Of a stretch of DNA of 64,000 nucleotides, positions 1 through 64,000 are shown piece by piece. The stretch spans positions 62,001 to 126,000 of the forward strand of contig NZ_JAGQCJ010000001.1 of assembly GCF_024346135.1 (NCBI RefSeq), in the 5' to 3' direction. The notes beneath the pieces were generated by a model. That model searched no databases. It was not told the DNA's origin and saw only the letters and a program-made list of their open reading frames with translations. Position 1 is the stretch's first letter, and each line of letters starts with the position of its first letter. Made by a program: the position numbers and the translations under genes. This stretch comes from Cyanobium sp. CH-040. GTDB lineage: Bacteria > Cyanobacteriota > Cyanobacteriia > PCC-6307 > Cyanobiaceae.

Positions 1-672
1 CACCGTGGGGCCAACCTGCTGCTCGTGGCGCTTGGTGAGTTCCCGCGCCACCCGCAGGGGCCGGTCGCCCAGCAGCGCCAGCAGATCCTCGAGCAGTTCC
101 AGCAGCCGGTGCGGCGCCTCGAACAGCACCAGCGTGCGCTCCTCCGCCGCCAGCTCCCGCAGCCGGGCCCGCCGCTGGCCGGCCTTGGCGGGCAGGAACC
201 CCTCGAAGCAGAAGCGGCCGCTGGGCAGGCCGCTGCTCACCAGGGCGGTGGTGACGGCGCTGGGGCCGGGCACGCAGATCACCGGCAGACCGGCCTCGCG
301 GGCGGCGGCCACCAGCGCCTCGCCGGGATCGGAGATGCCCGGCAGGCCGGCGTCGCTGATCATCGCCACCGCTTCACCGCCCCGCAGGGCATCGAGCAGT
401 TCGGGGATGCGGCTGGCCTGGTTGTGCTGGTGGAAGCTCAGCAGCCGCGGGCCGCGGCCCTGCTCCCGGTCGCGCAGGCCGAGCTGGTGCAGCAGCAGAC
501 CGCTGCGGCGGGTGTCCTCGCAGGCGAGCCGGTCGACGCCCGCGAGCACACGACGGGCGCGGGGGCTGAGGTCGCCCAGGTTGCCGATCGGTGTGCCCAC
601 CAGATAGAGCACCCCTGGTGCGGGTTCGCTTCCGGCCGCCGATGGCGGGGCTCCATCGGATCGGTCGGGCAC
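1..672 (-). CDS. rsmI: 16S rRNA (cytidine1402-2'-O)-methyltransferase, partial
   Basis: The gene runs leftward and its 3' end lies outside the window. The product methylates the ribose of C1402 in the 16S rRNA decoding centre, using SAM. Visible tetrapyrrole-methylase-fold motifs are VGTPIGNLGDLSPRA near the N-terminus, then ACEDTRRSG, LSFHQHN, MISDAGLPGISDPG and PGPSAVTTALVSSGLPSG, in the order usual for RsmI. The start is taken as GTG at 672; GTG at 612, just before LYLVGTP, is the alternative. It is divergent from cysQ, with only about 44 bp between the two starts. Family assignment is firm; the start is uncertain. Confidence 0.93.
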   Translation of the reverse strand, partial: MPDRSDGAPPSAAGSEPAPGVLYLVGTPIGNLGDLSPRARRVLAGVDRLACEDTRRSGLLLHQLGLRDREQGRGPRLLSFHQHNQASRIPELLDALRGGEAVAMISDAGLPGISDPGEALVAAAREAGLPVICVPGPSAVTTALVSSGLPSGRFCFEGFLPAKAGQRRARLRELAAEERTLVLFEAPHRLLELLEDLLALLGDRPLRVARELTKRHEQQVGPTV

Positions 673-716
673 GTCGAGCGGGGCTCCTGCACAATGCAGG
701 GCCCAGTCTGCTGCCG

Positions 717-1673
717 ATGGCCACCCCTTCCTCAGCGTCGTCGCCCGCCGCCCTGGCCCTGCCCTCCGGCATCAGCCTTGACGCGCTGCTGGCGGAGCTG
801 CGTCGGCTGAGCTGGGGCGCCGCCGACATCCTGCGCGCCTACGGCCGTGGCGAGCAGCCGCCCTACGGCTTCCCGCGCGCCCTGAGCGTGGAAGAGGGTG
901 GCGAGGGGCCGGTGAGCGCGGCCGATCTGGCGGTGAACCGCTGGCTGCTCGATGGCCTGGGCCAGGCGTTTCCCGGCGCTGACTGGACGCTGCTGAGCGA
1001 GGAGACCGCCCGGGAGCAGCTCACCGCCGGTGAACCGCTGGCGGCGGAGTGGCTGTGGATCCTCGATCCGCTCGACGGCACCAAGGACTTCCTGCAGGGC
1101 ACCGGCGAGTACGCCGTGCACCTGGCCCTGGCCCACCGCGGCGTGCCGGTGCTGGGGGTGGTGCTGCTGCCGGAGATGGAGCAGCTGTGGCTGGGGATCA
1201 CCGAGGCCCTGGCCGGCGAGCCTGGGCAGGCCTGGTGCGAGAACCGCACCGGCGAGCGCACACCGGTGCGCTTCAGCAGCCGGCGGCAGCCGGGCGAGCT
1301 GGTGCTGGTGGCCAGCCGCAACCACCGCGACGACCGGCTGGAGCGGCTGGTGGCGGCGTTGGAGCTGGGCGACACCAAGGCGATCGGCAGCGTGGGCGGC
1401 AAGGTGGCCACGATCCTGCGCGGCGAGACGGATCTGTATGTGTCGCTCTCGGGCAAGAGCGCACCGAAGGACTGGGACATGGCCGCCCCCCACGCGGTGC
1501 TGGAGGCCGCCGGCGGCGCCTTCACCCACGCCGACGGCCGGCCTCTCACCTACAACACCGGCGACGTGCGCCAGGCGGGCTGCCTGATCGCCAGCCACGG
1601 CCCCGCCCACGCCGAGCTGTGCGCGCGGGCGGCGGCGGCGATGGCCACGATCGACCCGGGGTTCTTGGTGTGA
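717..1673 (+). CDS. cysQ: 3'(2'),5'-bisphosphate nucleotidase, inositol monophosphatase family
   Basis: This 318-residue protein belongs to the Mg2+-dependent, Li+-sensitive phosphatase superfamily. CysQ members remove the 3'-phosphate of PAP made during sulfate assimilation. The metal-binding signature DPLDGTKDF is at about residues 117-125, an upstream acidic site is in LLSEETA, and the second signature PKDWDMAAPHAVLEAAGG lies near the C-terminus. ATG at 717 is chosen because it gives the normal family length; the frame is open further upstream but those residues do not look conserved. Substrate (PAP versus inositol phosphate) is inferred from the usual cyanobacterial annotation. Confidence 0.88.
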   Translation: MATPSSASSPAALALPSGISLDALLAELRRLSWGAADILRAYGRGEQPPYGFPRALSVEEGGEGPVSAADLAVNRWLLDGLGQAFPGADWTLLSEETAREQLTAGEPLAAEWLWILDPLDGTKDFLQGTGEYAVHLALAHRGVPVLGVVLLPEMEQLWLGITEALAGEPGQAWCENRTGERTPVRFSSRRQPGELVLVASRNHRDDRLERLVAALELGDTKAIGSVGGKVATILRGETDLYVSLSGKSAPKDWDMAAPHAVLEAAGGAFTHADGRPLTYNTGDVRQAGCLIASHGPAHAELCARAAAAMATIDPGFLV

Positions 1674-1729
1674 GCGCGGTGGCGGCCCTGGGCAGCCGGA
1701 TGCCGGCTGGGTAGGGTCCGCTCAGCCGG

Positions 1730-3187
1730 GTGTGGGCCGTGATCGATCGCAGGAACCTCGGCAACCCCTTGCGCTGGTATCTGGCGGCGGTGCTGCTGGG
1801 GATGGTGCTCAACCTGCTGGTGGGCGATCAGGTGCTGAAGTTCCACTACAGCCGGCTGGTGCAGCTGCTGCCGGCGCTGGGGCTGCTGGCGTGGTGTTTC
1901 CGGCCCCAGCCGCCGGCCTTCTTCCGTGAGCCGGTGATCAGCGGCTGGTATGGACTGGGACTGGTGGGTTTTGCCCTCACGGCTCTGGTGGGGGGCTTCC
2001 TGGGGCCGATCCCATGGATCTCACTGGCCTTCCTGGGGCTGGCGCTGCTGCAGTTCGGCCTTCTGCCGCTGCTGCGGCCGGCCTGGCAGCGGCACGGGCC
2101 CGACACGCTGCGCGTGCTGGCGCTGTTCGCCCTGGCGGTGCTGGGGATCGACGTGGGCATCTGGCTGGCTGTGACCATCCAGGGCCAGACCCCCTACGCC
2201 TACACCTACTGGCTCACGCCACAGAGCTCCCTCGACCATGTGCCCTACCTGCATCTGAATGTGCGCTGGGCCAATCAGCTGCCGGTGCTGCTGATCTGGA
2301 GCTTCGTGCCGCTCCTGCAGCAGCTGCAGCAGGGCGAGATCCGGCGGCTGCGCTGGTTCTGGTGGCCGGTGTGTGCTGCGATTCCGCTGCTGGGAATGGC
2401 CCAGATCCTGTTCAGCAACGGCGATGGCGCCTTCCTGGCGGCGGCGGCGGCCACGGCGCTGATGGCCCTGCTGGGCTGGCGCGGTGACGGAGCGCAGCGC
2501 CGCCTGTGGTGGAGCGCCACGGTGGCGATGCTGGCCGCCGTCCTGGTGGCCGGGTTCGGCGACTGGCTGCTGGACGGCAGCCGCTTCTTCGTGGGCGGGC
2601 TGGTGGAGCGCAACGTGAGCGAGCTCAGCGAAGGTCTGGAGCGCGAGGGCATGCGCCTGGGTGTGTGGCGGCAGCACCTGCGGGCGGCGCTCGGGTCGCC
2701 GCTGTGGGGCGGCGGCATCCAGGCCCTGCCGCCGGAGCGCACGCTGTGCACCCCCCACAATCTCTGGGTGGGGCTGCTGCACTGGACGGGCCTTTTGGGC
2801 ACGGGCTGCGCCCTGCTGCTGGCGGGCGCCTTCGTGCCGCGGCGCTGGAGCCAGCTGGCCCGCCTGTCCCGGGCGGCACCGCTGCTGGCGGCCTTGTTCG
2901 TGTATCAGCTAGTGGACGACATCTGGCTGCGGCCCTTCGCGCTGGCGGTGCTGCTGGTGGTGCTGCCGGGGCTGCTGGCCGGCGTGCCGGAGCCTCCGCC
3001 ACAAACGAGCCAGCCGCTCCAGCCGGGGTGGCTGAAGCGGCTGGCGTTTCCGGCGGTGACCTACCGCTTCCTCACCCTGCTGGGGGTGCTGCTGGTGGTG
3101 GTGTCGTTCGTGCTGCCGGAGGGGGTGCAGATCGGCCCCTCGCCGCTGGTGCAGCAACGCGGGGCCGAGTGCCTGCTGTTCTTCTAG
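1730..3187 (+). CDS. O-antigen ligase / Wzy-like polytopic membrane protein
   Basis: A protein of 485 residues with about ten to twelve hydrophobic segments. A long extramembrane stretch (about residues 290-340) holds [21 protein letters not shown] and then [17 protein letters not shown] Gly-rich loop followed by PHN and another membrane segment is the pattern of the WaaL/Wzy_C family, which ligates or polymerises O-antigen or other surface glycans. The start is GTG at 1730; GTG at 1739 is also possible. Its stop codon overlaps that of the convergent pnp in a single CTAG. Ligase versus polymerase cannot be decided from sequence alone. Confidence 0.7.
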
Positions 3188-5310
3188 ACCGGCAGCGGCG
3201 CGTCGGGCTGGGGGACGCCGCGGAGGGTGAGGTTGATGCGGCCGCGGTTGTCGATCTCGCGCACGCGCACGGTCACCTGGTCGCCCACGTTGACCACGTC
3301 CTCCACCTTCTCCACCCGCTCCTCGCTCAGCTGGGAGATGTGGATCATGCCCTCCTTGCCGGGGAGGATCTCCACGAAGGCGCCGATGGGGATCACGCGG
3401 GTGACGCCGCCGGTGAACACCTCGCCCTCCGAAACCCGGCGGGTGAGGCCCTCGATGATCCGCTGGGCCTCCTCGGCCGCGGCACCGTCGTGGCTGGCGA
3501 TGGTCACCACGCCGCCGTCCTCGATGTCGATCTTGGTGTTGGTGCGCTCGGTGATGCCCTTGATCGTGCGGCCGCCGGGGCCGATCACGGTGCCGATCAG
3601 CTCCGGATCGATGCGGAAGCTGAGCAGGCGCGGGGCGTGGGGGCTGAGGGTGTCGCGGGGCTTGTCGATCGCCGCCAGCATCTTCTCGAGGATGTGCAGG
3701 CGGGCGGGACGGGCCTGGTTCACCGCCTCGGCCACGGTCTTCACGGCCAGGCCGGTGATTTTCATGTCCATCTGAAGGGCGGTGATGCCCTTGTCGGTGC
3801 CGGCCACCTTGAAGTCCATGTCACCGAGGAAGTCCTCGATGCCCTGGATGTCGGTGAGGATGCGCACCTCGTCGCCCTCCTTGATCAGGCCCATGGCGGC
3901 CCCGCTCACGGGCGCCTTGAGGGGCACGCCGGCATCCATCAGCGCCAGGGTGCTGCCGCACACCGAGCCCATGGAGGTGGAGCCGTTGGAGCTGAGGCAC
4001 TCCGACACCACGCGCAGCACGTAGGGGAAGGATTCCTTGGGCGGCAGCACCGGCACCAGGGCGCGCTCGGCGAGGGCGCCGTGGCCGATCTCGCGCCGGC
4101 CAGGGCTGCGCATCGGCTTGGTCTCGCCGGTGGAGTAGGGCGGGAAGTTGTAGTGGTGCAGGTAGGTCTTCTCGGTGGACGGGTTGAGGTCGTCCAGTTC
4201 CTGGGCGTCGGAGGGGGTGCCGAGGGTGGCGCAGGAGAGCACCTGGGTGAGGCCGCGCTGGAACAGGGCCGAGCCGTGCACGCGCTTCGGCAGCACGCCG
4301 GCGGCGGCGCTGATCGGGCGCACCTCGTCGAGGGCGCGGCCGTCCACGCGCTTGCCCTCGTTGAGGATCTGACCGCGCATCAGCTGCTTGGTGAGGGCCT
4401 TGAAGGAATTGCCCAGGGCCTTGCCGGCGGCGGCCACACGCACCGGCTCGTCCTCGGCCAGGCCGGCGATCTTACCGGCCACCTCGGCCTTGATGGCATC
4501 GAGGCGGCTGTCGCGCTCCTCCTTGCTGAGCTCGAAGTGCTTGAGCACCTCACCGATGGCGGCGGAGCACTCCTGCTCCAGGTAGGCGGGCAGGGTGGTG
4601 TCCACGGGCTGGGGCTCGGGGATCACCTGCTCGATGCCCAGGTCCTTGAGCAGGGCCTGCTGGGCCTTGATCAGCTCGCACACCGCCTCGTAGCCGAAGT
4701 CGATGGCCTCGATCACGTCCTGCTCGGGCAGCTGGTTGGCGCCCGCCTCCACCATGATCACGCCCTCGGGCGTGCCGGCCACCACCAGATCGAGCTCGGA
4801 GCGCTCGATCTCACGGAAGCTGGGGTTGAGGATGAAGTCGTCGCCCAGCAGCCCCACGCGCACGGCGGCCATGGGCCCGTGGAAGGGGATCCTGGCCAGC
4901 AGGGTGGCCAGGGAGGCGCCGGTGACGGCGAGCACATCGGGCGGCACCCGCTCATCGAGCGACAGGCAGGTGGCCACGATCTGCAGGTCGTCGCGCATCC
5001 AGCCCGGGAACAGGGGCCGCATGGGGCGGTCGATCAGCCGGGCGGTGAGGGTGGCGCGCTCGGGGGGGCGGGATTCGCGGCGGATGAAGCTGCCGGGGAT
5101 GCGACCGGCGGCGTACAGCCGCTCCTCGTAGTCGCAGATCAGGGGCAGGAAGTCGATGCCTTCACGGCCGCCGGAGCGGGTGGCCGTGACCAGCACAGCC
5201 GTGTCCCCGCATTCGATCATCACCGAACCGCCGGCCTGGGGCGCGAAGCGGCCTGTGGTCAGCCGGATCTCCCGACCATCGAAGGAGATCGACTGAGTCT
5301 GTCCTTGCAC
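3184..5310 (-). CDS. pnp: Polyribonucleotide nucleotidyltransferase (PNPase)
   Basis: A 708-residue PNPase, the phosphorolytic 3'-5' exoribonuclease of bacterial mRNA decay. It shows two RNase PH domains (the first begins [20 protein letters not shown]; the second contains GGRREIGHG-like and STSMGSVCG motifs), a helical linker, a KH domain with GxxG ([11 protein letters not shown]) and a C-terminal S1 domain ([20 protein letters not shown], then [11 protein letters not shown]). Length is normal. It is the last gene of a leftward group rseP-nth-rpsN-pnp, about 45 bp below rpsN, although a separate promoter may exist. It ends tail to tail with the ligase-like gene. Confidence 0.97.
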
Positions 5311-5354
5311 TGGGCGTTATCTCTCTTTGTCGCGAGAGATTCTCGCACCCGGGG

Positions 5355-5657
5355 TCACCAGGACGACTTGACAACCCCTGGCAGCTCGCCCTTGTGGGCC
5401 CGCTCGCGCAGCTGGTTGCGGCAGAGGCCGAAGTCGCGGTACACGCCGCGGGGCTTGCCGGTGGCCCAGCAGCGGTTGCGGATGCGGCTGGGGGCGCTGT
5501 TGCGGGGCAGGTTCTGGATCTTGCGGTGGATCTCCAGCCGCTCCATGGGATCGGCGGCCGCGGCGAAGGCGGCCTGGAGGGCGGCGCGCTTGGCGGCGAA
5601 GCGCTGCACGAGCTTCTTGCGCTTCTCGTCGCGCGCGATCATCGACTTCTTCGCCAT
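5355..5657 (-). CDS. rpsN: 30S ribosomal protein S14
   Basis: This is the 100-residue S14, long (C-minus) form without zinc-binding cysteine pairs. It starts [17 protein letters not shown] and contains [20 protein letters not shown] and a C-terminal [12 protein letters not shown] segment. A longer frame with an upstream ATG at 5696 exists, but the start at 5657 gives exactly the family length and N-terminus. S14 helps assemble the 30S head. It lies between nth and pnp on the same strand. Confidence 0.97.
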
Positions 5658-5700
5658 GCGGGCTGCGGAACCTGGGTGTGCGGAGCCATCCACCATACCG

Positions 5701-6342
5701 CTAGGGGTGGCTGGGGCAGAGGTGAGCGATGGGGCAGGCGGGGCACTGCGGTTTGCGGGCGGTGCACACGGCGCGGCCGTGGAAGATCAGGCGGATCGAG
5801 AGGTTCTGCCACTCGGGCCGGGGCACCAGCTTCATCAGATCGGGCTCGATCCGGCCCGGTTCGCTGTGGCGCGACAGGCGCAGGCGCTGGGCCAGGCGGC
5901 TCACGTGGGTGTCCACGGTGACGCCGGCGTTGATGCCGTAGGCCCAGGCCAGCACCACCGAGGCGGTCTTGCGGGCCACGCCGGGCAGCTCCAGCAGCTC
6001 CTCCATCGTCTGCGGCACCACACCGCCGTGGCGATCGATCAGCAGCCGCGAGGCGCCCACGATGTTCTTCGCCTTGTTGCGGAAGAAGCCGGCGGATTTC
6101 ACGTAGGGCTCCACCTCGCCGGGCTCGGCGGCGGCGGCGGCGGCTGCATCAGGGAAGCGCGCGAACAGGGCCGGCGTGATCCGGTTCACCCGCTCGTCGG
6201 TGCACTGGGCCGAGAGCATGGTGGCGATCAGCAGCTCGTAGGGGGTGCGCCAGTCGAGCGAGCAGGTGGCGTGGGGGTAGAGCGCGCCCAGCCGCTCGAG
6301 GATCTGCGGGGCGCGGCTGCGGGCGCTGGGGAAGCGCGGCAT
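5701..6342 (-). CDS. nth: Endonuclease III
   Basis: A 213-residue DNA glycosylase/AP lyase of base excision repair that removes oxidised pyrimidines. It has the helix-hairpin-helix [14 protein letters not shown] with catalytic Lys125, the catalytic Asp144 in [12 protein letters not shown], and a C-terminal 4Fe-4S loop with spacing C-x6-C-x2-C-x5-C ([17 protein letters not shown]). An alanine run (about residues 66-72) sits in a surface loop. It begins 1 bp after the rseP stop, so the two are probably cotranscribed and translationally coupled. Confidence 0.96.
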
Positions 6343-6343
6343 C

Positions 6344-7432
6344 TCAGCGGGCCAGGAGCTGCTGCACTGCGGGCAGCTGGGAGGTGTCCTTGACGATCAG
6401 CACCAGGCTGAGGCCCACCAGGAACACGAAGCCCGACTGCATGAAGGCCATCTGGAAGCGCTCGGGCAGGGGCCGGCCGCGCAGGCCCTCGAGCAGCAGC
6501 AGCACGAACTGGCCGCCGTCGAGCAGGGGCAGGGGCAGGGCGTTGAGCACCGCCAGGTTGATCGAGATCAGGGCGGTGAACAGGAACAGGCTGCCGCCGC
6601 CCTGCTGGGCCAGGGAGGCGCCCATCTCCACGATCTTCACCGGCCCGCTCACCTGGCCGGCGGTCTCGCCGAAGTGGGTGAGCAGGGTGAGGAAGCCGCC
6701 GGCGGTGCGGCCCAGCAGAGTGGTGAAGTCGTGGTTGGCCTGGCGGATCGGCTCCAGGGGCCCGCGGGCGGGCCGGTAGGCCTCGCTGCCGAAGGGCTGC
6801 AGCTGGGCGCCCACGCGGCCGGTGCCGCCCTGATCGGCGGGGGTGAGCCGCAGCTGCACCGGAGCGCCGCTGCGCTCGGCCACCAGCTCCAGCGACTGGC
6901 CGGGGGAGGCCTGGATGCGCTGCACGAGCTCGGCCACCGCCTGCGAGCCGCCGGCGAGGGGGGTGCCGGCGAGGCTCACGATGCGGTCGCCGGCCTGGAG
7001 GCCGGCGAGGGCGGCGGGCTGGCCGGCCTGCACGCCGCTCACCAGCACGCCGGGGGTGGCGCTGAAGCCGGCGGGGATGCCCACGAAGGTGCTCTGGGCC
7101 ACCAGCACCAGCCAGGCCAGCAGCAGGTTGGCGAGCACACCGGCGGCGATCACCAGGGCCCGCTGGGGCAGGGGGCGGTTGGTGAGCAGGTCGGGGTCGT
7201 CCTTGGGGATAGCGGTGCCGGCGTCGTCGTCGGGGAACGACACGAAGCCGCCCAGGGGAATGGCCCGCAGGGCGAACTGCACGCCGCGGCGGCGGCGCTG
7301 CAGCAGCACCGGCCCGAAGCCGATCGAGAAGCCGCTGACGCGGATGCCCTGCCAGGTGGCGGCGAGGAAGTGGCCGGCCTCATGCACCACGATCAGGCCG
7401 GCGAGGATCGCCAGAGCCGCCAGAACACCCAT
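6344..7432 (-). CDS. rseP: RIP metalloprotease RseP (site-2 protease)
   Basis: A 362-residue intramembrane zinc metalloprotease. HEAGH (residues 17-21) in the first membrane helix supplies two zinc ligands and the catalytic Glu. The C-terminal membrane motif LNALPLPLLDGG supplies the third ligand. A PDZ domain lies between (about residues 120-205, with LAGLQAGDRIVSLAGTPL). Site-2 proteases cut membrane-anchored anti-sigma factors or clear signal-peptide remnants; the substrate here is unknown. Its ATG directly follows the stop of the pentapeptide-repeat gene, and nth begins 1 bp after its own stop. Confidence 0.94.
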   Translation of the reverse strand: MGVLAALAILAGLIVVHEAGHFLAATWQGIRVSGFSIGFGPVLLQRRRRGVQFALRAIPLGGFVSFPDDDAGTAIPKDDPDLLTNRPLPQRALVIAAGVLANLLLAWLVLVAQSTFVGIPAGFSATPGVLVSGVQAGQPAALAGLQAGDRIVSLAGTPLAGGSQAVAELVQRIQASPGQSLELVAERSGAPVQLRLTPADQGGTGRVGAQLQPFGSEAYRPARGPLEPIRQANHDFTTLLGRTAGGFLTLLTHFGETAGQVSGPVKIVEMGASLAQQGGGSLFLFTALISINLAVLNALPLPLLDGGQFVLLLLEGLRGRPLPERFQMAFMQSGFVFLVGLSLVLIVKDTSQLPAVQQLLAR

Positions 7433-8194
7433 TCAGGTCGCGTCGCGTCGGACGTCCATTGTGGGGCCGCTGGCGGCTGCACCGCTGAACGGCAGTGGCC
7501 TGTCGGCGAGGGTGCCGCTGAGGTCGGCCTCCTGGAAGTCGGCGCCCTCGAGGCGGGCGCCGCGCAGATCGGCCTGGCTGAGGCGGGCCCGGGCGAAGCG
7601 GGCGCCGCTGAGATCGGCCGCGGAGAGATCGGCGCCAGTGAGGTCGGCGTCGCTGAAATCGGCCCCCTGCAGATCCACGCCGTGCAGGTCGGCATGGCGC
7701 AGCACCGTGCCGGAGAAGTTGGCGCCGCGCCAGCGGCTGAAGGGAATGCGCAGGCCCTCGAGGTTGGCGCGCTGCAGATCGAAACCGTCCTGCCAGATCC
7801 CATCGGCGGAGAGATCCTCGATGGCGCGGATGCGGCCGAGGCTGTTGGTGGCGCCACCCTCGCGCTGGGCGAGCAGCAGATCGAACATCTCGTGATGCTC
7901 CCGCTCCTTGCGCTTGCCGGCTTCGAAGATGTACACGAAGGCGGCGGCCACGATGCTGAACGACTCGACGTTGCCGATGTCGATGATGTCGAGATAGTTG
8001 CTGGTGAGGCAGTCCTGCGCGAGCTGGGAGTCGTGGCAGTTCTGGAAGCGGTTCACCGCCGAGAGCAGGGCGAAGGAGCAGGCCGCGGCGATCAGCACCC
8101 GGAAGCGGAAGGAGCGGTCGAGATAGCGAAAGAAGGGCGAGCACCGGCGGCGCTGCTGGCGTTGATACCAGGTGGTGGCGGGTTTGCTTCTCAT
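7433..8194 (-). CDS. Membrane-anchored pentapeptide-repeat protein
   Basis: A 253-residue protein. After a basic N-terminus come hydrophobic segments at about residues 30-45 (FRVLIAAACSFALLSAV) and 75-90 (SFSIVAAAFVYIFEA). A polar linker leads to roughly 16 pentapeptide repeats of A(D/N)LxG type (HADLHGVDLQGADFSDADL, continuing) that should form a right-handed quadrilateral helix. ATG at 8194 is chosen because it overlaps the stop of the upstream AbrB-like gene (ATGA); a longer frame reaching 8314 overlaps that gene and looks unlike coding. Its stop abuts the rseP ATG. The function of such cyanobacterial proteins is unknown. Confidence 0.8.
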   Translation of the reverse strand: MRSKPATTWYQRQQRRRCSPFFRYLDRSFRFRVLIAAACSFALLSAVNRFQNCHDSQLAQDCLTSNYLDIIDIGNVESFSIVAAAFVYIFEAGKRKEREHHEMFDLLLAQREGGATNSLGRIRAIEDLSADGIWQDGFDLQRANLEGLRIPFSRWRGANFSGTVLRHADLHGVDLQGADFSDADLTGADLSAADLSGARFARARLSQADLRGARLEGADFQEADLSGTLADRPLPFSGAAASGPTMDVRRDAT

Positions 8195-8412
8195 GGGGTG
8201 CGGGATGGGGTTGCGGCCGCATGGGCCAGGGCGCGATCCAGGCGCTGCCGCTGCTTGGGTTCGTGGAGCCAGAGCTCCGCATCGGGAATGGTGATGGCGG
8301 TTTTGATCAGCCACACCCCAGGCTCAGGTGATTCCACGAGCATGGTGCGGCCAGCCCACTCCTTGCCCAGGGAGATCTGACCACTGGCGCCCACCTGCTT
8401 CACCACAGCCAT
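8191..8412 (-). CDS. AbrB/MazE-like DNA-binding antitoxin or regulator
   Basis: A 73-residue protein whose N-terminus MAVVKQVGASGQISLGKEWAG matches the swapped-hairpin AbrB/SpoVT fold (beta strand, G-Q-I-x-L, then a basic turn). The C-terminal half is polar (LHEPKQRQRLDRALAHAAA). Such proteins are usually antitoxins binding a PIN or MazF toxin encoded just downstream. Here the next gene, coupled by ATGA, is a pentapeptide-repeat membrane protein and no toxin is seen. A pair of CTGTACAG palindromes lies about 75-90 bp upstream and may be its operator. Confidence 0.68.
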   Translation of the reverse strand: MAVVKQVGASGQISLGKEWAGRTMLVESPEPGVWLIKTAITIPDAELWLHEPKQRQRLDRALAHAAATPSRTP

Positions 8413-8484
8413 CGTTCATGCCTTCATGCGTTGGTGCCAGTGCAAGGGGGCTGCTGCGGAGTGCTGATCGGGGCCAATCGCGAT

Positions 8485-8501
8485 CTGTACAGCCTGTACA
8501 G
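8485..8501 (-). promoter_or_regulatory. Tandem palindromic operator candidate (CTGTACAG x2)
   Basis: Two copies of the self-complementary octamer CTGTACAG start 9 bp apart (8485-8492 and 8494-8501); the second extends to the decamer CCTGTACAGG. They lie 73-90 bp upstream of the AbrB-like gene starting at 8412, where an autoregulatory operator would be expected. Binding is inferred. Confidence 0.45.
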
Positions 8502-8547
8502 GTTGGATCACCCTTGCCATCAAGCCTGAGTGGATGTTGATCGCTGC

Positions 8548-8721
8548 CTACACCGCCACGGGGAGCTGGGCCTTGAACGGCTCGGCCAGCAGCCTGGCCA
8601 GCCCCGCCGGGTTGCGGATGTCCCTGAGGGTGGGGTGGCGAAACAGGATCGCTCCGGTGTCGGCATCCAGCAGCCGCTCCATGCCTTCCAGCTGGGTGCT
8701 CAGCTGTTGGGATTGATGCAT
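8548..8721 (-). CDS. 57-residue hypothetical protein downstream of DUF5615 gene
   Basis: A short frame begins MHQSQQLSTQLEGMERLLDA, continues with a segment containing AILFRHPTLRDIRNPAGLARLL, and ends QLPVAV. Its ATG is 7 bp after the stop of the DUF5615 gene, on the same strand and in the tight spacing typical of this genome, so it may be a third gene of that module. It is predicted mainly helical with an amphipathic first half. I do not recognise the family. The compact position supports it; the short length keeps confidence moderate. Confidence 0.45.
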   Translation of the reverse strand: MHQSQQLSTQLEGMERLLDADTGAILFRHPTLRDIRNPAGLARLLAEPFKAQLPVAV

Positions 8722-8728
8722 CGGTTGC

Positions 8729-9076
8729 TCATGTCTTGCGCAGGATCAGCAGGGAGGTGGTCGGTTCTGCAATGAAGGATTCGATGGTGGAGCAATCCCT
8801 GAGAAGGCACTGCAGGATCTTGGCCGTGCTCGTGTTGCCGACCAGGAGCCAGACCACCTTGGGTGGCGAACCATGAAGGAGGCTCAAGCCTTTGAAATCG
8901 TCATCCTTGGTGACAACTGTGAATCCTGTCTTACCGGCGAGTACCCAGATCTTCTGATCGGAAGCCCCCTTCAGCCCTAAGTCTCGGACATGAGCGCTGC
9001 CAGGGAATGCATCGGATAGTGCTGCCGCGAGCCTTGGGCTGAGATTTTCATCGAAAAGCAACCGCCCTGCCATCAC
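8729..9076 (-). CDS. DUF5615 PIN-like protein (putative toxin)
   Basis: A 115-residue protein. LLFDENLSPRLAAAL at the N-terminus supplies the first conserved Asp, SDQKIWVLAGKTGFTVVTKDDDF the central acidic pair, and KVVWLLVGNTSTA the following strand. This is the DUF5615 family, a compact PIN-like fold that almost always follows a DUF433 gene and is proposed to be the nuclease toxin of a TA-like pair. The DUF433 gene is 21 bp upstream on the same strand. The Asp residues expected for metal binding are present. Activity is inferred from the family context. Confidence 0.82.
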   Translation of the reverse strand: MMAGRLLFDENLSPRLAAALSDAFPGSAHVRDLGLKGASDQKIWVLAGKTGFTVVTKDDDFKGLSLLHGSPPKVVWLLVGNTSTAKILQCLLRDCSTIESFIAEPTTSLLILRKT

Positions 9077-9097
9077 CAGATCAGGAAGCTGCGGGGC

Positions 9098-9331
9098 TCA
9101 GGCCACGGTGAGTGCGCTGAGGCGCTTCTCGCGATCTGCCGCGTAGCGCAGAACGGCCTGGATGTGTTTCGCTTGCAGATCGGGGAAATCAGCGAGAAGT
9201 TCGTCAGGGCTCATGCCACTGGCGAGGTACTCCAGAACATCCGAAACCGTGATGCGCGTTCCGGCTACGCATGGCTTGCCGCTGCGTACCCCTGGGGTGC
9301 AGGTGATCAGGGTGCTGGGCTGGCTTGTCAT
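9098..9331 (-). CDS. DUF433 antitoxin-like DNA-binding protein
   Basis: A 77-residue protein with the DUF433 signature: PGVRSGKPCVAGTRITVSDV, then LEYLASGMSPDELLADFPDL and a helical tail HIQAVLRYAADREKR, which together form a winged-helix/MerR-like DNA-binding fold. DUF433 proteins pair with DUF5615, as here, and are taken to be the antitoxin and autorepressor. ATG at 9331 (MTSQPSTLITCTPG) is preferred to a longer frame reaching 9379. A perfect inverted repeat (GCCATTC-CC-GAATGGC) lies about 45 bp upstream. Confidence 0.8.
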   Translation of the reverse strand: MTSQPSTLITCTPGVRSGKPCVAGTRITVSDVLEYLASGMSPDELLADFPDLQAKHIQAVLRYAADREKRLSALTVA

Positions 9332-9374
9332 GCTCGGCGGCTGGCGAGGGAATCCAGTAGCGGCATTCTGCCGT

Positions 9375-9390
9375 GCCATTCCCGAATGGC
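9375..9390 (-). promoter_or_regulatory. Palindrome upstream of DUF433/DUF5615 module
   Basis: GCCATTC (9375-9381) and GAATGGC (9384-9390) form a perfect 7-bp inverted repeat with a 2-bp spacer, between serS and the DUF433 gene and upstream of the latter. A second small dyad, CGGCA-TTC-TGCCG, is at 9361-9373. The position suggests an autoregulatory operator; serS reads leftward into it, so a terminator role is an alternative. Confidence 0.45.
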
Positions 9391-9413
9391 CGTGCTACCG
9401 CCCCGCCCACCCT

Positions 9414-10691
9414 TCAGCCGAGTCGCTCCCCCCCGAAGTAGGGCACCAGCGCGGCGGGGAGCTGCACGGAGCCGTCGGGTTGCTGGCCGTTTTCCAGCAG
9501 GGCGGCCATGGTGCGGCCCACGGCGAGGCCGGAGCCGTTGAGGGTGTGCACGAGCTGGGTGCCCTTGCTGTCGGGGTCCTTGAAGCGGATCGAGGCGCGG
9601 CGGGCCTGGAAGTCGCCGCACACCGAGCAGCTGGAGATCTCGCGGTAGGCGCCGGCGCCGGGGAGCCACACCTCCAGGTCGTAGGTGCGGGCGGCGGAGA
9701 AGCCTAGGTCGCCGGTGCAGAGCTCGATGCGGCGGTAGGGGAGCTCGAGGGTTTCGAGGATGGCTTCGGCGTGGCGGGTGAGCTGCTCGTGGGCGTCGGC
9801 CGACTCCTCGGGGCGGGTGAACCAGTAGAGCTCCACCTTGTTGAACTGGTGCAGGCGGATCAGGCCGCGGGTGTCGCGGCCGTAGGAGCCGGCCTCGCGG
9901 CGGAAGCAGGGGGTGTAGGCGCAGTAGCGCAGGGGCAGCTGCTCGGCGGCGACCACCTCGTCGCGGTGCAGGGACGTGAGCGGCACCTCGGCGGTGGGGG
10001 TGAGCCACAGGTCGTCGTCGGCGCAGCGGAAGCTCTCCTCGGCGAACTTGGGCAGCTGGCCGGAGCCGGTGAGGCTGGCGGTGTTCACCAGCACCGGCGG
10101 CAGCACCTCGGTGTAGCCGCGAGATGTGTGCTGATCCAGCATGAAGCTGATCAGGGCGCGCTCGAGGCGGGCACCGGCGCCGAGCAGGGTGATGAAGCGG
10201 CTCTGGGCGATGCGCACCGACCGTTCGGTTTCCCAGAGGCCGAGACGCTCGCCGATCTGCCAGTGCTCCTGCAGGCCGGCTTCGGTGCGTGGACGGCCCC
10301 AGCGCTTCACCTCCACGTTCTCGGCCTCGCCGGCGCCGTCGGGCACGGCGGTATCGGGCAGGTTGGGGAAGGTGAGCAGCTGCTCGCGCAGCCGGGCCTC
10401 CAGGCCTTTCTCCTCTTCCTCCAGCACCGCCACCTGCTGCTTGATGCGGTTGCCCTGCTCGCGCAGCGCGGCCACCTCAGGGCCAGCCGGCGCGGCTCCG
10501 CCGCGCATGAGCTCGCCCACCTGACGGCCGATCCGGTTGCCTTCGGCCTGGAGCTCGCTGCGGCGCTGTTCGAGATCGCGCTCCTGGCGGGCGATCAGCT
10601 GCAGACCGGTGAGGTCGACCTGCAGACCGCGGCGGGCCAGCTGGCTCACGATCCGCTCAGGGTTGTCGCGCAGCAGGCGCTGATCGAGCAC
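9414..10691 (-). CDS. serS: Seryl-tRNA synthetase
   Basis: A class II aminoacyl-tRNA synthetase of 425 residues that charges tRNA-Ser. The N-terminal coiled-coil arm (about residues 25-105) is visible as alternating charged and hydrophobic residues (ARQERDLEQRRSELQAEGN). Motif 1 is in RGYTEVLPPVLVN, motif 2 in FRREAGSYGRDTRGLIRLHQ, and motif 3 near GLAVGRTMAALLENGQ. GTG at 10691 (MLDQRLLRDNPERIV) gives the family N-terminus; the frame open upstream is GC-rich noncoding sequence. A tRNA-Ser gene occurs at 51.55 kb. Confidence 0.96.
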   Translation of the reverse strand: MLDQRLLRDNPERIVSQLARRGLQVDLTGLQLIARQERDLEQRRSELQAEGNRIGRQVGELMRGGAAPAGPEVAALREQGNRIKQQVAVLEEEEKGLEARLREQLLTFPNLPDTAVPDGAGEAENVEVKRWGRPRTEAGLQEHWQIGERLGLWETERSVRIAQSRFITLLGAGARLERALISFMLDQHTSRGYTEVLPPVLVNTASLTGSGQLPKFAEESFRCADDDLWLTPTAEVPLTSLHRDEVVAAEQLPLRYCAYTPCFRREAGSYGRDTRGLIRLHQFNKVELYWFTRPEESADAHEQLTRHAEAILETLELPYRRIELCTGDLGFSAARTYDLEVWLPGAGAYREISSCSVCGDFQARRASIRFKDPDSKGTQLVHTLNGSGLAVGRTMAALLENGQQPDGSVQLPAALVPYFGGERLG

Positions 10692-10834
10692 GGGGGGCGG
10701 AAACGGCGGTACGCAGCGTAGGAGCCGGGCCCTGCGGTGGCCTGGCTGAAAGGTTGGTGATGAACCGTTGCCCCCCGTGCGCCAACGGCCCCGCGGGGGT
10801 AGCTTGAAACCAGGAGTGGACGACCTGATACGCC

Positions 10835-12850
10835 ATGGACCAACCACGCAACGGCCGGGGCGCCCTGAACCTGCTGCTGAGGCTGTCGATGCTGCGGGCC
10901 CGCCAGCGGGGCGGCGGCAGCCTGGCGGAACGGGGCTACTCACTGGCGGTGGCCCTGATCGCCGCCTTCGTGCTGCTGCTGGGGGTGGCGGCGCTGGCGT
11001 CACGGGGCCAGCTGGGCTTCATCGGCCAGGCGTTTCAGGTGCAGAACCGCCAGGCTCGGGATGTCGCGGAAGCGGCGATCGCGGAGTTCGCCACCACGAT
11101 GAATAGAGAAGAAAATCGATATCTTCTCATTGCTGGAAATACCGCTAATTGGGGAACTGGCACAACCGCCGCCCAGCTTGACAATCGCAATGTTTGCACA
11201 GTCTACGATCTTGCTGGTCAGCTAATTGGCAGTAAACGAGACGCTGTCCCGTTGGACTACAGCTCTCCTATACAGGCTGACATCGATCGCTTCAGGCCGA
11301 ACAATGGTGATCAACCGCTGGACCGGAGCAATTCAGACGATAATAGAACATTTGTCGTTGAAAGCGTCCAATTCTTACGAGAGACTAGAGCTCAATTCAC
11401 AGCAGGTACTCCAGGAGACACCAATCCGGCATCTGACTGGGTCTACAGGCAAGAACAACTTAAAGCCGGAAATGATCGCTCATTGATCAGGATTACAGTT
11501 GTTGGCACGGTCACTCAAAATAATCGGACAAGCACGGCTCGAGTTGCGCGTGAGTTTGAAATTACTCCGAAGTGTTGTAAACGCTCGTTTGGTGGCCAAG
11601 CTGCTACGAACTGGGGAAGAGATCGCACTCCCTGTTCTCTCGAGGCGTTTGATGGAGGTCGCGGATTCATTATTGGTCTAAACGGGGGTGGTATTAACCC
11701 GGGGACAGGGGGAGGTGGCTTTGACATTCGAGACGAGCGAGGGTTGATTACCCAAGCTCTATGTTTTGGAGGTACTGGTGGAAGTGCAGGCGACCTGAGT
11801 GGTTCCGTGAATACAACTCCATGTACTAGCGAGTCATTGAGATTAGGGCGAGTTGCCGGAGGAGGAACAGGCGTTCAATTTGTAGGTGAAGAGTTTAATA
11901 TCACTTTTCCTCGATATGCAAAGTCAATTCCAGACGACTATTTGGCGACTCAAAATTTCATCGATCCACTGGCCACCCCGCTCGTGGCTAAGGAGATCAA
12001 TCAAGCCAGTCTTTCGCCAGCCATTGGCTGGGTTGACCTTTCCATAGGTGGAGATCGCTATATTTACTTTGATACGACTCTTAGGCAGCTTAGAATGTGC
12101 GACTCTAATGGCACAAGCAATTGTGGGCCATTGGCTGTTGATGGAAACGGAAGAGATGTTTGCTATGAGAGACTAGATATTCCGACTCCAACTACATCTC
12201 CTCGTCGGCCTTATGCTGAGGTCAATTGCAGGCTGCAAAGCTTTAACCTAGGCGGCAACGATGTAATAATAGATACATCCAATGCAAGGATTAATTTTTT
12301 CTTTGATAATCCAGGATTTACCGGGACATACATGAATGTGACTGGAAACTCAGACTTTAGGAGGGTGCATTGCTCATGGGGTAGTACCCCCGCCTTCCCC
12401 TGCACCTACGAAGTGCCCTGGGTTGATGCCTCTCAAGGCCGTGATTTTCAGGCGCTGTGTGATAGCACTGGAGCTTCCCCCTGCGGATTAGTTGACTCCT
12501 CTGGAACTCCGAACAAGTTGGACTATTACGACATATCAGAACTGCTCAACATTTATGCTAATGGCAGCGGAACCTTTGACCTGAGAGGACAGAGTGCAAT
12601 TGTCGGATTTAATCTGTATGCTCCCAGGGCAAGCATCATCTTAAGAGGAGGTGGTAATGCCGAGCCTAACTTCATGGGGCGCCTTTGGGTAAACAGTTTG
12701 ACATTCAGTGGTGGAGGGAACAGCCTTGCGATTCGCATTCCCGCCTCAGCGCCATCTTTCTTGCCTCCTGGTAGCACTATATTCAACACGATTGACTATT
12801 ATGACTTTGTCGCCAGAAGCTTTACTCAAGCGTCTGGATTTGGTCTGTAG
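10835..12850 (+). CDS. PilX-like pilus assembly protein, mosaic composition
   Basis: A 671-residue protein opening a four-gene pseudopilin operon. After a basic leader, LAERG|YSLAVALIAAFVLLLG resembles a processed type IV pilin-like helix. The C-terminal part (about residues 570-640) has Gly-rich beta repeats (GQSAIVGFNLYAPRASIIL, then GNAEPNFMGRLWVNSL) like those in cyanobacterial PilX/secreted pilus proteins. The middle is Cys-containing and unassigned. About 88 codons (10835 to about 11098) have the high GC of the chromosome; the rest is abruptly AT-richer with different codon use. The frame is intact across this junction. A role as a minor pilus or DNA-uptake component is inferred. Confidence 0.75.
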   Translation: MDQPRNGRGALNLLLRLSMLRARQRGGGSLAERGYSLAVALIAAFVLLLGVAALASRGQLGFIGQAFQVQNRQARDVAEAAIAEFATTMNREENRYLLIAGNTANWGTGTTAAQLDNRNVCTVYDLAGQLIGSKRDAVPLDYSSPIQADIDRFRPNNGDQPLDRSNSDDNRTFVVESVQFLRETRAQFTAGTPGDTNPASDWVYRQEQLKAGNDRSLIRITVVGTVTQNNRTSTARVAREFEITPKCCKRSFGGQAATNWGRDRTPCSLEAFDGGRGFIIGLNGGGINPGTGGGGFDIRDERGLITQALCFGGTGGSAGDLSGSVNTTPCTSESLRLGRVAGGGTGVQFVGEEFNITFPRYAKSIPDDYLATQNFIDPLATPLVAKEINQASLSPAIGWVDLSIGGDRYIYFDTTLRQLRMCDSNGTSNCGPLAVDGNGRDVCYERLDIPTPTTSPRRPYAEVNCRLQSFNLGGNDVIIDTSNARINFFFDNPGFTGTYMNVTGNSDFRRVHCSWGSTPAFPCTYEVPWVDASQGRDFQALCDSTGASPCGLVDSSGTPNKLDYYDISELLNIYANGSGTFDLRGQSAIVGFNLYAPRASIILRGGGNAEPNFMGRLWVNSLTFSGGGNSLAIRIPASAPSFLPPGSTIFNTIDYYDFVARSFTQASGFGL

Positions 12851-12862
12851 GTTGCCATCCAT

Positions 12863-13495
12863 ATGAAGCTCATGGCCATCGCCAACATCTCCTTTTCTCA
12901 GGCCCCAGAGCGCTTGCTAAGAGGCAAAAAGAATGCAGGATTTACCCTGGTAGAGGTATTGGCTTCTGCGGTTATTCTCCTCGTTGCTACTGTTGGTGCA
13001 ATTGTTGCTTTCAATCTTATTACACAATCAGTTCGGGGAACCGGATCGCGAGCTGATCAGAGCAGAAGGATTGATGAGCAGATTGCGGAAATAAATAGAC
13101 TCTCTGAAATATACACTTCTTGCGGTACTCCTGAAGGCGCCGTTCCGAGCAACCTGCCGACACTACCTTGCGCGGGAAGTACAACTGACGTTCAAGTGGG
13201 AAATTCTTTTTATTATTTTCCTGACCCGGCTAACACCTCATTTGTTGCTCGTTTTTTCTCGGCATGCAGATCCTCTGCAGAAAGCGGACACATTACGGCC
13301 GGGTTTGTTTCTGCTATTGATGGGATTCCTCCTGGTGCCGATACCCTTGATGGTGGTGTCTCTCGCCGTGCCGCAGAGCGAGTTAATCCATCTGATGCTT
13401 CTAATCATCTTGTTGAGGTGATATGGGAAGATGAGCTAGAGAGGCCTTTGAGAACTGTGCGTATTGCTCCCATTGTTTCCTCATGGTGTCCTTAA
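12863..13495 (+). CDS. PilV-like prepilin / pseudopilin
   Basis: A 210-residue protein with a type IV prepilin signature: a basic leader ending RGKKNAG, then FTLVEVLASAVILLVATVGA, with the conserved Glu at +5 and a hydrophobic stem helix. Prepilin peptidase should cleave between Gly and Phe. The remaining globular domain is not recognised and contains several Cys residues. It is second in the cluster, 12 bp after the PilX-like gene. Composition is low GC throughout. By order and N-terminus it corresponds to the gene at 22876 in the second cluster. Confidence 0.78.
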   Translation: MKLMAIANISFSQAPERLLRGKKNAGFTLVEVLASAVILLVATVGAIVAFNLITQSVRGTGSRADQSRRIDEQIAEINRLSEIYTSCGTPEGAVPSNLPTLPCAGSTTDVQVGNSFYYFPDPANTSFVARFFSACRSSAESGHITAGFVSAIDGIPPGADTLDGGVSRRAAERVNPSDASNHLVEVIWEDELERPLRTVRIAPIVSSWCP

Positions 13496-13496
13496 G

Positions 13497-14078
13497 ATGA
13501 AACGCCTGCGAAACCTTTCTCTGTTTTCTCGACTTCCGCAATACCCTGGGTTCACTTTGCCCGAGTTGCTGGTGATCGTTGTAATCATAGGTGTTATCGC
13601 CGCCGTTGGTATTAGTGGATTCTTTTTCCTGGTTCGCCGTGCGCGAGTTCAGTCTGTAGCCCTTGAAGTGGCTGGATGGCTTGAGCAGGTTCGCAACGCT
13701 GCTGCGGATGAAGTGACGGCTAATCGAGTGGCAGGGGGTTGCAGGGTAGCATTTGACAATGGAGATCGCTTTGCGGGTGGCCAGATTGCAACAGTTGATC
13801 AGGACTGCACATTTCCAGAAGCAATCTTACGGGTTCCACTCAGCGTACAGCAGGACTTCGTTAACCTTGAACCTGTAGGAAGCCCTGTCACGTTTACCCC
13901 TCGCGGCCTTTGGGTTGACAGTGCAAATGTTCCAGGCACTAATTTTCAGTTGACTATAAGCCTCAACGGCGATCTCCCAGTTCGCTGCATTAGGTTGTCT
14001 CCTGCTTTGGGGGCAGTTGAAATAGGAAGGCCTCCCAACTCTGCTTCTGATACATGCACTATTTGGCAGGGTCTATGA
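13497..14078 (+). CDS. GspH/FimT-type pseudopilin
   Basis: A 193-residue prepilin-like protein. The leader MKRLRNLSLFSRLPQYPG is followed by FTLPELLVIVVIIGVIAAVG, with Glu at +5 and a long hydrophobic helix. The next segment, RARVQSVALEVAGWLEQVR, is typical of the GspH/FimT family (minor pseudopilins of type II secretion or DNA-uptake pili). ATG at 13497 is chosen because it follows the previous stop by 1 bp; upstream in-frame starts overlap the previous gene. The C-terminus ends with a CTIW segment. Confidence 0.8.
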   Translation: MKRLRNLSLFSRLPQYPGFTLPELLVIVVIIGVIAAVGISGFFFLVRRARVQSVALEVAGWLEQVRNAAADEVTANRVAGGCRVAFDNGDRFAGGQIATVDQDCTFPEAILRVPLSVQQDFVNLEPVGSPVTFTPRGLWVDSANVPGTNFQLTISLNGDLPVRCIRLSPALGAVEIGRPPNSASDTCTIWQGL

Positions 14079-14758
14079 AACTAATTCTTCGACTGATCGC
14101 CCGGTCTAATCGCCCTCGGTTGCGACCTGCCGATGCTTTCACTCTTCCTGAGTTGTTGGTGGCTAGTCTGATTGCTGCGCTTATTGCGGTGATTACGGCG
14201 CAAGTGATGATCAGTCAGCTGAGGGAGGAGGGAAGGTTAGAAGCTGCTCAGCGCAACCGTGAAGATTTCAGCAGGCTTAACTACCTGTTGCAGATTGAGG
14301 CTTCTGAGGCAGAGCAAATTGAAGTTGGAGCATCCCCTCCGGGCTGCACAATTCCAGGGGGCTTTACATTATGGATTCCTAGGCCAGATGATGTATACGG
14401 GCCCTCAATTAACAGGTCTGGAGTCCAGTATGTTAACTCGTCTGGAGGCATTGTGCGATGCGGTCCACGTGTATTCCGCAATGGAACCTTGGACCATCCT
14501 CCTCTCCTTGTTGGTAGTGACGGCTCGGTTTCCGTCGGGGCAGATGGAGTCGTTTCGGGTTTGGTTGTTCCAAACGCATCAATCACGGTTCTGAATCCGC
14601 CTCTGCAACCAGCAAAGCAAATATCTTACCAAGTGGATTTTGTTAATGGAAATCTAGGCATTGCGGGCGCTTTGGAGCCGGTCACCCTTCATGCGAAGAG
14701 CATTTTCGTCTGCAATCCTTCCATCGGATCCGGGGGGGGAATCGGTGATTGCCAGTAG
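14075..14758 (+). CDS. PilW-like prepilin / pseudopilin
   Basis: A 227-residue protein starting with an ATGA overlap on the previous gene. The leader MKLILRLIARSNRPRLRPADA precedes FTLPELLVASLIAALIAVIT; cleavage would be after Ala rather than the usual Gly. The stem continues QVMISQLREEGRLEAAQRNR, and a PilW-like C-terminal domain follows (FVNGNLGIAGALEPVTLHAK). It is last in the low-GC operon and corresponds to the gene at 23780 in the second cluster. A short C-rich tract and a T-run lie just after the stop. Confidence 0.77.
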   Translation: MKLILRLIARSNRPRLRPADAFTLPELLVASLIAALIAVITAQVMISQLREEGRLEAAQRNREDFSRLNYLLQIEASEAEQIEVGASPPGCTIPGGFTLWIPRPDDVYGPSINRSGVQYVNSSGGIVRCGPRVFRNGTLDHPPLLVGSDGSVSVGADGVVSGLVVPNASITVLNPPLQPAKQISYQVDFVNGNLGIAGALEPVTLHAKSIFVCNPSIGSGGGIGDCQ

Positions 14759-14797
14759 TCGGCTTGCGCCCCCGCCCCCCCCTCCATTTTTTGGCAC

Positions 14798-15058
14798 TTA
14801 GAGCACCTGCACCACCTCGTCAATCTCGGGAATCGCCTCGCGCAGTTTGCGCTCGATGCCCATCTTGAGCGTCATCGTGCTGCTGGGGCAGCTGCCGCAG
14901 GCGCCCTGTAGTCGCACCTTCACGATCGGCCCCTCGATCTCCACCACTTCCACATTCCCGCCATCGGCCATCAGGTAAGGGCGCAGTTCATCCAGCGTGC
15001 GCTCCACGTTCTCGATCGTGAGTGCGCGCGGGTCGGTGGTGGCGGCTTCGGTGCTCAT
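14798..15058 (-). CDS. NifU-like C-terminal domain Fe-S scaffold protein
   Basis: An 86-residue protein consisting of the NifU C-terminal (Nfu/CnfU) domain: [20 protein letters not shown] followed by [20 protein letters not shown], where CGSC is the CxxC that assembles a [4Fe-4S] or [2Fe-2S] cluster between two subunits. In cyanobacteria and chloroplasts such short proteins deliver clusters to photosystem I and ferredoxins. The length matches the stand-alone family. It reads leftward, converging on the pseudopilin operon. Confidence 0.92.
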
Positions 15059-15112
15059 GGCTCGTGTTGCGGCAGCTGAGCCTGATCATAGGAACCGCGC
15101 CCCGTGGCTGGC

Positions 15113-15706
15113 TCAGCTCTCGTACATCAGGAAGAAGCTGTCCGGCGGGTCCGGCCGCCCCTTGCTTCGCCAGCGCGCCACCAGCGAACGCACCTCCTGC
15201 TCGTACTCCCTCCAGCGCTTGTGGCGATAGCTCACGTACCACAGCCCCGGCAGCACACACAGGCACAGCAGTCCCACTGCGATCAGCTGGTGCTCCAGCC
15301 GCGAGCCTGCATCCGGAAACGGTTCGGCGCTGCCGATCGCCCAGGCCAGCGCCCGCGGTCCCTCGTCCAGCAGCCGCAGCTGGTTCACCGAGAAGCCCCG
15401 CACCGTGCGCGCCACCGCCGGCAGCTTCGCCAGCGGCCCCTTCAGCACCCGCCGGGCGATGCGCACCCGTTGCTTAAGCCGCCGCCGAGCCTCCTCCAGC
15501 GGCACACGGGCCAGCACCTTGCCGTCGCCGTCCACCAGCGTGTAGCTGGCGGTGGTCATCCGCGATGCCGTCTGGTCCGGCGTCTGCCCCTCCTTCAACG
15601 CCCCCTTCCTCCGCGCCACATCGATCGCCGCGCGATAGAGCAGCCGCTGACCTTCCTCCCGGCTGAGCAGGCGGTGGTCGACTGGGTGCTCAAGTGGCTG
15701 GTCCAT
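15113..15706 (-). CDS. Hypothetical membrane protein
   Basis: A 197-residue protein starting MDQPLEHPVDHRLLSREEGQ at ATG 15706. It has an amphipathic basic middle (EEARRRLKQRVRIARRVLKG), a single strong transmembrane segment at about residues 140-160 (LIAVGLLCLCVLPGLWYV) and a charged C-terminus (HKRWREYEQEVRSLVARWR). I do not recognise a named family. Its frame stays open far upstream as an antisense of lepA, but the coding character (Met, then a normal amino-acid mixture) begins here. Confidence 0.6.
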   Translation of the reverse strand: MDQPLEHPVDHRLLSREEGQRLLYRAAIDVARRKGALKEGQTPDQTASRMTTASYTLVDGDGKVLARVPLEEARRRLKQRVRIARRVLKGPLAKLPAVARTVRGFSVNQLRLLDEGPRALAWAIGSAEPFPDAGSRLEHQLIAVGLLCLCVLPGLWYVSYRHKRWREYEQEVRSLVARWRSKGRPDPPDSFFLMYES

Positions 15707-15844
15707 GCCGGGATCGCTCCGCAGCCGGTTGTTCAACCCTACGCAGCGCCTCAGGTTTTGGGCTAACACATCCTTAGGATCATCTGAGCCTCCGCCTCTG
15801 GTCTCCCCGCGCGGAAGCGGCATCCACCGCCCGATCCCGAGCGC

Positions 15845-17653
<1,809 letters not shown>

Positions 17654-17655
17654 CC

Positions 17656-18003
17656 ATGGTGGTGCTGCGCTGGCCGAGCTCCGAGGCGGTGCTTGAGCAG
17701 GCCCGCATCTGGGCCCAGCGGCAGGCCGAGGCCAATCCGGATCTGGAGGCGGTGGGCGTGTTCGGCTCCTACGGCCGCGGCGATGCCGGCGTGGGCAGCG
17801 ACCTCGACCTGCTGCTGATCCTCAGCCAGTGCGACCTGCCGGTGTGGGAGCGTCTGCGCCGCTGGGATACCAGCCCCCTGCCCCTGGCCACCGACCTGCT
17901 CGTGTACAGCCGCGCCGAGTGGGACACCCTGCCCCAGTGGAACCCGAAGCTGGCCGACGTGCTCGGGCGGGATTTGCGCTGGCTCCATGCGCGGAACCAA
18001 TGA
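17656..18003 (+). CDS. Nucleotidyltransferase-fold protein (MNT-like), no partner seen
   Basis: A 115-residue polymerase-beta-type nucleotidyltransferase. The motif GVFGSYGRGDAGVGSDLDLL contains the GS-x10-DxD catalytic arrangement, and a later Asp is in PLATDLLVYS. Such minimal nucleotidyltransferases are often antitoxins (MNT) that AMPylate a HEPN toxin, but no HEPN gene adjoins it; the next gene is a Uma2 nuclease. It starts 2 bp after lepA stops, suggesting co-expression. Either an orphan MNT or an unrelated enzyme. Confidence 0.72.
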   Translation: MVVLRWPSSEAVLEQARIWAQRQAEANPDLEAVGVFGSYGRGDAGVGSDLDLLLILSQCDLPVWERLRRWDTSPLPLATDLLVYSRAEWDTLPQWNPKLADVLGRDLRWLHARNQ

Positions 18004-18094
18004 GGCTCTGAGCTGACACGCCTGCTCTCACGCTATCGCCGCCTTGTTGGGCAAAACCCACACCTCTAGCCTGAAGAAGACTGGGGGAAGGTCC

Positions 18095-18721
18095 ATGACG
18101 CTGGCACCGCCAAGCTCAGCACCAGGCGTGCAGCCCCTCCAGCTGCCGTGGGACCTGCGGCTCAACGCCGATCAGTTCGAGAGGGTGTGCCAGGCCAATC
18201 CCGATGCTGTGCTGGAACTGTCGGCCGATGGCCAGCTGATCGCCATGACGCCCACCGGCAGTGAAACCGGCGCTCGCAACAGCGAGTTGCTGTTTCAGCT
18301 CACCACCTTTGCCAAGTCATCGGGTTGCTCGAGGGTGTTCGACAGTTCCGCCGGCTTCCGCCTCCCTGACGGCTCTGTGCTCAGCCCCGATGCCTCCCTG
18401 GTCCGGCTGGAGCGCTGGCAGGCCCTCAGCCCTGGGCAGCGCCAAGGGTTTGCGCCCCTCTGCCCGGATCTGGTGGTGGAACTGGCCAGCCCGAGCGACG
18501 ACGGTCCCCGTGGCCTCACCGCCCTGCGCCGCAAGATGGACGCCTACCTGGCCAATGGCGCCCAGCTGGGCTGGTTGTTGCTGCCCGAGGAGCGGGCGGT
18601 GGAGATCTGGCGGGCCGGTGCCGCCGCCAACCCGGAGCGGCTCGACAACGCCAAAACGCTCGACGGAGGTGAGCTGTTCAGCGGCCTCGTGCTGGATCTC
18701 GGCCCGATCTGGGACGTGTGA
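18095..18721 (+). CDS. Uma2 family putative endonuclease (DUF820)
   Basis: A 208-residue PD-(D/E)XK-like protein of the Uma2 family, which is greatly expanded in cyanobacteria. Family landmarks are LELSADGQLIAMTPTGSETG, the PDASLVRLERW strand with its Asp, PDLVVELASPSDD, and KMDAYLANGAQLGWLLLPEE. ATG at 18095 (MTLAPPSS) is preferred to an upstream in-frame start at 18044. The biological role of the family is not established; transposon association and DNA repair have been suggested. It stands between the lone nucleotidyltransferase and a TA module. Confidence 0.83.
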   Translation: MTLAPPSSAPGVQPLQLPWDLRLNADQFERVCQANPDAVLELSADGQLIAMTPTGSETGARNSELLFQLTTFAKSSGCSRVFDSSAGFRLPDGSVLSPDASLVRLERWQALSPGQRQGFAPLCPDLVVELASPSDDGPRGLTALRRKMDAYLANGAQLGWLLLPEERAVEIWRAGAAANPERLDNAKTLDGGELFSGLVLDLGPIWDV

Positions 18722-18767
18722 GCGGGGGCCGTTCCCGGGCCCAGCCGTGGGCTCAGGCCGTCGGGAA

Positions 18768-18789
18768 TGACTAAACTAGGGCTTAGTCA
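18768..18789 (+). promoter_or_regulatory. Inverted repeat upstream of Phd/PIN module
   Basis: TGACTAA (18768-18774) and TTAGTCA (18783-18789) form a perfect 7-bp dyad with 8 bp between the arms. It overlaps the first possible ATG of the antitoxin frame (18767), which suggests that the real start is GTG 18803 and that this dyad is operator/promoter sequence. Binding by the antitoxin is inferred. Confidence 0.5.
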
Positions 18790-18802
18790 ATCGAGAAGGA
18801 TC

Positions 18803-19048
18803 GTGGAGGACGCAAAGGCGAAGCTCGTGAATGTGCACCAGGCCAAGACAACCCTGTCTCAGCTGCTGCAGGACGTGGAGCATGGCGAGGAGGTGGTGAT
18901 CGCCCGTGCCGGCACCCCCATCGCGCGTCTGGTGGCGTGGAGTCCTCCACCGCGCACGGTCGCAGCCCCTGGTGCGATGCGCGGCCAGATCGACACAGCC
19001 GATGATTTCGACGAGCCGCTGGATGCGCTCTTTGATGCCCTGCAATGA
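18803..19048 (+). CDS. Phd/YefM-family antitoxin
   Basis: An antitoxin of about 81 residues. The N-terminal fold is KLVNVHQAKTTLSQLLQDVE, then HGEEVVIARAGTPIARLV, which is the Phd/YefM DNA-binding domain. The C-terminal tail (TADDFDEPLDALFDALQ) is the acidic helix that typically wraps the toxin. GTG 18803 is chosen because the earlier ATG 18767 lies inside a perfect dyad; GTG 18827 is another option. The stop overlaps the toxin ATG (ATGA), so translation is coupled. Confidence 0.85.
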   Translation: MEDAKAKLVNVHQAKTTLSQLLQDVEHGEEVVIARAGTPIARLVAWSPPPRTVAAPGAMRGQIDTADDFDEPLDALFDALQ

Positions 19049-19440
19049 CACGGCTGCTGCTCGATACCCATCTGCTGATCTGGTGGCTCGCAGGCGATCC
19101 CCGGCTCCCCGATCCGGTGGTGCAGCGGGTGCAGGATCCGGACGCCGAGGTGTATGTGAGCCAGGCCTCCCTTTGGGAGATGGCGATCAAGTGTTCGCTG
19201 GGGCGTTTACGGGTGGATCTGCCGGAGCTGGAGCGAACGCTGCCGAGTCTGGGATTCCGTTGGCTGCCGATCCGCAATTCGCATCTTCTGGCGATTGCCG
19301 AGCTCGAGAACGATGGCCAGCATCGTGATCCATTCGATCGCCTGCTGGTGTGCCAGAGCCGTGTGGAACCGATGCTGCTGCTGAGTGTGGACAAGCAACT
19401 CAGGCGCTATGGCGCCACCGTCCAGGTGCTCTCGCGATAG
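19045..19440 (+). CDS. PIN-domain toxin (VapC family)
   Basis: A 131-residue PIN ribonuclease. The first acidic site is in RLLLDTHLLIWWLAGD, the central Glu in SQASLWEMAIKCSLG, the third acidic site in HRDPFDRLLVCQSR, and the last in LLSVDKQLRRYG. This matches the Phd-associated VapC subgroup. Start by ATGA overlap with its antitoxin. VapC toxins cleave tRNAs or rRNA; the target here is unknown. All metal-binding residues appear intact. Confidence 0.9.
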   Translation: MTRLLLDTHLLIWWLAGDPRLPDPVVQRVQDPDAEVYVSQASLWEMAIKCSLGRLRVDLPELERTLPSLGFRWLPIRNSHLLAIAELENDGQHRDPFDRLLVCQSRVEPMLLLSVDKQLRRYGATVQVLSR

Positions 19441-19631
19441 CAGCGCGGCGGCACCTCCAGCTGCAGTTCACTGCCGCCCAGCCGTGCCAGCCGCCGGGCG
19501 CTTTCGCGGGCCACTAGGGCCTGAAGGGCCTCCCGCAGCAGGCGGGAGCGTTCCGGGATCCCGCTCAACTGCTCGGCCGGCCAGAGGGAGCATCGACTCT
19601 GGCTGGCATGCCCGATGTATGTTGCATACAT
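19407..19631 (-). pseudogene. Remnant of a VapB-type antitoxin
   Basis: On the minus strand, a frame contains LSGIPERSRLLREALQALVA then RESARRLARLGGSE, which is the characteristic C-terminal half of a common cyanobacterial VapB antitoxin (S-R-LLREAL-x-ALxARESARRLARLGGS). The expected N-terminal DNA-binding strand (MRTTLxIDD-like) is missing and replaced by unrelated residues. It overlaps the end of the PIN gene on the other strand, and no cognate toxin adjoins it. It is read as a decayed antitoxin; a short functional protein cannot be excluded. Confidence 0.5.
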
Positions 19632-19632
19632 C
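19614..19632. promoter_or_regulatory. 19-bp near-perfect palindrome upstream of RHH/PIN module
   Basis: GATGTATG (19614-19621) and CATACATC (19625-19632) are perfect 8-bp arms around TTG. The dyad lies 13 bp upstream of the RHH antitoxin ATG (19645) and also covers the start region of the antitoxin remnant on the opposite strand. It contains an in-frame ATG (19615) that is probably not used. Likely the operator bound by the RHH antitoxin. Confidence 0.6.
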
Positions 19633-19644
19633 ACCTGCCGACCG

Positions 19645-19884
19645 ATGCGCCGCACGCAGATCTATCTGTCTGAAGCTGAGCGGCAGGGGTTGCTGGCACT
19701 GGCTCAGCGCAGCGGCCGCAGCCAGAGCGCCCTGATCCGGGACGCCATCGATGCCTTTCTGGAGCAGCACCAGCCCCAGGGCCGTCTGGCCCGCCTCCGT
19801 GAGGCCCGAGGTCTCTGGGCCCATCGCGACGATCTGCCCGACTGGCGAGAGCTTCGCCAGGAACTGGATCGACTCCGCCCGTGA
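19645..19884 (+). CDS. Ribbon-helix-helix antitoxin (CopG type)
   Basis: A 79-residue antitoxin. MRRTQIYLSEAERQGLLALA is the ribbon strand and first helix, and RSGRSQSALIRDAIDAFL the second helix of an RHH DNA-binding fold. The C-terminal tail (GRLARLREARGLWAHRDDLP) should block the toxin. ATG 19645 is chosen because the in-frame ATG at 19615 sits inside a perfect palindrome. The stop overlaps the toxin GTG (GTGA), indicating coupled translation. Confidence 0.86.
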   Translation: MRRTQIYLSEAERQGLLALAQRSGRSQSALIRDAIDAFLEQHQPQGRLARLREARGLWAHRDDLPDWRELRQELDRLRP

Positions 19885-20267
19885 GCGATGGCCTGCTGGT
19901 GATCGACACCGACGTGCTGATCGACTATCTGCGTGATCAGCCCCAGGCCGTTGCGTTCCTGGAAGGCAGCGAGCGGCAACTGGCGGCGTGTGTGATCACC
20001 ATCGCCGAGCTCTACGCGGGTGTGCGCGACGGTGATGAGCGGCTGCGCCTGGATGCCTTCGTTTCGACGTTTGAGCTCCTGGACGTCGGACCTGCGGCGG
20101 CGGTGCAGGCTGGGCCGTGGCGGCGGCAGTATGGCCGCAGCCATGGCACAGGGCTGGCTGATGCCCTGATTGCCGCCACGGCGGAGGGCGCAGGCGGCTC
20201 GCTGGTGACACTCAACCGGCGCCACTTCCCGATGCTGGCCACCGTTCTGGTTCCCTACGTGAAATGA
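19881..20267 (+). CDS. PIN-domain toxin (VapC family)
   Basis: A 128-residue PIN ribonuclease starting at GTG in a GTGA overlap. Acidic site 1 is LLVIDTDVLIDYLRD, the central Glu is in TIAELYAGVRDGDER, acidic site 3 is in GLADALIAATAEG, and the last strand is LVTLNRRHFPML. The length is normal for VapC. It forms a toxin-antitoxin pair with the RHH gene just upstream. The RNA target is unknown. Confidence 0.9.
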   Translation: MSDGLLVIDTDVLIDYLRDQPQAVAFLEGSERQLAACVITIAELYAGVRDGDERLRLDAFVSTFELLDVGPAAAVQAGPWRRQYGRSHGTGLADALIAATAEGAGGSLVTLNRRHFPMLATVLVPYVK

Positions 20268-20346
20268 CGGAGCGGGGCTGTTGAACAGAGAGCGCTAGGC
20301 GTGACCATGCAAAAATGGCGGCAGTGTCGCCGGATCAGCAGCGTTT

Positions 20347-21498
20347 TTGGCGGTTTTCGGGCGATTGTTTCAGGCGCCAGCGGGGAGCTTCTTCCTGTTC
20401 GGCCCCCGGGGCACGGGGAAGTCCACCTGGCTGCGGCGGCGGCTGGCCGATGCTCTCTGGCTTGATCTGCTGGATCCGGAGCTCCAGCGCCTCTACCAGG
20501 CCCGGCCCGAGCGCCTGAGTGAGCGGATCGCCGCCGAACCCTCAGCCCGCACCGTCGTGATCGACGAGGTACAGAAGGCACCGGCCCTGCTCGATGTGGT
20601 GCACGCCCTGGTGGAGCGACGGCCGGAGCTGCGCTTCGTGCTCACCGGCTCCAGCGCCCGCAAGCTGCGCCGCGGCAGCTGGAACCTGCTGGCCGGTCGG
20701 CTCCTGGAGGCCTCCCTGCATCCGTTCATGGCCGCCGAACTGGGCGAGGAGTTTGACCTGCAGCGGGCCCTTGCTGTGGGGCTGGTGCCGCTGGTGGTGC
20801 AGGCGGCCGATCCAGCCCGCACCCTGGCGGCCTATGCCTCGCTCTACCTGCAGGAGGAGGTGCGGGCCGAGGCGTTGGTGCGTGATGTGGGCGCCTTTGC
20901 GCGCTTCCTGGAGGCCATCAGCTTCTCCCACGGCTCCCCGCTCAACCTGGCGGCCGTGGCGCGTGAGTGTGGCGTGAGCCGCAAGACCGTGGAGGGCTAC
21001 CTCGAGATCCTGGAGGATCTGCTGCTGGCCTTTCGGGTGCCGGCGTTTCAGCGCCGGGCGCAGCGTCAGCTGGTGGCTCATCCCAAGTTTTTTTACTTCG
21101 ACGCCGGCGTGTACCGCTCGCTGCGGCCTGCCGGCCCGCTCGATGCGCCCGCCGAGATCGAGGGCATGGGCCTCGAGGGCCTGGTGGCCCAGCACCTGCG
21201 CGCCTGGATCGCCTACCGCGGCGGCACCGAAACGTTGCACTACTGGCGCACCCGCGCAGGCCGCGAGGTGGATTTCGTGGTGTACGGCCCCGGCACGTTC
21301 GTGGCCCTGGAGGTGAAGCGCAGCCGCAGCGTGCAGCCCCGTGATCTGGCGGGCCTCAAGGCGTTCCGGGAGGATTATCCCGAGAGTGAGACGGCTCTCC
21401 TCCACCTCGGCCCCGAACCGCTGCGCGTCGACGGCATCGACTGTCTGCCGCTGGAGTGCTTTCTGCGGGGGATGACACCGTCTGCCCCGCTGCTGTAG
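20347..21498 (+). CDS. AAA ATPase with DUF4143 C-terminal domain
   Basis: A protein of 383 residues. Walker A is FGPRGTGKSTWL at about residues 18-29, Walker B is TVVIDEVQKAP, and sensor 1 is FVLTGSSARKL. The central winged helix has ARECGVSRKTVEGYLEIL. The C-terminal DUF4143 nuclease-like fold has GREVDFVVYGPGTFVALEVK, a PD-(D/E)XK pattern (D, then E-x-K). The start is TTG 20347: no ATG or GTG occurs in frame between a TGA at 20302 and the conserved region. Families of this kind are common in TA-rich and mobile regions; their function is unknown. Confidence 0.82.
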   Translation: MAVFGRLFQAPAGSFFLFGPRGTGKSTWLRRRLADALWLDLLDPELQRLYQARPERLSERIAAEPSARTVVIDEVQKAPALLDVVHALVERRPELRFVLTGSSARKLRRGSWNLLAGRLLEASLHPFMAAELGEEFDLQRALAVGLVPLVVQAADPARTLAAYASLYLQEEVRAEALVRDVGAFARFLEAISFSHGSPLNLAAVARECGVSRKTVEGYLEILEDLLLAFRVPAFQRRAQRQLVAHPKFFYFDAGVYRSLRPAGPLDAPAEIEGMGLEGLVAQHLRAWIAYRGGTETLHYWRTRAGREVDFVVYGPGTFVALEVKRSRSVQPRDLAGLKAFREDYPESETALLHLGPEPLRVDGIDCLPLECFLRGMTPSAPLL

Positions 21499-21511
21499 GG
21501 CGGGCCAGAAC

Positions 21512-21922
21512 CTACGCCACCCAGTTCTCGATGGCCAGACCGGGGTAGGCGGAGAAGTCTGCGGGGTTGTTGGTCACCAGCGTGACCCCCAGGGCAAGGG
21601 CATGGGCCGCGATCAGCTTGTCCAGCGCATCCCGCCGCCGTTCACGGGTCGCCCAGCGCACTAGGCCATAGGCGCGGGCGGACGCTGCGTCGAAGGCAGC
21701 CACCGGAACCTCCTGCAGGAAACGGTCCAGGGCCTGTCGATTGCGTTGCTCGTCGGGACCGGAGGCCACCACGCCGAACTCCAGCTCCGCGGCGGTGATG
21801 GCTGAGATCAGCACCTCCCCCACGCGGCACCGTGCGAAGCGCTCGGCCACCTCAGGGGGCTGATGCTTCATCAGGTAGATGCAGATGTTGGTGTCGAGCA
21901 GGTAACGAGGCTCTGGGCTCAC
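21512..21922 (-). CDS. vapC: PIN-domain toxin VapC
   Basis: A 136-residue VapC of the tRNA-fMet-cleaving-like subgroup: PRYLLDTNICIYLMKHQPPE, then SAITAAELEFGV, then DKLIAAHALALGVTLVTNNP and FSAYPGLAIENW at the end. All four acidic positions are present. It starts with GTG overlapping the vapB stop (GTGA) and runs leftward, converging on the ATPase gene, whose stop lies 13 bp away. The target preference is inferred from the close match to the enterobacterial VapC pattern. Confidence 0.93.
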   Translation of the reverse strand: MSPEPRYLLDTNICIYLMKHQPPEVAERFARCRVGEVLISAITAAELEFGVVASGPDEQRNRQALDRFLQEVPVAAFDAASARAYGLVRWATRERRRDALDKLIAAHALALGVTLVTNNPADFSAYPGLAIENWVA

Positions 21923-22170
21923 AGGGAGGGCCGCTCCTTCTGGTCTTGCTCCCGGCCGCCCGCCAGGAAGGTGGGCGAGAAGCTGGCCAGAGCGGCCAGC
22001 GCCCCAGTGATCGGCCGGGCGGCTGGACGGATGCGGATCTCATCGCCAATGCGCTCGATCTCGAGTTCGAGGTTGTTGTGCTCATAGGCGAGCTCCGCAG
22101 GAATGCGCACGGCCTGGGAGTGGCCGTTGCGGAACAGACGCGTCTTGGCCACGACAAGCTGGATGTACAT
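21919..22170 (-). CDS. vapB: VapB antitoxin (AbrB/SpoVT-type)
   Basis: An 83-residue antitoxin. AKTRLFRNGHSQAVRIPAEL is the hallmark swapped-hairpin DNA-binding motif of VapB, and the C-terminal part (TGALAALASFSPTFLAGG) should engage VapC. The start is ATG 22170, which lies within the palindromic octamer ATGTACAT (22163-22170); an internal GTG just before AKTRLF is possible. VapC follows with a GTGA overlap. Confidence 0.9.
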   Translation of the reverse strand: MYIQLVVAKTRLFRNGHSQAVRIPAELAYEHNNLELEIERIGDEIRIRPAARPITGALAALASFSPTFLAGGREQDQKERPSL

Positions 22171-22279
22171 GGATATACTAGGGCCTGGCGCTGGCCGTTG
22201 ACGGCGGCCATGTTGCGGATCTTTGCGGGCGGCACGTGTCCGGTGGCAACGCTGATGCGGTCGTCGCCGAGGTGTGTGA

Positions 22280-22879
22280 ATGCCAGGCTGTTTTTCCCAG
22301 TGGCGGGTCCGTCGAGGCCGCTGCCATCACCCGCCCACAGAGGCGGGATTGTTGTTGCCGCTGGCGATGAATGTGGCGCTGCTGCTGATGCTCAGCAGCC
22401 TGCTGCTCCTCACCCTGGCGCTGCAAAGCCGCTTGCAGGCGGCGGTGCAGCGCCAGCGCCGTCTGGCGGAAGACCAGCTGATGAACGTCGCCCAGCTGTG
22501 GGCCGGTCGTGTGCAGCGCGGCTGCCCGCAGGCGCTGGCGCTGGCCGCCGGCGACTGGCACCGGCAACCCTGGAGCGGCCAGGCGGGCTGCGCCGCCCTG
22601 GAGGCCGGTGAGGGCTACCGGCTGGTGAGTTATGTGCCGGGCCCTGTGGCTGGAGAGGCCGGCGGCCCCGATCAGGGCACCGGCGATCTGGTGCTGGAAC
22701 TCACCGGCACCGGCACCGGCACCGGCACCGACACCGCGCCGCGGGGTGCCTTCGCGCTGCACTGGCGGCGGGAGCTGCCTGGCGACGACACCCCCGCCGG
22801 CCCGCCGCAGCTGGTGGGCATCGAGGAGCGGGGCCTGCGCGCCTCGGCCGGCGAGGCGGGCGGGGAGGTGACGCCATGA
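22280..22879 (+). CDS. PilX-like protein, first gene of second pseudopilin cluster
   Basis: A 199-residue protein. After a polar basic leader, EAGLLLPLAMNVALLLMLSS is a membrane helix like that of PilX N-terminal proteins, followed by a helical stem (QSRLQAAVQRQRRLAEDQLM) and a small domain. An in-frame hexanucleotide repeat encodes a (Thr-Gly) run near residues 142-152. The start is ATG 22280; ATG 22367, within the helix, is too late. High GC, unlike the analogous gene at 10835, which is also far longer. The stop overlaps the next gene (ATGA). Confidence 0.66.
   Translation: MPGCFSQWRVRRGRCHHPPTEAGLLLPLAMNVALLLMLSSLLLLTLALQSRLQAAVQRQRRLAEDQLMNVAQLWAGRVQRGCPQALALAAGDWHRQPWSGQAGCAALEAGEGYRLVSYVPGPVAGEAGGPDQGTGDLVLELTGTGTGTGTDTAPRGAFALHWRRELPGDDTPAGPPQLVGIEERGLRASAGEAGGEVTP
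22702..22735 (+). repeat. GGCACC hexanucleotide repeat in a coding region
   Basis: Five consecutive near-perfect CACCGG-phase hexamers in the PilX-like gene, encoding alternating Thr and Gly. Because the unit is 6 bp, changes in copy number would alter length without shifting frame. Confidence 0.7.
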
Positions 22880-23295
22880 ACCTGGTGGAAGTGCTGGTGG
22901 CCGGCAGCCTGGTGCTGGGTTCGGCCACCGGATCGCTGGGGATCTGGGCGCGCAGCGCCCACTCCAGCCTCGACGCTGACCAGCTGCTGCGCCAGCAGCG
23001 CGAAGCCGACGCCGCCCTGCTGGCGGTGCAGGCGCGGCTGCAGGCCCTGGCGGCCCGGCAACCTGCCGCCGGCGGCCCCGCGCCGGCCACCTGTCCGCAA
23101 CCCGCTGAGCTGCTGCCCGCGCCGTCGCCCCGCGACGCCGCCGCTGCCGGCGCCGATCCAGAGCTCGCCCTCGTGGCCGATGGCTCCGGCCGGATCGTCA
23201 CGGCCACGGTGCAGGCCGGGGAGGGACAGCCGCGCACACGCCGCTTCGATCTGGCGGTGTATGGGCTCTGCGCCCCCGCGGGAGGGACGTCATGA
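22876..23295 (+). CDS. PilV-like pseudopilin lacking a leader peptide
   Basis: A 139-residue protein beginning directly with MNLVEVLVAGSLVLGSATGS. This aligns with the mature pilin helix (FTLVEVLVAG-type) and keeps the Glu, but the basic prepilin leader and the Gly/Phe cleavage site are absent. The start is fixed by an ATGA overlap with the preceding gene. The stem and a short Cys-containing domain follow (PATCPQPAELLPAP). It either does not need prepilin peptidase or the upstream leader has been lost. High GC. Confidence 0.68.
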   Translation: MNLVEVLVAGSLVLGSATGSLGIWARSAHSSLDADQLLRQQREADAALLAVQARLQALAARQPAAGGPAPATCPQPAELLPAPSPRDAAAAGADPELALVADGSGRIVTATVQAGEGQPRTRRFDLAVYGLCAPAGGTS

Positions 23296-23780
23296 AGCGG
23301 GCCATGGGGCGCCGCAGCTGTGCTCAGGGGTACACCCTGCCGGAGCTGCTGGTGGCGGTGCTGGTGCTGGGACTGCTGCTGGCGGTGGGGTTGTACACGG
23401 GCCAGGGGTTCGTGGCCCGCCAGCGGGTGGAGGTGGCGGCGCGGGAGCTGGCGATGGCGATCGAGCGCGAGCGCGATCTGGCCCTGCGCCAGGGCCGGCC
23501 GCGCAGCCTGTCGGTGGACGGGCCGGGCGGACTGCTGGACGCGGCCCAGGTGGCGGGCGGCCGGGTGGAGCTGCGCCACAACCTGCCGCGGCAGCTGCGC
23601 TTCAGCGCCAACGGGCTGCTTCTCGACGGCGGCACGGTGGTGGTGGCCACCGCCGGCACGGACCTGCGCCGCTGCCTGGTGATGGCCTTGCCAGTGGGGG
23701 TGCTGCGTCTGGGTCGCGAGCAGGCTGCGGCCGGCGGCGGCGTCAGCGCCGCCAGCTGCGTGCGCGATGAGGCGGCGTGA
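23292..23780 (+). CDS. GspH/FimT-type pseudopilin
   Basis: A 162-residue prepilin-like protein. The leader MKRAMGRRSCAQG precedes YTLPELLVAVLVLGLLLAVG (Tyr at +1, Glu at +5). VARQRVEVAARELAMAIERE and RDLALRQGRPRSLSV are the GspH-like stem and first strand. The protein ends with a Cys-containing tail (SAASCVRDEAA). It starts by ATGA overlap with the previous gene. It corresponds in position and type to the gene at 13497 but keeps chromosomal high GC. Confidence 0.8.
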   Translation: MKRAMGRRSCAQGYTLPELLVAVLVLGLLLAVGLYTGQGFVARQRVEVAARELAMAIERERDLALRQGRPRSLSVDGPGGLLDAAQVAGGRVELRHNLPRQLRFSANGLLLDGGTVVVATAGTDLRRCLVMALPVGVLRLGREQAAAGGGVSAASCVRDEAA

Positions 23781-24406
23781 TGGCGCACTCTCTCGCGTTC
23801 GCTGGCCGGGATCGCCGCCCGGGCGGCTTCACCCTGGTGGAGCTGCTGGTGACGCTGCTGCTCGGTGGCCTGGTGAGCGCCGCGCTGCTGCAGCTGCTGG
23901 TGGGCGACCTGCGCCACGTGGGCCGGCTGGGCCGCTGGCTGCGGGAGCGGCAGGCGGGCGAGCGGGCCCTGGAGCTGATGCGCGGCGAGCTGCAGCGGGC
24001 CGAGGCGGTGACGCTTCAGGCCGCCGTGGTGCCGCTGCCGGTCGGCTGCAGCCTGGCGGGTCGCGATTTCGTGCTGCAGCTCCAGGGCCGCAACCGCAGC
24101 GGCCAGAGCGTGGCGGTGCTCTACAGCCGCGGCGCGGCGCCCTCCGCGATCTGGCGCGGGGACGTGCTGATGCGTTGCGGCCCCGCCTACGGGCTCGACG
24201 GCGAGTGGAGCGACGGCACGGCCGTGTCGCGGGTGCTGATCGATGCCCTGCCGCCCCGGGATGGCTTCCGGGTGGTGGGCACGGCGCCGGGGGTGCTGAG
24301 CCTGGAACTCACGCGCCAGCTGGCCGATGGCCAGACGATCCGCCAGGAGCAGGTGGCGCCGGCCCTGCCGGAGCCGCTGGAGCCCACGCCCAGCGAGCAG
24401 CCGTAG
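23780..24406 (+). CDS. PilW-like pseudopilin
   Basis: A 208-residue prepilin-like protein starting at ATG 23780 (TGATG overlap; GTG 23777 is an alternative). The leader MAHSLAFAGRDRRPGG precedes FTLVELLVTLLLGGLVSAAL; the stem is RLGRWLRERQAGERALELMR. The C-terminal region (SLELTRQLADGQTIRQEQ) resembles PilW. It is last of the GC-rich cluster, whose order PilX-PilV-FimT-PilW repeats that of the cluster at 10.8-14.8 kb. Confidence 0.78.
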   Translation: MAHSLAFAGRDRRPGGFTLVELLVTLLLGGLVSAALLQLLVGDLRHVGRLGRWLRERQAGERALELMRGELQRAEAVTLQAAVVPLPVGCSLAGRDFVLQLQGRNRSGQSVAVLYSRGAAPSAIWRGDVLMRCGPAYGLDGEWSDGTAVSRVLIDALPPRDGFRVVGTAPGVLSLELTRQLADGQTIRQEQVAPALPEPLEPTPSEQP

Positions 24407-24410
24407 AGTT

Positions 24411-24431
24411 GGACTAACGCCTTGTAAGTCC
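24411..24431 (+). promoter_or_regulatory. Imperfect dyad upstream of PrlF/YhaV-like module
   Basis: GGACT (24411-24415) and AGTCC (24427-24431) flank AACGCCTTGTA. The site lies 20 bp before the antitoxin ATG. The core ACGCCTTGTAAG closely resembles ACGCTTGTAAG in front of the AbrB-type antitoxin at 30412. Possible antitoxin operator. Confidence 0.4.
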
Positions 24432-24450
24432 GCCTTTTCGGCCTGGTTCC

Positions 24451-24777
24451 ATGCCCACGTCTCCCTACCGCGTCACGCCGGCCCGGATCGGCAACTCCTC
24501 CGGGCTGCGCCTGCCGGCGGCCTTCTACCGCGATCACCCCCAGTTCGCGGGAGCCTCAGGGCAGGTGGAAGTGCTCAGCGACACCACGCTTCTGCTTCGG
24601 CTTGAACCCTCCCAGGACCAGCAGGACAACGAGGAGGAAAGTCTGATGCTGCGGCTGTTTCTCGACTTTCTCAGCCGTGAAGCGCTCGCTGCCGAATCTG
24701 GGCCCGTCTTCTACACCGAAGCCATGGCCACTGAAGACGAGGAACTGCTCGCCGGCGTTCACACCGAGACGGAATGA
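24451..24777 (+). CDS. AbrB/PrlF-like antitoxin
   Basis: A 108-residue protein. The N-terminal swapped-hairpin region reads PTSPYRVTPARIGNSSGLRL, then EVLSDTTLLLRLEPSQDQQD. The C-terminal half is acidic and helical (LMLRLFLDFLSREALAAESG; FYTEAMATEDEELLAG). PrlF (SohA) is the antitoxin of the YhaV toxin, and the next gene, coupled by ATGA, is YhaV-like, which supports this role. A dyad lies 20 bp upstream. Confidence 0.8.
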   Translation: MPTSPYRVTPARIGNSSGLRLPAAFYRDHPQFAGASGQVEVLSDTTLLLRLEPSQDQQDNEEESLMLRLFLDFLSREALAAESGPVFYTEAMATEDEELLAGVHTETE

Positions 24778-25229
24778 GCCGGAACCTGGTGCGCCATGGC
24801 TGGGACATCGCCTTCCACCCTCAGCTGTTCGCGCGTCAGTACACCGAGCTCAAGGTTGACGCGATCCGCCTCAAGCGTCAGCTCGATCCCCACAGCTTCA
24901 GGCAACACCCCAAGGTGAACTTGCTGGCAGCGGTGATGGAAGGGATAACGGAGCACATCGCCGCCGATCCTTATTCCAGCCGCTTTGCTCTGCGTGGTCC
25001 GTTGCGGCGTTACGGGCGCCTGAAGGGCTTGGGCCTTCCCGATTGCTACCGCCTGTTTTTCAGGCCGTTCGAGCGGGAGGAGCGGCGCGTGCTCCTCATC
25101 CTCTGGCTCGGCTTCCCACGCAAGGAAGGCGACCGCAGCGACTGCTACGCGGCATTCACACGCATGGTGAGCCGCGGCGACCTGCCCGACACCTGGGAGA
25201 GCCTGCAGGCTGAGCTCGACCGGGCCTGA
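24774..25229 (+). CDS. YhaV-family ribonuclease toxin
   Basis: A 151-residue protein. The N-terminus NLVRHGWDIAFHPQLFARQY and the core LKGLGLPDCYRLFFRPFERE, LLILWLGFPRKEGDRSDCYA and FTRMVSRGDLPDTWESLQAE match the YhaV toxin family (RelE-superfamily ribonuclease; YhaV of E. coli cuts mRNA in a translation-dependent way). It starts by ATGA overlap with the PrlF-like antitoxin. Length is normal. Activity is inferred from the family. Confidence 0.85.
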   Translation: MSRNLVRHGWDIAFHPQLFARQYTELKVDAIRLKRQLDPHSFRQHPKVNLLAAVMEGITEHIAADPYSSRFALRGPLRRYGRLKGLGLPDCYRLFFRPFEREERRVLLILWLGFPRKEGDRSDCYAAFTRMVSRGDLPDTWESLQAELDRA

Positions 25230-25237
25230 GCATCGGT

Positions 25238-25286
25238 GTGGTGGGGGGTTGAGCTCCTGCAGCCAGGCTGATCAGCCCCCCACCAC
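25238..25286. terminator. Large GC-rich hairpin between convergent genes
   Basis: GTGGTGGGGGG (25238-25248) pairs perfectly with CCCCCCACCAC (25276-25286), and TTGA/TCAG extends the stem by three further pairs with one wobble; the loop is about 19 nt. It lies between the YhaV-like gene and the end of the leftward methyltransferase, overlapping the latter's stop. No clear T-run follows. Probably a bidirectional transcription barrier. Confidence 0.5.
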
Positions 25287-26852
25287 CCCCAGGCTCTGCA
25301 GCCAGGCCAGGCCCTGCTTCTCGAGCTGGGTGGCCTGCTGCCGGAGGGCCTTGAGCTGGGCCGACTCCTGGGTGAGCGGTTCGCCCTTCCTGCCGGGGAT
25401 CACGGCGCCGGCGCCGAGCAGGGCGCCGCGCACCAGGGTGGCGAGCAGGTCGCCGCTCAGGCCGGCGGCCAGGCCCTGGGCCAGCAGCTGCTCGCTGAGG
25501 CTGATCCACACGCCGTTGCCGATGCGTGGTGAGCCCACCCAGGTGTAGGGGGCGCCGGCTTCGCGCAGTTCGCCGATGCGCTGGTTGGCGGCCTGCACGC
25601 CGGCCAGGGCCGCCTCGCCGGCCTCGCCGCGGTCGAGGCCGATGCGGTTCCAGGTGAGCAGGAAGGCCGCCAGCTGGGCCAGTTCCGCCGGCTCGATGCC
25701 GGCGGCCACCGCCCAGGCGCCCAGCTCCAGGGGGCCGTCGGCTTCGGCCAGGGCTGCTTCGGCGCGGCGGTACACGTCCGTGTCGCCGCGCACGGTGCCG
25801 TAGCTGGTGCTGAATTCGTAGCTCTCCAGCGGCCGGGGCAGCTGCAGGCGGAAGCGCAGGGCGCCGAGCCGGCCCAGCCGCTCGGCGGGGGTGAGCCGCT
25901 GGCTGCCGCGGCAGAACACGTCGCGCCGGAACGACTGGTTCACGGCGATGTCGATCAGGGTGGCGCGCACGGTGGGGTTGGGTTCGCCCTCCAGCAGTTG
26001 GCGCAGCTCGGCCGGCAGCAGGCCCGGGAACAGTTCGGTGAGGGTGGCGGTGGTGAGCGGGCTGAGCTTGTGGGCGGCGCAGCGCTCGTGCATCTCGGCC
26101 ACATAGAGCGGCTGCCAGCCGTCGTTGGCGTATTCCTGGCTCACGTAGCGCGGGTCTTCCCGCTCGTGCTGCGCCAGCAGGCCGGCCATGCCGGGAAAGG
26201 AGCGCCCGAAGGGCGTGTTCGGCGCGTTGGGATCACCGAGCAGGGCGCGCTGGGTGGCGATCGCCCAGCGGATCGGCGCCTGGGGATCGGCCGGATCGCA
26301 GCGCTGGCGCTGCAGGCGGATCAGCTGATGCAGGGCGCTGCGGCTCAGCCAGCCGGGGTGGGTGTTGTAGGAGCAGTAGAAGAGCCCATCGGGCCCCAGT
26401 GAGGCGGACGCCACCGCCAGCAGGGCCTGCTGCACCAGCTCCACCACCCAGGTGGCCACGCCGTGGCTCACCACATAGGCGAAGGGCTCACTGCCCAGGA
26501 GCTCGCGGCGGGCGGCGGGATCGCGCTGCAGCTCGAGCAGGTCGGCCTCGTGCAGCTGCAGGTTTGCGAGGCCGAGCCGCTGGGCCAGGCCGCGGCCGTG
26601 GGCGATGTGCTGGGGATGGAAGTCCACCCCGATGAACTCCCCTTCCGGATAGAGCGCCGCCATCAGGGCGATGTGGAAGCCCATGCCGCAGCCCAGATCG
26701 AGGTAGCGGAAGGGTTCGCCCTCCCGCTGCCGCGGCGGCGCGGCGCCCTGCATCAGCGCCGCGAAATCCAGCCAGCTGGGGGCGGTTTCGCGGAAGAACC
26801 CGGCGGTGTACACGTCCTGCGTGAAGTAGCCGTGGCTCCAGGTGGGGGTCAT
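25272..26852 (-). CDS. Class I SAM methyltransferase with regulatory domain
   Basis: A 526-residue protein. The N-terminal Rossmann methyltransferase has motif I YLDLGCGMGFHIALMAAL, then GEFIGVDFHPQHIAHG and a VVSHGVATWVV strand. The middle region (about residues 210-330: NDGWQPLYVAEMHERCAAHK, SQRLTPAERLGRLGALRF) fits the methyltransferase regulatory-domain family often fused to such enzymes. The C-terminal region is a winged-helix-like domain. The substrate is unknown. It is followed upstream on the same strand by an oxygenase-like gene 15 bp away, so the two may form one operon. Confidence 0.75.
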   Translation of the reverse strand: MTPTWSHGYFTQDVYTAGFFRETAPSWLDFAALMQGAAPPRQREGEPFRYLDLGCGMGFHIALMAALYPEGEFIGVDFHPQHIAHGRGLAQRLGLANLQLHEADLLELQRDPAARRELLGSEPFAYVVSHGVATWVVELVQQALLAVASASLGPDGLFYCSYNTHPGWLSRSALHQLIRLQRQRCDPADPQAPIRWAIATQRALLGDPNAPNTPFGRSFPGMAGLLAQHEREDPRYVSQEYANDGWQPLYVAEMHERCAAHKLSPLTTATLTELFPGLLPAELRQLLEGEPNPTVRATLIDIAVNQSFRRDVFCRGSQRLTPAERLGRLGALRFRLQLPRPLESYEFSTSYGTVRGDTDVYRRAEAALAEADGPLELGAWAVAAGIEPAELAQLAAFLLTWNRIGLDRGEAGEAALAGVQAANQRIGELREAGAPYTWVGSPRIGNGVWISLSEQLLAQGLAAGLSGDLLATLVRGALLGAGAVIPGRKGEPLTQESAQLKALRQQATQLEKQGLAWLQSLGVVGG

Positions 26853-26867
26853 GGGGTGGGTGGCGCG

Positions 26868-27476
26868 TCAGTCGTCGATGTCATGGCAGAGGAAGGAGCC
26901 GTCGGGACGCCACACCAGATTGCCCTGATTGGCGCCGGTGCGGGCGATCGCGCTCCAGTAGCGCATCCGATCGGTGCCGAAGGTGAAGGAGAGCAGCACC
27001 AGCGGCGGATCGGAGCTGCCGGGTGCGGTGGAATGCACGAACTTGTCGCCGAACAGGATCGCCTTGCCCGTCCGGTAGGCATAGCGGCCGATGCTGCCAT
27101 CGGTTTTCTTGTAGATCAGGGCTGCGGGCTTGTCGCCCATCTGCAGGGGTGTGATCAGGGTGAAGGCCTGGTGCTGGGTGTCGAACCAGTCCTCGTGGAA
27201 GTTGGGGGCGATGTAGTGGCTGCGGCGCACCAGGAACCCGGAATAGAGGCGGGGTGCGTGCTTGAGGTCGAGCAGCGGCCGCACCGCCCGCGCCGGATCC
27301 AGGGCGTCGAACACCTGCCTGTAGACGCGGAACATCGCCAGGCTGTTGGGCGAGATCCACTCGATGTCGCTGTTCCAGGACGGACACTGAACGTTGAACT
27401 CCGGGTCGTGCCGATAGCGGTCGAGGTGGGGCCGCAGGGGCTCCATCAGCGTCGGATCCACGTCGACCTCCAGCAC
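26868..27476 (-). CDS. Putative 2-oxoglutarate/Fe(II)-dependent oxygenase-like protein
   Basis: A 202-residue protein. NFHEDWFDTQHQAFTLITPL (His94, Asp96) and KAILFGDKFVHSTAPGSSDP (His148) give the HxD...H iron triad expected of a double-stranded beta-helix oxygenase, and LLSFTFGTDRMRYWSAIA follows. The family is assigned from this pattern only. The GTG start at 27476 is preceded within five codons by a TGA in a frame that still looks coding (ELDALN), so the gene may be 5'-truncated. It lies just upstream of the methyltransferase and next to a decayed HTTM gene. Confidence 0.5.
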   Translation of the reverse strand: MLEVDVDPTLMEPLRPHLDRYRHDPEFNVQCPSWNSDIEWISPNSLAMFRVYRQVFDALDPARAVRPLLDLKHAPRLYSGFLVRRSHYIAPNFHEDWFDTQHQAFTLITPLQMGDKPAALIYKKTDGSIGRYAYRTGKAILFGDKFVHSTAPGSSDPPLVLLSFTFGTDRMRYWSAIARTGANQGNLVWRPDGSFLCHDIDD

Positions 27477-27511
27477 ATTCAGCGCATCCAGCTCTCAGTT
27501 TTGGAGAGGGA

Positions 27512-28350
27512 TCACGGAGCCCGGGAGACGAGAGCGGAGGTGGTGAGGGGGCTGGAATGGGGTGCCATCTGACTAAAGGTGCCCAGCAACCGTGGCGTCT
27601 CGGAGCGCGTCGGCAACAGGGTCAGCACGGGCGCGATCCATTGGCTCAGAAAGGCCGAGTGGGGGAACAGCTGCAGTACTGCCGGCGCTTGTATAAAGAC
27701 GGATGGCGAACGGATGGTCAAACCAGTAAATGTTGAAGGCGTACCACACGACATGGCCAGTTAGTGACCAACCGTTAATGTCTTGTGGCTGACCGCCACC
27801 CAATAGATAGGGACAATCTAGATGATGTAACCCGTTTCAGCGATGTTGATCCTGCTGGCGCGCTGGCGTTCAGGCAGGGGCTTAGGGCTGGAGCCTGAAT
27901 AGAGCATTAAATCAACAAATCAACAACTGGCCACTGGCGGCAGACAGGTCGAGCGTATATCGATGCCGGGCTGCTGATCGCCGGTGTTGTTCACCAGTAG
28001 ATTCCTGTGATGAAGGGAGATGGTGACGACGAACAACAGCACAAGTACGGGCCTTGTACGCCAGCCCAGGCTACTGATTAACCCCAGTAATCCATGGGTG
28101 ACGAGCAAAAGGATCTGGAAGCCCGTATTATCGCAGGTGAAGTGACGCGACCAGGGCCAGCCTGGATGCAGGGCCGGGTTAGTGCGGGGGCGCACTACTT
28201 AAGAGGAGTGCAGCAACTCCACAACGGTAAGCCGCCGGTGGCGCCCACCATGGTGATCAGACCGAGGACGATGCGCAGGAGTTGCAGGGAGCGTGGGTCA
28301 AGCCGCAGGAGCTCGAGCCAGCGGGGTTGGCGATGGTGGCGTGAGAGGAG
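27512..28350 (-). pseudogene. Decayed HTTM-domain (gamma-carboxylase-like) gene
   Basis: Pieces of one protein are spread over several minus-strand frames, in order: PRWLELLRLDPRSLQLLRIV (around 28270-28323), then LLLVTHGLLGLISSLGWRTR and LHHRNLLVNNTGDQQ (28000-28115), then GWSLTGHVVWYAFNIYWFDH and PFAIRL (27690-27770), then VLQLFPHSAFLSQWIAPVLT (27620-27680). These match successive membrane segments of HTTM (horizontally transferred transmembrane, vitamin K-dependent carboxylase-like) proteins. Frameshifts and stops separate them, so the gene is inactive. Confidence 0.65.
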
Positions 28351-28399
28351 ATTGAATTTAGCCAGTGGGGCGGGAAAGGGCGCTTCTGCTCGATCAGCA

Positions 28400-28423
28400 A
28401 AAAGCAGCCCGTAGGCTGCTTTT
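28400..28423 (-). terminator. Rho-independent terminator of the pilin gene
   Basis: AAAAGCAGCC (28400-28409) and GGCTGCTTTT (28414-28423) are perfect 10-bp arms around CGTA. On the minus strand the hairpin is followed by a T-run, 30 bp after the pilin stop. It could also work for rightward transcription. Confidence 0.85.
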
Positions 28424-28453
28424 AGTATGCTTGTTGATTGACTACAATGCCAA

Positions 28454-28912
28454 TCAGGTCCCATCCCCGATGACGACTGCGCCGTTTGCCTGGACTGTCG
28501 CTGACCTTGTTGCTGGTTGAGATCCCCCTGATCCAGCGACGACTGTAAAGGTGGCAGGCGTAACAGTGCCGTCGGCAGCAGCTACGCATGTTGAATTAGC
28601 CCCGTCAGTAAGTGCTACTCTGTCCCCGTCGACAATGTCGTCTATGGAAAAATCTGCTTCTGGCACTACTAGATTGGCTGCACAAGCTTTGGCAAGGGCT
28701 GTTGCCGCTGTTTGTGCTACTGCTTCATTGGCCCGGCCGATTTGATTGATATAAGCCTGATATCCTACGGCTCCCAGTACGCCGAGGATCACAATCACAA
28801 CCAGCAGTTCGATCAGGGTGAAGCCGTTGCTGGTGGCGGCCTGGAGCCGGTTGCGCTTGTTGAGCAGATGCAGCAACAGCTGCTTGCGGCTCGAAGCATG
28901 AAGTCTGATCAT
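28454..28912 (-). CDS. Type IV pilin (PilA-like)
   Basis: A 152-residue prepilin. A basic leader of about 30 residues ends SNG, then FTLIELLVVIVILGVLGAVG with Glu at +5 and a continuous stem helix (YQAYINQIGRANEAVAQTAA). The C-terminal domain has two Cys (CAANLVV and STCVAAADG) for a disulfide loop and ends in short polar strands. The size fits a major or abundant minor pilin. It is separate from both pseudopilin clusters and has its own terminator. It may supply the pilus fibre for those clusters. Confidence 0.87.
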   Translation of the reverse strand: MIRLHASSRKQLLLHLLNKRNRLQAATSNGFTLIELLVVIVILGVLGAVGYQAYINQIGRANEAVAQTAATALAKACAANLVVPEADFSIDDIVDGDRVALTDGANSTCVAAADGTVTPATFTVVAGSGGSQPATRSATVQANGAVVIGDGT

Positions 28913-29040
28913 TGCCTGTGTGGTGCAACTCTTTGCTTTCTAATCCTGCAGGGATGGGTTGAACCTGCTGGTGTTGCAAGGACTCGCTGAGAAGTGGCTG
29001 AGAAGCTGGTCCAGCGCCGCTTCAGCCATAACCTGCGCCC

Positions 29041-30345
29041 ATGAGCCGCCCCCGTTCCCTGCGTGAGCGCCTGCAGACCACCACCTTCCTGGCGGTGCTG
29101 GCCGGCTACGGGGTGCTGCTGCTGCTCAACAATGGACTCCAGGTGCTGCAGCGGCGGTCCGCCCATGCCCAGCTGGTGGCGGCGGTGTGGCAGGAGCTGG
29201 ACGCCGGCAGGCTGGAGCTGCCTGCCGCGGGAGTGCTGCCCTTGCCCGGGGGCGATGAACTGCGGCGGGTGGGCCCCTCTGCCGTGCAACCGCCACGGAT
29301 TGAGCGGGTGGCTGGCGAGCGCTGGCTGGTGAGCGCCGGTTCGGGGCTCGAGGTGCGCCAGAACGTGTCCGCCGTGCTGGAGGCCGAACGCCGCGGGCAG
29401 TGGCTGCTGGTGGCCGTGGCGGGCTTCTCCAGCCTGATCACCAGTGCCCTGCTGCGGCCGGTGCTGCGCGATGGCCTGTCGGGCCCCCTGGAGGTGCTCA
29501 GCCAGGCCCTGGCCAGCGCCGAGCCGGACGCCGCCGCCCGGCAGGAGCTGATCGCGGTGGCTGATCAGCCGACCGAGCTGCGGCCGATCGCCAATGCCTT
29601 CAACGCCCTGCAGCGCCGCCTGGCGGCCGGCCGCGAGGAGCAGCGCACCTTCATCGATGGCGTGGCCCATGAGCTGCGCACGCCGCTCACCCTGATCAGC
29701 GGCAACGCCCAGCGGCTGGAGCGCCTGCTGGCTGGCACCACGCCCGAGGCCAACGGGGCGCCACTGCCGCCACTGCTCCAGGCCGGCCGGGCTATCCATG
29801 CCGAGGCCGACCGCATCACGCGGCTGGTGCGCGATCTGCTCGATCTGGCCCGCCGCGACGGCGACCGCCTGGAACTGCGGTCCCTGCCGTTCGATGCCGG
29901 GGATGCCCTGCTGGCGGCCTACGAGCGCCTGGAAACCCTGGCCGTCGGCCGGCTGCGGCTGCAGGCGCCTGACGCCGATGCCGATCTGCGGGTGCGGGCC
30001 GATCCGGAACGCCTGGGCCAGTGCCTCACCAACCTGGTGGAGAACGCCCTCAAGTACGCCCCCGCCCCCACGCCGGTGGAGCTGGCCGTGGAGCGCCGCC
30101 ACGACAGCGTGGTGCTGCACGTGCGCGACCACGGCCCCGGCGTGGCTCCTGGAGAGCGGGAGGGGATCTTCGAGCTGTTCCGGCGCGGCACGGCCGCACC
30201 ACTGGCCTCCTTGAGCGGCAGCGGCATCGGCCTGGCGATGGTGCGGCTGCTGATGGAGCGCATGGGCGGCACGGCCCAGGTGGCCGACGCCCCCGGCGGT
30301 GGCGCCGACTTTCAGCTGCTGCTGCCGGCGCTGTGCACGGTGTGA
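29041..30345 (+). CDS. Two-component sensor histidine kinase
   Basis: A 434-residue membrane kinase. Membrane segments lie at about residues 15-35 and 121-142, with a short extracytoplasmic domain between them and a HAMP-like linker after. The H-box is IDGVAHELRTPLTLISG with phospho-acceptor His210. The N-box is NLVENALKYAP, the G-boxes DHGPGVAPGE and GSGIGLAMVRLLMERMGG. The signal is unknown. A matching OmpR-type regulator lies 0.7 kb downstream on the opposite strand, with an AbrB/VapC pair inserted between them. Confidence 0.92.
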   Translation: MSRPRSLRERLQTTTFLAVLAGYGVLLLLNNGLQVLQRRSAHAQLVAAVWQELDAGRLELPAAGVLPLPGGDELRRVGPSAVQPPRIERVAGERWLVSAGSGLEVRQNVSAVLEAERRGQWLLVAVAGFSSLITSALLRPVLRDGLSGPLEVLSQALASAEPDAAARQELIAVADQPTELRPIANAFNALQRRLAAGREEQRTFIDGVAHELRTPLTLISGNAQRLERLLAGTTPEANGAPLPPLLQAGRAIHAEADRITRLVRDLLDLARRDGDRLELRSLPFDAGDALLAAYERLETLAVGRLRLQAPDADADLRVRADPERLGQCLTNLVENALKYAPAPTPVELAVERRHDSVVLHVRDHGPGVAPGEREGIFELFRRGTAAPLASLSGSGIGLAMVRLLMERMGGTAQVADAPGGGADFQLLLPALCTV

Positions 30346-30376
30346 AGCAGTGGCTGCTTCCCTCTGAGGTCTTTGC

Positions 30377-30390
30377 CTTACGCTTGTAAG
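30377..30390 (+). promoter_or_regulatory. Dyad upstream of AbrB/VapC module
   Basis: CTTAC (30377-30381) and GTAAG (30386-30390) around GCTT form a perfect inverted repeat 21 bp before the antitoxin ATG. Its core ACGCTTGTAAG resembles the site before the antitoxin at 24451. Possible operator. Confidence 0.4.
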
Positions 30391-30411
30391 CCAGTCCTGG
30401 GGGTTCTGCTC

Positions 30412-30663
30412 ATGGATGCCTTGCTCACCCTCTCCTCCAAGGGCCAGCTGGTGATCCCGGCTCGTCTGCGCAAGCTGCTCGGGCTGCAGCCTGGTGACCG
30501 CCTCGCCCTGAGCATCGAGCCTGATGGGCTCCGCCTCACCCCCCAGACGATGGGCAAAACCTCCACGGCCCGTGAGCTGATCGGCTGCTCAGGCTATGCA
30601 GGGCCTCCCGTGCCCCTGGAGCGGATGGATCCTGCCCTCTATGCGGAACGTCCCCAGCTCTGA
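30412..30663 (+). CDS. AbrB/MazE-type antitoxin
   Basis: An 83-residue antitoxin. DALLTLSSKGQLVIPARLRK followed by LLGLQPGDRLALSIEPDGLR is the classic AbrB/SpoVT swapped hairpin; the C-terminal tail (GYAGPPVPLERMDPALYAER) should bind the toxin. ATG 30412 is preferred to an in-frame start at 30373, which lies before the dyad. It overlaps the PIN toxin start (TGATG). Confidence 0.88.
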   Translation: MDALLTLSSKGQLVIPARLRKLLGLQPGDRLALSIEPDGLRLTPQTMGKTSTARELIGCSGYAGPPVPLERMDPALYAERPQL

Positions 30664-31067
30664 TGAGCCTTCCCGTCGCTCTCGACACCAATCTGCTGGT
30701 GAGGTTCCTCACCAATGACGATCCTCAGCAGGCCGCGACAGTGGCGGATCTGATCGATGCCAGCGCCGGTTGCTTCGTGCCGATCACCGTGGTGCTGGAG
30801 CTGGAGTGGGTGTTGCGCGGCGCCTACAAGCTGCCGCGCGAGGCGGTGATTCGTGCCTTCGAGGGGCTGATGGCGATCCGCCAGGTGCACCTGGAGCAGG
30901 AGGAACTGGTGCGCCGCGTCCTGGAGTGGCACCGGCAGGGGGTGGACTTCGCCGATGCCCTCCACCTGGCCCGCAGCGAGGGTTGCGAGGCTCTGATCAG
31001 TTTCGACCGCTCCCTGGTCCGTCAGGCCGCTGATCTCTCCCTCAAGCCCCAGGTTCTTGAGCCTTGA
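30663..31067 (+). CDS. PIN-domain toxin (VapC family)
   Basis: A 134-residue PIN ribonuclease. PVALDTNLLVRFLTNDDPQQ holds the first Asp, PITVVLELEWVLRGAYKLP the central Glu, GVDFADALHLARSEGCEAL the third site, and ISFDRSLVRQA the last. Its 3' end overlaps by 26 bp the 3' end of the convergent response-regulator gene. Start fixed by TGATG overlap with the antitoxin. Confidence 0.9.
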   Translation: MSLPVALDTNLLVRFLTNDDPQQAATVADLIDASAGCFVPITVVLELEWVLRGAYKLPREAVIRAFEGLMAIRQVHLEQEELVRRVLEWHRQGVDFADALHLARSEGCEALISFDRSLVRQAADLSLKPQVLEP

Positions 31068-31746
31068 GCATGAAGCCCACGCCGCGCACGGTGTGAATCA
31101 GCTTGGCCTCGCCGGGCAGCTCGATCTTGCGGCGCAGGTAGCGGATGTACACATCCAGCAGGTTGTCGTCGCCGATGAAGGGGCTCCCCCACACCGCCTC
31201 CAGCAGGTCCAGCCGCTCCTGCACCCGGTTGGGCTGGCGCAGCAGCTGCAGCAGCAGGTCGTATTCGCGCACGGTGAGATGGATCGGGCGACCGCCCCGG
31301 CTTACCTCCCGCCCGGCGGTGTTCACCTCCAGATCGGCGAAGCGCAGCACCTCGCCGGCAGAGTCGCCGCTGCCGTTGCGCCGCAGCCGCGCCCGCACCC
31401 GCGCCAGCAGTTCCTCGATCGAGAACGGCTTGGTGAGGTAGTCGTCGGCACCGGCATCGAGGGCCTCCACCCGCTCGCTCACCGCGTCGCGGGCCGTGAG
31501 CATCAGCACCGGCGTGGTGATGCCGCCGGAGCGCATGCGCCGGCACACCTCCAGGCCGGAGAAGTCCGGCAGGGTCCAGTCGAGCAGCACCAGCTCCAGC
31601 CCGCCCTCACGGATGCGCGTGAGCGCCTCCTGGCCCGTGCGCGCCGTCTCCACCCCGTGCCCCTCGGCCTCGAGCTCGCCGCGCAGGAAGCGGCGCAGCT
31701 CCGGGTCGTCGTCGACGATCAGCAGGTTGGGCGGCGGCGGGCTCAC
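31042..31746 (-). CDS. OmpR-family response regulator
   Basis: A regulator of 234 residues. The receiver domain has the acidic pocket in LLIVDDDPELRRFLRGE, phospho-acceptor Asp56 in LVLLDWTLPDFSG, and the conserved Lys in GADDYLTKPFS. The C-terminal winged helix has LTVREYDLLLQLLRQPNRV and LDVYIRYLRRKIE, ending HTVRGVGFMLK. GTG 31746 is chosen; TTG 31770 would add eight residues. It is probably the partner of the histidine kinase at 29041, although the genes face each other across a TA module. Confidence 0.93.
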   Translation of the reverse strand: MSPPPPNLLIVDDDPELRRFLRGELEAEGHGVETARTGQEALTRIREGGLELVLLDWTLPDFSGLEVCRRMRSGGITTPVLMLTARDAVSERVEALDAGADDYLTKPFSIEELLARVRARLRRNGSGDSAGEVLRFADLEVNTAGREVSRGGRPIHLTVREYDLLLQLLRQPNRVQERLDLLEAVWGSPFIGDDNLLDVYIRYLRRKIELPGEAKLIHTVRGVGFMLKAQEPGA

Positions 31747-31870
31747 GGGCGTCGCGGTTGTGCTCCACAAGTTTGCTTACCGGCAAGCTGGTGACAGGTG
31801 GCGATGCAACCGTGCTTGAGGAAGCCGTTCAGGCTTTCAACGTTCAGGACATCCCCACCGCCGTTGAGTA

Positions 31871-32110
31871 CTACGCACCACCTGCATGGCTGCGCTCGTG
31901 CACAGCAGTGGGGTGTCCGCTCCGCCTGCAGCTGCTGGTGTTGATCAGCGCGACGATCTCGTTGGCGTCTTCCTTGAGGATCCGGTAATTGCGGCCATCG
32001 GAGCAGCAGCGCATCTGCGCTTCCTGATAGGCCCAGTACTCCAGCTTGGCCCTGCCTTGCGGCCGCCATCCATCCGGATGCAGCGCTTCGATCACAAACA
32101 TGGTTTCCAT
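31871..32110 (-). CDS. Small hypothetical protein
   Basis: About 79 residues starting METMFVIEALHPDGWRPQGR, continuing KLEYWAYQEAQMRCCSDGRN then YRILKEDANEIVALIN. The first 58 residues look like a compact alpha/beta domain with a normal amino-acid mixture; the tail (RRSGHPTAVHERSHAGGA) looks less protein-like. I do not recognise the family. It lies in a 0.5-kb stretch between the response regulator and a degenerate HEPN/MNT pair. A second possible start is ATG 32101. Confidence 0.4.
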   Translation of the reverse strand: METMFVIEALHPDGWRPQGRAKLEYWAYQEAQMRCCSDGRNYRILKEDANEIVALINTSSCRRSGHPTAVHERSHAGGA

Positions 32111-32259
32111 AAACGGAACACGCTGCTCCAATCAAGCGATGCCCGCTGCGGTGAATCGAAACCAACCAGGTGTCTTCGGGATCACGCAGCTGAGATGGCG
32201 ATGGCCGCGCTGAACTGGAAGACGACGGGCGGCGTTTCGACCTCCTGCGCCACAGGTGC

Positions 32260-32451
32260 CTACCTGCCAGTGCCCGCGGCCTCCACCACAGCCTGGCAGT
32301 CGGCCAGCAACTGTTCGATTGCTTTCAGCAGCTCCTGCCGCGGGGCTGGAAGGGGGAATGGCCCCTCCTCGTAGCGAGCCTCCACCGCGTAGGTCTGCAG
32401 CTCCCGCAGGGCCGGATCGAGGTGCAGGGCGGCGTCCTCAGCCGGTGACAT
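32260..32451 (-). CDS. Truncated HEPN-domain protein
   Basis: A 63-residue protein: MSPAEDAALHLDPALRELQT, then YAVEARYEEGPFPLPAPRQE and a final helix LLKAIEQLLADCQAVVEAAG. The Y-x-VEARY-E segment and last helix are the C-terminal part of a HEPN domain (normally about 120-140 residues). The central helices carrying the RNase motif RX4-6H are absent, as if deleted in frame. It overlaps the nucleotidyltransferase gene by 14 bp, the usual HEPN/MNT arrangement. Probably inactive as a toxin. Confidence 0.62.
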   Translation of the reverse strand: MSPAEDAALHLDPALRELQTYAVEARYEEGPFPLPAPRQELLKAIEQLLADCQAVVEAAGTGR

Positions 32452-32695
32452 ACAGCACCCGCCCCTCGCGCGCCACATCTCCCATCACGTGCCACCGCGA
32501 CCCCGCCAACCGCTCGGCGCAGATCACCGCGAGGTCGAGGTCGGATTCCGAGTGGGCGTCGCCCCGGGCGCGGGATCCGAACGCCACAAGCGCCCGCACG
32601 CCGGCCGTGAGCGCCTCAGGCTCCAGCCCCGGGCCCAGGTCCACTCGGGCCGGCAAGGGCTGGGGACGCGTCCAGGGCAGGGTGGCGGTGGCCAT
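32438..32695 (-). CDS. MNT-type nucleotidyltransferase (antitoxin-like), shortened
   Basis: An 85-residue protein. LVAFGSRARGDAHSESDLDL carries the GS-x10-DxD motif of minimal nucleotidyltransferases, and the end REGRVLYVTG is the typical MNT C-terminus. The usual strand with the third Asp (VDLVV-like) between these is missing, so the protein is about 15-30 residues short. MNT antitoxins AMPylate a partner HEPN toxin; both partners here seem eroded. Confidence 0.65.
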   Translation of the reverse strand: MATATLPWTRPQPLPARVDLGPGLEPEALTAGVRALVAFGSRARGDAHSESDLDLAVICAERLAGSRWHVMGDVAREGRVLYVTG

Positions 32696-32751
32696 GACCC
32701 AACGCTATTGCCCCGCTGAGGCTTTCAGCCGGCCATGGCGATCGTGGCCCG

Positions 32752-33144
32752 TCAGGGCAGCACCTGGCTCGCCAGGAGCTGGAGTCGTCGGTCAGCCGTC
32801 AGCAGGCGGGCGGCCTGGCGTCGGGCCAGGGCGAGATAGAGGCAGTCGTACACGGGGTGGTTCAGATGGCAGGCCAGGGCCAGGGCCTCCACCTGGAGGC
32901 TTCGGTCGGGTTCGATGGCATCCACCAGCTCCCGCGCATCCGCCAGCAGCACCTGAGGATCGACGTGCTGGAGGGCGTTCGATCGCTGCAGTTTCCAGAG
33001 GACATTGGCCACTTCGGTGAGCATCAGCTCTGGAGCCAGCACCAGGGCCGCTTGTTCGATCTGATCACCCCAGTCGTCCTGGCCGCAGGTGTTGGTCACC
33101 AGCCTCACCGCAACCGAGGCGTCGAGCACCAGCACCGACGTCAT
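32752..33144 (-). CDS. PIN-domain toxin (VapC/FitB-like)
   Basis: A 130-residue PIN ribonuclease. SVLVLDASVAVRLVTNTCGQ holds the first Asp, APELMLTEVANVLWKLQRSN the Glu, CHLNHPVYDCLYLALARRQA the third Asp, and LLTADRRLQ the last. It begins in a TGATG overlap with the RHH antitoxin gene upstream. It is the first of two adjacent leftward modules of RHH plus PIN. Confidence 0.88.
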   Translation of the reverse strand: MTSVLVLDASVAVRLVTNTCGQDDWGDQIEQAALVLAPELMLTEVANVLWKLQRSNALQHVDPQVLLADARELVDAIEPDRSLQVEALALACHLNHPVYDCLYLALARRQAARLLTADRRLQLLASQVLP

Positions 33145-33398
33145 CAGCGCTCGCGGTCTGCGCGGATCAGTTCCTCTGGCGGTTCATCCCAGTGCATGGG
33201 AGGAATCCGCTGCCAGCGCTCCTGAATGCGTTGCAGAACCTGACGCCGGCGCGCCCGGGGGTCGCCGCCCACCAGTGCTTCCAGATCCACAAGGGCCTGC
33301 TGGCTGAGACTGCGTTTCTGCGTGCGGGCCCGTTGCATGAGTAACTGGCGCAGGGGCTCAGGCACATCGCGGATCTGCAGAGATGCCATGGAGTTCAT
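33144..33398 (-). CDS. FitA-like ribbon-helix-helix antitoxin
   Basis: An 84-residue antitoxin starting MNSMASLQIRDVPEPLRQLL (ATG 33398; ATG 33389 is also possible). The RHH fold continues QRARTQKRSLSQQALVDLEA. The tail IQERWQRIPPMHWDEPPEEL should lie along the PIN toxin. The frame is open to 33506, but the upstream part covers the dyad CATGC-AAAAC-GCATG and looks noncoding. It overlaps the toxin start by one base. Confidence 0.85.
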   Translation of the reverse strand: MNSMASLQIRDVPEPLRQLLMQRARTQKRSLSQQALVDLEALVGGDPRARRRQVLQRIQERWQRIPPMHWDEPPEELIRADRER

Positions 33399-33423
33399 GC
33401 ACCGCCACCCTCTGACCATAGCG

Positions 33424-33438
33424 CATGCAAAACGCATG
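33424..33438 (-). promoter_or_regulatory. Dyad upstream of FitA-like/PIN module
   Basis: CATGC (33424-33428) and GCATG (33434-33438) flank AAAAC, 26 bp upstream of the antitoxin start; CGCATG also recurs as a direct repeat. Possible antitoxin operator. Confidence 0.45.
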
Positions 33439-33474
33439 TCTTTGGCTGCGGATCTGGATGGAAATCGGATCCGT

Positions 33475-33927
33475 TCAATCCAGCCGCAGCCAGGTGAGCC
33501 CCGCAAACCGGTTGAATCCCTGGTCGAAGGTCACCAGCCGCAGACCCTCGCTGATGGCCAGAGAGGCCAGATGGGCATCGGTGCACTGCCGATGACTCAG
33601 GCCTGGCTCTCGCACCAGGGCATGAAACACATCCCAGGCGCGCCCTTCCGCTTCGCTGAAGGACACCCCGGGCTGGGCTGCCAGCTCCTTCAGCACCGCC
33701 GAGGCCTGCGCTGGCGTGTGAACCAGCTCTCCCATCACCCTGGGCTGACACAGCAGACGCACCAGGCCGAGGGCTGTGACCGTGCAGAACCGCACCTCAC
33801 CTGCGGCCAGCTCCTCCCAGTAGCGCACCGCTGTCTGGTGATGGACGTGGCCCGTGCAGGTGAGGGCCAGCCACACGTTCAGGTCGGGGAGATCGGTGGC
33901 TGGGGCGTCGGTGGTGCCGGGGCTCAT
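33475..33927 (-). CDS. PIN-domain toxin (VapC family)
   Basis: A 150-residue PIN ribonuclease of the longer TA subgroup. DLPDLNVWLALTCTGHVHHQ holds the first Asp; CTVTALGLVRLLCQPRVMGE has Thr/Leu where many have Glu, so the central acidic residue may be elsewhere; SHRQCTDAHLASLAISEGLR holds the third Asp and LVTFDQGFNRFAGL the last. ATG 33927 overlaps the antitoxin stop (ATGA). The frame stays open far upstream but only as an antisense of other genes. Confidence 0.86.
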   Translation of the reverse strand: MSPGTTDAPATDLPDLNVWLALTCTGHVHHQTAVRYWEELAAGEVRFCTVTALGLVRLLCQPRVMGELVHTPAQASAVLKELAAQPGVSFSEAEGRAWDVFHALVREPGLSHRQCTDAHLASLAISEGLRLVTFDQGFNRFAGLTWLRLD

Positions 33928-34163
33928 TCCTCCAGAAGGGCCGCCAGCCCGGCGTTGCTGAGCTGACCGGCAGGGGTCGTCAGTGGCCCTTCCACCCTGG
34001 GCAATGTGGCTGCGGAACGGCGACCGGCGCTTGCGGATGACGGTTGATCGAGGCCCCGTTCCACGAAGAGGCGGAGCAACTGCTTGAGCGAGAGGCGTTC
34101 GTGGGCCGCCCGTGCCTTGAGCCTGGCGAACAGGGGATCCGGCAGATCGAGGGTGGTGCGCAT
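33924..34163 (-). CDS. Ribbon-helix-helix antitoxin (VapB-like)
   Basis: A 79-residue antitoxin. MRTTLDLPDPLFARLKARAA then HERLSLKQLLRLFVERGL is a clear RHH DNA-binding domain. The C-terminal tail (PRVEGPLTTPAGQLSNAGLA, ending LEE) binds the toxin by analogy with related VapB proteins. Coupled to the PIN toxin by ATGA. Two ATGCGCAT octamers 31-50 bp upstream are likely its operator. Confidence 0.9.
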   Translation of the reverse strand: MRTTLDLPDPLFARLKARAAHERLSLKQLLRLFVERGLDQPSSASAGRRSAATLPRVEGPLTTPAGQLSNAGLAALLEE

Positions 34164-34193
34164 CGCGATCGCTGGCTCCCTGGTGCGCGCGTG

Positions 34194-34213
34194 ATGCGCA
34201 TCTTAATGCGCAT
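34194..34213 (-). promoter_or_regulatory. Two ATGCGCAT octamers, one helical turn apart
   Basis: The palindrome ATGCGCAT occurs at 34194-34201 and 34206-34213, 12 bp centre to centre, and each copy is followed by CTT. Two equal half-sites on one face of the helix are what a pair of RHH dimers would bind. The site lies just upstream of the RHH antitoxin gene. Confidence 0.6.
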
Positions 34214-34275
34214 CTTTTGCTGGCTTGCCGCAGCCCCGCGAGCGGCGGGCATGCTGGGTTGGTCGCCCGCCCGTC

Positions 34276-34698
34276 ATGCCGCTCCCCCTGCCCGTGCTGC
34301 CCGCCCAGGTGCCGGTCCTGCCGGCCCTCGTCACCCTGCTGGCCCTGCTGCTGTATCAGGCCACCGGCCTGCTGGTGGGGCGGGCCCGCTTCCGCCATGG
34401 CGTCAAGCCGCCGTCCAGCGACGGCCCCGAGCCCTTCCAGCGCGCCCTGCGCGTGCAGCAGAACACCCTCGAGCAGCTGGTGTTCTTCCTGCCCTCGCTG
34501 TGGCTGGCGGCCCTGCTGGCCAGCGCCCGCTGGGCCAGCCTGCTGGGCTTCATCTGGGTGGGCGCCCGGGTGGCCTACGCCGCCGGCTACCTGCAGGCCC
34601 CCGAGAAGCGCGGGCCGGGCTTCGGCATCAGCTTCCTGGCGGGTCTGGTCCTGTGGGTGATGGCCCTGGTGGGCGTGCTGCGGGTGCTGGGGGGCTGA
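34276..34698 (+). CDS. MAPEG-family membrane protein
   Basis: A 140-residue protein with four hydrophobic segments. The MAPEG signature appears as FQRALRVQQNTLEQLVFFLP, followed by FIWVGARVAYAAGYLQAPEK and RGPGFGISFLAGLVLWVMAL. MAPEG proteins are small trimeric membrane enzymes (glutathione or eicosanoid metabolism in eukaryotes); the bacterial role is mostly unknown. ATG 34276 is preferred because the N-terminus then begins directly with a membrane helix. Confidence 0.85.
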   Translation: MPLPLPVLPAQVPVLPALVTLLALLLYQATGLLVGRARFRHGVKPPSSDGPEPFQRALRVQQNTLEQLVFFLPSLWLAALLASARWASLLGFIWVGARVAYAAGYLQAPEKRGPGFGISFLAGLVLWVMALVGVLRVLGG

Positions 34699-34779
34699 AG
34701 CGGCGTCTGACCACTGGGAGGCACGGCGGCGCCAGCGGGGCGGCATCCTGAAACCGCCGCCCAGCCGCCTGCAGCCGCC

Positions 34780-35976
34780 ATGCGTCGCCTTCCTCTGCTC
34801 ACCGCCCTGACCGTGCTGGTGGCCCTGCTGCTGGGGATGCCGGGCTGGCGGCCGGGTTTGGCGCAGACCCAGGCTCCTGCACCCGCCACGCCCGCACCGG
34901 CCACCCCAGCTCCCGCCGCACCCGCCGCTCAGCCAGCTGCACCGGCACCGGCACCCGCTCCCGCTCCGGCAGCCGCCACTCCCGCCGCTCCTGCCACAGC
35001 GGCGCCTGCCCCCGCAGCCAACCCCAAGCCGGTGACCTCGGCGGTGGTGCGCGGGGCCGTGGGGGTGATCACCAGTGATGGCGCCAACATCGGCGTGCTC
35101 AGCGGGCCCGGCGGCGTGCTGCTGGTGGATGGCGGCTACGCCCGCCAGGCCGAGGCGATCCGCACCGCCATCGCCGCCCTGGCCAGTCCGCCGGCTGCGC
35201 CCAGCGTGCCCCCCGCTCCGCCCTCACCCCCCAAACCCGCCGCCACCAAGCCGGCGCCCGCAACCGCGCCCGCAACAGCCGCGCCCCCGCCGCCGGCCCC
35301 CAAGGCCGCCACCCCCCAGCCGGCGCCCTCACCCCGGCTGCTGGTGAACACCCACTTCCACGCCGACCACACCGACGGCAACGCCGGGTTCGCCGCCACC
35401 GGCGCCGTGATCGTGGCCCACGAGAACACCCACCGGCGCCTGGCTGAAGGCACCATGCTCGAGGCCTTCGGGCTCGTGACCCCGCCCGCCGCCGCCACCG
35501 CCCTGCCGCCCGTCACCTTCGAGCGCGACCTGCGCCTGCGGCTCAACGGCGAGATCATCGACCTGCTGCACCTACCGGCCGCCCACACCGACGGCGACGT
35601 GATCGTGCGCTTCCGCAACGCCGATGTGATCCACACCGGCGACGTGTGGTTCAACGGCATGTACCCCTTCATCGACACCCGCCACGGCGGCACCCTCGCC
35701 GGCGCCATCGCCGGGGTGGACCGCCTGCTGCTGCTGGCCGGCGAGGACACCCGCCTCATCCCCGGCCACGGCCCCGCGGTGGGCAGCCGCGCCGAGCTCG
35801 TCGACTACCGCCGCATGCTGGCCACCGTGCAGCAGCGCCTGGTCGCCCTCAAGGCCCAGGGCTTCACCCTGCCCCAGGCGATCGAGGCCCGCCCCCTGGC
35901 CGACCTGGAGGCCACCTGGGGCCAGGGGATGTTCAGGGGCGACCGCTGGCTGGAGCTGATCTGGAACGGGGTGTGA
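34780..35976 (+). CDS. Secreted MBL-fold metallo-hydrolase with Pro/Ala-rich inserts
   Basis: A 398-residue protein. A signal peptide (MRRLPLLTALTVLVALLLG, cleavage near LAQ) is followed by a Pro/Ala-rich linker of about 50 residues. The MBL fold starts VRGAVGVITSDGANIGVL. A second Pro/Ala/Lys-rich insert (about residues 143-185) interrupts it just before the metal site NTHFHADHTDGN. Further ligands are in AAHTDGDVIV, HTGDVWFNGMYP and LIPGHGP. The metal site is complete. Substrate unknown; likely periplasmic. The position of the inner insert is unusual. Confidence 0.85.
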   Translation: MRRLPLLTALTVLVALLLGMPGWRPGLAQTQAPAPATPAPATPAPAAPAAQPAAPAPAPAPAPAAATPAAPATAAPAPAANPKPVTSAVVRGAVGVITSDGANIGVLSGPGGVLLVDGGYARQAEAIRTAIAALASPPAAPSVPPAPPSPPKPAATKPAPATAPATAAPPPPAPKAATPQPAPSPRLLVNTHFHADHTDGNAGFAATGAVIVAHENTHRRLAEGTMLEAFGLVTPPAAATALPPVTFERDLRLRLNGEIIDLLHLPAAHTDGDVIVRFRNADVIHTGDVWFNGMYPFIDTRHGGTLAGAIAGVDRLLLLAGEDTRLIPGHGPAVGSRAELVDYRRMLATVQQRLVALKAQGFTLPQAIEARPLADLEATWGQGMFRGDRWLELIWNGV

Positions 35977-36017
35977 GCGGGGGCAGATCGCTAGGATGCT
36001 TGCACTGAGCTTGCTTC

Positions 36018-36263
36018 ATGCCAGCAAACGCCGCGACGCCCGGGAAAACCCTCTACCTCCGCAACGTGCCGCTCGAGGTGGTCGAGCGGCTGGAGTGGCT
36101 GGCGGCCCGGGCCGGCCTCTCCCTCACCGCCTTCGCGGTGCGGGAGTTGGAGGAGGCCTCCCGCCGGGCTGACAACGCCGCCCTCCTCGATGGACTCGCG
36201 CATACCAGCGTGCCCACCGACGCGATCGTGCAGGCCCTCGCCGCGGAGCGGGCCGAACGGTGA
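36018..36263 (+). CDS. FitA-like antitoxin
   Basis: An 81-residue antitoxin. KTLYLRNVPLEVVERLEWLA then ARAGLSLTAFAVRELEEASR is an RHH fold of the FitA type. The C-terminal tail DGLAHTSVPTDAIVQALAAE resembles that of other FitA/VapB antitoxins. GTGA overlap with the PIN toxin. The short upstream gap contains repeated GCTTGC motifs but no perfect palindrome. Confidence 0.86.
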   Translation: MPANAATPGKTLYLRNVPLEVVERLEWLAARAGLSLTAFAVRELEEASRRADNAALLDGLAHTSVPTDAIVQALAAERAER

Positions 36264-36643
36264 TCGTGGTGGACGCCTCGGCGGTGGTGGACGCCCTGCT
36301 GCACGCCGGCCCGGCACGCAGACTCCTGCGGGAGGAGACGCTGGTCGCCCCGCACCTCCTCGATGTGGAGGTGGCCTCGGTGCTGCGGCGCCTCGACCTG
36401 CGCAGAGTCCTGCCTGGCGACCTGCCGGTGGATCCCCTGGCCGTGTACCGCCGCCTTGGCATCCGTCGCTTCCCCCATGCCCCACTCCTGGGGCGGGTGT
36501 GGCAACTGCGCCCAAACCTCAGCGCGTACGACGCCACCTATGTGGCCCTTGCCGAAGCGCTGGGCTGTGCCCTGCTCACCGCTGACCGGCGGCTGGCCGC
36601 AGCGCCGGGACCCCGCTGCCCGATCCAGCGGCTCCCCGGCTGA
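36260..36643 (+). CDS. PIN-domain toxin (VapC/FitB-like)
   Basis: A 127-residue PIN ribonuclease. MIVVDASAVVDALLHAGPAR has the first Asp, APHLLDVEVASVLRRLDLRR the Glu, LSAYDATYVALAEALGCALL the third Asp, and LTADRRLAAAPGP the last. All acidic residues are present. It starts with GTG overlapping the antitoxin stop. This is the last TA module before the housekeeping block. Confidence 0.91.
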   Translation: MIVVDASAVVDALLHAGPARRLLREETLVAPHLLDVEVASVLRRLDLRRVLPGDLPVDPLAVYRRLGIRRFPHAPLLGRVWQLRPNLSAYDATYVALAEALGCALLTADRRLAAAPGPRCPIQRLPG

Positions 36644-36724
36644 GGCACGCAGGCTGGCCTCGACGTTGCCCCGCCCCGCCCCGCTTGGCAGGATCGGCCC
36701 GTCACCCTGCCGGCGCGAGGCCTG

Positions 36725-37642
36725 ATGTCCGATTCACCGCCGCCGGGTCCAACAGCGCCTGCTGCAGCGCCCGCCCCCCCCTGGTGGCGCGCCCGCCCCG
36801 CCAGCCTCTCGGGCCGCATGGCCCGCTGGGGGGTGATCATCGTGGCGGTCTACGTGCTGGTGGCGCTGCTGACGCCGCTGCTGGTGTCGGCCGGGCTGCT
36901 GCCCGATCCCAACGCCGGCCTCGACAACCTCATCTACGCCACGCCCTCGCCGGCCCACTGGTGCGGCACCGACCGCCTCGGCCGCGACGTGTGCGTGCGC
37001 ACCCTCTCGGCCAGCGGCGTGGCGCTGCAGGTGGTGCTGCTGGCCCTGGTGACGGCGCTGGTGATCGGCGTGCCGCTGGGGATGGTGAGCGGCTACCTGG
37101 GCGGCTGGGTCGACCGCCTGCTGGTGCTGCTGATGGACACCCTCTACACCCTGCCGGTGCTGCTGCTCTCGGTGGTGCTGGCTTTCCTGCTCGGCCGCGG
37201 CCTGCCCAACGCCGCCGCTGCCCTGTGCGTGGTGTACATCCCCCAGTACTTCCGCGTGGTGCGCAACCAGAGCGCCCAGGTGAAGGCCGAGCTCTACGTG
37301 GAGGCCGCCCGCTCCCTGGGCGCCGGGCCGCTGTGGATCCTGCGCCGCTACCTGTTCCGCAACGTGATCACCTCGGTGCCGGTGCTGCTCACCCTCAACG
37401 CCGCCGACGCCGTGCTGGTGCTCGGCGGCCTCGGTTTCCTCGGCCTCGGCCTGCCCGAAACCATCCCCGAGTGGGGCGGTGACCTGCAGCAGGCTCTCAC
37501 CGCCCTGCCCACCGGCATCTGGTGGACCGCCCTCTATCCCGGCCTGGCGATGTTCGTGCTGGTGCTGGGGCTGTCGTTCCTGGGCGAGGGTCTGGAGAGC
37601 TGGCTGAGCGGCTCCGGCCAGGCCGCCCGTGCCGCCCGCTGA
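36725..37642 (+). CDS. ABC transporter permease, DppC-like
   Basis: A 305-residue permease. A Pro/Ala-rich cytoplasmic N-terminus leads to a first membrane helix (WGVIIVAVYVLVALLTPLLV), then a short external loop with HWCGTDRLGRDV, typical of the oligopeptide/dipeptide permease family, and five more helices. The EAA loop that contacts the ATPase is VEAARSLGAGPLWILRRYLF. No partner permease, ATPase or binding protein lies in the window, so those must be encoded elsewhere. Peptide or nickel transport is possible; the substrate is unknown. Confidence 0.88.
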   Translation: MSDSPPPGPTAPAAAPAPPWWRARPASLSGRMARWGVIIVAVYVLVALLTPLLVSAGLLPDPNAGLDNLIYATPSPAHWCGTDRLGRDVCVRTLSASGVALQVVLLALVTALVIGVPLGMVSGYLGGWVDRLLVLLMDTLYTLPVLLLSVVLAFLLGRGLPNAAAALCVVYIPQYFRVVRNQSAQVKAELYVEAARSLGAGPLWILRRYLFRNVITSVPVLLTLNAADAVLVLGGLGFLGLGLPETIPEWGGDLQQALTALPTGIWWTALYPGLAMFVLVLGLSFLGEGLESWLSGSGQAARAAR

Positions 37643-37678
37643 TTCCACCCGCTGCCCCTTCCCCGTCCCGTTTCCGCC

Positions 37679-39172
37679 ATGGCTGCGCAGCGCACCGCCC
37701 GGGTGCAACCGCCGCTGGCGCCGATCCCGCCGGCCTACCGGCCCGAGGTGCTGCGGCTGGTGTATGCCCTGCTGCCGCTGCTGCTGCGCTGGCGGCTGGT
37801 GGGCTGGCTGCCGGCGGGCATCACCCGCCTGGAGCTCGTGAACGGCGCGCCGCTGTTCCACCTGCTGGAGCAGTTCCGGCAGGGGCGCTGCCGCCTGCTG
37901 CTGGCCTTCCGCCACAGCGCCGTGGACGATCCCCTCTGCGGCCTGTGGCTGTTCTCGCGCGGGTTGCCGCCGGCCCTGCGGCCCCAGCCGGTGCACTTCC
38001 TCTACGACCGCGGCATGCCCCTGTGGGCCGGCCGTCCCCTGGGCTGGCTGCTCTCCCGGCTGGGCGGGGTGTCGCTGCGGCGCGGCCGTCACCCCGACTG
38101 GAGCGCCCTGCGCCAGGCCCGGGCGCTGATGCGCGATGGCCCCTTCCCGTTCGCGGTGGCGCCGGAGGGGGCCACCAACGGCCTGGGCCACGGGCTCGGC
38201 CCCCTGGAGCCCGGCAGCGCCCGGCTGGCCCTCTGGTGCCGCGACGACCTGCGCCGCGCCGGCCGCGCCGAGACGGTGTGGATCGTGCCGATCGGCATCC
38301 AGTACCGCTATCCCGATGCCCCCTGGCCGCGCCTCGAGCGTCTGCTGGGGCGGCTGGAGCGGCAGATGGGCCTGCCACCGCTCCCACTGCCACCGCTGCC
38401 ACGGCCACCGTCATCTGCAGCGGCCGGCGCCAGCGGCTTTCCCGGCGCTGACCCGCTGCCGGAGCGCTGCCGGCAGCGGCTGCTGCGGCTGGGCGAGCAC
38501 CTGCTCAGCGCCCTGGAGGGCTTCTACGGCCGCTTCGGCGAGGGCGAGGGCGAGCGCAGCGGCGAAGGCGAGCGCACTGGCGAAGGCGATGGCCGGCCGC
38601 GGCGGGCGGACCAGGCGGACCACTGCGACGGCCGCATCGCTGGGTTGCAGGACCGCGTGCTGCGGCTGGCGGAAGCGCGGCTGGCGGTGCGCGCGGCCGG
38701 CACCGCCCCAGACCGTTGCCGCCGCCTCGAGGAGGTGGCCTGGCGCTGGATCCACCGCGAAGACCTGCCCCCCCGCCGCCGCCTGGCCCCTCTGCAGCGC
38801 TTCCTCGCCGACCGGGCCGCCGCCGAGGCCTCCCTGGCGCTGCAGCACATGCGGCTGGTGGAAACCTTCGTGGCCGTCTCCGGCGGCTACCTGGGCCGGC
38901 CCGGCGACGGCTCCGCGGGGGGCGGCCCGCCTGAGTTCGAGCGCTGCGCCGACATCGCCCTGCTGCTCCACGACGGTCTGGCCCGGCTGAGCGGCGGCGC
39001 CCTGCCCGCCCGTCCGCGTCTCGGCCGCCGCCATGCCCGCCTGGTGGTGGCCGAGCCCATCCGCGTGGACGAGCCGCTGCCCGCCAACCCGGCGGCGGAC
39101 GGCCCCACCCGCCGGCAGGTGGAGGGGCTGTCCGCCCAGCTCGAGGAGCGGCTGCGCGGCTGCCTGCCCTGA
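37679..39172 (+). CDS. 1-acylglycerol-3-phosphate acyltransferase-like protein
   Basis: A 497-residue protein. The N-terminal LPLAT domain (about residues 40-240) has the HX4D motif in LLLAFRHSAVDDPLCG, the substrate motif FAVAPEGATNGLGHGL and VWIVPIGIQYRYP. The C-terminal half, with EG-rich repeats (GEGEGERSGEGERTGEGDG), is helical and unassigned, and makes the protein about twice the size of PlsC. Such long cyanobacterial LPLATs are annotated as acyltransferases of glycerolipid synthesis; the exact acceptor is unknown. It starts at ATG 37679, 36 bp after the permease stop. Confidence 0.8.
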   Translation: MAAQRTARVQPPLAPIPPAYRPEVLRLVYALLPLLLRWRLVGWLPAGITRLELVNGAPLFHLLEQFRQGRCRLLLAFRHSAVDDPLCGLWLFSRGLPPALRPQPVHFLYDRGMPLWAGRPLGWLLSRLGGVSLRRGRHPDWSALRQARALMRDGPFPFAVAPEGATNGLGHGLGPLEPGSARLALWCRDDLRRAGRAETVWIVPIGIQYRYPDAPWPRLERLLGRLERQMGLPPLPLPPLPRPPSSAAAGASGFPGADPLPERCRQRLLRLGEHLLSALEGFYGRFGEGEGERSGEGERTGEGDGRPRRADQADHCDGRIAGLQDRVLRLAEARLAVRAAGTAPDRCRRLEEVAWRWIHREDLPPRRRLAPLQRFLADRAAAEASLALQHMRLVETFVAVSGGYLGRPGDGSAGGGPPEFERCADIALLLHDGLARLSGGALPARPRLGRRHARLVVAEPIRVDEPLPANPAADGPTRRQVEGLSAQLEERLRGCLP

Positions 39173-39229
39173 ATCCCGCCCGCCGGCCTGCGCCAGAATC
39201 GGGGTGTTGCTGCGGCGGTGGAGGACACC

Positions 39230-39547
39230 ATGCCCTGGTGGCTCGACCTGGTGCTGCTGGTGAGCGGAATCGCCCTGCTCTGGAACAGTCGCCGCGAGCC
39301 CGACGACGTGTGGCGGCTGCTGCAGATGCTGATCGGCGCCGTCGCCGTGGCGGTGGTGCTGCTGAGCGGCCGGCAGGTGCCACTTGAGCTGATGGCCCTC
39401 GGCTTCGCCCTCTGGTTGCCGAGCAGCACCTGTCCGCACCTCTGGAGCCGCGGAAGCCTGCAGCTTCCGCCTGCCCCTCAGCAGCGCAGCCGCAGCGTGC
39501 GCGGCAGATCCTCCGCGATGGCCCCTTCGGCGTCGAGGGCCGGGTAG
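39230..39547 (+). CDS. Small membrane protein, convergent with trmH
   Basis: Up to 105 residues: MPWWLDLVLLVSGIALLWNS then a charged RREPDDVW and a second hydrophobic segment QMLIGAVAVAVVLLSG. Only about the first 70 residues look protein-like; the rest overlaps the 3' end of trmH by 70 bp. GTG 39218 is an alternative start. No family recognised. Confidence 0.5.
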   Translation: MPWWLDLVLLVSGIALLWNSRREPDDVWRLLQMLIGAVAVAVVLLSGRQVPLELMALGFALWLPSSTCPHLWSRGSLQLPPAPQQRSRSVRGRSSAMAPSASRAG

Positions 39548-40167
39548 TCGCGGCCCTGAGCGCGGCACCAGGCGGCTACCTCCGGGTAGGCCCACTCGAA
39601 CAGTTGGCGCCGGTAGCGCTCCGGCCCCACCCCCTCGCCGGCCTCCGGCACCAGCCCCGCCGCCTGGCGCTGCCGCAGCGCTTCGAACAGCAGCGTGGCG
39701 GCGGCCACGCTCACGTTCAGGGACTGCACCATGCCCCGCATCGGGATGATCACGGGCTGGTCCACCAGGGCCGCGGCCTCCGCGCTCAGACCCCACTTCT
39801 CCGCCCCCAGCACGAAGGCCGTGGGCCCGGTGAAGTCGCACTGGCGGTAGTCCACGGCCTCGGCGCTCAGGTGCGTGCCGTAGAGCCGGAAGCCCTGGCC
39901 CTTGAGCGCCGCCAGCGCCGCGGCGCTGCCGGCGTGCAGGTGCAGCGGCACCCATTTCTGGCTGCCCTGGGCGGTGCTGTTGAACGTGGGCAGGCGCCCC
40001 TCCAGACACACCGCGTGGGCCTCCAGCACCCCGACCGCGTCGCAGCTGCGCAGGATCGCCGAGAGGTTGTGGGGCTTCTCCACCTGCTCCAGCAGCACCG
40101 TGAGATCGCCCATGCGCCGGTCCAGCACGGCCCGGAGGCGCTCGAAGCGGCGTGGCAGCAGCGGCAT
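39478..40167 (-). CDS. trmH: tRNA (guanosine(18)-2'-O)-methyltransferase
   Basis: A 229-residue SPOUT methyltransferase that modifies G18 in the D-loop of tRNA. The family N-terminus MPLLPRRFERLRAVLDRRMG is followed by LLEQVEKPHNLSAILRSCDA. The knot motifs are FVLGAEKWGLS, VIIPMRGMVQSLNVSVAAAT. ATG 40167 gives exactly the expected length, so the frame open to 40242 is not used. The gene is isolated and convergent with the small membrane protein. Confidence 0.95.
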   Translation of the reverse strand: MPLLPRRFERLRAVLDRRMGDLTVLLEQVEKPHNLSAILRSCDAVGVLEAHAVCLEGRLPTFNSTAQGSQKWVPLHLHAGSAAALAALKGQGFRLYGTHLSAEAVDYRQCDFTGPTAFVLGAEKWGLSAEAAALVDQPVIIPMRGMVQSLNVSVAAATLLFEALRQRQAAGLVPEAGEGVGPERYRRQLFEWAYPEVAAWCRAQGRDYPALDAEGAIAEDLPRTLRLRC

Positions 40168-40270
40168 GGGACGGTCGCGGCAGGGTGTGGCTTGGGTCTT
40201 CGCAGTCTGCAGATGCGGCAGTAGGACAGCTGCCGAGACCACTCCCGCCGCTGCGCCGGCGGTCTGCGCG

Positions 40271-40657
40271 ATGTCCGGCGCCTCGCCCCGTGCCCAGGCC
40301 AGCTTCGATCAGCGCGTGTACGCGGCGGTGGCGCTGGTGCCTCGCGGCCGGCTCGCCACCTACGGCCAGATCGCCGAGCTGATCGGCGCCTACGGCTGCG
40401 CGCGCCAGGTGGGCTGGGCGCTGCGGCGCCTGGCGCTGCCCTCGCCCGTGCCCTGGCACCGGGTGGTGAACGCCCAAGGCCGCATCAGCTTCACCCCCAG
40501 CCGCGAGGGCAGCGACTGGATCCAGCGTCAGCTGCTGCTGGAGGAGGGGATCGCGGTGGACGAGGCGGGCCGGCTGCCGCTGAGGCGCTATCTGTGGGTG
40601 CCGCCCGACGTGCCGCCGTCCCCTGTCCGCCCCCCTGCCGCCCCACCTCCCGGCTGA
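40271..40657 (+). CDS. Alkyltransferase-like protein (MGMT family, Atl)
   Basis: A 128-residue protein of the MGMT/Ada C-terminal family. FDQRVYAAVALVPRGRLATY is followed by QVGWALRRLALPSPVPWHRV. The motif PWHRV has Trp in place of the alkyl-accepting Cys of PCHRV, which defines alkyltransferase-like (Atl) proteins: they bind O6-alkylguanine and hand it to nucleotide excision repair without removing it. The C-terminal tail is Pro-rich. Start ATG 40271. Confidence 0.88.
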   Translation: MSGASPRAQASFDQRVYAAVALVPRGRLATYGQIAELIGAYGCARQVGWALRRLALPSPVPWHRVVNAQGRISFTPSREGSDWIQRQLLLEEGIAVDEAGRLPLRRYLWVPPDVPPSPVRPPAAPPPG

Positions 40658-40700
40658 CCGCGCCGCCATCGGCCTGGAGCCCCGTCGGCTGGCCTGGCAG

Positions 40701-42038
40701 GTGCTGCTGGCCGTGGCCGGCGGCGCCTACGCCGATCTGGCCCTGGAGCGGGAGCTGCAGCGCTGCGACCTGCCCCCCGCCGACCGGGCCCTGGCCACCG
40801 AGCTGGCCTACGGCGCCATCCGCCAGCGGCGGCTGCTGGACGCCTGGCTCGACGCCCTGGGCCGGGTGCCGGCGGCCCGCCAGCCCCCGAAGCTGCGCTG
40901 GCTCCTGCACCTGGGCGCCTACCAGCTGCTGTTCAGCCGGGGGGTGCCGGCCGCGGCGGCGGTGAGCACCAGCGTGGAGCTGGCCAAGCGCACCGGTCTG
41001 GCCCGGCTGGCGCCGGTGGTGAACGGGATGCTGCGCCAGCTGCTGCGACGCCGCCAGGAGCTGGTGCCTGCGCCCGAGCCCGGGGTCGAGCCCTGGCGCG
41101 GCCTGCCGCTGCCTGAGAACGCCGCGGCCAGCCTGGCCCTGCGCCATTCCCTGCCGCCCTGGCTGGCGGAGCTGCTGCTGCAGTGGCTGCCTTCCGAGCG
41201 GGCCGAGGCCTTCGGGCGGGCCTGCAACCAGCCGCCGCATCTGGATCTGCGCGTGAACCGGCTGCGCGGCAGCCGTGAGGCCCTGCTGGGCCACCTGGCC
41301 GCGGCGGCCGTGGCGGCCGAGCCGCCCATGGGTGAGGGGCTGGAGCAGGCCATCACCCTGCGCGGCCGGGTGGGCGATCCCCGCCAGCTGCCCGGCTATG
41401 CCGAGGGCCGCTGGTGCGTGCAGGACCGCAGCGCCCAGCGCATCGCCCCCCTGCTCGATCCGCGCCCGGGGGAGCGGCTGCTGGACGCCTGCGCCGCCCC
41501 CGGCGGCAAGAGCACCCACCTCGCCGAGCTGATGGAGGATCAGGGGGAGGTGTGGGCGGTGGACCGCTCTGCGGGACGGCTGCAGCGCCTGGAGCGCAAC
41601 GCGGCGCGGCTGGGGCTGCGCTGCATCCAGAGCCTGGCGGCCGATGCGGCCGAGCTGGCGGCCCTCAGACCCGACTGGCACGGACGCTTCGACCGTGTGC
41701 TGTTGGATGTGCCCTGCTCGGGGCTGGGCACCCTGGCCCGCCATGCCGACGCCCGCTGGCGCATCGAGCCGGCGGCGGTCGCCGAGCTGGCAGTCCTGCA
41801 GCGCCGGCTGCTGGAGGGGGTGCTGCCGCTGCTGCGGCCGGGCGGGGTGCTGCTCTACGCCACCTGCACCGTGCACCCGGCCGAGAACGGCGAGCTGATC
41901 GATGCCTTTCTCGCCGATCACCCCGGCTGGCGGCAGGAGCTGCGGCAGCAGTGGTGGCCCGGTGACGGCGAGGGTGACGGGTTCTTCGCGGCCCGGCTGC
42001 TGGCCCCGGGCGCGGCTGGGCCGTCAGCCAGGGCCTGA
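40701..42038 (+). CDS. rsmB: 16S rRNA (cytosine(967)-C5)-methyltransferase
   Basis: At least 445 residues. The N-terminal NusB-like RNA-binding domain (DRALATELAYGAIRQRRLLD) and the Rossmann methyltransferase are both present. SAM motif: ACAAPGGKSTHLAELM. The first catalytic Cys region is LLDVPCSGLGTLARH and the second YATCTVHPAENGEL. The start is unclear: homology-like residues (RRLAWQVLLAVAGGAYADLA) extend upstream of GTG 40701, where no ATG or GTG is in frame, so a CTG (40674 or 40623) may be used. It stops 2 bp from the end of the convergent PBP gene. Confidence 0.94.
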   Translation: MLLAVAGGAYADLALERELQRCDLPPADRALATELAYGAIRQRRLLDAWLDALGRVPAARQPPKLRWLLHLGAYQLLFSRGVPAAAAVSTSVELAKRTGLARLAPVVNGMLRQLLRRRQELVPAPEPGVEPWRGLPLPENAAASLALRHSLPPWLAELLLQWLPSERAEAFGRACNQPPHLDLRVNRLRGSREALLGHLAAAAVAAEPPMGEGLEQAITLRGRVGDPRQLPGYAEGRWCVQDRSAQRIAPLLDPRPGERLLDACAAPGGKSTHLAELMEDQGEVWAVDRSAGRLQRLERNAARLGLRCIQSLAADAAELAALRPDWHGRFDRVLLDVPCSGLGTLARHADARWRIEPAAVAELAVLQRRLLEGVLPLLRPGGVLLYATCTVHPAENGELIDAFLADHPGWRQELRQQWWPGDGEGDGFFAARLLAPGAAGPSARA

Positions 42039-42040
42039 GT

Positions 42041-44248
42041 TCAGGGCTCGGGCGGTGGCGGCGGCGGTGGCGGTGCCGCGGCGGCCGGGGGCGGCGGTGG
42101 TGGTGCCGCCGGGGCGGGCTCGGGAGCCGGAGCCGGGGCTGGTGCCGGAGCAGGCGCCGGGGCCGGCGCGGGGCGTGGCGCCGGGGCGGGCGCCGGTGCA
42201 GGTGTGGAGCGGAAGGAGGGTTCGGGTTCCGGCTCCGGCTGCCAGTCGGGTTCGGGGATCGGCGCGGGATCGCTGGTGTCGGCCTCGGGCCGGCGCCAGC
42301 GCTCGGCTTCGGGTTCGCCGTAGCCCTGCTCCCGGGGCTTGGGAGCGGGCTTGGGCTTCGCCGCGGGCTTCTTGAAGGTGCCGGTGAGCACGGGCTTGGG
42401 CGGGAACTGCTCCACCGGCATGCCCTTGGTGATCGACTCCATGAAGCGGCGCCAGGCGTAGGTGGCCAGGGCGCTGCTGCTGCCGGTCTTGCGGTTGGTG
42501 TCATAGCCCAGCCACACCGCGGTGGTGAGCTGCGGGATCGAGCCCACGAACCAGAGGTCGCGGGCGCCCTCCGAGGTGCCGGTCTTGCCGGCCACGGGCC
42601 GGTCCGGCAGCGCCGCACCGGAACCCGTGCCGCCCTTCACCGCCTGCTGCAGCATCCACTGCACCGCGTCGGCCACCTCGCTGCGCACCGCCCGGCGCCC
42701 CTTGTCGCCGTCCACCCGGCGGCTCCAGAGCAGTTCCCCGTCAGGCCCGTAGATCTCCTCGAACGGGGTGGCTTTCACGAACACGCCGCGGTTGTTGATC
42801 GCGGCGTAGGCCGCGGCCATGTCCACCATGTACTGCTCGTTGGCGCCCAGCACCATCGACGGGTACTCGCCGATCTTGCCCACCATGCCCAGCGTCTTGG
42901 CGGTCTCGATCACCTTCGGGTAGCCCACCTTCTCCGCCAGGTCCACCGAGGCGGCGTTCAGAGAGCGGGCGATGGCGTTGGTGATGGAGATGCTGCTTCT
43001 CCCTGCCGCGCCCTTGATGCAGAAGCGCTTGGGGGGCCAGCCGTCGAGGATGCAGCGCTCCTTGTTGTCCACCGTGTCCTCGGGCCTCAGGCCGGCGTCG
43101 ATGGCGGCGGTGTAGGTGAACAGCTTGAAGGTGGACCCCGGCGAGCGCATCGCCAGGGTGGCCCGGTTGAACTGGCTCTTGTTGAAGTCCTTGCCGCCCA
43201 CCATCGCCCGCACCAGACCGGTGCCGGGCTCCATCGCCACCAGGGCCCCCTCCATGCCGCCGGTGGCGTAGGTGCGGATGGTTTTGTCGGCTTCCTCCTG
43301 CCAGGCCAGGTTGATGCTGCTGCGCACGGTGAGGCCGCCCACCTCGAGTTGCTCCTTGCTGAGCACGGTGGCCAGTTCCTGCTGCACCCAGCTGCCGAAG
43401 AAGGGGGCGCGGCTCTCCCAGAACTTGGGATCGGCCGGTCTGAGCCCCAGCGGCGCTCCCTCCGCCTCGGCCTGCTGGCTGGCGCTGATGAAGCCCGCCT
43501 CCTGCATGCGCCGCAGCACGATCCGGCGCCGCTGCAGGGCCAGCTCCGGGTTCACCAGCGGCGAATACACCGATGGTGCCGGTGGCAGGCCGGCGATCAT
43601 CGCCGCCTCCGGCAGGGTGAGCTGCTCGGGGGTCTTGGAGAAGTAGATCCAGGCGGCGTCGGCGACGCCGTAGGCGCTGGAGCCCAGATACACCAGATTG
43701 AGATACTCGGTGAGGATCTGGCGCTTGCTGAGCTGCCGCTCCAGCTTTCCGGCCAGGGCCGCTTCCTTCACCTTGCGGATGATGGTGCGGTCCTGGCTGA
43801 GGAACACGATCCGGGCCAGCTGCTGGGTGATGGTGCTGGCCCCCTCCTCCACGGAGCCCCGCGAGATGTTGCGCACCAGGGCCCGGGCGATGCCCTGCAG
43901 GTCCACGCCGTCGTGGCGGTAGAAGCGGCGGTCCTCGGCGGCGATGAACGCCTGCTCCACCAGGGGCGGCACCGCTCCACTGCTCAGCTTCTCGCGCGAC
44001 ACCGGCCCCAGCTTCTGCACCACCTGGCCGTCGGCCGAGAGGATGGTGAGGGTGCCGGGGCGGTTGAAGTGGCTGATGCCGCTGGCGTCGGGCAGCAGGG
44101 CGTCGAATCCGCCCACCACGCTCGACTGCACCACCGCCACGCCGCCACCGAGCACGGCGGCCGCCACGCCGGCAACCACCAGCCTGCGGCCATCCCCGCG
44201 CTGACGGCTGGCGGGGACGGTGGCAGTGGCCGGGATGGTGCGGGTCAC
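42041..44248 (-). CDS. Class A penicillin-binding protein (PBP1A-type)
   Basis: A 735-residue bifunctional peptidoglycan synthase. One N-terminal membrane anchor (LVVAGVAAAVLGGGVAVV). The glycosyltransferase domain has AFIAAEDRRFYRHDGVD, EGASTITQQLARIVFLSQ and the KRQILTEYLNLVYLG loop. The transpeptidase domain has SPGSTFKLF (nucleophile Ser), a SLN triad and KTGTSEGARDLWFVG. The C-terminal 120 residues are a Pro/Ala/Glu-rich low-complexity tail ending in runs of Pro. It begins 1 bp after the chlG stop, so the two are probably cotranscribed. Confidence 0.94.
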   Translation of the reverse strand: MTRTIPATATVPASRQRGDGRRLVVAGVAAAVLGGGVAVVQSSVVGGFDALLPDASGISHFNRPGTLTILSADGQVVQKLGPVSREKLSSGAVPPLVEQAFIAAEDRRFYRHDGVDLQGIARALVRNISRGSVEEGASTITQQLARIVFLSQDRTIIRKVKEAALAGKLERQLSKRQILTEYLNLVYLGSSAYGVADAAWIYFSKTPEQLTLPEAAMIAGLPPAPSVYSPLVNPELALQRRRIVLRRMQEAGFISASQQAEAEGAPLGLRPADPKFWESRAPFFGSWVQQELATVLSKEQLEVGGLTVRSSINLAWQEEADKTIRTYATGGMEGALVAMEPGTGLVRAMVGGKDFNKSQFNRATLAMRSPGSTFKLFTYTAAIDAGLRPEDTVDNKERCILDGWPPKRFCIKGAAGRSSISITNAIARSLNAASVDLAEKVGYPKVIETAKTLGMVGKIGEYPSMVLGANEQYMVDMAAAYAAINNRGVFVKATPFEEIYGPDGELLWSRRVDGDKGRRAVRSEVADAVQWMLQQAVKGGTGSGAALPDRPVAGKTGTSEGARDLWFVGSIPQLTTAVWLGYDTNRKTGSSSALATYAWRRFMESITKGMPVEQFPPKPVLTGTFKKPAAKPKPAPKPREQGYGEPEAERWRRPEADTSDPAPIPEPDWQPEPEPEPSFRSTPAPAPAPAPRPAPAPAPAPAPAPAPAPEPAPAAPPPPPPAAAAPPPPPPPPEP

Positions 44249-44249
44249 C

Positions 44250-45230
44250 TCAGGTCACCAGGGGGCTGTGGCCGATCGCCAGGGCCGTCACCAGCATGCC
44301 CAGCACCAGAAACGGCTGGGCGCTCGCCTGATACTTCACATCGAAGGCCACCGGATCCCGCAGAAGCCAGATGTCCTGGAAGGTGATCTGCGGGATGATC
44401 AGCAGCACCAGCAGAACGGCAGCGAAATGCTGCCCGATGGCGATCAGTACGGCAACCATTGCCAGCTGGAAGATGTCGATCATGCCGGCGCTGATCCAGC
44501 TGGCCCGTTGCACGCCGAACACCACCGGCAGGCTCTGCAGTCCCAGGGCCCGGTCGCCCTCGACGCTCTTGAAGTCGTTCACCACGGCGATGCCGAGCCC
44601 CGCCAGCGAGTAGGCGAGGGTGAGGATCGCCGTGGCCCAGGTGAGCTCACCGAAGAGGGCCTGGCCGGCCCACCAGGGCAGGGCGATGTAGCTGGCGCCG
44701 AGGGCGTAGTTGCCGAGCCAGCCGTTCTGCTTGAGCTTCAGCGGCGGCGCCGAGTAGATGAAGCTCACCAGCGAGCCGCCCAGGGCCAGCAGCAGCAGCA
44801 CCGGCGTGTCGTGACCGGCCCAGACGTCGAGGCCGTAGGCCACGCCCAGGCCGGCCAGGAGCAGGATCCAGATCTGGGCCTTGACCTGCCCCAGCGGGAT
44901 CGCCCCCGAGGGGATCGGCCGGTAGGGCTCGTTGATGGCGTCGATCTCGCGGTCGTAGTAGTCGTTGATCGTCTGCGTGTAGCCGGCCAGCAGTGGCCCG
45001 CTCATCAGCATGCAGGCGATCGAGGCTCCCACCTCCGGCAGGGTCCAGTGGAAGTTGCCGGAGGCGGCGGCGCCGCACACCACGCCCCAGATCAGGGGGA
45101 TCCAGGTGACCGGCTTCATCAGCTGCAGCCGGATCCGCCAGATGTTGTCGCTGCCTGCGGCACCCTTCATGCCCAGCAGTTGTCGCGCTGCTGAACCGCT
45201 GCTGGCTTCGGGGTTGGGGCTGCTGGTCAA
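44250..45230 (-). CDS. chlG: Chlorophyll synthase (geranylgeranyl/phytyl transferase)
   Basis: A UbiA-type prenyltransferase that esterifies chlorophyllide with phytol, the last step of chlorophyll a synthesis. Nine hydrophobic segments are visible. The first diphosphate-binding motif is NDYYDREIDAINEPYRP and the second VVNDFKSVEGDR; WIPLIWGVVCGAAASG precedes the first. The start is uncertain: TTG 45230 gives 326 residues, and ATG 45170 begins within a conserved segment (MKGAAGSDN). The petP-like gene ends just upstream and the PBP starts 1 bp downstream. Confidence 0.95.
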   Translation of the reverse strand: MTSSPNPEASSGSAARQLLGMKGAAGSDNIWRIRLQLMKPVTWIPLIWGVVCGAAASGNFHWTLPEVGASIACMLMSGPLLAGYTQTINDYYDREIDAINEPYRPIPSGAIPLGQVKAQIWILLLAGLGVAYGLDVWAGHDTPVLLLLALGGSLVSFIYSAPPLKLKQNGWLGNYALGASYIALPWWAGQALFGELTWATAILTLAYSLAGLGIAVVNDFKSVEGDRALGLQSLPVVFGVQRASWISAGMIDIFQLAMVAVLIAIGQHFAAVLLVLLIIPQITFQDIWLLRDPVAFDVKYQASAQPFLVLGMLVTALAIGHSPLVT

Positions 45231-45249
45231 GGCCGTTGGCGCTGGGGAC

Positions 45250-45465
45250 TCAGGCGGGGGTGATCTCGTCGTCGAAGAACCAGGCGGTCTGGCCGCCGGA
45301 CAGTTCGACCACCACACCGATGCCCTGGCCGTCCACGGTGCGGAAGCCCTTCACGGTGCCGCTGGGATCACTGCGCAGGGCCTCGACCAGATCGGCGGGG
45401 ATGCGGTCGCGCACGCGGGCGACGCGCACCCGGGAGCCGATGTTGATCGTGGCAGCCTGGGCCAT
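45250..45465 (-). CDS. petP: PetP-like cytochrome b6f regulatory subunit (DUF2862)
   Basis: A 71-residue SH3-like protein: AATINIGSRVRVARVRDRIP, DPSGTVKGFRTVDGQGIGVV and SGGQTAWFFDDEI. This is the DUF2862/PetP family, a peripheral cytosolic subunit of the cyanobacterial cytochrome b6f complex that affects linear electron flow. It is just upstream of chlG and on the same strand, so it probably heads a petP-chlG-PBP operon. The assignment rests on length and the WFFxDE ending. Confidence 0.83.
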   Translation of the reverse strand: MAQAATINIGSRVRVARVRDRIPADLVEALRSDPSGTVKGFRTVDGQGIGVVVELSGGQTAWFFDDEITPA

Positions 45466-45657
45466 GGGCTCTCGGCGCGGTGCAAAAGTGGCGCAACCTT
45501 ATCAGTATCAGGGCCCCAGACCGGCACAGCGGTTTCGCCCGCTCCCCGGGCGCTCGGCTGCCGCCTGCTGGAGCCCCTCCTCTGGCTGGCGCCCCACTTC
45601 TGGCTGACGCCCCCGGGCGGCCCTGGCTTCAGCTGACCAAGTCCCTAGGCTCGCCCA

Positions 45658-46470
45658 ATGGTTGCCAAGCGGATCATCCCCTGTCTCGACGTGGCCGAGG
45701 GCCGGGTGGTGAAGGGCGTGAACTTCGTGGGCCTGCGCGATGCCGGCGATCCGGTGGAGCTGGCCTGCCGCTACAGCGCCTCCGGAGCCGATGAGCTGGT
45801 GTTCCTGGACATCGCCGCCAGCCACCAGGAGCGCGCCACGCTCGTGGACCTGGTGCGCCGCACCGCCGAGGCCGTGACCATCCCCTTCACGGTGGGCGGC
45901 GGCATCAGCGGCGTGGAGGGGATCACCGCGCTGCTGCGCGCCGGCGCCGACAAGGTGAGCCTCAATTCCGCCGCCGTGCGTGATCCCGAGCTGGTGGCCC
46001 GCGGCGCCGAGCGCTTCGGCTGCCAGTGCATCGTGGTGGCGATCGACGCCCGCCGCCGCCAGACCGGTGGCTGGGACGTGTACGTCAAGGGAGGCCGCGA
46101 GAACACCGGCCTCGATGCCGTGGCCTGGGCCCGGCGGGTGGTGGCGCTGGGGGCCGGCGAGATCCTGCTCACCTCCATGGATGGCGACGGCACCCAGGCC
46201 GGCTACGACCTGGCCCTCACCCGGGCGGTGGCCGACGCGGTGGAGGTGCCCGTGATCGCCTCGGGAGGAGCGGGCTGCATCGACCACATCGCCGCCGCCC
46301 TCGACGCCGGGCCCGAGGGCGGCCATGCCTCGGCGGCGCTGCTGGCCTCGCTCCTGCACGATGGGGTGCTCACGGTGGAGGCGATCAAGACCGACCTGCT
46401 CGGCCGCGGTCTGCCGGTCCGCCCGCCCGAGCCGGAGCAGGTGCAGCCGCCGGAGCCGATGGCGCGGTGA
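45658..46470 (+). CDS. hisF: Imidazole glycerol phosphate synthase subunit HisF
   Basis: The 270-residue cyclase subunit of histidine biosynthesis, forming IGP and AICAR from PRFAR with ammonia from HisH. It is a (beta/alpha)8 barrel with catalytic Asp11 ([17 protein letters not shown]) and Asp130 (IVVAIDARR). Phosphate-binding segments are FTVGGGISG and [12 protein letters not shown]. It has a short Pro/Glu-rich C-terminal extension. Length is a little above the usual 256. Confidence 0.96.
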
Positions 46471-46590
46471 GCTCCAGGGGCGCCCCGGCCCGGGCTGTTG
46501 CGGCACCCTGCAGTGCTCTCATCTTTGCCCCGCTGCCGTTACCAGCCGTTACATTGGGTATCAGCCGTTTCACCAGCCATCTCCTTTCTT

Positions 46591-46920
46591 GTGGCCGCCC
46601 TGCACCAGCCCCTGATCACCACCATCGCCCTGCTGCTGGTGGCGGCCGTGATCGCCCTGGTGGCCTGGGCATTGCAGCTGATGCAGGCCGCCACCGACCG
46701 TCAGGAGTTCTCGCTGATGCTGGCCGGCTGCATGGTGTGCTGCTCCGCCGTGGGGCTGGCCACGGTGATGGTGATCACCCTCACCGGACCGCGGCCGCTG
46801 CTGGCCGGCGCGCCGCCGCTCGACGCCGGGGTGACCCTCGATGCGGTGCTGCTGCCGGATACCCTGACCTGGCCTGACGGCGGCTGGGTGAGCCTCGATG
46901 CCGACCTTCCGGCCCGGTGA
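46591..46920 (+). CDS. Hypothetical membrane protein upstream of menG
   Basis: A 109-residue protein (GTG 46591; the frame is open to 46498 with no good start). Two hydrophobic segments: LITTIALLLVAAVIALVAWA and MLAGCMVCCSAVGLATVMVI. The rest is a short extracytoplasmic domain (DAGVTLDAVLLPDTLTWPDG). The 3' end overlaps menG by 23 bp, so the two are translated together. No family recognised. Confidence 0.6.
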   Translation: MAALHQPLITTIALLLVAAVIALVAWALQLMQAATDRQEFSLMLAGCMVCCSAVGLATVMVITLTGPRPLLAGAPPLDAGVTLDAVLLPDTLTWPDGGWVSLDADLPAR

Positions 46921-47635
46921 TCCCGAGGCGGTCGACGACCTGTTCGAGCAGATCGCTCCCCGCTACGACCGCCTCAACGACCTGCTCAGCCTCGGCCTGC
47001 ACCGGCTCTGGAAACGCCAGGCGATCGCCTGGCTGGCCCCGGTCCCCGGCCAGCGGCTGCTCGATCTCTGCTGCGGCACCGGTGATCTGGCCCTGCTGAT
47101 GGCCGCCCGGGTGCGGCCCGGCGGCGGGGTGCTGGGCCTGGACCGCGCCGCCGCCCCGCTGCGGCTGGCCCGTCAGCGTGCGGCCCGCCAGCCCTGGCTG
47201 CCGCTCGACTGGCGCCAGGCCGATGCCCTGGCCACGGGCCTTGCCGACGGCTGCGTGGACGGCGCGGTGATGGCCTACGGCCTGCGCAACCTGGCCGATC
47301 CGGCCGCCGGCCTGGCGGAGCTGCGCCGCCTGCTGCGCCCCGGCGGCCGGGCCGTGGTGCTGGATTTCAACCGACCGGACACCGCCAGCGCCGGCGGTCG
47401 CCGCACCGCCGCCCTGCAGCGCCAGCTGCTGCGCCGCCTGGTGGTGCCGGTGGCCGCCACGGTGGGGCTGGAGGAGCACTACGCCTACCTGGAGCGCAGC
47501 CTGGAGCGCTTCCCCACCGCCGCCGGGCAGGAAGCGCTGGCCCGCCGGGCCGGCTTTGCCCTCGCCCGCCACCGCCCCCTGGCCGGCGGGCTCATGGGCC
47601 TGCTGCAGCTGCAGGCCCCCAGGACGACACAATGA
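46898..47635 (+). CDS. menG: UbiE/MenG-type quinone methyltransferase
   Basis: A 245-residue SAM-dependent methyltransferase of the UbiE/MenG family. In cyanobacteria it methylates 2-phytyl-1,4-naphthoquinone to make phylloquinone for photosystem [21 protein letters not shown] is the family N-terminus; motif I is [36 protein letters not shown] is motif-II-like; [17 protein letters not shown] lies near the end. ATG 46898 lies inside the previous gene, and the stop overlaps glyQ (ATGA). Confidence 0.92.
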
Positions 47636-48525
47636 CCGCCAGCAGGCCGGCCTCCGTGCACTTCCAGGACATCATCGCCACCCTGAACCGCTTCTGGGCC
47701 GAGCAGGGCTGCCTGATCCTCCAGCCCTACGACACCGAGAAGGGCGCGGGCACGATGAGTCCCCACACGGTGCTGCGGGCGATCGGCCCGGAGCCCTGGG
47801 CCGTGGCCTACCCGGAGCCCTGTCGCCGCCCCACCGACGGCCGCTACGGCGACAACCCCAACCGGGCCCAGCACTATTTCCAGTACCAGGTGCTGATCAA
47901 GCCGTCGCCCGACGGCATCCAGGAGACCTACCTGGCCTCCCTGGAGGCCCTCGGCATCCGCGCCGCCGACCACGACATCCGCTTCGTGGAGGACAACTGG
48001 GAGTCGCCCACCCTCGGCGCCTGGGGCGTGGGCTGGGAGGTGTGGCTCGACGGCATGGAGGTGACCCAGTTCACCTATTTCCAGCAGTGCGGCGGCCTCG
48101 ACTGCCGGCCCGTGTCGATCGAGATCACCTACGGCCTCGAGCGCCTGGCCATGTACCTCCAGGACGTGGAGAGCATCTGGGATCTCAGCTGGAACGGCGA
48201 GCGCAGCTACGGCGAGATCTGGCTGCCCTTCGAGAAGGGCCAGTGCACCTACAACTTCGAGGCCGCCAACCCCGAGCGCCTCCAACAGCTGTTCGCCCTC
48301 TACGAGGCCGAGGCGGGGGATCTGGTGGCCCGGGGCCTGCCGGCTCCCGCCCTGGATTTCGTGCTCAAGTGCAGCCACACCTTCAACCTGCTGGAGGCCC
48401 GCGGCGTGATCTCGGTGACGGAGCGCACCGCCACCATCGGCCGGATCCGCACCCTGGCCCGCCAGGTGGCCGAAGCCTGGCTCGCCGAGCGCGAGGCCCT
48501 GGGCTTCCCGCTGCTGGCGTCCTGA
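47632..48525 (+). CDS. glyQ: Glycyl-tRNA synthetase alpha subunit
   Basis: The 297-residue alpha chain of the tetrameric GlyRS, which holds the class II active site. Landmarks: [77 protein letters not shown] and [20 protein letters not shown]. It starts by ATGA overlap with menG. The beta subunit (glyS) is not in this window. Confidence 0.97.
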
Positions 48526-48548
48526 AGCCGCCCCGAGCCTCCCCACCC

Positions 48549-49163
48549 ATGTTGCTGATTCCCGAGCGCAGGGCCCTGTTCCTGCACATCCCAAAGACCG
48601 GTGGTCAGACGATCGAGAGCCTGCTGGGGTACCCGCACCGGCACAGCCACCATTCCAAGCGCGGACTGCCCGTCGACTGGCAGCAGTGGTTCCGGTTCAC
48701 CTTCGTGCGCCATCCGGTGGACCGCTTCGTCAGTGCCTGCAACTACTACGTCGACATGGCGCAGCGGCATGAGCGGCGCTACAGGCAGATCGAGGATCCC
48801 TCGCCAATGGTCCGTCTGCGGCTTTGGCTGCTGGATGACGCTCCCAGTCTTGGCGACGTGGTGGACCGGCTGCGGTCGAACGGCGCTTATAGAAAGATCT
48901 CCGGGTTCGCTCCACAGATGAAGCGTCTGAAGATCATTCAGCCCCAGTTCATCGGTCGCTTCGAGCGCTTTCACGATGATGTCAACACGCTGCTGACGCT
49001 GCTGGATGCCAGTCAGCGCCTGCAGCCCACCCTCCCCCACCTGAACCGGTCGCAGAAGCACTACCGGATCGAGCAGCTGGATCGCCACAGCCTCAACCGT
49101 CTGGCTCGGCTGTACCAGGCGGATTTCCGGCGCCTCGGCTACAGGCCAGGCGCCATCCCCTGA
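48549..49163 (+). CDS. Sulfotransferase-family protein
   Basis: A 204-residue protein. The PAPS-binding 5' loop is RRALFLHIPKTGGQTIESLL, and the 3'-phosphate loop FRFTFVRHPVDRFVSACNYY. A later stretch (NRSQKHYRIEQLDRHSLNRL) matches the family C-terminus. It resembles Sulfotransfer_2 (carbohydrate sulfotransferase) proteins common near surface-glycan genes. Moderately lower GC than its neighbours suggests a transferred gene. The acceptor is unknown. Confidence 0.82.
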   Translation: MLLIPERRALFLHIPKTGGQTIESLLGYPHRHSHHSKRGLPVDWQQWFRFTFVRHPVDRFVSACNYYVDMAQRHERRYRQIEDPSPMVRLRLWLLDDAPSLGDVVDRLRSNGAYRKISGFAPQMKRLKIIQPQFIGRFERFHDDVNTLLTLLDASQRLQPTLPHLNRSQKHYRIEQLDRHSLNRLARLYQADFRRLGYRPGAIP

Positions 49164-49179
49164 TCTTCAGCACGTGGCC

Positions 49180-49365
49180 ATGAACCGGCGGACCGTGCTG
49201 CTGGCGGTTGTGCTGCTCGGCTCGTTCCAGCTGGGCCGCCTCAGCGAGCGGGCCTACTGGCCCTGCCGGCTGCGGCCGGTGGCCTCCCTGGTGGCGCCGC
49301 TGCTCGGTCAGGAGCTGCCCAGCGCCCAGCTCTGCGACCTGCTGCTGCGGATCCCACGTCTCTGA
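49180..49365 (+). CDS. Small hypothetical exported or membrane protein
   Basis: A 61-residue protein (ATG 49180; GTG 49174 possible). NRRTVLLAVVLLGSFQLGRL is a signal-anchor-like segment, followed by SERAYWPCRLRPVASLVAPL and SAQLCDLLLRIPRL, with two Cys. No family recognised. It sits between the sulfotransferase-like gene and comEC, on the same strand. Confidence 0.5.
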   Translation: MNRRTVLLAVVLLGSFQLGRLSERAYWPCRLRPVASLVAPLLGQELPSAQLCDLLLRIPRL

Positions 49366-49375
49366 AATCCCCTGG

Positions 49376-49427
49376 TCTCCGCCACCGATCTCCGCCACCG
49401 GTCTCCACCTCCGATCTCCACCTTCCA
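49376..49427 (+). repeat. Four imperfect 13-bp tandem repeats
   Basis: Units TCTCCGCCACCGA, TCTCCGCCACCGG, TCTCCACCTCCGA and TCTCCACCTTCCA lie head to tail between the small hypothetical gene and comEC. Each keeps TCTCC at its start. No function is evident; slippage-derived repeats are likely. Confidence 0.7.
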
Positions 49428-49481
49428 TCGCCCCGGTGTTGGTGGCAACCCTGAGTTCCGGATGCAGCGGGAACGGCGGCC

Positions 49482-51497
49482 ATGGGCGGACGCGGGCTCA
49501 AGGGACTGATCTGGGGGGTGCTGCTGGGCCTGGTGCTGCTGCGCGCCGTGCTCGTGTGCCTGGAGCCGCTCGCTCCGGCCCCGGGGGATCCCGCCCTGCG
49601 GCTGGATGAGCGCGGCGGGCCGCAGGCGGTGCGCCTGGTGGGCACCATGATGGCCGATCCCAGAAGCCCGGGGGGCCGTGGCGGCGACGGGGGGGAAGGG
49701 GGTGGGCGCTGCAGCGCTCTGCTGCAGTTGCCTGTGGGCCGCAGCGAGTTGCAGTTCAGCCCCTGCCCCAGTCCGGCGCTGCAGCAGGGTTGGCGGCTGG
49801 CGGTGGAGGGCCGGCTGCGGCGGCCCCGGCCGGCGCCCCATCCGCTGCTCGCCGGTCCGGCCGAACGGCTGGCCCGCCACCAGGCCGCCAGCCAGCTGCA
49901 GGTGGAGCGGTTCGAGGTGCTGGCGCGCCCCGCCACGCCGGTGGCCGACCTGCGCCGCCACCTGGCGGGGACTCTGATGGAGCGTGCCGGGCCCGAGCGT
50001 GGCGGCGTGCTGGCGGCTCTGGTGCTGGGCAGCGCCGTGGTGCCGCTGCCGGCCGAGGTGCGGGAGGCGTTCCGCGCCGCGGGCCTCTCGCATGCCCTGG
50101 CCGCCTCGGGCTTTCACCTCAGCGTGCTGCTGGGGGCGGTGCTGCCCCTGGCCCGAAGGTTGCCGCGCCTCCCCCGTGTGCTGCTGGCCGGCGGGGCCAT
50201 GGGGCTGTTCGTGCTGCTGGCCGGCCCCCAGCCCTCGGTGCTGCGGGCGGTGCTGATGGCGGCGATGGCGCTGCTGGCGCTGGAGTGCGGGCGGCGCGGC
50301 CGGCCGCTGGCGATTCTGCTGGCCAGCGCCCTGCTGCTGCTCCTGGTGGTGCCCCGGTGGCTGGCGGACGTGGGCTTCCAGCTCAGCGTGGTGGCCACGG
50401 CGGCGCTGGTGGTGAGTTCAGGTCCGATGGAGCGAGCCCTGAGGCGCCGCCTGCCGGGCTGGTGCGGCGGGCTGGCGGCGGCCGCGGCGGTGCCCCTGGC
50501 CGCCTCTCTCTGGACCCTGCCCCTGCAGTTGCATCACTTCGGCGTCGTGCCGCTCTTCTCCCTGCCGGCGAATCTGCTGGCGGCGCCGCTGCTCACCCCC
50601 CTCACCCTGGGGGCGATGCTGCTGGCCGTGCTGGGTCTGATGGCACCGCCGCTGGTGGGTCCTGCCCTGGTTCCCCTGGCTGGCCTGGCGGAGCTGCTGC
50701 TGGCGATCGCCCGTGGGGTCGCCCGCCTGCCGATGGCCCAGTGGCAGCTGGGTCGTCCTGTGCCAGGGCTGGTGCTGCTGCTGTGCCTGGGGGTGCTGGG
50801 GCTGGCGATCCCCGGCCTGGCGCGGCGCTGGCGACGGCTGGCCCTGGCCCTGATCGCCGTGGCGGTGGCGGCGCACCTGGCCCTGCTGCGGGCCGATCAG
50901 CTGCTGCTGGTGCACCAGGGCCACCGTGATCTGCTGCTGGCCCGCCACCGGGGCCGTGCGGCGCTGGTGGCCCTGCAGGCCGACGGCTTCAGCTGCCACC
51001 AGGCCGGCCAGCTGGCCCGGGGCCTGGGCATCGACCGTTTCGACTGGGCCCTGCTGCTCGATCCATTGCCGCCTGAGCCCACCGCCTGCTGGCACGACCA
51101 GGCCGGTCTGGTGCTGGCCAGCGCCGATGGCAGCCCGCCGCTGCAGCCTGGTCAGCGCCTCAGGAGTGCGGGTCTCAGCGCCGAGGCCATCGCCAGCTTC
51201 AGCCGCGGGGTGCAGCTGGAGGTGGGGCGGCGCCGCTGGCTGCTGCTGCCGGATGTGCAGGACCTCTGGGCCTGGAGGGAGGCGCAACCGGTGGGCGCCG
51301 GGGCCCTGGCGCGGGGCAGCCCCAGTGCTCCGTTTGACGGTCTCTGGCTCGGCTTCCGCCCCGGTCCCCGTGAGCGCCGCTGGCTGGCGGCCCATGGGCC
51401 ACCGCGGGTGTGGCTGAGCGGGGATCCGCTGGCGCAGGGCCCTCCGGGCTGGCGTGCGAGCGGCCGCAGCGGCTCGCTGCAGCAGGGCCTGGGTTGA
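49482..51497 (+). CDS. comEC: ComEC/Rec2-family DNA uptake protein
   Basis: A 671-residue membrane protein that forms the inner-membrane channel for single-stranded DNA in natural transformation. It has an N-terminal DUF4131 region (LRLDERGGPQAVRLVGTMMA), then the competence domain with the hallmark GLSHALAASGFHLSVLLGAV and eight or more further membrane helices, and a C-terminal domain of about 190 residues at the position of the metallo-beta-lactamase domain of long ComEC proteins. I see no HxHxDH motif there, so that domain looks catalytically dead. With two pseudopilin clusters and a pilin in the window, it supports competence. Confidence 0.9.
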   Translation: MGGRGLKGLIWGVLLGLVLLRAVLVCLEPLAPAPGDPALRLDERGGPQAVRLVGTMMADPRSPGGRGGDGGEGGGRCSALLQLPVGRSELQFSPCPSPALQQGWRLAVEGRLRRPRPAPHPLLAGPAERLARHQAASQLQVERFEVLARPATPVADLRRHLAGTLMERAGPERGGVLAALVLGSAVVPLPAEVREAFRAAGLSHALAASGFHLSVLLGAVLPLARRLPRLPRVLLAGGAMGLFVLLAGPQPSVLRAVLMAAMALLALECGRRGRPLAILLASALLLLLVVPRWLADVGFQLSVVATAALVVSSGPMERALRRRLPGWCGGLAAAAAVPLAASLWTLPLQLHHFGVVPLFSLPANLLAAPLLTPLTLGAMLLAVLGLMAPPLVGPALVPLAGLAELLLAIARGVARLPMAQWQLGRPVPGLVLLLCLGVLGLAIPGLARRWRRLALALIAVAVAAHLALLRADQLLLVHQGHRDLLLARHRGRAALVALQADGFSCHQAGQLARGLGIDRFDWALLLDPLPPEPTACWHDQAGLVLASADGSPPLQPGQRLRSAGLSAEAIASFSRGVQLEVGRRRWLLLPDVQDLWAWREAQPVGAGALARGSPSAPFDGLWLGFRPGPRERRWLAAHGPPRVWLSGDPLAQGPPGWRASGRSGSLQQGLG

Positions 51498-51551
51498 CCG
51501 GTCCCTACAGTGCTGCGGTGCCGGTGACGCAAGCGCCGACACGGTCCACCG

Positions 51552-51636
51552 GGAGAGGTGGCTGAGTGGTCGAAAGCGAACGACTCGAAATCGTTTGACG
51601 GGCAACCGTCCGTGGGTTCGAATCCCACCCTCTCCG
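51552..51636 (+). tRNA. tRNA-Ser(CGA)
   Basis: An 85-nt class II tRNA. The acceptor stem GGAGAGG/CCTCTCC pairs fully with discriminator G. The anticodon stem is AACGA/TCGTT with loop CTCGAAA, giving anticodon CGA (51586-51588). A long variable arm (GACGGGCAACCGTC) and the T-arm GTGGGTTCGAATCCCAC are present. CCA is not encoded. Its 3' end is the likely attachment site of the downstream element. Confidence 0.95.
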
Positions 51637-51750
51637 TTTATAATTTGCCCCTCGGAGTCTTAGAAAGTCCCAAAACCCCTGCAATGCAAGGGGTTAGAGG
51701 GCTTTTATGGTCCCTATCAATCCCAGTAAGTCCGGTGGTACCCCGGCAAG

Positions 51751-51774
51751 GTGTTGTGGGATGTGTTGTGGGAT
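51751..51774 (+). repeat. Two tandem copies of GTGTTGTGGGAT
   Basis: Exact 12-bp direct repeats followed by GTGG, about 115 bp after the tRNA end. Their position between attachment site and integrase fits arm-type recombinase or excisionase binding sites, but no binding is shown. Confidence 0.6.
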
Positions 51775-52186
51775 GTGGACGATGTGTTGGTGGAATGGCG
51801 GCGTGTTGGTGGATACCTGGATCAAGAGGGTCTGCTGCCGAGATTGCCCACAGAAAATTTGCATTCGTGTGCCAAGTTCAGGCAGAGGGAGAAGTCATGC
51901 CTTCACTGGCATAACGCTTCATATCCAGACAACTGATAGTAAGGATTTCCATGAGACTGAGTTCTAAAGTGGACCATGGGCAACACGGATCTGGATTTGT
52001 TGAAATGAGCAGGAGTGGGCAGAAGCACTGCAGCGCAGTGGGTGCCACTTATACAACTGGCACAGTAAATCCCTAATCAGCGGAGAATTAAGATAAATTA
52101 AAGGTAATGGAGAGATGGGCGCAAAAATGCCAACTAACCAGCAGCAAGAGTAAGGCAATAAATTCAGGTCTTAAGTCTGCGCTACT

Positions 52187-52214
52187 GCCCTGCTTCTCAA
52201 AAGGGAAGCAGGGC
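52187..52214 (+). terminator. Hairpin between attachment site and integrase
   Basis: GCCCTGCTTC (52187-52196) and GAAGCAGGGC (52205-52214) are perfect 10-bp arms, followed by ATTTATTTAAA. It would end transcription from the chromosome before the integrase gene, which starts 33 bp later. Confidence 0.7.
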
Positions 52215-52247
52215 ATTTATTTAAACATTATTATTTAGGTGAAATCT

Positions 52248-53522
52248 ATGAAATTAAAAGTTATTCCTACTGACTCTCAAGTGAAAGCACTTAAAGCAGG
52301 GTCAAAACGACAAAGCGTAGGTATGGGCGACTCGCTTTATCTGATTATTGAACCAGTGAAGGTTGGTGGAGGAAAGTCCTTTGAAGGTAGAACGCGATTT
52401 CCACCAGGTCGTGGTGGAACACAGGTATCGGTGAGAATTGGTTGCTATGGAAAGGGTACTGGTAAATGGACACTTAAGGAGGCAAGAGATGAGTGGAGTC
52501 GTATCAAGAATTGGTCAAAGGAAACTGGTAGAGATCCAAGAGACTTCAAAAAAAGAGATCAACCATCAGGAGAAACAAGAGTCAACCAGACGCTTGAAGA
52601 AGTAGCAAAGTCATACTTATCTGAGTCTAAGATTAAAGATTCTACTAGAAAAGACTATCAGAATATGTTATGGAACCAGATCATTCCTGAGTTCGGAGCA
52701 GAGACACCAATAAACTGCTTTGCCTGGGACTATAAGCATAGTTCAGGAAAAACTGGTAGAGAGACCGTGCTTGCTCTTTACAAAAAAGTAAGCGTCCGTG
52801 CACCAGTACAAGCGAAGAAAATTCTTATGGTATTGCGAGCAGTTTTTGATTATGCAATTGATCAAGGATGGATGGAGCGAGACCAGAATTCTGCACTAAA
52901 GGTTAAGATAGCAGATAACATGCATGAAGTAACACACCACCCAACACTCTCATGGGATCAACTACCAGCATTCTTTAACGAGTTAGAGGAAAACAAACCA
53001 AAAGCATCGTGCGTGACAATCTGCGCTGTCAAAGCATTGTTCTTAACATTTCTGCGTGTCGGTTCACTTGTCCCCATGCGATGGGATGAACTAGATTTGG
53101 AAAATAACATATGGGTTATACCTGGAAAGCGAATGAAAAATGGTAGAGATCATATTGTACCGCTGACTAATCCATTCAATGAACTCCTGAACACGCTAAG
53201 GAAATTTAACGGAGAAGAAGAGTTTGTGTTTGCATCACCAAGATCCGGCGAGAAGGGGCATATGAATCCCTATTCTATAAATCAGCATCTAATCCGTATG
53301 GGATATAAATCAGTACTTCGTGCACATGGAGTAAGATCCATTCCGCTAACTGCAGGACAAGAAGTTCTTGGATTCCCTGCACAGGTAATTCAGCGTCAAA
53401 TGGCACATGTAATTGGCGACAAGGTTCGCCAAGCGTATGATAGATCAGAGTTGTTACCAGAGCGAAGACAGTTTATGGAGAGATGGTCTGAGGCACTATT
53501 AGAACAAGGTCTTAGACTCTGA
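52248..53522 (+). CDS. Tyrosine recombinase / integrase
   Basis: A 424-residue integrase. The core-binding domain spans about residues 112-225 (TLEEVAKSYLSESKIKDSTR) and the catalytic domain 235-415. Catalytic residues all appear present: Arg270 (FLRVGSLVPMRWDELD), Lys297 (KRMKNGRDHIVPL), His360 and Arg363 (LRAHGVRSI), His387 (MAHVIGD) and the nucleophile Tyr397 (RQAYDRS). The N-terminal 100 residues form a P4-integrase-like arm domain. ATG 52248 is chosen; GTG 52239 adds three residues. It is expected to integrate at the tRNA-Ser 3' end. Confidence 0.93.
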   Translation: MKLKVIPTDSQVKALKAGSKRQSVGMGDSLYLIIEPVKVGGGKSFEGRTRFPPGRGGTQVSVRIGCYGKGTGKWTLKEARDEWSRIKNWSKETGRDPRDFKKRDQPSGETRVNQTLEEVAKSYLSESKIKDSTRKDYQNMLWNQIIPEFGAETPINCFAWDYKHSSGKTGRETVLALYKKVSVRAPVQAKKILMVLRAVFDYAIDQGWMERDQNSALKVKIADNMHEVTHHPTLSWDQLPAFFNELEENKPKASCVTICAVKALFLTFLRVGSLVPMRWDELDLENNIWVIPGKRMKNGRDHIVPLTNPFNELLNTLRKFNGEEEFVFASPRSGEKGHMNPYSINQHLIRMGYKSVLRAHGVRSIPLTAGQEVLGFPAQVIQRQMAHVIGDKVRQAYDRSELLPERRQFMERWSEALLEQGLRL

Positions 53523-53629
53523 TACATAAAAAGCATTTAGTGACTTTAAAAGTATCTGGAAAATTCTCTTTCAAGAACTTGCTAGGGATTTACTTAGACT
53601 ACCTCTTGTAACTAGCAAAATCTTGGAAT

Positions 53630-53669
53630 GAAATGAAAAAGCAAGTCTTATGACTTGCTTTTTCATTTC
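53630..53669. terminator. Strong bidirectional terminator
   Basis: Perfect 18-bp arms (53630-53647 and 53652-53669) around TTAT. The stem includes AAAAAGCAAGTC and GACTTGCTTTTT, so a T-run follows the GC part in both directions. It lies 108 bp after the integrase stop and insulates the AlpA-type gene. Confidence 0.9.
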
Positions 53670-53756
53670 TAAGAACAAAAGCAGATACAAATCTGCACAA
53701 ATTATCTATTATGTCCAACCACCAAATACATCAAATATTTATAGAGGCAACAAATT

Positions 53757-53939
53757 ATGGCAAAGTTTATCCGTCTTAAACAAGTAATTGAAAAAACAAC
53801 ACTGTCAAAGTCTGAGATCTATCGTTTAGTCTCCACAAACGAGTTTCCCTCTCAAGTATCCTTGGGTGGACGATCCGTTGCATGGGTTTACGATGAGGTA
53901 GATAACTGGTGTAACCAAAAAATCAATAGTAGAAACTAA
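53757..53939 (+). CDS. AlpA-family regulator / excisionase
   Basis: A 60-residue winged-helix protein: MAKFIRLKQVIEKTTLSKSE, IYRLVSTNEFPSQVSLGGRS and VAWVYDEVDNWCNQKI. This is the AlpA/excisionase (MerR-like helix-turn-helix) pattern, including the FPxxxxLGxRxVxWxxxEVxxW signature. In integrative elements such proteins activate or direct excision by the neighbouring integrase. It has its own transcription unit after the strong terminator. Confidence 0.92.
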   Translation: MAKFIRLKQVIEKTTLSKSEIYRLVSTNEFPSQVSLGGRSVAWVYDEVDNWCNQKINSRN

Positions 53940-54477
53940 ACCTAAAGCATGTATAATAGGATGATTACCGTGCAAACTGGTGATCATCTTGATGTACAAA
54001 GAATGAAAATAAAGTGATTAAAAACTTGGCGCGACTCTTGCTTTGGAGATGGGCATACCATCGGTCATGCAGCATGATTGCGATTCTAATTGTTTCCTTT
54101 CTATTACTCTTCTTGTGCCTTTAAGAACTTAGAAGTAAAGTAGAAATCTCAATTTGGGTGGATGCTTATCTATAGGCATTAGGTTTTGTAGGTAAATGAA
54201 GTTTATCACTACTGGGTATTTGTACTCAGTGTCTAGTGATCTAAGAGTGCTAGTGCGAGTGCGTTGGGCAAACAAACCTCCATCGCTCCCACCAGAATCA
54301 CGACATAAATCAAGAATACAACAAATAGTGGAGAAGCATTGTGCGTTTGTTCCGCGTGAGCACGAGTCACAATCATGAATGGGAACTTTGCTCATCGTGA
54401 TTACAGTATAGGATAAAGGCGAATGTCCAATCTATAACACCTGGAGCGAGTGCGAAACAAATTTCTGCCCCAAAAAA
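53940..54477. other. Intergenic region with stem-loop
   Basis: About 540 bp in which I see no reliable gene. It contains TATAAT at 53952 and an imperfect stem-loop GATGATTACC/GGTGATCATC at 53960-53988 (one wobble, 9-nt loop). Two short overlapping frames (about 54129-54395) lack start context and protein-like composition. A regulatory or noncoding RNA role is possible but not supported. Confidence 0.45.
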
Positions 54478-54503
54478 TTGCCTCAGGAAGGTCTCTGAGG
54501 CAA
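54478..54503 (-). terminator. Terminator of the leftward three-gene micro-operon
   Basis: TTGCCTCAG (54478-54486) and CTGAGGCAA (54495-54503) are perfect 9-bp arms. On the minus strand the hairpin is followed by TTTTTTGG, 20 bp after the stop of the 62-residue protein gene. Confidence 0.82.
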
Positions 54504-54522
54504 AAAGGGTCATAGAAATGAG

Positions 54523-54711
54523 TTAAGAGTCCTCTTCTAGTTTGGCAAGAAACTTCTTTAAATCTTGTTCTGCCTTTTGGCGCTTATATTTGTCTAGTTC
54601 ACGAATGTAGTATCCTATGGTTTCGGTCAGACATGGATCAGTATTTTCTATGCGGGACTCAAGCATATCAATGATCTCTTGATTGGAGTCTTCATTACTT
54701 GGATTTGGCAT
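54523..54711 (-). CDS. Small helical protein
   Basis: A 62-residue acidic and basic helical protein: MPNPSNEDSNQEIIDMLESR, then ENTDPCLTETIGYYIRELDK and YKRQKAEQDLKKFLAKLEED. Heptad-like spacing suggests a coiled coil. No family recognised. It overlaps the preceding small gene by 17 bp and is last in a run of three overlapping genes ended by a hairpin terminator. Confidence 0.55.
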   Translation of the reverse strand: MPNPSNEDSNQEIIDMLESRIENTDPCLTETIGYYIRELDKYKRQKAEQDLKKFLAKLEEDS

Positions 54712-54823
54712 ATAGTTCTCGGATAATGGACTTTAAGTATTCTTGTGGTTTCTTATGCTTCTTTTTGGCGATATGCGCCAACATTGCCAACTCAACATCA
54801 TCTAACAAAAATTGCTCCTTCAT
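54695..54823 (-). CDS. Tiny RHH-like protein
   Basis: A 42-residue protein starting MKEQFLLDDVELAMLAHIAK and ending KKPQEYLKSIIRELYAKSK. The pattern of a short strand, then helix, turn and helix resembles a ribbon-helix-helix domain. The start at 54823 is fixed by ATGA overlap with the gene upstream. A longer frame (to 54925) runs through that gene and is not used. Function unknown. Confidence 0.5.
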   Translation of the reverse strand: MKEQFLLDDVELAMLAHIAKKKHKKPQEYLKSIIRELYAKSK

Positions 54824-55014
54824 GTTTCTGAGGAATGAAGGGCACCAGACTTCACCAGAAGAGATTCTTCCTTCTGAATCAGGAACTTGATCAGATCGCT
54901 CTTGTTTAAACGATAATAAGAACATAGGCGATCACGAGAAGTGCGAATATGATATTCATTCTGCTTGTAGGAAATTGAATCTCGGAGTGGTTTATATGGA
55001 AATGGATAGGTCAT
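54820..55014 (-). CDS. Small RHH-like protein
   Basis: A 64-residue protein: MTYPFPYKPLRDSISYKQNE, then YHIRTSRDRLCSYYRLNKSD and LIKFLIQKEESLLVKSG. The segment HIRTSRDRLCSYYRLNKSDL resembles the strand, helix and start of the second helix of an RHH fold. First of three overlapping leftward genes. About 215 bp upstream are free of genes and probably hold its promoter. Confidence 0.5.
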   Translation of the reverse strand: MTYPFPYKPLRDSISYKQNEYHIRTSRDRLCSYYRLNKSDLIKFLIQKEESLLVKSGALHSSET

Positions 55015-55229
55015 AAATCAAAAGTGGACAAAAAGGGCAGATGAGAAATCAGAAAGAGGCATCCTGTGGTAGAACTTTCTAGACTCAAATCAATGCTGAC
55101 CATTCATCTGCATATCTATTTATACATTTCAGATTCTAGAGATGTGACTATTCATTCAGGAGTGTATGCATCCTGAGGTACAGGAGAGAAAAGGAAGTCT
55201 CTTATGAGCGGAGATTTTTGAAGTGATTT

Positions 55230-55409
55230 CTACTCGGCAATCAAGAATATTGTTTCAATCCAATCAAGAGCGGCATCTGTAGACGAGAATCCAAGGTCCG
55301 GAAGACTCTCATGAGGAATACTACAGATATGATTAAAGACATCAGAATAGAGATGATACTGTAGTGGTGACGGTTCCTTCTGATACTCGTATTGATCTTG
55401 AATGTTCAT
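55230..55409 (-). CDS. 59-residue hypothetical protein
   Basis: A short frame between the RHH-like gene and the leftward micro-operon: MNIQDQYEYQKEPSPLQYHL, then YSDVFNHICSIPHESLPDLG and FSSTDAALDWIETIFLIAE. Amino-acid use is protein-like and low in repeats. Its ATG is 19 bp after the stop of the upstream RHH-like gene on the same strand, suggesting the order HUH-like, RHH-like, this gene. No family recognised. Confidence 0.5.
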   Translation of the reverse strand: MNIQDQYEYQKEPSPLQYHLYSDVFNHICSIPHESLPDLGFSSTDAALDWIETIFLIAE

Positions 55410-55428
55410 GTTCTACTTGCTGGTTGGG

Positions 55429-55683
55429 TTATGATAGATTTCCAATGGTCGGGCGACTATATGACTTCATAGAATCGCCCAGAATACACATCTTGTTGGA
55501 GTGATGACGATTATGAAAGTTCAAAAGGTAGTCCAAGGTTTGGGTTCTTGAGAAACCGAGAGACTTACCCAAGAACTCAAACTGCTCAAGGGTTTGAAGG
55601 TGCCTGGTATTGAAGAATAAACTAATCACCCTGGAGTCTGATGAATGAAGATGTTGCATATTGTTCTGATGCCTCAGGTTCAC
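55429..55683 (-). CDS. RHH-like regulator next to candidate Rep
   Basis: An 84-residue protein (GTG 55683; ATG 55659 possible). RVISLFFNTRHLQTLEQFEF then LGKSLGFSRTQTLDYLLNFH resembles a ribbon strand, helix and S-R-T-Q-T-L second helix of CopG-type proteins. The GTG is 6 bp after the stop of the candidate HUH gene. In rolling-circle plasmids a CopG repressor often sits beside the Rep gene, so a copy-number or regulation role is a reasonable inference. Confidence 0.5.
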   Translation of the reverse strand: MNLRHQNNMQHLHSSDSRVISLFFNTRHLQTLEQFEFLGKSLGFSRTQTLDYLLNFHNRHHSNKMCILGDSMKSYSRPTIGNLS

Positions 55684-55689
55684 TACTAT

Positions 55690-56385
55690 TTAGTTTGGCG
55701 GAAACAATAGATCAGAGTTCTCATAGTCCAGAACAAGGTCAGCATCTTGAGAGAACTGATAGCGGTAATAGTCTTTTAGATTGTAGTTCTGGTGTCTTAT
55801 TTCAATCCATGGTTTCAGAACGAAACCCTTATTGCCTTCTGATTTGCTTTTGGAAACTCTTTGAAAACCTTTAATGACCTTTTCGCCGATGAGTAAGTAT
55901 AGGGATTCAAAACTATTATACTGATCGGGGCACTTGCCAAGATGAAAGTGTGTATGGTAAACAGTCTTGAAACGAGGAGTACGGTAAACAGTCTTGAAAC
56001 GAGGATTCTTGGAATTTGAAGGATTGATATTGACTAATTTCTTTTCATGAAACCAGATTATTCTTGGTCTTTCTGCAGGATCAGGAATCTTAGTGGGTTT
56101 TACATTAAGAAGGGCACATAGAAGTTTATTTCTAAAGTGTCTTGCTTCTGCTTCTGCCTCTGAGTAATTTAGGATAAAAGGTTGCCATTGAATCGTACCG
56201 AACCAATGAGGTTTAAAGACTCTAGAGAATTGATAGTTGATCAGTTCTCTGGTGATCTTAGAGTAACTGATGGGATCAAGACCCTTTTGTGAATTCCAAA
56301 GGTGTCTATGATTCCTTAATGAATTCACTCGCTTTGCTCGTGAATGTTGCTCACTTCGTTCGCAACCCTCTTTGTGATTTGACAT
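55690..56385 (-). CDS. Candidate divergent HUH endonuclease (Rep/relaxase-like)
   Basis: A 231-residue protein. Three motifs in the order of HUH nucleases: I, a strand KPHWFGTIQWQPF (about residues 58-70); II, TVYHTHFHLGK with His146-Phe-His148 as the HUH pair; III, Tyr206/207/209 in NLKDYYRYQ, preceded by KPWIEIRHQN. HUH proteins nick DNA for rolling-circle replication, conjugation or transposition. ATG 56385 has a strong Shine-Dalgarno AAGGAG. A 27-bp tandem duplication repeats PRFKTVY just before motif II. The assignment is from motif order only. Confidence 0.5.
   Translation of the reverse strand: MSNHKEGCERSEQHSRAKRVNSLRNHRHLWNSQKGLDPISYSKITRELINYQFSRVFKPHWFGTIQWQPFILNYSEAEAEARHFRNKLLCALLNVKPTKIPDPAERPRIIWFHEKKLVNINPSNSKNPRFKTVYRTPRFKTVYHTHFHLGKCPDQYNSFESLYLLIGEKVIKGFQRVSKSKSEGNKGFVLKPWIEIRHQNYNLKDYYRYQFSQDADLVLDYENSDLLFPPN
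55956..56005 (-). repeat. 27-bp tandem duplication in the HUH-like gene
   Basis: Identical 23-bp blocks at 55956-55978 and 55983-56005 with a 27-bp period (nine codons), encoding PRFKTVY twice directly before the His-x-His motif. In frame. Confidence 0.85.
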
Positions 56386-56979
56386 ATGATATGCTCCTTA
56401 TGAATAAAGTTAAAAGGATGTTATAACTGAGATTGAGTTCAATGGCAGAGACTGAATGCAATCCAGGAGTGACTTCTCATCTGCTGTGAGGTCAGTGCTG
56501 GAAGCAGATTTCACTCACCCGCCAGAATATAAATGATTGAGATTCTTGTATAGATTAAACTTGAAGATGATATAAAAAGAAATCCAAGAGATTGATTATT
56601 GAATCAGAAAGGAATCTAGAATGATTCTTCTTGAATACTTTAATTCTGATTCTTCCTTAATTCTGATGTTCTTGTGATTGAAAGACTTATGAAGAATTTG
56701 AATTCCTTAGTGGAAGATACTTCTTAGTCCTCTGCGGATCAGACCCTTCCCAGCAAATCTATAGTATTTACGCCTCTTTCAAACACAAAACCTCTGCCTT
56801 ATGATCTTCCGATTTGATTGTATTAAGTTTTGTCCTCCGGAATTTCGCGTACACTTCCCATAATACTATATAGAAAATTGATAATCTTGTCAAGTCGGAC
56901 AACCGTACAATCCGCAAATCTGGGGTGCCGAATGGGGCGCAGGTTGCGAAGTGGGATGTTGAGACTGGGCAGGACGCAA
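56386..56979. other. AT-rich intergenic region between divergent functional blocks
   Basis: About 600 bp between the start of the HUH-like gene and the terminator of the large secreted-protein gene. It holds the Shine-Dalgarno of the former (AAGGAG near 56394) and several repeats of ATTCTTG/AATTCTGAT-like words around 56600-56700. One 106-codon open frame (56768-57088, minus) crosses the terminator and is not protein-like. A replication origin or promoter region is possible but unproven. Confidence 0.45.
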
Positions 56980-57000
56980 AAAAGGGGCAATGAATGCCCC
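56980..57000 (-). terminator. Terminator of the secreted-protein gene
   Basis: GGGGCA (56984-56989) and TGCCCC (56995-57000) pair around ATGAA; on the minus strand a TTTTTT run follows. It lies 36 bp after the stop of the 905-residue protein gene. Confidence 0.82.
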
Positions 57001-57035
57001 TCAAGAATCTAATGAACCTTGCTGCTTTGGGTGGT

Positions 57036-59753
57036 TTAGAAGAATAATTGCTCTTGCTGAGTCCCGAACAGAACCGCAGTTGGATCATTCGGGGATACAG
57101 TCAATCTCAAATCTGATGCCGTTGAGGCACTTGTAAAGTCTGGAGAGGCAATGGTTGCAACCAGTTCATCACCTGAGCGAATTTCAAAGGTGTAGGTTGT
57201 AACCTTCTTTTTCCCCTTGCCTGAAGTTGTCTCAATACGAGTGGTAGAGAATCCATCATTTGCCATAAGAACGTAATCCTCACCTACCGTAAAGTTGCTG
57301 ATGCGGGCAGATCCAGAATTTGCAGCAGCATAAGCATCGTCTAGATAGTTACTGGTTCTCAGATCAAACACATCAATAGCACCAGTGGTGCCAGTCAGAG
57401 AATCAACCAATCCTGTGGCATCACCACCTGGGGCGACGATTCCACCACCCTGAAGAAGATTCCGATAGGTTCCACCTGTGATGGAATCGGTTCCCAATTC
57501 ACCCTTAATGATCAGTTGACCATCAAAGGCGGGACGACTTAATCCATCGGTGCTATTTAGATCACCTGCTCCACTGATGTTGTTGGCAGCGTCTCCTCCA
57601 GTGAAGGTGATGCCATCTACATCTGTGAATGAGTCAATCAGTGTATAGGTCTTTTGCTCTTCCCAAATTGGTTTTCCTTTGTCGGGATTAACATTCACCC
57701 TCTCTGTAGTGACACTCTCAATCTTCGCGGTGTTACCAGTTCCAAGGCGTTGTGAGAGTCCTGATATCAGAATGTTGGGATCATTTCTGGATGCGCTTGC
57801 AATGTCAAAGACAGAACTTACAATCTGTTCTGCTGTCTCAAGGACTCTTGTGTATCCTTGTGCATCAGTATATTGTAACTGAACCTTGTAAGTCCCTGCT
57901 CCATTGCCAGGAACTAGATAAGTCTGATTGATTGCATCAGCAATTTCAACGCCATCAAGGAACCATTGATACTGGTAGTTCGGCGTTGCAGAGTCACCAT
58001 CAGGATCTCCCGTAACTGCTGGAGCACTAAGGGTGACTCCCTCTTCAAACACACCCGGATCTGATGAGGTGATTACACCTATTGTGCCTTGACCATTATC
58101 AACCTCTAGGATATCACGAGCAGGAGTTTCAACGGTTGCAATATTTCCTTCTGCATCCGTGTAGGTTAGTGCAACCTTGTAGGTGCCAGCACCATCATTG
58201 GGTACTGCATATGATGACCCCGTTTCACCGACGATCTCTGAGTCATCCAGGAACCATTTATACTGATAGTTCGGGGTGGCGGAATCACCGTCTGGGTCAG
58301 TAAACACAGGTGGTGCAACTAGTGTGACACCTTCCTCAAAGATACCATAGTTAGGCGGATGCGATATAATTACACCCGCAGTTCCTTGACCATTGTCAAC
58401 CTGTAGCACATCCTGTGGGGCAGAATCTACAGTAGCAATATTTCCTTCGGCATCTGTATAGGTAACTGCCACCTTGTAGGTGCCAGATCCATCATTGGGT
58501 ATAACAAGAGATGCTCCAGTTTCACCAGGGAGTTCCGCATCGCCCAGGAACCATTGGTACTGATAGTTAGGGGTTGCAGAATCACCATCGGGATCACCTG
58601 TCACTTCTGGCGCAAAGAGTGTGACTCCTTCTTCATATATGCCTGGAGTTGATGAGGTTATCTGACTTGCAACCCCTTGACCATCATCCTGAACCAAAGG
58701 AGCAATTGCAACATTATCAAAATATGCATAAATACCCTCCTCATCAGACGTGATATTGCCTCCTAGTTCTAGACTAAGAGTATGGACTCCCGCCTCAAGA
58801 TAAATTGAACCCTCTAGGTTGCCGTGGACGTAAGTGTTCCAATTAAGGTTTCCTGTAGACCATGTATCAAGTAAAACATTGTTTACAAGAAGTCGTGTGT
58901 CTCCGTCGTCCTCAAATGATGACGAAGGTTGAGATGACATATACTTACCCGTGTATGCATCAACAACATAATTCCCGCTCTCTACAACTTCAAACGTTGT
59001 CCTAAATCCAATTATCCCATAGTTTCCTTGTGTTCGTCTAATACTTAGACGTAGTGCCGAACCATCCCCTCCCCAAATAGGTTCTTGTCCGTCCCCAACC
59101 CATGTTGGTTGGACGCTAAATGTATTTGAGACCCACTCTGGGGTGCCAAGGTCTAACCGAGACACCTCAGTGTATGGCGTACTTACGTAAGAAGTCCAAC
59201 CGTCAAGAGTGTTAAAGATGCCATTTGAAATAATTGGAGTTGACGATGCCTCGGCAATAAGCGTATCTCCATTGTCGCTTCTCAACAAGACCATATCATC
59301 TGCGTATAGACTGCTATCGGATTCATGTCGGGTGTACTTTCTATGATGCAAAAGTCGTGCAAATACTTCTCCTTCGTCACCTGCAGTATCCACCTCATTG
59401 AACAAACCATCCAGATGGTGTCCAAGTTCTTCGGTGAGAACCGAAATCACCTGATCTTGTGATGCAGTTGCCAACCAGTCCCGATTGAGATAGATCTTGC
59501 CGGTGCTAAGTGCATAGGCACCCAGAGCACCACTAATGTCCTCATTGGAGAGCAGGACGATTTCGGGTAGGGCACTGAAATCTCCTGCTGACCACTGCCC
59601 GATCAGATTCGTCAGTTCCTGGGGTTCATCGTCCAGCAGCAGTGCTTCTTGTGCTGCTGCGCTCAGCGATCCATTGACAGACCACTCAGTAAGCATGTCG
59701 TGCCATGCTGGGAGAATGGATGCAAGGGCGCTGTCTGTCCTGGTAATCGTCAT
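57036..59753 (-). CDS. Large secreted protein with three Ig-like repeats
   Basis: A 905-residue acidic protein. The N-terminal 170 residues include VLTEELGHHLDGLFNEVDTA and GDEGEVFARLL, a motif region seen in large exported cyanobacterial proteins and possibly metalloprotease-like. Residues about 175-350 form a beta-rich domain. Three tandem repeats of about 95 residues follow, each with EEGVTL, DPDGDSATPNYQYxWFL and GTYKV-x-YTDAEGN, possibly Ca2+-binding. The C-terminal 200 residues (DSITGGTYRNLLQGG; ARISNFTVGEDYVLM) resemble RTX-type secretion domains without the GGxGxD array. No signal peptide; type I secretion is likely. Possible adhesin cargo. Confidence 0.75.
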   Translation of the reverse strand: MTITRTDSALASILPAWHDMLTEWSVNGSLSAAAQEALLLDDEPQELTNLIGQWSAGDFSALPEIVLLSNEDISGALGAYALSTGKIYLNRDWLATASQDQVISVLTEELGHHLDGLFNEVDTAGDEGEVFARLLHHRKYTRHESDSSLYADDMVLLRSDNGDTLIAEASSTPIISNGIFNTLDGWTSYVSTPYTEVSRLDLGTPEWVSNTFSVQPTWVGDGQEPIWGGDGSALRLSIRRTQGNYGIIGFRTTFEVVESGNYVVDAYTGKYMSSQPSSSFEDDGDTRLLVNNVLLDTWSTGNLNWNTYVHGNLEGSIYLEAGVHTLSLELGGNITSDEEGIYAYFDNVAIAPLVQDDGQGVASQITSSTPGIYEEGVTLFAPEVTGDPDGDSATPNYQYQWFLGDAELPGETGASLVIPNDGSGTYKVAVTYTDAEGNIATVDSAPQDVLQVDNGQGTAGVIISHPPNYGIFEEGVTLVAPPVFTDPDGDSATPNYQYKWFLDDSEIVGETGSSYAVPNDGAGTYKVALTYTDAEGNIATVETPARDILEVDNGQGTIGVITSSDPGVFEEGVTLSAPAVTGDPDGDSATPNYQYQWFLDGVEIADAINQTYLVPGNGAGTYKVQLQYTDAQGYTRVLETAEQIVSSVFDIASASRNDPNILISGLSQRLGTGNTAKIESVTTERVNVNPDKGKPIWEEQKTYTLIDSFTDVDGITFTGGDAANNISGAGDLNSTDGLSRPAFDGQLIIKGELGTDSITGGTYRNLLQGGGIVAPGGDATGLVDSLTGTTGAIDVFDLRTSNYLDDAYAAANSGSARISNFTVGEDYVLMANDGFSTTRIETTSGKGKKKVTTYTFEIRSGDELVATIASPDFTSASTASDLRLTVSPNDPTAVLFGTQQEQLFF

Positions 59754-59961
59754 TGAATTTGATGCAGGTTATCAATTCAACCTCATGCCCCTTGGACACG
59801 AGACAAATCTCCTCCTGCAACCTCTACTCTTTCCTTACCGTAGCATTCTTACCGGCAAGCGTCATCACTCTGATGAACTCAATGCATAATGCAAACCGCT
59901 CTCAGTTGCAATAGCGTCAAGGTTGAAAGGGGGGAATCAGTCTGATTCCTCTTCTCGCCAT

Positions 59962-60141
59962 TTAAGTCTCATCAAGAATCACCTCCAATGGCAACTCCAT
60001 AAGAATTGGCATCGCCTCCATCTGCTCCCATATAGGCGCAAGCATCATGTTCAGCATGGTTGCAATCCATAGATCTCCATCTTCATCAAAGAGTTCAATC
60101 TCCCAGGCATAACAGAGTTCTTCTTCGCTCTCGTTTTCCAT
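59962..60141 (-). CDS. Small acidic protein
   Basis: A 59-residue protein: MENESEEELCYAWEIELFDE, DGDLWIATMLNMMLAPIWEQ and MEAMPILMELPLEVILDET. Very acidic. It starts 2 bp after the stop of the Rad52-like gene, so the two are probably translated together. No family recognised; it may be a partner or regulator of the annealing protein. Confidence 0.55.
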   Translation of the reverse strand: MENESEEELCYAWEIELFDEDGDLWIATMLNMMLAPIWEQMEAMPILMELPLEVILDET

Positions 60142-60143
60142 TT

Positions 60144-60563
60144 TCAACTCTCACACCAAAGGTCAAGTCCAAGTCCAGAAAGTGCAGATGCGCGGCGTAA
60201 ACAGGAAGATGCAGCGGTTTCAACTTTCGGTGCCATTGATTTTCCGTTCAGGGGTTCAGAGGCAACCGCACTGAAATGAAGCAATCCATCCGTAGTTGGA
60301 ATGCTCAACCTCCCAGTGACTACAACTGAATCAGCGATCTGTTGAACCGCCTGAATCTCAAAGCACCACCCAGGAGCACGATGATGAAGGTGCTTGGCAA
60401 GAATCGCCCAGGGGACATAGGTCAGTGTGATCGCGCCTTGCTTGCGAGTTCTGAAGTGCCTTGGATCAATCGGACGATTCAGTTCCGCAAGAGTCTCTTC
60501 GGTGGACTTCTGTGTGAACCTGACGGGTGCGGAAGATCCGTTGCGAGTCGTAAGTGTGGTCAT
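60144..60563 (-). CDS. Rad52-like single-strand annealing protein
   Basis: A 139-residue protein. ELNRPIDPRHFRTRKQGAIT is followed by LTYVPWAILAKHLHHRAPGW, then VVTGRLSIPTTDGLLHFSAV and a C-terminal ETAASSCLRRASALSGLGLD-LW. This follows the Rad52/Sak (DUF1071-like) pattern: an SxxTW-like start, a mid strand and the final ALKRA-x-GLGLxLW helix. Phage-type Rad52 proteins anneal complementary single strands during recombination. A dyad leader element abuts its ATG. Confidence 0.65.
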   Translation of the reverse strand: MTTLTTRNGSSAPVRFTQKSTEETLAELNRPIDPRHFRTRKQGAITLTYVPWAILAKHLHHRAPGWCFEIQAVQQIADSVVVTGRLSIPTTDGLLHFSAVASEPLNGKSMAPKVETAASSCLRRASALSGLGLDLWCES

Positions 60564-60582
60564 TGAACCTCTATGGGTTTCT
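60564..60582 (-). promoter_or_regulatory. Dyad leader element, copy A
   Basis: Minus-strand sequence AGAAACCCATAGAGGTTCA, directly abutting the ATG of the Rad52-like gene. AACC can pair with GGTT, and AGAGG is the Shine-Dalgarno, so folding would hide the ribosome binding site. Same element at 61256 and 61686. Confidence 0.65.
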
Positions 60583-60604
60583 AGGAAGAATTATACCAGA
60601 AAAA

Positions 60605-60988
60605 TCAGAAGTCTTCTTGCGTAAGGACCAGATAGGTCGTTCTCAGTTCGGTCGCTTCTCCGGATTCCTGAGCATCCTTCTGAATGGCACGAATGACATT
60701 TCGGATCTCAGGGGCATACTGCCAACTGGTTCGGGTTCGTTGGCGCAGGATGCATCCACCAGGGACACGAATCCCACGACGAAGTTCAGCGGGTGAGTAG
60801 GTGGTGGAGAGTTCCTCGTCAATCGCCTGACGCTCCTGCTCCAGCACCTTGAGTTGCTCTGAGACCTCCACACGCCTCTGTAGCAGTCCTTCAGGCGTGA
60901 GAAAGGCAAGGTGAGGGAATGGATCCTCACGTTCCTTTGGAAGCGCTTCCAGGACCTTCCGAAGGTCTTGTGGATTGATCGGTGTCAT
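60605..60988 (-). CDS. Hypothetical protein with coiled-coil segment
   Basis: A 127-residue protein. MTPINPQDLRKVLEALPKER, then EGLLQRRVEVSEQLKVLEQE with heptad spacing typical of a coiled coil, then a basic stretch SPAELRRGIRVPGGCILRQR and a C-terminal helix-strand region (EIRNVIRAIQKDAQESGEAT). The start overlaps the upstream RHH-like gene (ATGA). No family recognised. Confidence 0.55.
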   Translation of the reverse strand: MTPINPQDLRKVLEALPKEREDPFPHLAFLTPEGLLQRRVEVSEQLKVLEQERQAIDEELSTTYSPAELRRGIRVPGGCILRQRTRTSWQYAPEIRNVIRAIQKDAQESGEATELRTTYLVLTQEDF

Positions 60989-61182
60989 GCCTTGTCATTG
61001 ATTTCTCCTCGCTCCACCAGAAGGTCGTAGTACGCCGTGATGGCATCCTCTACGATGGAAGCAAGAGTGAATGATTGTTGATCATGGCGTCGCTGCTCCT
61101 GAATCACCGATACCAGTTCCATCACCTCTGATGAGAGGCGAATGCCAAACTGCTTCGGTGCATCAGGATGTTCTTTTGCCAT
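60985..61182 (-). CDS. RHH-like DNA-binding protein
   Basis: A 65-residue protein. KQFGIRLSSEVMELVSVIQE then FTLASIVEDAITAYYDLLVE is a good ribbon-helix-helix pattern (strand, helix, T-x-A-S-I-V-E-D-A-I helix). It is coupled by ATGA to the coiled-coil gene downstream. A 19-codon open frame with the dyad leader element lies just upstream, which may control its translation. Confidence 0.6.
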   Translation of the reverse strand: MAKEHPDAPKQFGIRLSSEVMELVSVIQEQRRHDQQSFTLASIVEDAITAYYDLLVERGEINDKA

Positions 61183-61192
61183 TGCTGATTCT

Positions 61193-61252
61193 CTAAGTGT
61201 CTTCAGTCTGCATGAAACGACTGGCAGATTCAGCAGGGTGCGAATGCATCAT
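61193..61252 (-). CDS. 19-codon leader peptide candidate
   Basis: ATG 61252 to TAG 61193: MMHSHPAESASRFMQTEDT. It follows a copy of the dyad leader element with the same spacing as seen before real genes, and ends 10 bp before the ATG of the RHH-like gene. It may be an upstream leader ORF controlling that gene, or the element may simply serve the next gene. Low confidence because of its length. Confidence 0.35.
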   Translation of the reverse strand: MMHSHPAESASRFMQTEDT

Positions 61253-61255
61253 GAT

Positions 61256-61276
61256 TGAACCTCTGAGTGGGTTTCT
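61256..61276 (-). promoter_or_regulatory. Dyad leader element, copy B
   Basis: Minus-strand AGAAACCCACTC-AGAGGTTCA, ending 3 bp before ATG 61252. Two bases longer in the middle than copies A and C; the pairing bases AACC and GGTT and the AGAGG Shine-Dalgarno are kept. Confidence 0.6.
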
Positions 61277-61290
61277 GAGTAAAAGAGTTT

Positions 61291-61323
61291 GAGGGGCGGA
61301 TTTCTTTGAATCTCTTGCCCCTC
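61291..61323 (-). terminator. Hairpin after the 61349-61681 gene
   Basis: GAGGGGC (61291-61297) and GCCCCTC (61317-61323) pair around a 19-nt loop that contains an inner GATT/AATC stem. On the minus strand it is followed by AAACTCTTTTA. A moderate terminator candidate 26 bp after the gene. Confidence 0.5.
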
Positions 61324-61348
61324 GGAATCCAAATTATAGATTGATCGT

Positions 61349-61681
61349 TCAGGTCACGGGAAGAACAGTGGACACTTTCTCTGGGGATGCCCGTTCCTCC
61401 TGGATCACCAGACCCTCCAGCAGCACGGGTTCTATCGCTCCGAATCGCGCGGTCAATGTCTCGGAGCACAGAGACGAACACTCGCTGCTGATGATGCCTG
61501 CAATGACCGCAGCAGCATCCGCCCAGTGCTCCAGCACCAGGGCGTGAATGAGTTTGCCTTCGGCAGCAGCAGTGGTGGATTCTGTCTGCCACCGAGAGGA
61601 TCGTTCCCGAACTGCTGTAACCAAGGAGTCCTGAACCACTCTGAGCGTGGTCAGATCAATCGTGGAAGTGTCGGAAGGCAT
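61349..61681 (-). CDS. Hypothetical protein with dyad leader
   Basis: A 110-residue protein starting MPSDTSTIDLTTLRVVQDSL, continuing SSRWQTESTTAAAEGKLIHA then LVLEHWADAAAVIAGIISSE. It appears mostly helical with a moderately hydrophobic centre. No family recognised. ATG 61681 is chosen because the dyad leader element ends 4 bp upstream; the frame is open to 61783. A hairpin follows its stop. Confidence 0.55.
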   Translation of the reverse strand: MPSDTSTIDLTTLRVVQDSLVTAVRERSSRWQTESTTAAAEGKLIHALVLEHWADAAAVIAGIISSECSSLCSETLTARFGAIEPVLLEGLVIQEERASPEKVSTVLPVT

Positions 61682-61685
61682 GGTC

Positions 61686-61704
61686 TGAACCTCTTTGGGT
61701 TTCT
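61686..61704 (-). promoter_or_regulatory. Dyad leader element, copy C
   Basis: Minus-strand AGAAACCCAAAGAGGTTCA, ending 4 bp before ATG 61681. Differs from copy A only at the central base. Confidence 0.65.
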
Positions 61705-61811
61705 TTGACCATTCAATGATATCAGATCTTCTTGATGGGATTGCCACTCTCTGAGAAGCAATGAGCAAGGAGAGTTCTGCCACCTTCTCCTAGTTAACTT
61801 AGAATATGACG

Positions 61812-64000
61812 CTAGAACTCACTAGTGTATTCCGACAAGATGTTGTCTACGGATAGCGAGGCAACCCTTGATGCGTCCAGGCATCCAATAATACTCCGCA
61901 TCTCCAGTACATCTGAAAATGATAGTGTTCTACCTTTTCTATCCAGTATCCACTTCTTCACAGGATAGTACCCTCCAAACCTTGCGCTTAAGAGTTCCTC
62001 GCTAACGCAGTCTAGATACTGTGTTTTATTGATATATATTCTTTGACCTTCTGATTTATAGTTAACAATTGTATTGTTTCCGCTTCCTTCAAAACTTGGC
62101 AGGTTGCCCCAGTCTTTCTTCCTTAAGTGATAACATGCTAATTCGTGACCTACCGCTACTATCCTGCCAAAAACCTCATATGAGTCCACGAGAAATACAT
62201 GCATAAAGTCTCTTTTTAACAGATCATCATACTTCTCCCTAAACAGATGAGACTGGGACAACCCAAATATATAGAACAAGATATCTTCTGGGTGGATTAC
62301 CTCCCTATGCATGGGACGCTCTAAACCCCAATCTAGTGGCGTGCAGTCAAAACTAACGCCATACAGTTTCTGGATCTCTTCTATGAACCTCTTATCATAG
62401 TGGTTACTCCTTTGAATACTAGAACTTACTGATTGACTTACTCCTAAACCCGACTTATTGCTATATAGAGGGAAAACATAGTTAATATCATAATTGGCAA
62501 ATGCTTTATGGGCGACAACGCAATCACTTATAGCGCACCCCCAGTTATCCTTTGTTTGCCTTGTTGTAACAAGAGCAAGATTTCCTGGACACAACAGATG
62601 ACTATTAACACGTTCTCGTCGGTGAACTGCTACACTGCTATCAAAGACCGTGTAGCGGAAATTAAACGGTCTATACAACACCCTGACAATCATGCTTTTC
62701 CAGTCTTTAGCGCATAAACTATTCTTCGCATTAACATAGTTCCACTGATTGGTTGAGCAAAGTCGAAAACGTCGCCTTGCTTCTTCTTCTGTCTTTGTCT
62801 CCAGAAACCACTCGATCTTCTCGACTAGTTCATCCTGCGTTAATGCAAACGCGAATTCATCGTGAGTCGAAACTAGTCCTGGCGCTGGACTGCCGGCACC
62901 ACTAAATATAAATGGCAACGATGGGAATCCCATGTAGTCCTGTGAACTACTTTCATTGATTGGTACAAATAACCATCGATTCTCCTGAGAAGGACTCAAT
63001 ATCTTCCAATCAAAGTCGTCGAGGGATGATTCCATAAGATCATTGTATTTTCTTTCCCTTTTTCCTTTAATAGATGCATAATAGACTTTTGCATCATGGT
63101 TCTCAGAACCTCCATCTGATTCATCCGATTTCTTGATAAAGAGCGTAATGGCAACCCCTTGTCCGACACCCACGAATACGTTCTCATCGCGCATACCTTC
63201 ACTTGTCTTATCTTTCTTCTTTTGATTCCCATGAAGATCGATTATATAGATACTATCATATGTCAACAACAGACTCTTTCTCATCCCAAGAAACGTTGGA
63301 TTATCTAAATATGAATTATCCGTGATAAAGGCAACTATTCCCTTGCCCGTTCTTTCAATTCTCCACTGGGCAAAACGAATAAACTTTACGTAGTCGTTAT
63401 TTAACCACTTTGCTTGACCTGGTTTTGATAATTCACTATATCCCTTTTTGTAATCGTCTACGAGTCCTCTGATCCACGCCGTATTTGTCTGAGAATGCCC
63501 TTGGTATGGAGGATTACCTATTACTACCATCACATCCTCCTTTGACTTTACCCTTTCTGCTCCTATAGTCTCCTGCGCAATTTCATGTGCAAAGATCGAA
63601 CCATGGGTTGACTCTTCTGGCGCTATGAGACTATTAGTTAAATATATGCCAATTCTGGCATCCTCATCTGGATGTACGTCAAGACCCAGTTGTGCGCTTA
63701 CCAATAAGTGTGCAATAGTATATGGTGCACACTCAAGTTCAAAACCAAAGAGACGTTTGACCATGTTTTCACGAATATAACTATCCCAAATTCCTTCCAT
63801 TCCTTCATTCTTAACCTCCCCTGAGATTAATCTGATTATTTCAAGCAGGAATGTACCTGTCCCTGCAGCAGGATCAAGAATTATTGGTTGCTGGAGAATT
63901 CCTGATCCAAAGTCGCCTGCAAGACCATTTTTAAATCTAAACACGTCTTTAAGTATAAGATTAATATTTCTGCATATAAATCTCACAATTGGTTTTGGAG
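61812..64000 (-). CDS. Type ISP restriction-modification enzyme, C-terminal part
   Basis: At least 729 residues; the 5' end lies outside the window. Methyltransferase motif I is IILDPAAGTGTFLLEIIRL and motif IV VVIGNPPYQGHS, defining an N6-adenine methylase. The target-recognition region follows (about residues 350-600), with TPLDWGLERPMHREVIHPED and LFYIFGLSQSHLFREKYDDL near the end. Single-chain type ISP (LlaBIII-like) enzymes have an Mrr-like nuclease and helicase before this part, expected beyond 64000. Likely phage defence cargo. Low GC. Confidence 0.85.
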   Translation of the reverse strand, partial: PKPIVRFICRNINLILKDVFRFKNGLAGDFGSGILQQPIILDPAAGTGTFLLEIIRLISGEVKNEGMEGIWDSYIRENMVKRLFGFELECAPYTIAHLLVSAQLGLDVHPDEDARIGIYLTNSLIAPEESTHGSIFAHEIAQETIGAERVKSKEDVMVVIGNPPYQGHSQTNTAWIRGLVDDYKKGYSELSKPGQAKWLNNDYVKFIRFAQWRIERTGKGIVAFITDNSYLDNPTFLGMRKSLLLTYDSIYIIDLHGNQKKKDKTSEGMRDENVFVGVGQGVAITLFIKKSDESDGGSENHDAKVYYASIKGKRERKYNDLMESSLDDFDWKILSPSQENRWLFVPINESSSQDYMGFPSLPFIFSGAGSPAPGLVSTHDEFAFALTQDELVEKIEWFLETKTEEEARRRFRLCSTNQWNYVNAKNSLCAKDWKSMIVRVLYRPFNFRYTVFDSSVAVHRRERVNSHLLCPGNLALVTTRQTKDNWGCAISDCVVAHKAFANYDINYVFPLYSNKSGLGVSQSVSSSIQRSNHYDKRFIEEIQKLYGVSFDCTPLDWGLERPMHREVIHPEDILFYIFGLSQSHLFREKYDDLLKRDFMHVFLVDSYEVFGRIVAVGHELACYHLRKKDWGNLPSFEGSGNNTIVNYKSEGQRIYINKTQYLDCVSEELLSARFGGYYPVKKWILDRKGRTLSFSDVLEMRSIIGCLDASRVASLSVDNILSEYTSEF

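Follow-up and report, generated by a model that had tools for sequence, protein, structure and literature searches.

A Probable Rolling-Circle Replication Module in Small Integrative Elements of Picocyanobacteria

Introduction

In picocyanobacteria, which are abundant, genomic islands drive much gene turnover, and the persistence and spread of the small elements among them call for an explanation. The tycheposons of Prochlorococcus, like the elements reported here, are picocyanobacterial integrative elements that target tRNA genes and carry tyrosine recombinases. The locus considered here lies in a 64-kb stretch of Cyanobium DNA, hereafter called the window, and raises the question of whether an integrated element may carry the means of its own replication. 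The initial annotation had read one of its open reading frames as a possible divergent HUH endonuclease paired with a ribbon-helix-helix (RHH) regulator. We analyzed this gene, its neighbors and the elements in which its relatives reside.

A Gene Family under Purifying Selection

The central gene is the following, as characterized by homologues, alignments, AlphaFold2, structure search, PHROG profiles and dN/dS:

55690..56385 (-), HUH-type nuclease and candidate rolling-circle initiator, 231 aa

The reading frame lies exactly where it had been annotated and has a good ribosome-binding site, its ATG start being preceded by an AAGGAG box 8 nt upstream; the segments WFGTIQW, YHTHFHLGK and WIEIR...YNLKDYY were all found in it as originally read. 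Of the 300 genomes compared within the host's family, 14 have a homologue, the named ones being Synechococcus, Cyanobium and Vulcanococcus, and a phylum-wide sample of 386 genomes returned homologues in this family only. Such a distribution, together with pairwise dN/dS values of 0.08-0.25 for the gene core in the computable pairs, indicates a real gene under purifying selection. Searches of phages and plasmids by tblastn, and of viral contigs in two scans, found no homologue; hence no free replicating form was seen in any plasmid, phage or viral contig searched.

Decay affects many copies of the module, as the homologues in L005, L011-L014 and L017 carry stops, an internal deletion or a truncation. 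The window copy itself contains a 27-nt tandem duplication at 55952-56005 (96% identical), absent from its relatives, which adds nine residues (RFKTVYRTP) directly before the HxH strand and may impair this copy.

Putative Catalytic Residues and Predicted Fold

The putative catalytic positions of the protein are listed below:

Residues 62-65, motif I, FGTI
Residue E114, candidate metal site
Residues H144-T-H146 (plus H148), motif II
Residue Y201 in YNLK (201-204, with K204), motif III, candidate nucleophile

The invariant positions among 11 homologues include H144, H146, H148, Y201, N202 and K204, forming the patterns HxHxH and YxxK. When L032 and L034, two distant relatives of about 20% identity, are added to give 13 sequences, E114, H144, H146 and Y201 are the only invariant residues left, even if the tyrosine of YLGK in these two aligns to Y201 only with a gap, which makes its equivalence there uncertain. 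The U position of HUH is Thr or Ser in all 13 sequences, not a hydrophobic residue. From this conservation, E114, H144 and H146 together with Y201 would provide the Glu/two-His metal site and the nucleophilic Tyr that an HUH nuclease needs. His146 and His148 had been proposed as the metal pair; His146 is retained in this role whereas His148 is not, since H144 and H146 (HTH) are kept even in the most distant relatives. The earlier choice of Tyr206/207 as nucleophile has to be abandoned, because several members have other residues there, the invariant tyrosine being Tyr201 of YNLK. The motifs, of which the first reads W-F-G/I-T, follow each other in the order I-II-III with a YxxK tyrosine motif, which is the order of Rep proteins and the reverse of that in relaxases (PMC5714925); motif definitions for plasmid and viral Reps, including motif I as UUTU, are given in PMC6668415.

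The AlphaFold2 model built on the family alignment has a mean pLDDT of 77, with values of about 90 or more across most of the core. Its N-terminal half contains a strand at 61-65, a helix at 74-93 and strands at 109-119 and 139-149, the last carrying HxHxH; its C-terminal half contains a helix at 159-173, a strand at 188-192 and a helix at 203-209 that adjoins Y201. The same order, b-a-b-b(HxH)-a-b-a(Y), is repeated in the model of L034, which is 20% identical. E114 and H144 each lie at the center of a predicted strand, the two strands being neighbors, and they probably face each other.

Structure searches with Foldseek against a viral library placed five named replication initiator or replication-associated proteins, mostly of microviruses, among the top 50 matches (E 0.01-0.04). 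Against the PDB, AAV Rep appears weakly with the model of the window protein and heads the full-length matches with that of L034, for which nuclease domains of parvovirus B19 NS1 are also listed. The E values for AAV Rep, NS1 and the viral Reps span 0.01-0.2, all weak, and no structure match of either model reaches E 0.001. In the structural comparison proposed in the initial annotation, the order of strands and helices fits that of an HUH nuclease, and the database matches are weak.

For the window protein itself, no credible match came out of profile searches with Pfam, PHROG, NCBIfam, PADLOC and PDB; the hits to dynein light chain (E 0.01-0.2) lie in its N-terminal part and were taken as chance. 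None of these searches linked it directly by sequence to an HUH family, and hhalign of its family against a microvirus Rep was not significant. An independent indication is the match of L032 (E 7e-4) and L034 (E 1.3e-3) to phrog_3584, annotated as replication initiation protein, over residues 6-165. The identification as a divergent HUH nuclease is supported by the four invariant residues, the Rep order of the motifs, the order of the fold, the weak but consistent structure matches and these relatives with phrog_3584 similarity.

Tandem Hairpins at the Start of the Gene

Two 21-nt hairpins, spaced 1 nt apart, occupy codons 7-21 of the HUH gene and form a candidate origin of 43 nt:

56346..56366 (-), hairpin 1, candidate origin (dso), GTTGC-GA-AC-GAA-GT-GA-GCAAC
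56324..56344 (-), hairpin 2, candidate origin (dso), TTCAC-GA-GC-AAA-GC-GA-GTGAA

Each consists of a 5-bp stem, tandem G.A pairs, 2 bp and a triloop, which in hairpin 1 is of the GNA type. A structural scan of the window found this build exactly twice, both times at the start of the HUH gene, against 0.04 expected in simulated sequence. Across 294 kb of context loci the count was 11, including the two of the window, against 0.15 expected, and all 11 full-match hairpins lie on the sense strand at the 5' end of an HUH gene. Among eight members 94.6% of the cells are paired, compared with 30-38% when the partners are slid, and 7 of the 14 pairs show compensatory change. AlphaFold2 predicts disorder for residues 1-34 of the protein, and L008 has kept the hairpins, although they now stand in front of the reading frame instead of within it. 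Because of their rarity, their pairing and compensatory changes, the disordered N-terminus and the situation in L008, our comparison of sequences points to selection on the hairpins as nucleic-acid structure, not as peptide.

In a partial check of the genome, 15 sites of GARCGNAGYGAG were found, and complementary arms are present only at that of the HUH gene. The hairpin type is absent from the full-length genes of L004 and L007 and from divergent members, and the inverted repeats surrounding HUH genes without G.A hairpins share no common structure. Hairpin-1 loops are mostly of the form C-GNA-G, a loop type that is very stable in DNA. Rfam gave no match at the hairpins. PMC10527192 does not confirm an association of d(GCGAAGC) hairpins with the origins of phages. 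The tandem hairpins are candidates for a rolling-circle origin.

The Downstream Partner Gene

The HUH gene is followed by a partner gene and further small features on the same strand:

55429..55683 (-), RHH-like partner gene of 84 aa with GTG as its start; an alternative ATG lies at 55659, and the conserved part starts there
54523..54711 (-), small downstream gene
54478..54503 (-), hairpin resembling a terminator, where the operon of small genes ends

The partner gene begins 6 bp downstream of the HUH gene in the window, with gaps of 6-301 bp across copies, and is present in 13 of the 14 genomes with the HUH gene versus 3 of the 286 without it (Fisher p = 4e-19, a value that serves only as a guide since related genomes are not independent). 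The three exceptions, L107, L108 and L111, have the partner without a recognizable HUH gene; the reverse is found in one genome. A strand-helix-helix pattern with an SRT turn is conserved in 12 aligned copies. Searches of the partner against Pfam and PDB profiles found no match, and hhalign against an approximate CopG sequence gave a very weak result (P 0.0097, probability 4%). The RHH gene annotated 6 bp downstream is thus a real, conserved and linked gene, and its RHH fold, deduced from this pattern and the very weak CopG match only, is to be read as putative.

On visual inspection, the small downstream gene looks like the conserved third gene found in other copies (LPETYxYLMxEMDxQ). The terminator-like hairpin is weak, since one was found against 1.7 expected in shuffles. 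A second small protein of RHH-like look is encoded at 60985-61182, and a similar one lies near the orphan partner gene in L107.

The Host Island and Related Elements

The gene pair resides in an integrative element with the following landmarks:

51626..51638 (+), attL core CACCCTCTCCGTT, at the 3' end of tRNA-Ser(CGA) 51552-51636
52239..53522 (+), tyrosine integrase of the element (Pfam PF00589, E 1.2e-15; Arm-DNA-bind_3)
53757..53939 (+), AlpA-family excisionase/regulator (Pfam PF05930, E 3.5e-20)
68021-68033, attR, a 13-bp copy of CACCCTCTCCGTT, 4 kb past the end of the window at the G+C boundary

The G+C content falls from about 0.70 to 0.4-0.5 at tRNA-Ser(CGA) and recovers at about position 68000. 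A genome search with the last 17 bases of the tRNA missed attR; the 13-bp repeat was found by exact-word comparison. Two relatives of the same genus retain the empty site, in which a comEC-like gene, tRNA-Ser and an esterase-like gene are adjacent. The att repeats, the G+C boundary and this empty site define a host element of about 16.4 kb.

Other genes of the element include a 905-aa protein at 57036-59753 with weak matches to PKD/Ig-like domains, possibly a surface or secreted cargo, and a type IIG/ISP restriction-methylation gene at 61812-63986, running on into L073, as further cargo. The product of 60144-60563 is weakly similar, below the cut-off, to PF06378 (E 0.0057), the family of Sak single-strand annealing proteins, and similar reading frames occur in L056 and L057; this protein could work with a single-strand replication intermediate.

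Counting that of the window, six att-bounded elements of 6-16 kb with different integrases were delimited around the HUH gene. Repeats of 26-33 bp derived from tRNA-Cys span 6.1-8.3 kb in L050, L051, L053 and L059, and a 13-bp repeat bounds 10.6 kb in L055; L057 showed no att repeat in the available flanking DNA. L050, L051, L053, L058 and L059 share related integrase-like proteins, the tested one of which had no Pfam match; most of these loci also have a small serine recombinase, and four adjoin tRNA-Cys. Integrases of the L053 type occur in 34 genomes, only six of which also have the HUH gene, and the L053 integrase has no match in the window genome. A gene with the look of a REP-associated tyrosine transposase (RAYT) stands beside the two most distant relatives (L032, 244-1029; L034, 2259-3094), next to a tyrosine integrase.

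A Proposed Rolling-Circle Module and Its Alternatives

Taken together, we consider it likely that a stand-alone, single-tyrosine Rep-type HUH endonuclease, the RHH-like gene and the two hairpins form a rolling-circle replication module of small picocyanobacterial integrative elements. The integrase and AlpA would excise the element from the tRNA gene, where the att repeats and the empty site have been observed. On the resulting circle the tandem hairpins, whose conservation is documented above, may extrude and be bound by Rep. With E114, H144 and H146 holding a metal, Tyr201 would then nick one strand in or beside the hairpins and prime rolling-circle synthesis, as the residues and fold suggest. 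The RHH-like protein may repress or tune rep expression in the manner of CopG, and the element would finally re-integrate or pass on as extra copies. The earlier suggestion that the integrated element may replicate is plausible, and it gains strength from the covariation of the hairpins and from the integrative element demonstrated here. Weighing most against the module are the structure matches, none of which is significant, and the lack of a free replicating form among the collections searched.

The alternative to be taken most seriously, if doubtful, is that the hairpins work in mRNA, in translational control or as a binding site of the partner protein, and are not a DNA origin, the protein still being an HUH nuclease that acts at another site. 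Codons 7-21, which hold them, do belong to the transcribed strand, and the pair counts cannot separate RNA from DNA; however, L008 keeps its hairpins outside the reading frame, and the C-GNA-G loops prevailing in hairpin 1 are of a type with great stability in DNA. Hairpin origins next to rolling-circle initiators are, moreover, known (PMC13107129).

The other alternatives rank below the rolling-circle module. It is unlikely that the protein is an HUH relaxase nicking an oriT formed by the hairpins, in an element mobilized by a helper conjugation system. Integrative elements often carry HUH relaxases, inverted repeats are frequent in oriT, and relaxases can also drive replication, as in ICEBs1 (PMC5714925), but the motifs run I-II-III with the Tyr after HxH, the opposite of the relaxase order (PMC5714925), and no relaxase or conjugation family appeared among the element genes tested by Pfam. 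Less probable still is a Y1 transposase or RAYT relative mobilizing the hairpins as REP-like elements. This would suit the succession of HUH and Tyr, typical of Y1 enzymes, the resemblance of the hairpins to REP palindromes and the RAYT-looking gene adjoining L032 and L034; yet the full-match hairpins are not dispersed, being confined to the gene start in the loci read, just one of the 15 GARCGNAGYGAG sites from the partial genome check (the HUH gene's own) has complementary arms, and the element ends are tRNA-derived repeats, as a tyrosine integrase predicts. We regard as very improbable a nuclease/RHH module that stabilizes the island like a toxin-antitoxin system: antitoxins are frequently RHH proteins and the gene pair is tightly linked, but the RHH gene lies downstream of the putative toxin and not before it, three genomes have the RHH gene with no recognizable HUH gene and one has the HUH gene without the RHH gene, and the invariant set is that of a nickase, with no PADLOC model matched.

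The simplest and most likely account is thus a rolling-circle module that elements with different integrases have in common. We lean, with some reserve, toward the broader proposal of an unrecognized family of HUH initiators, with tandem G.A-hairpin origins inside rep, that gives several unrelated classes of tRNA-targeting islands an autonomous rolling-circle phase. The 'genomic islands' of Synechococcus, Cyanobium and Vulcanococcus that have such a phase would therefore be integrative rolling-circle plasmids. If true, the module would explain how such islands copy themselves. As a compact set of Rep, RHH gene and a candidate origin of 43 nt, in which the putative catalytic residues can be named, it makes the question of mobilization directly testable, and it could supply a replicon for genetic tools in picocyanobacterial hosts.

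Comparison with Known Replicons

Microvirus-type and phage replication initiators (HUH Reps; phrog_3584) share with the protein described here the motif order I-II-III and a single domain, and are its neighbors in structure searches. The distant relatives L032 and L034 match phrog_3584, whereas the window family itself has no significant sequence similarity to these Reps; in addition, our genes reside on tRNA islands and not in phages, and their family has a single-tyrosine YNLK motif with HTH replacing HUH.

Among integrated elements, the passages of PMC10187409 at hand describe a picocyanobacterial mobile element at tRNA-Cys/tRNA-Phe that has a novel tyrosine integrase and a mobilization mechanism that is not known. 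Our tRNA-Cys elements fit this description, a likeness by description and not by sequence. Those passages name no replication gene, whereas the elements reported here carry the HUH gene; that of the window differs further in having another integrase and tRNA-Ser.

In CopG/RepB replicons of the pMV158 type, as in our elements, a replication initiator adjoins a small RHH-like regulator. The RHH gene here lies downstream of rep, whereas copG precedes repB (PMC5717011), and the present module has no sequence match in plasmids. The SNJ2 Rep-Arvir replicon is archaeal, has a Rep_trans-like fold instead of HUH and places its hairpin downstream of the gene; like the elements reported here, it is integrated and pairs a rolling-circle initiator with a neighboring hairpin, which is an essential origin in SNJ2 (PMC13107129) and a candidate origin in the picocyanobacterial islands.
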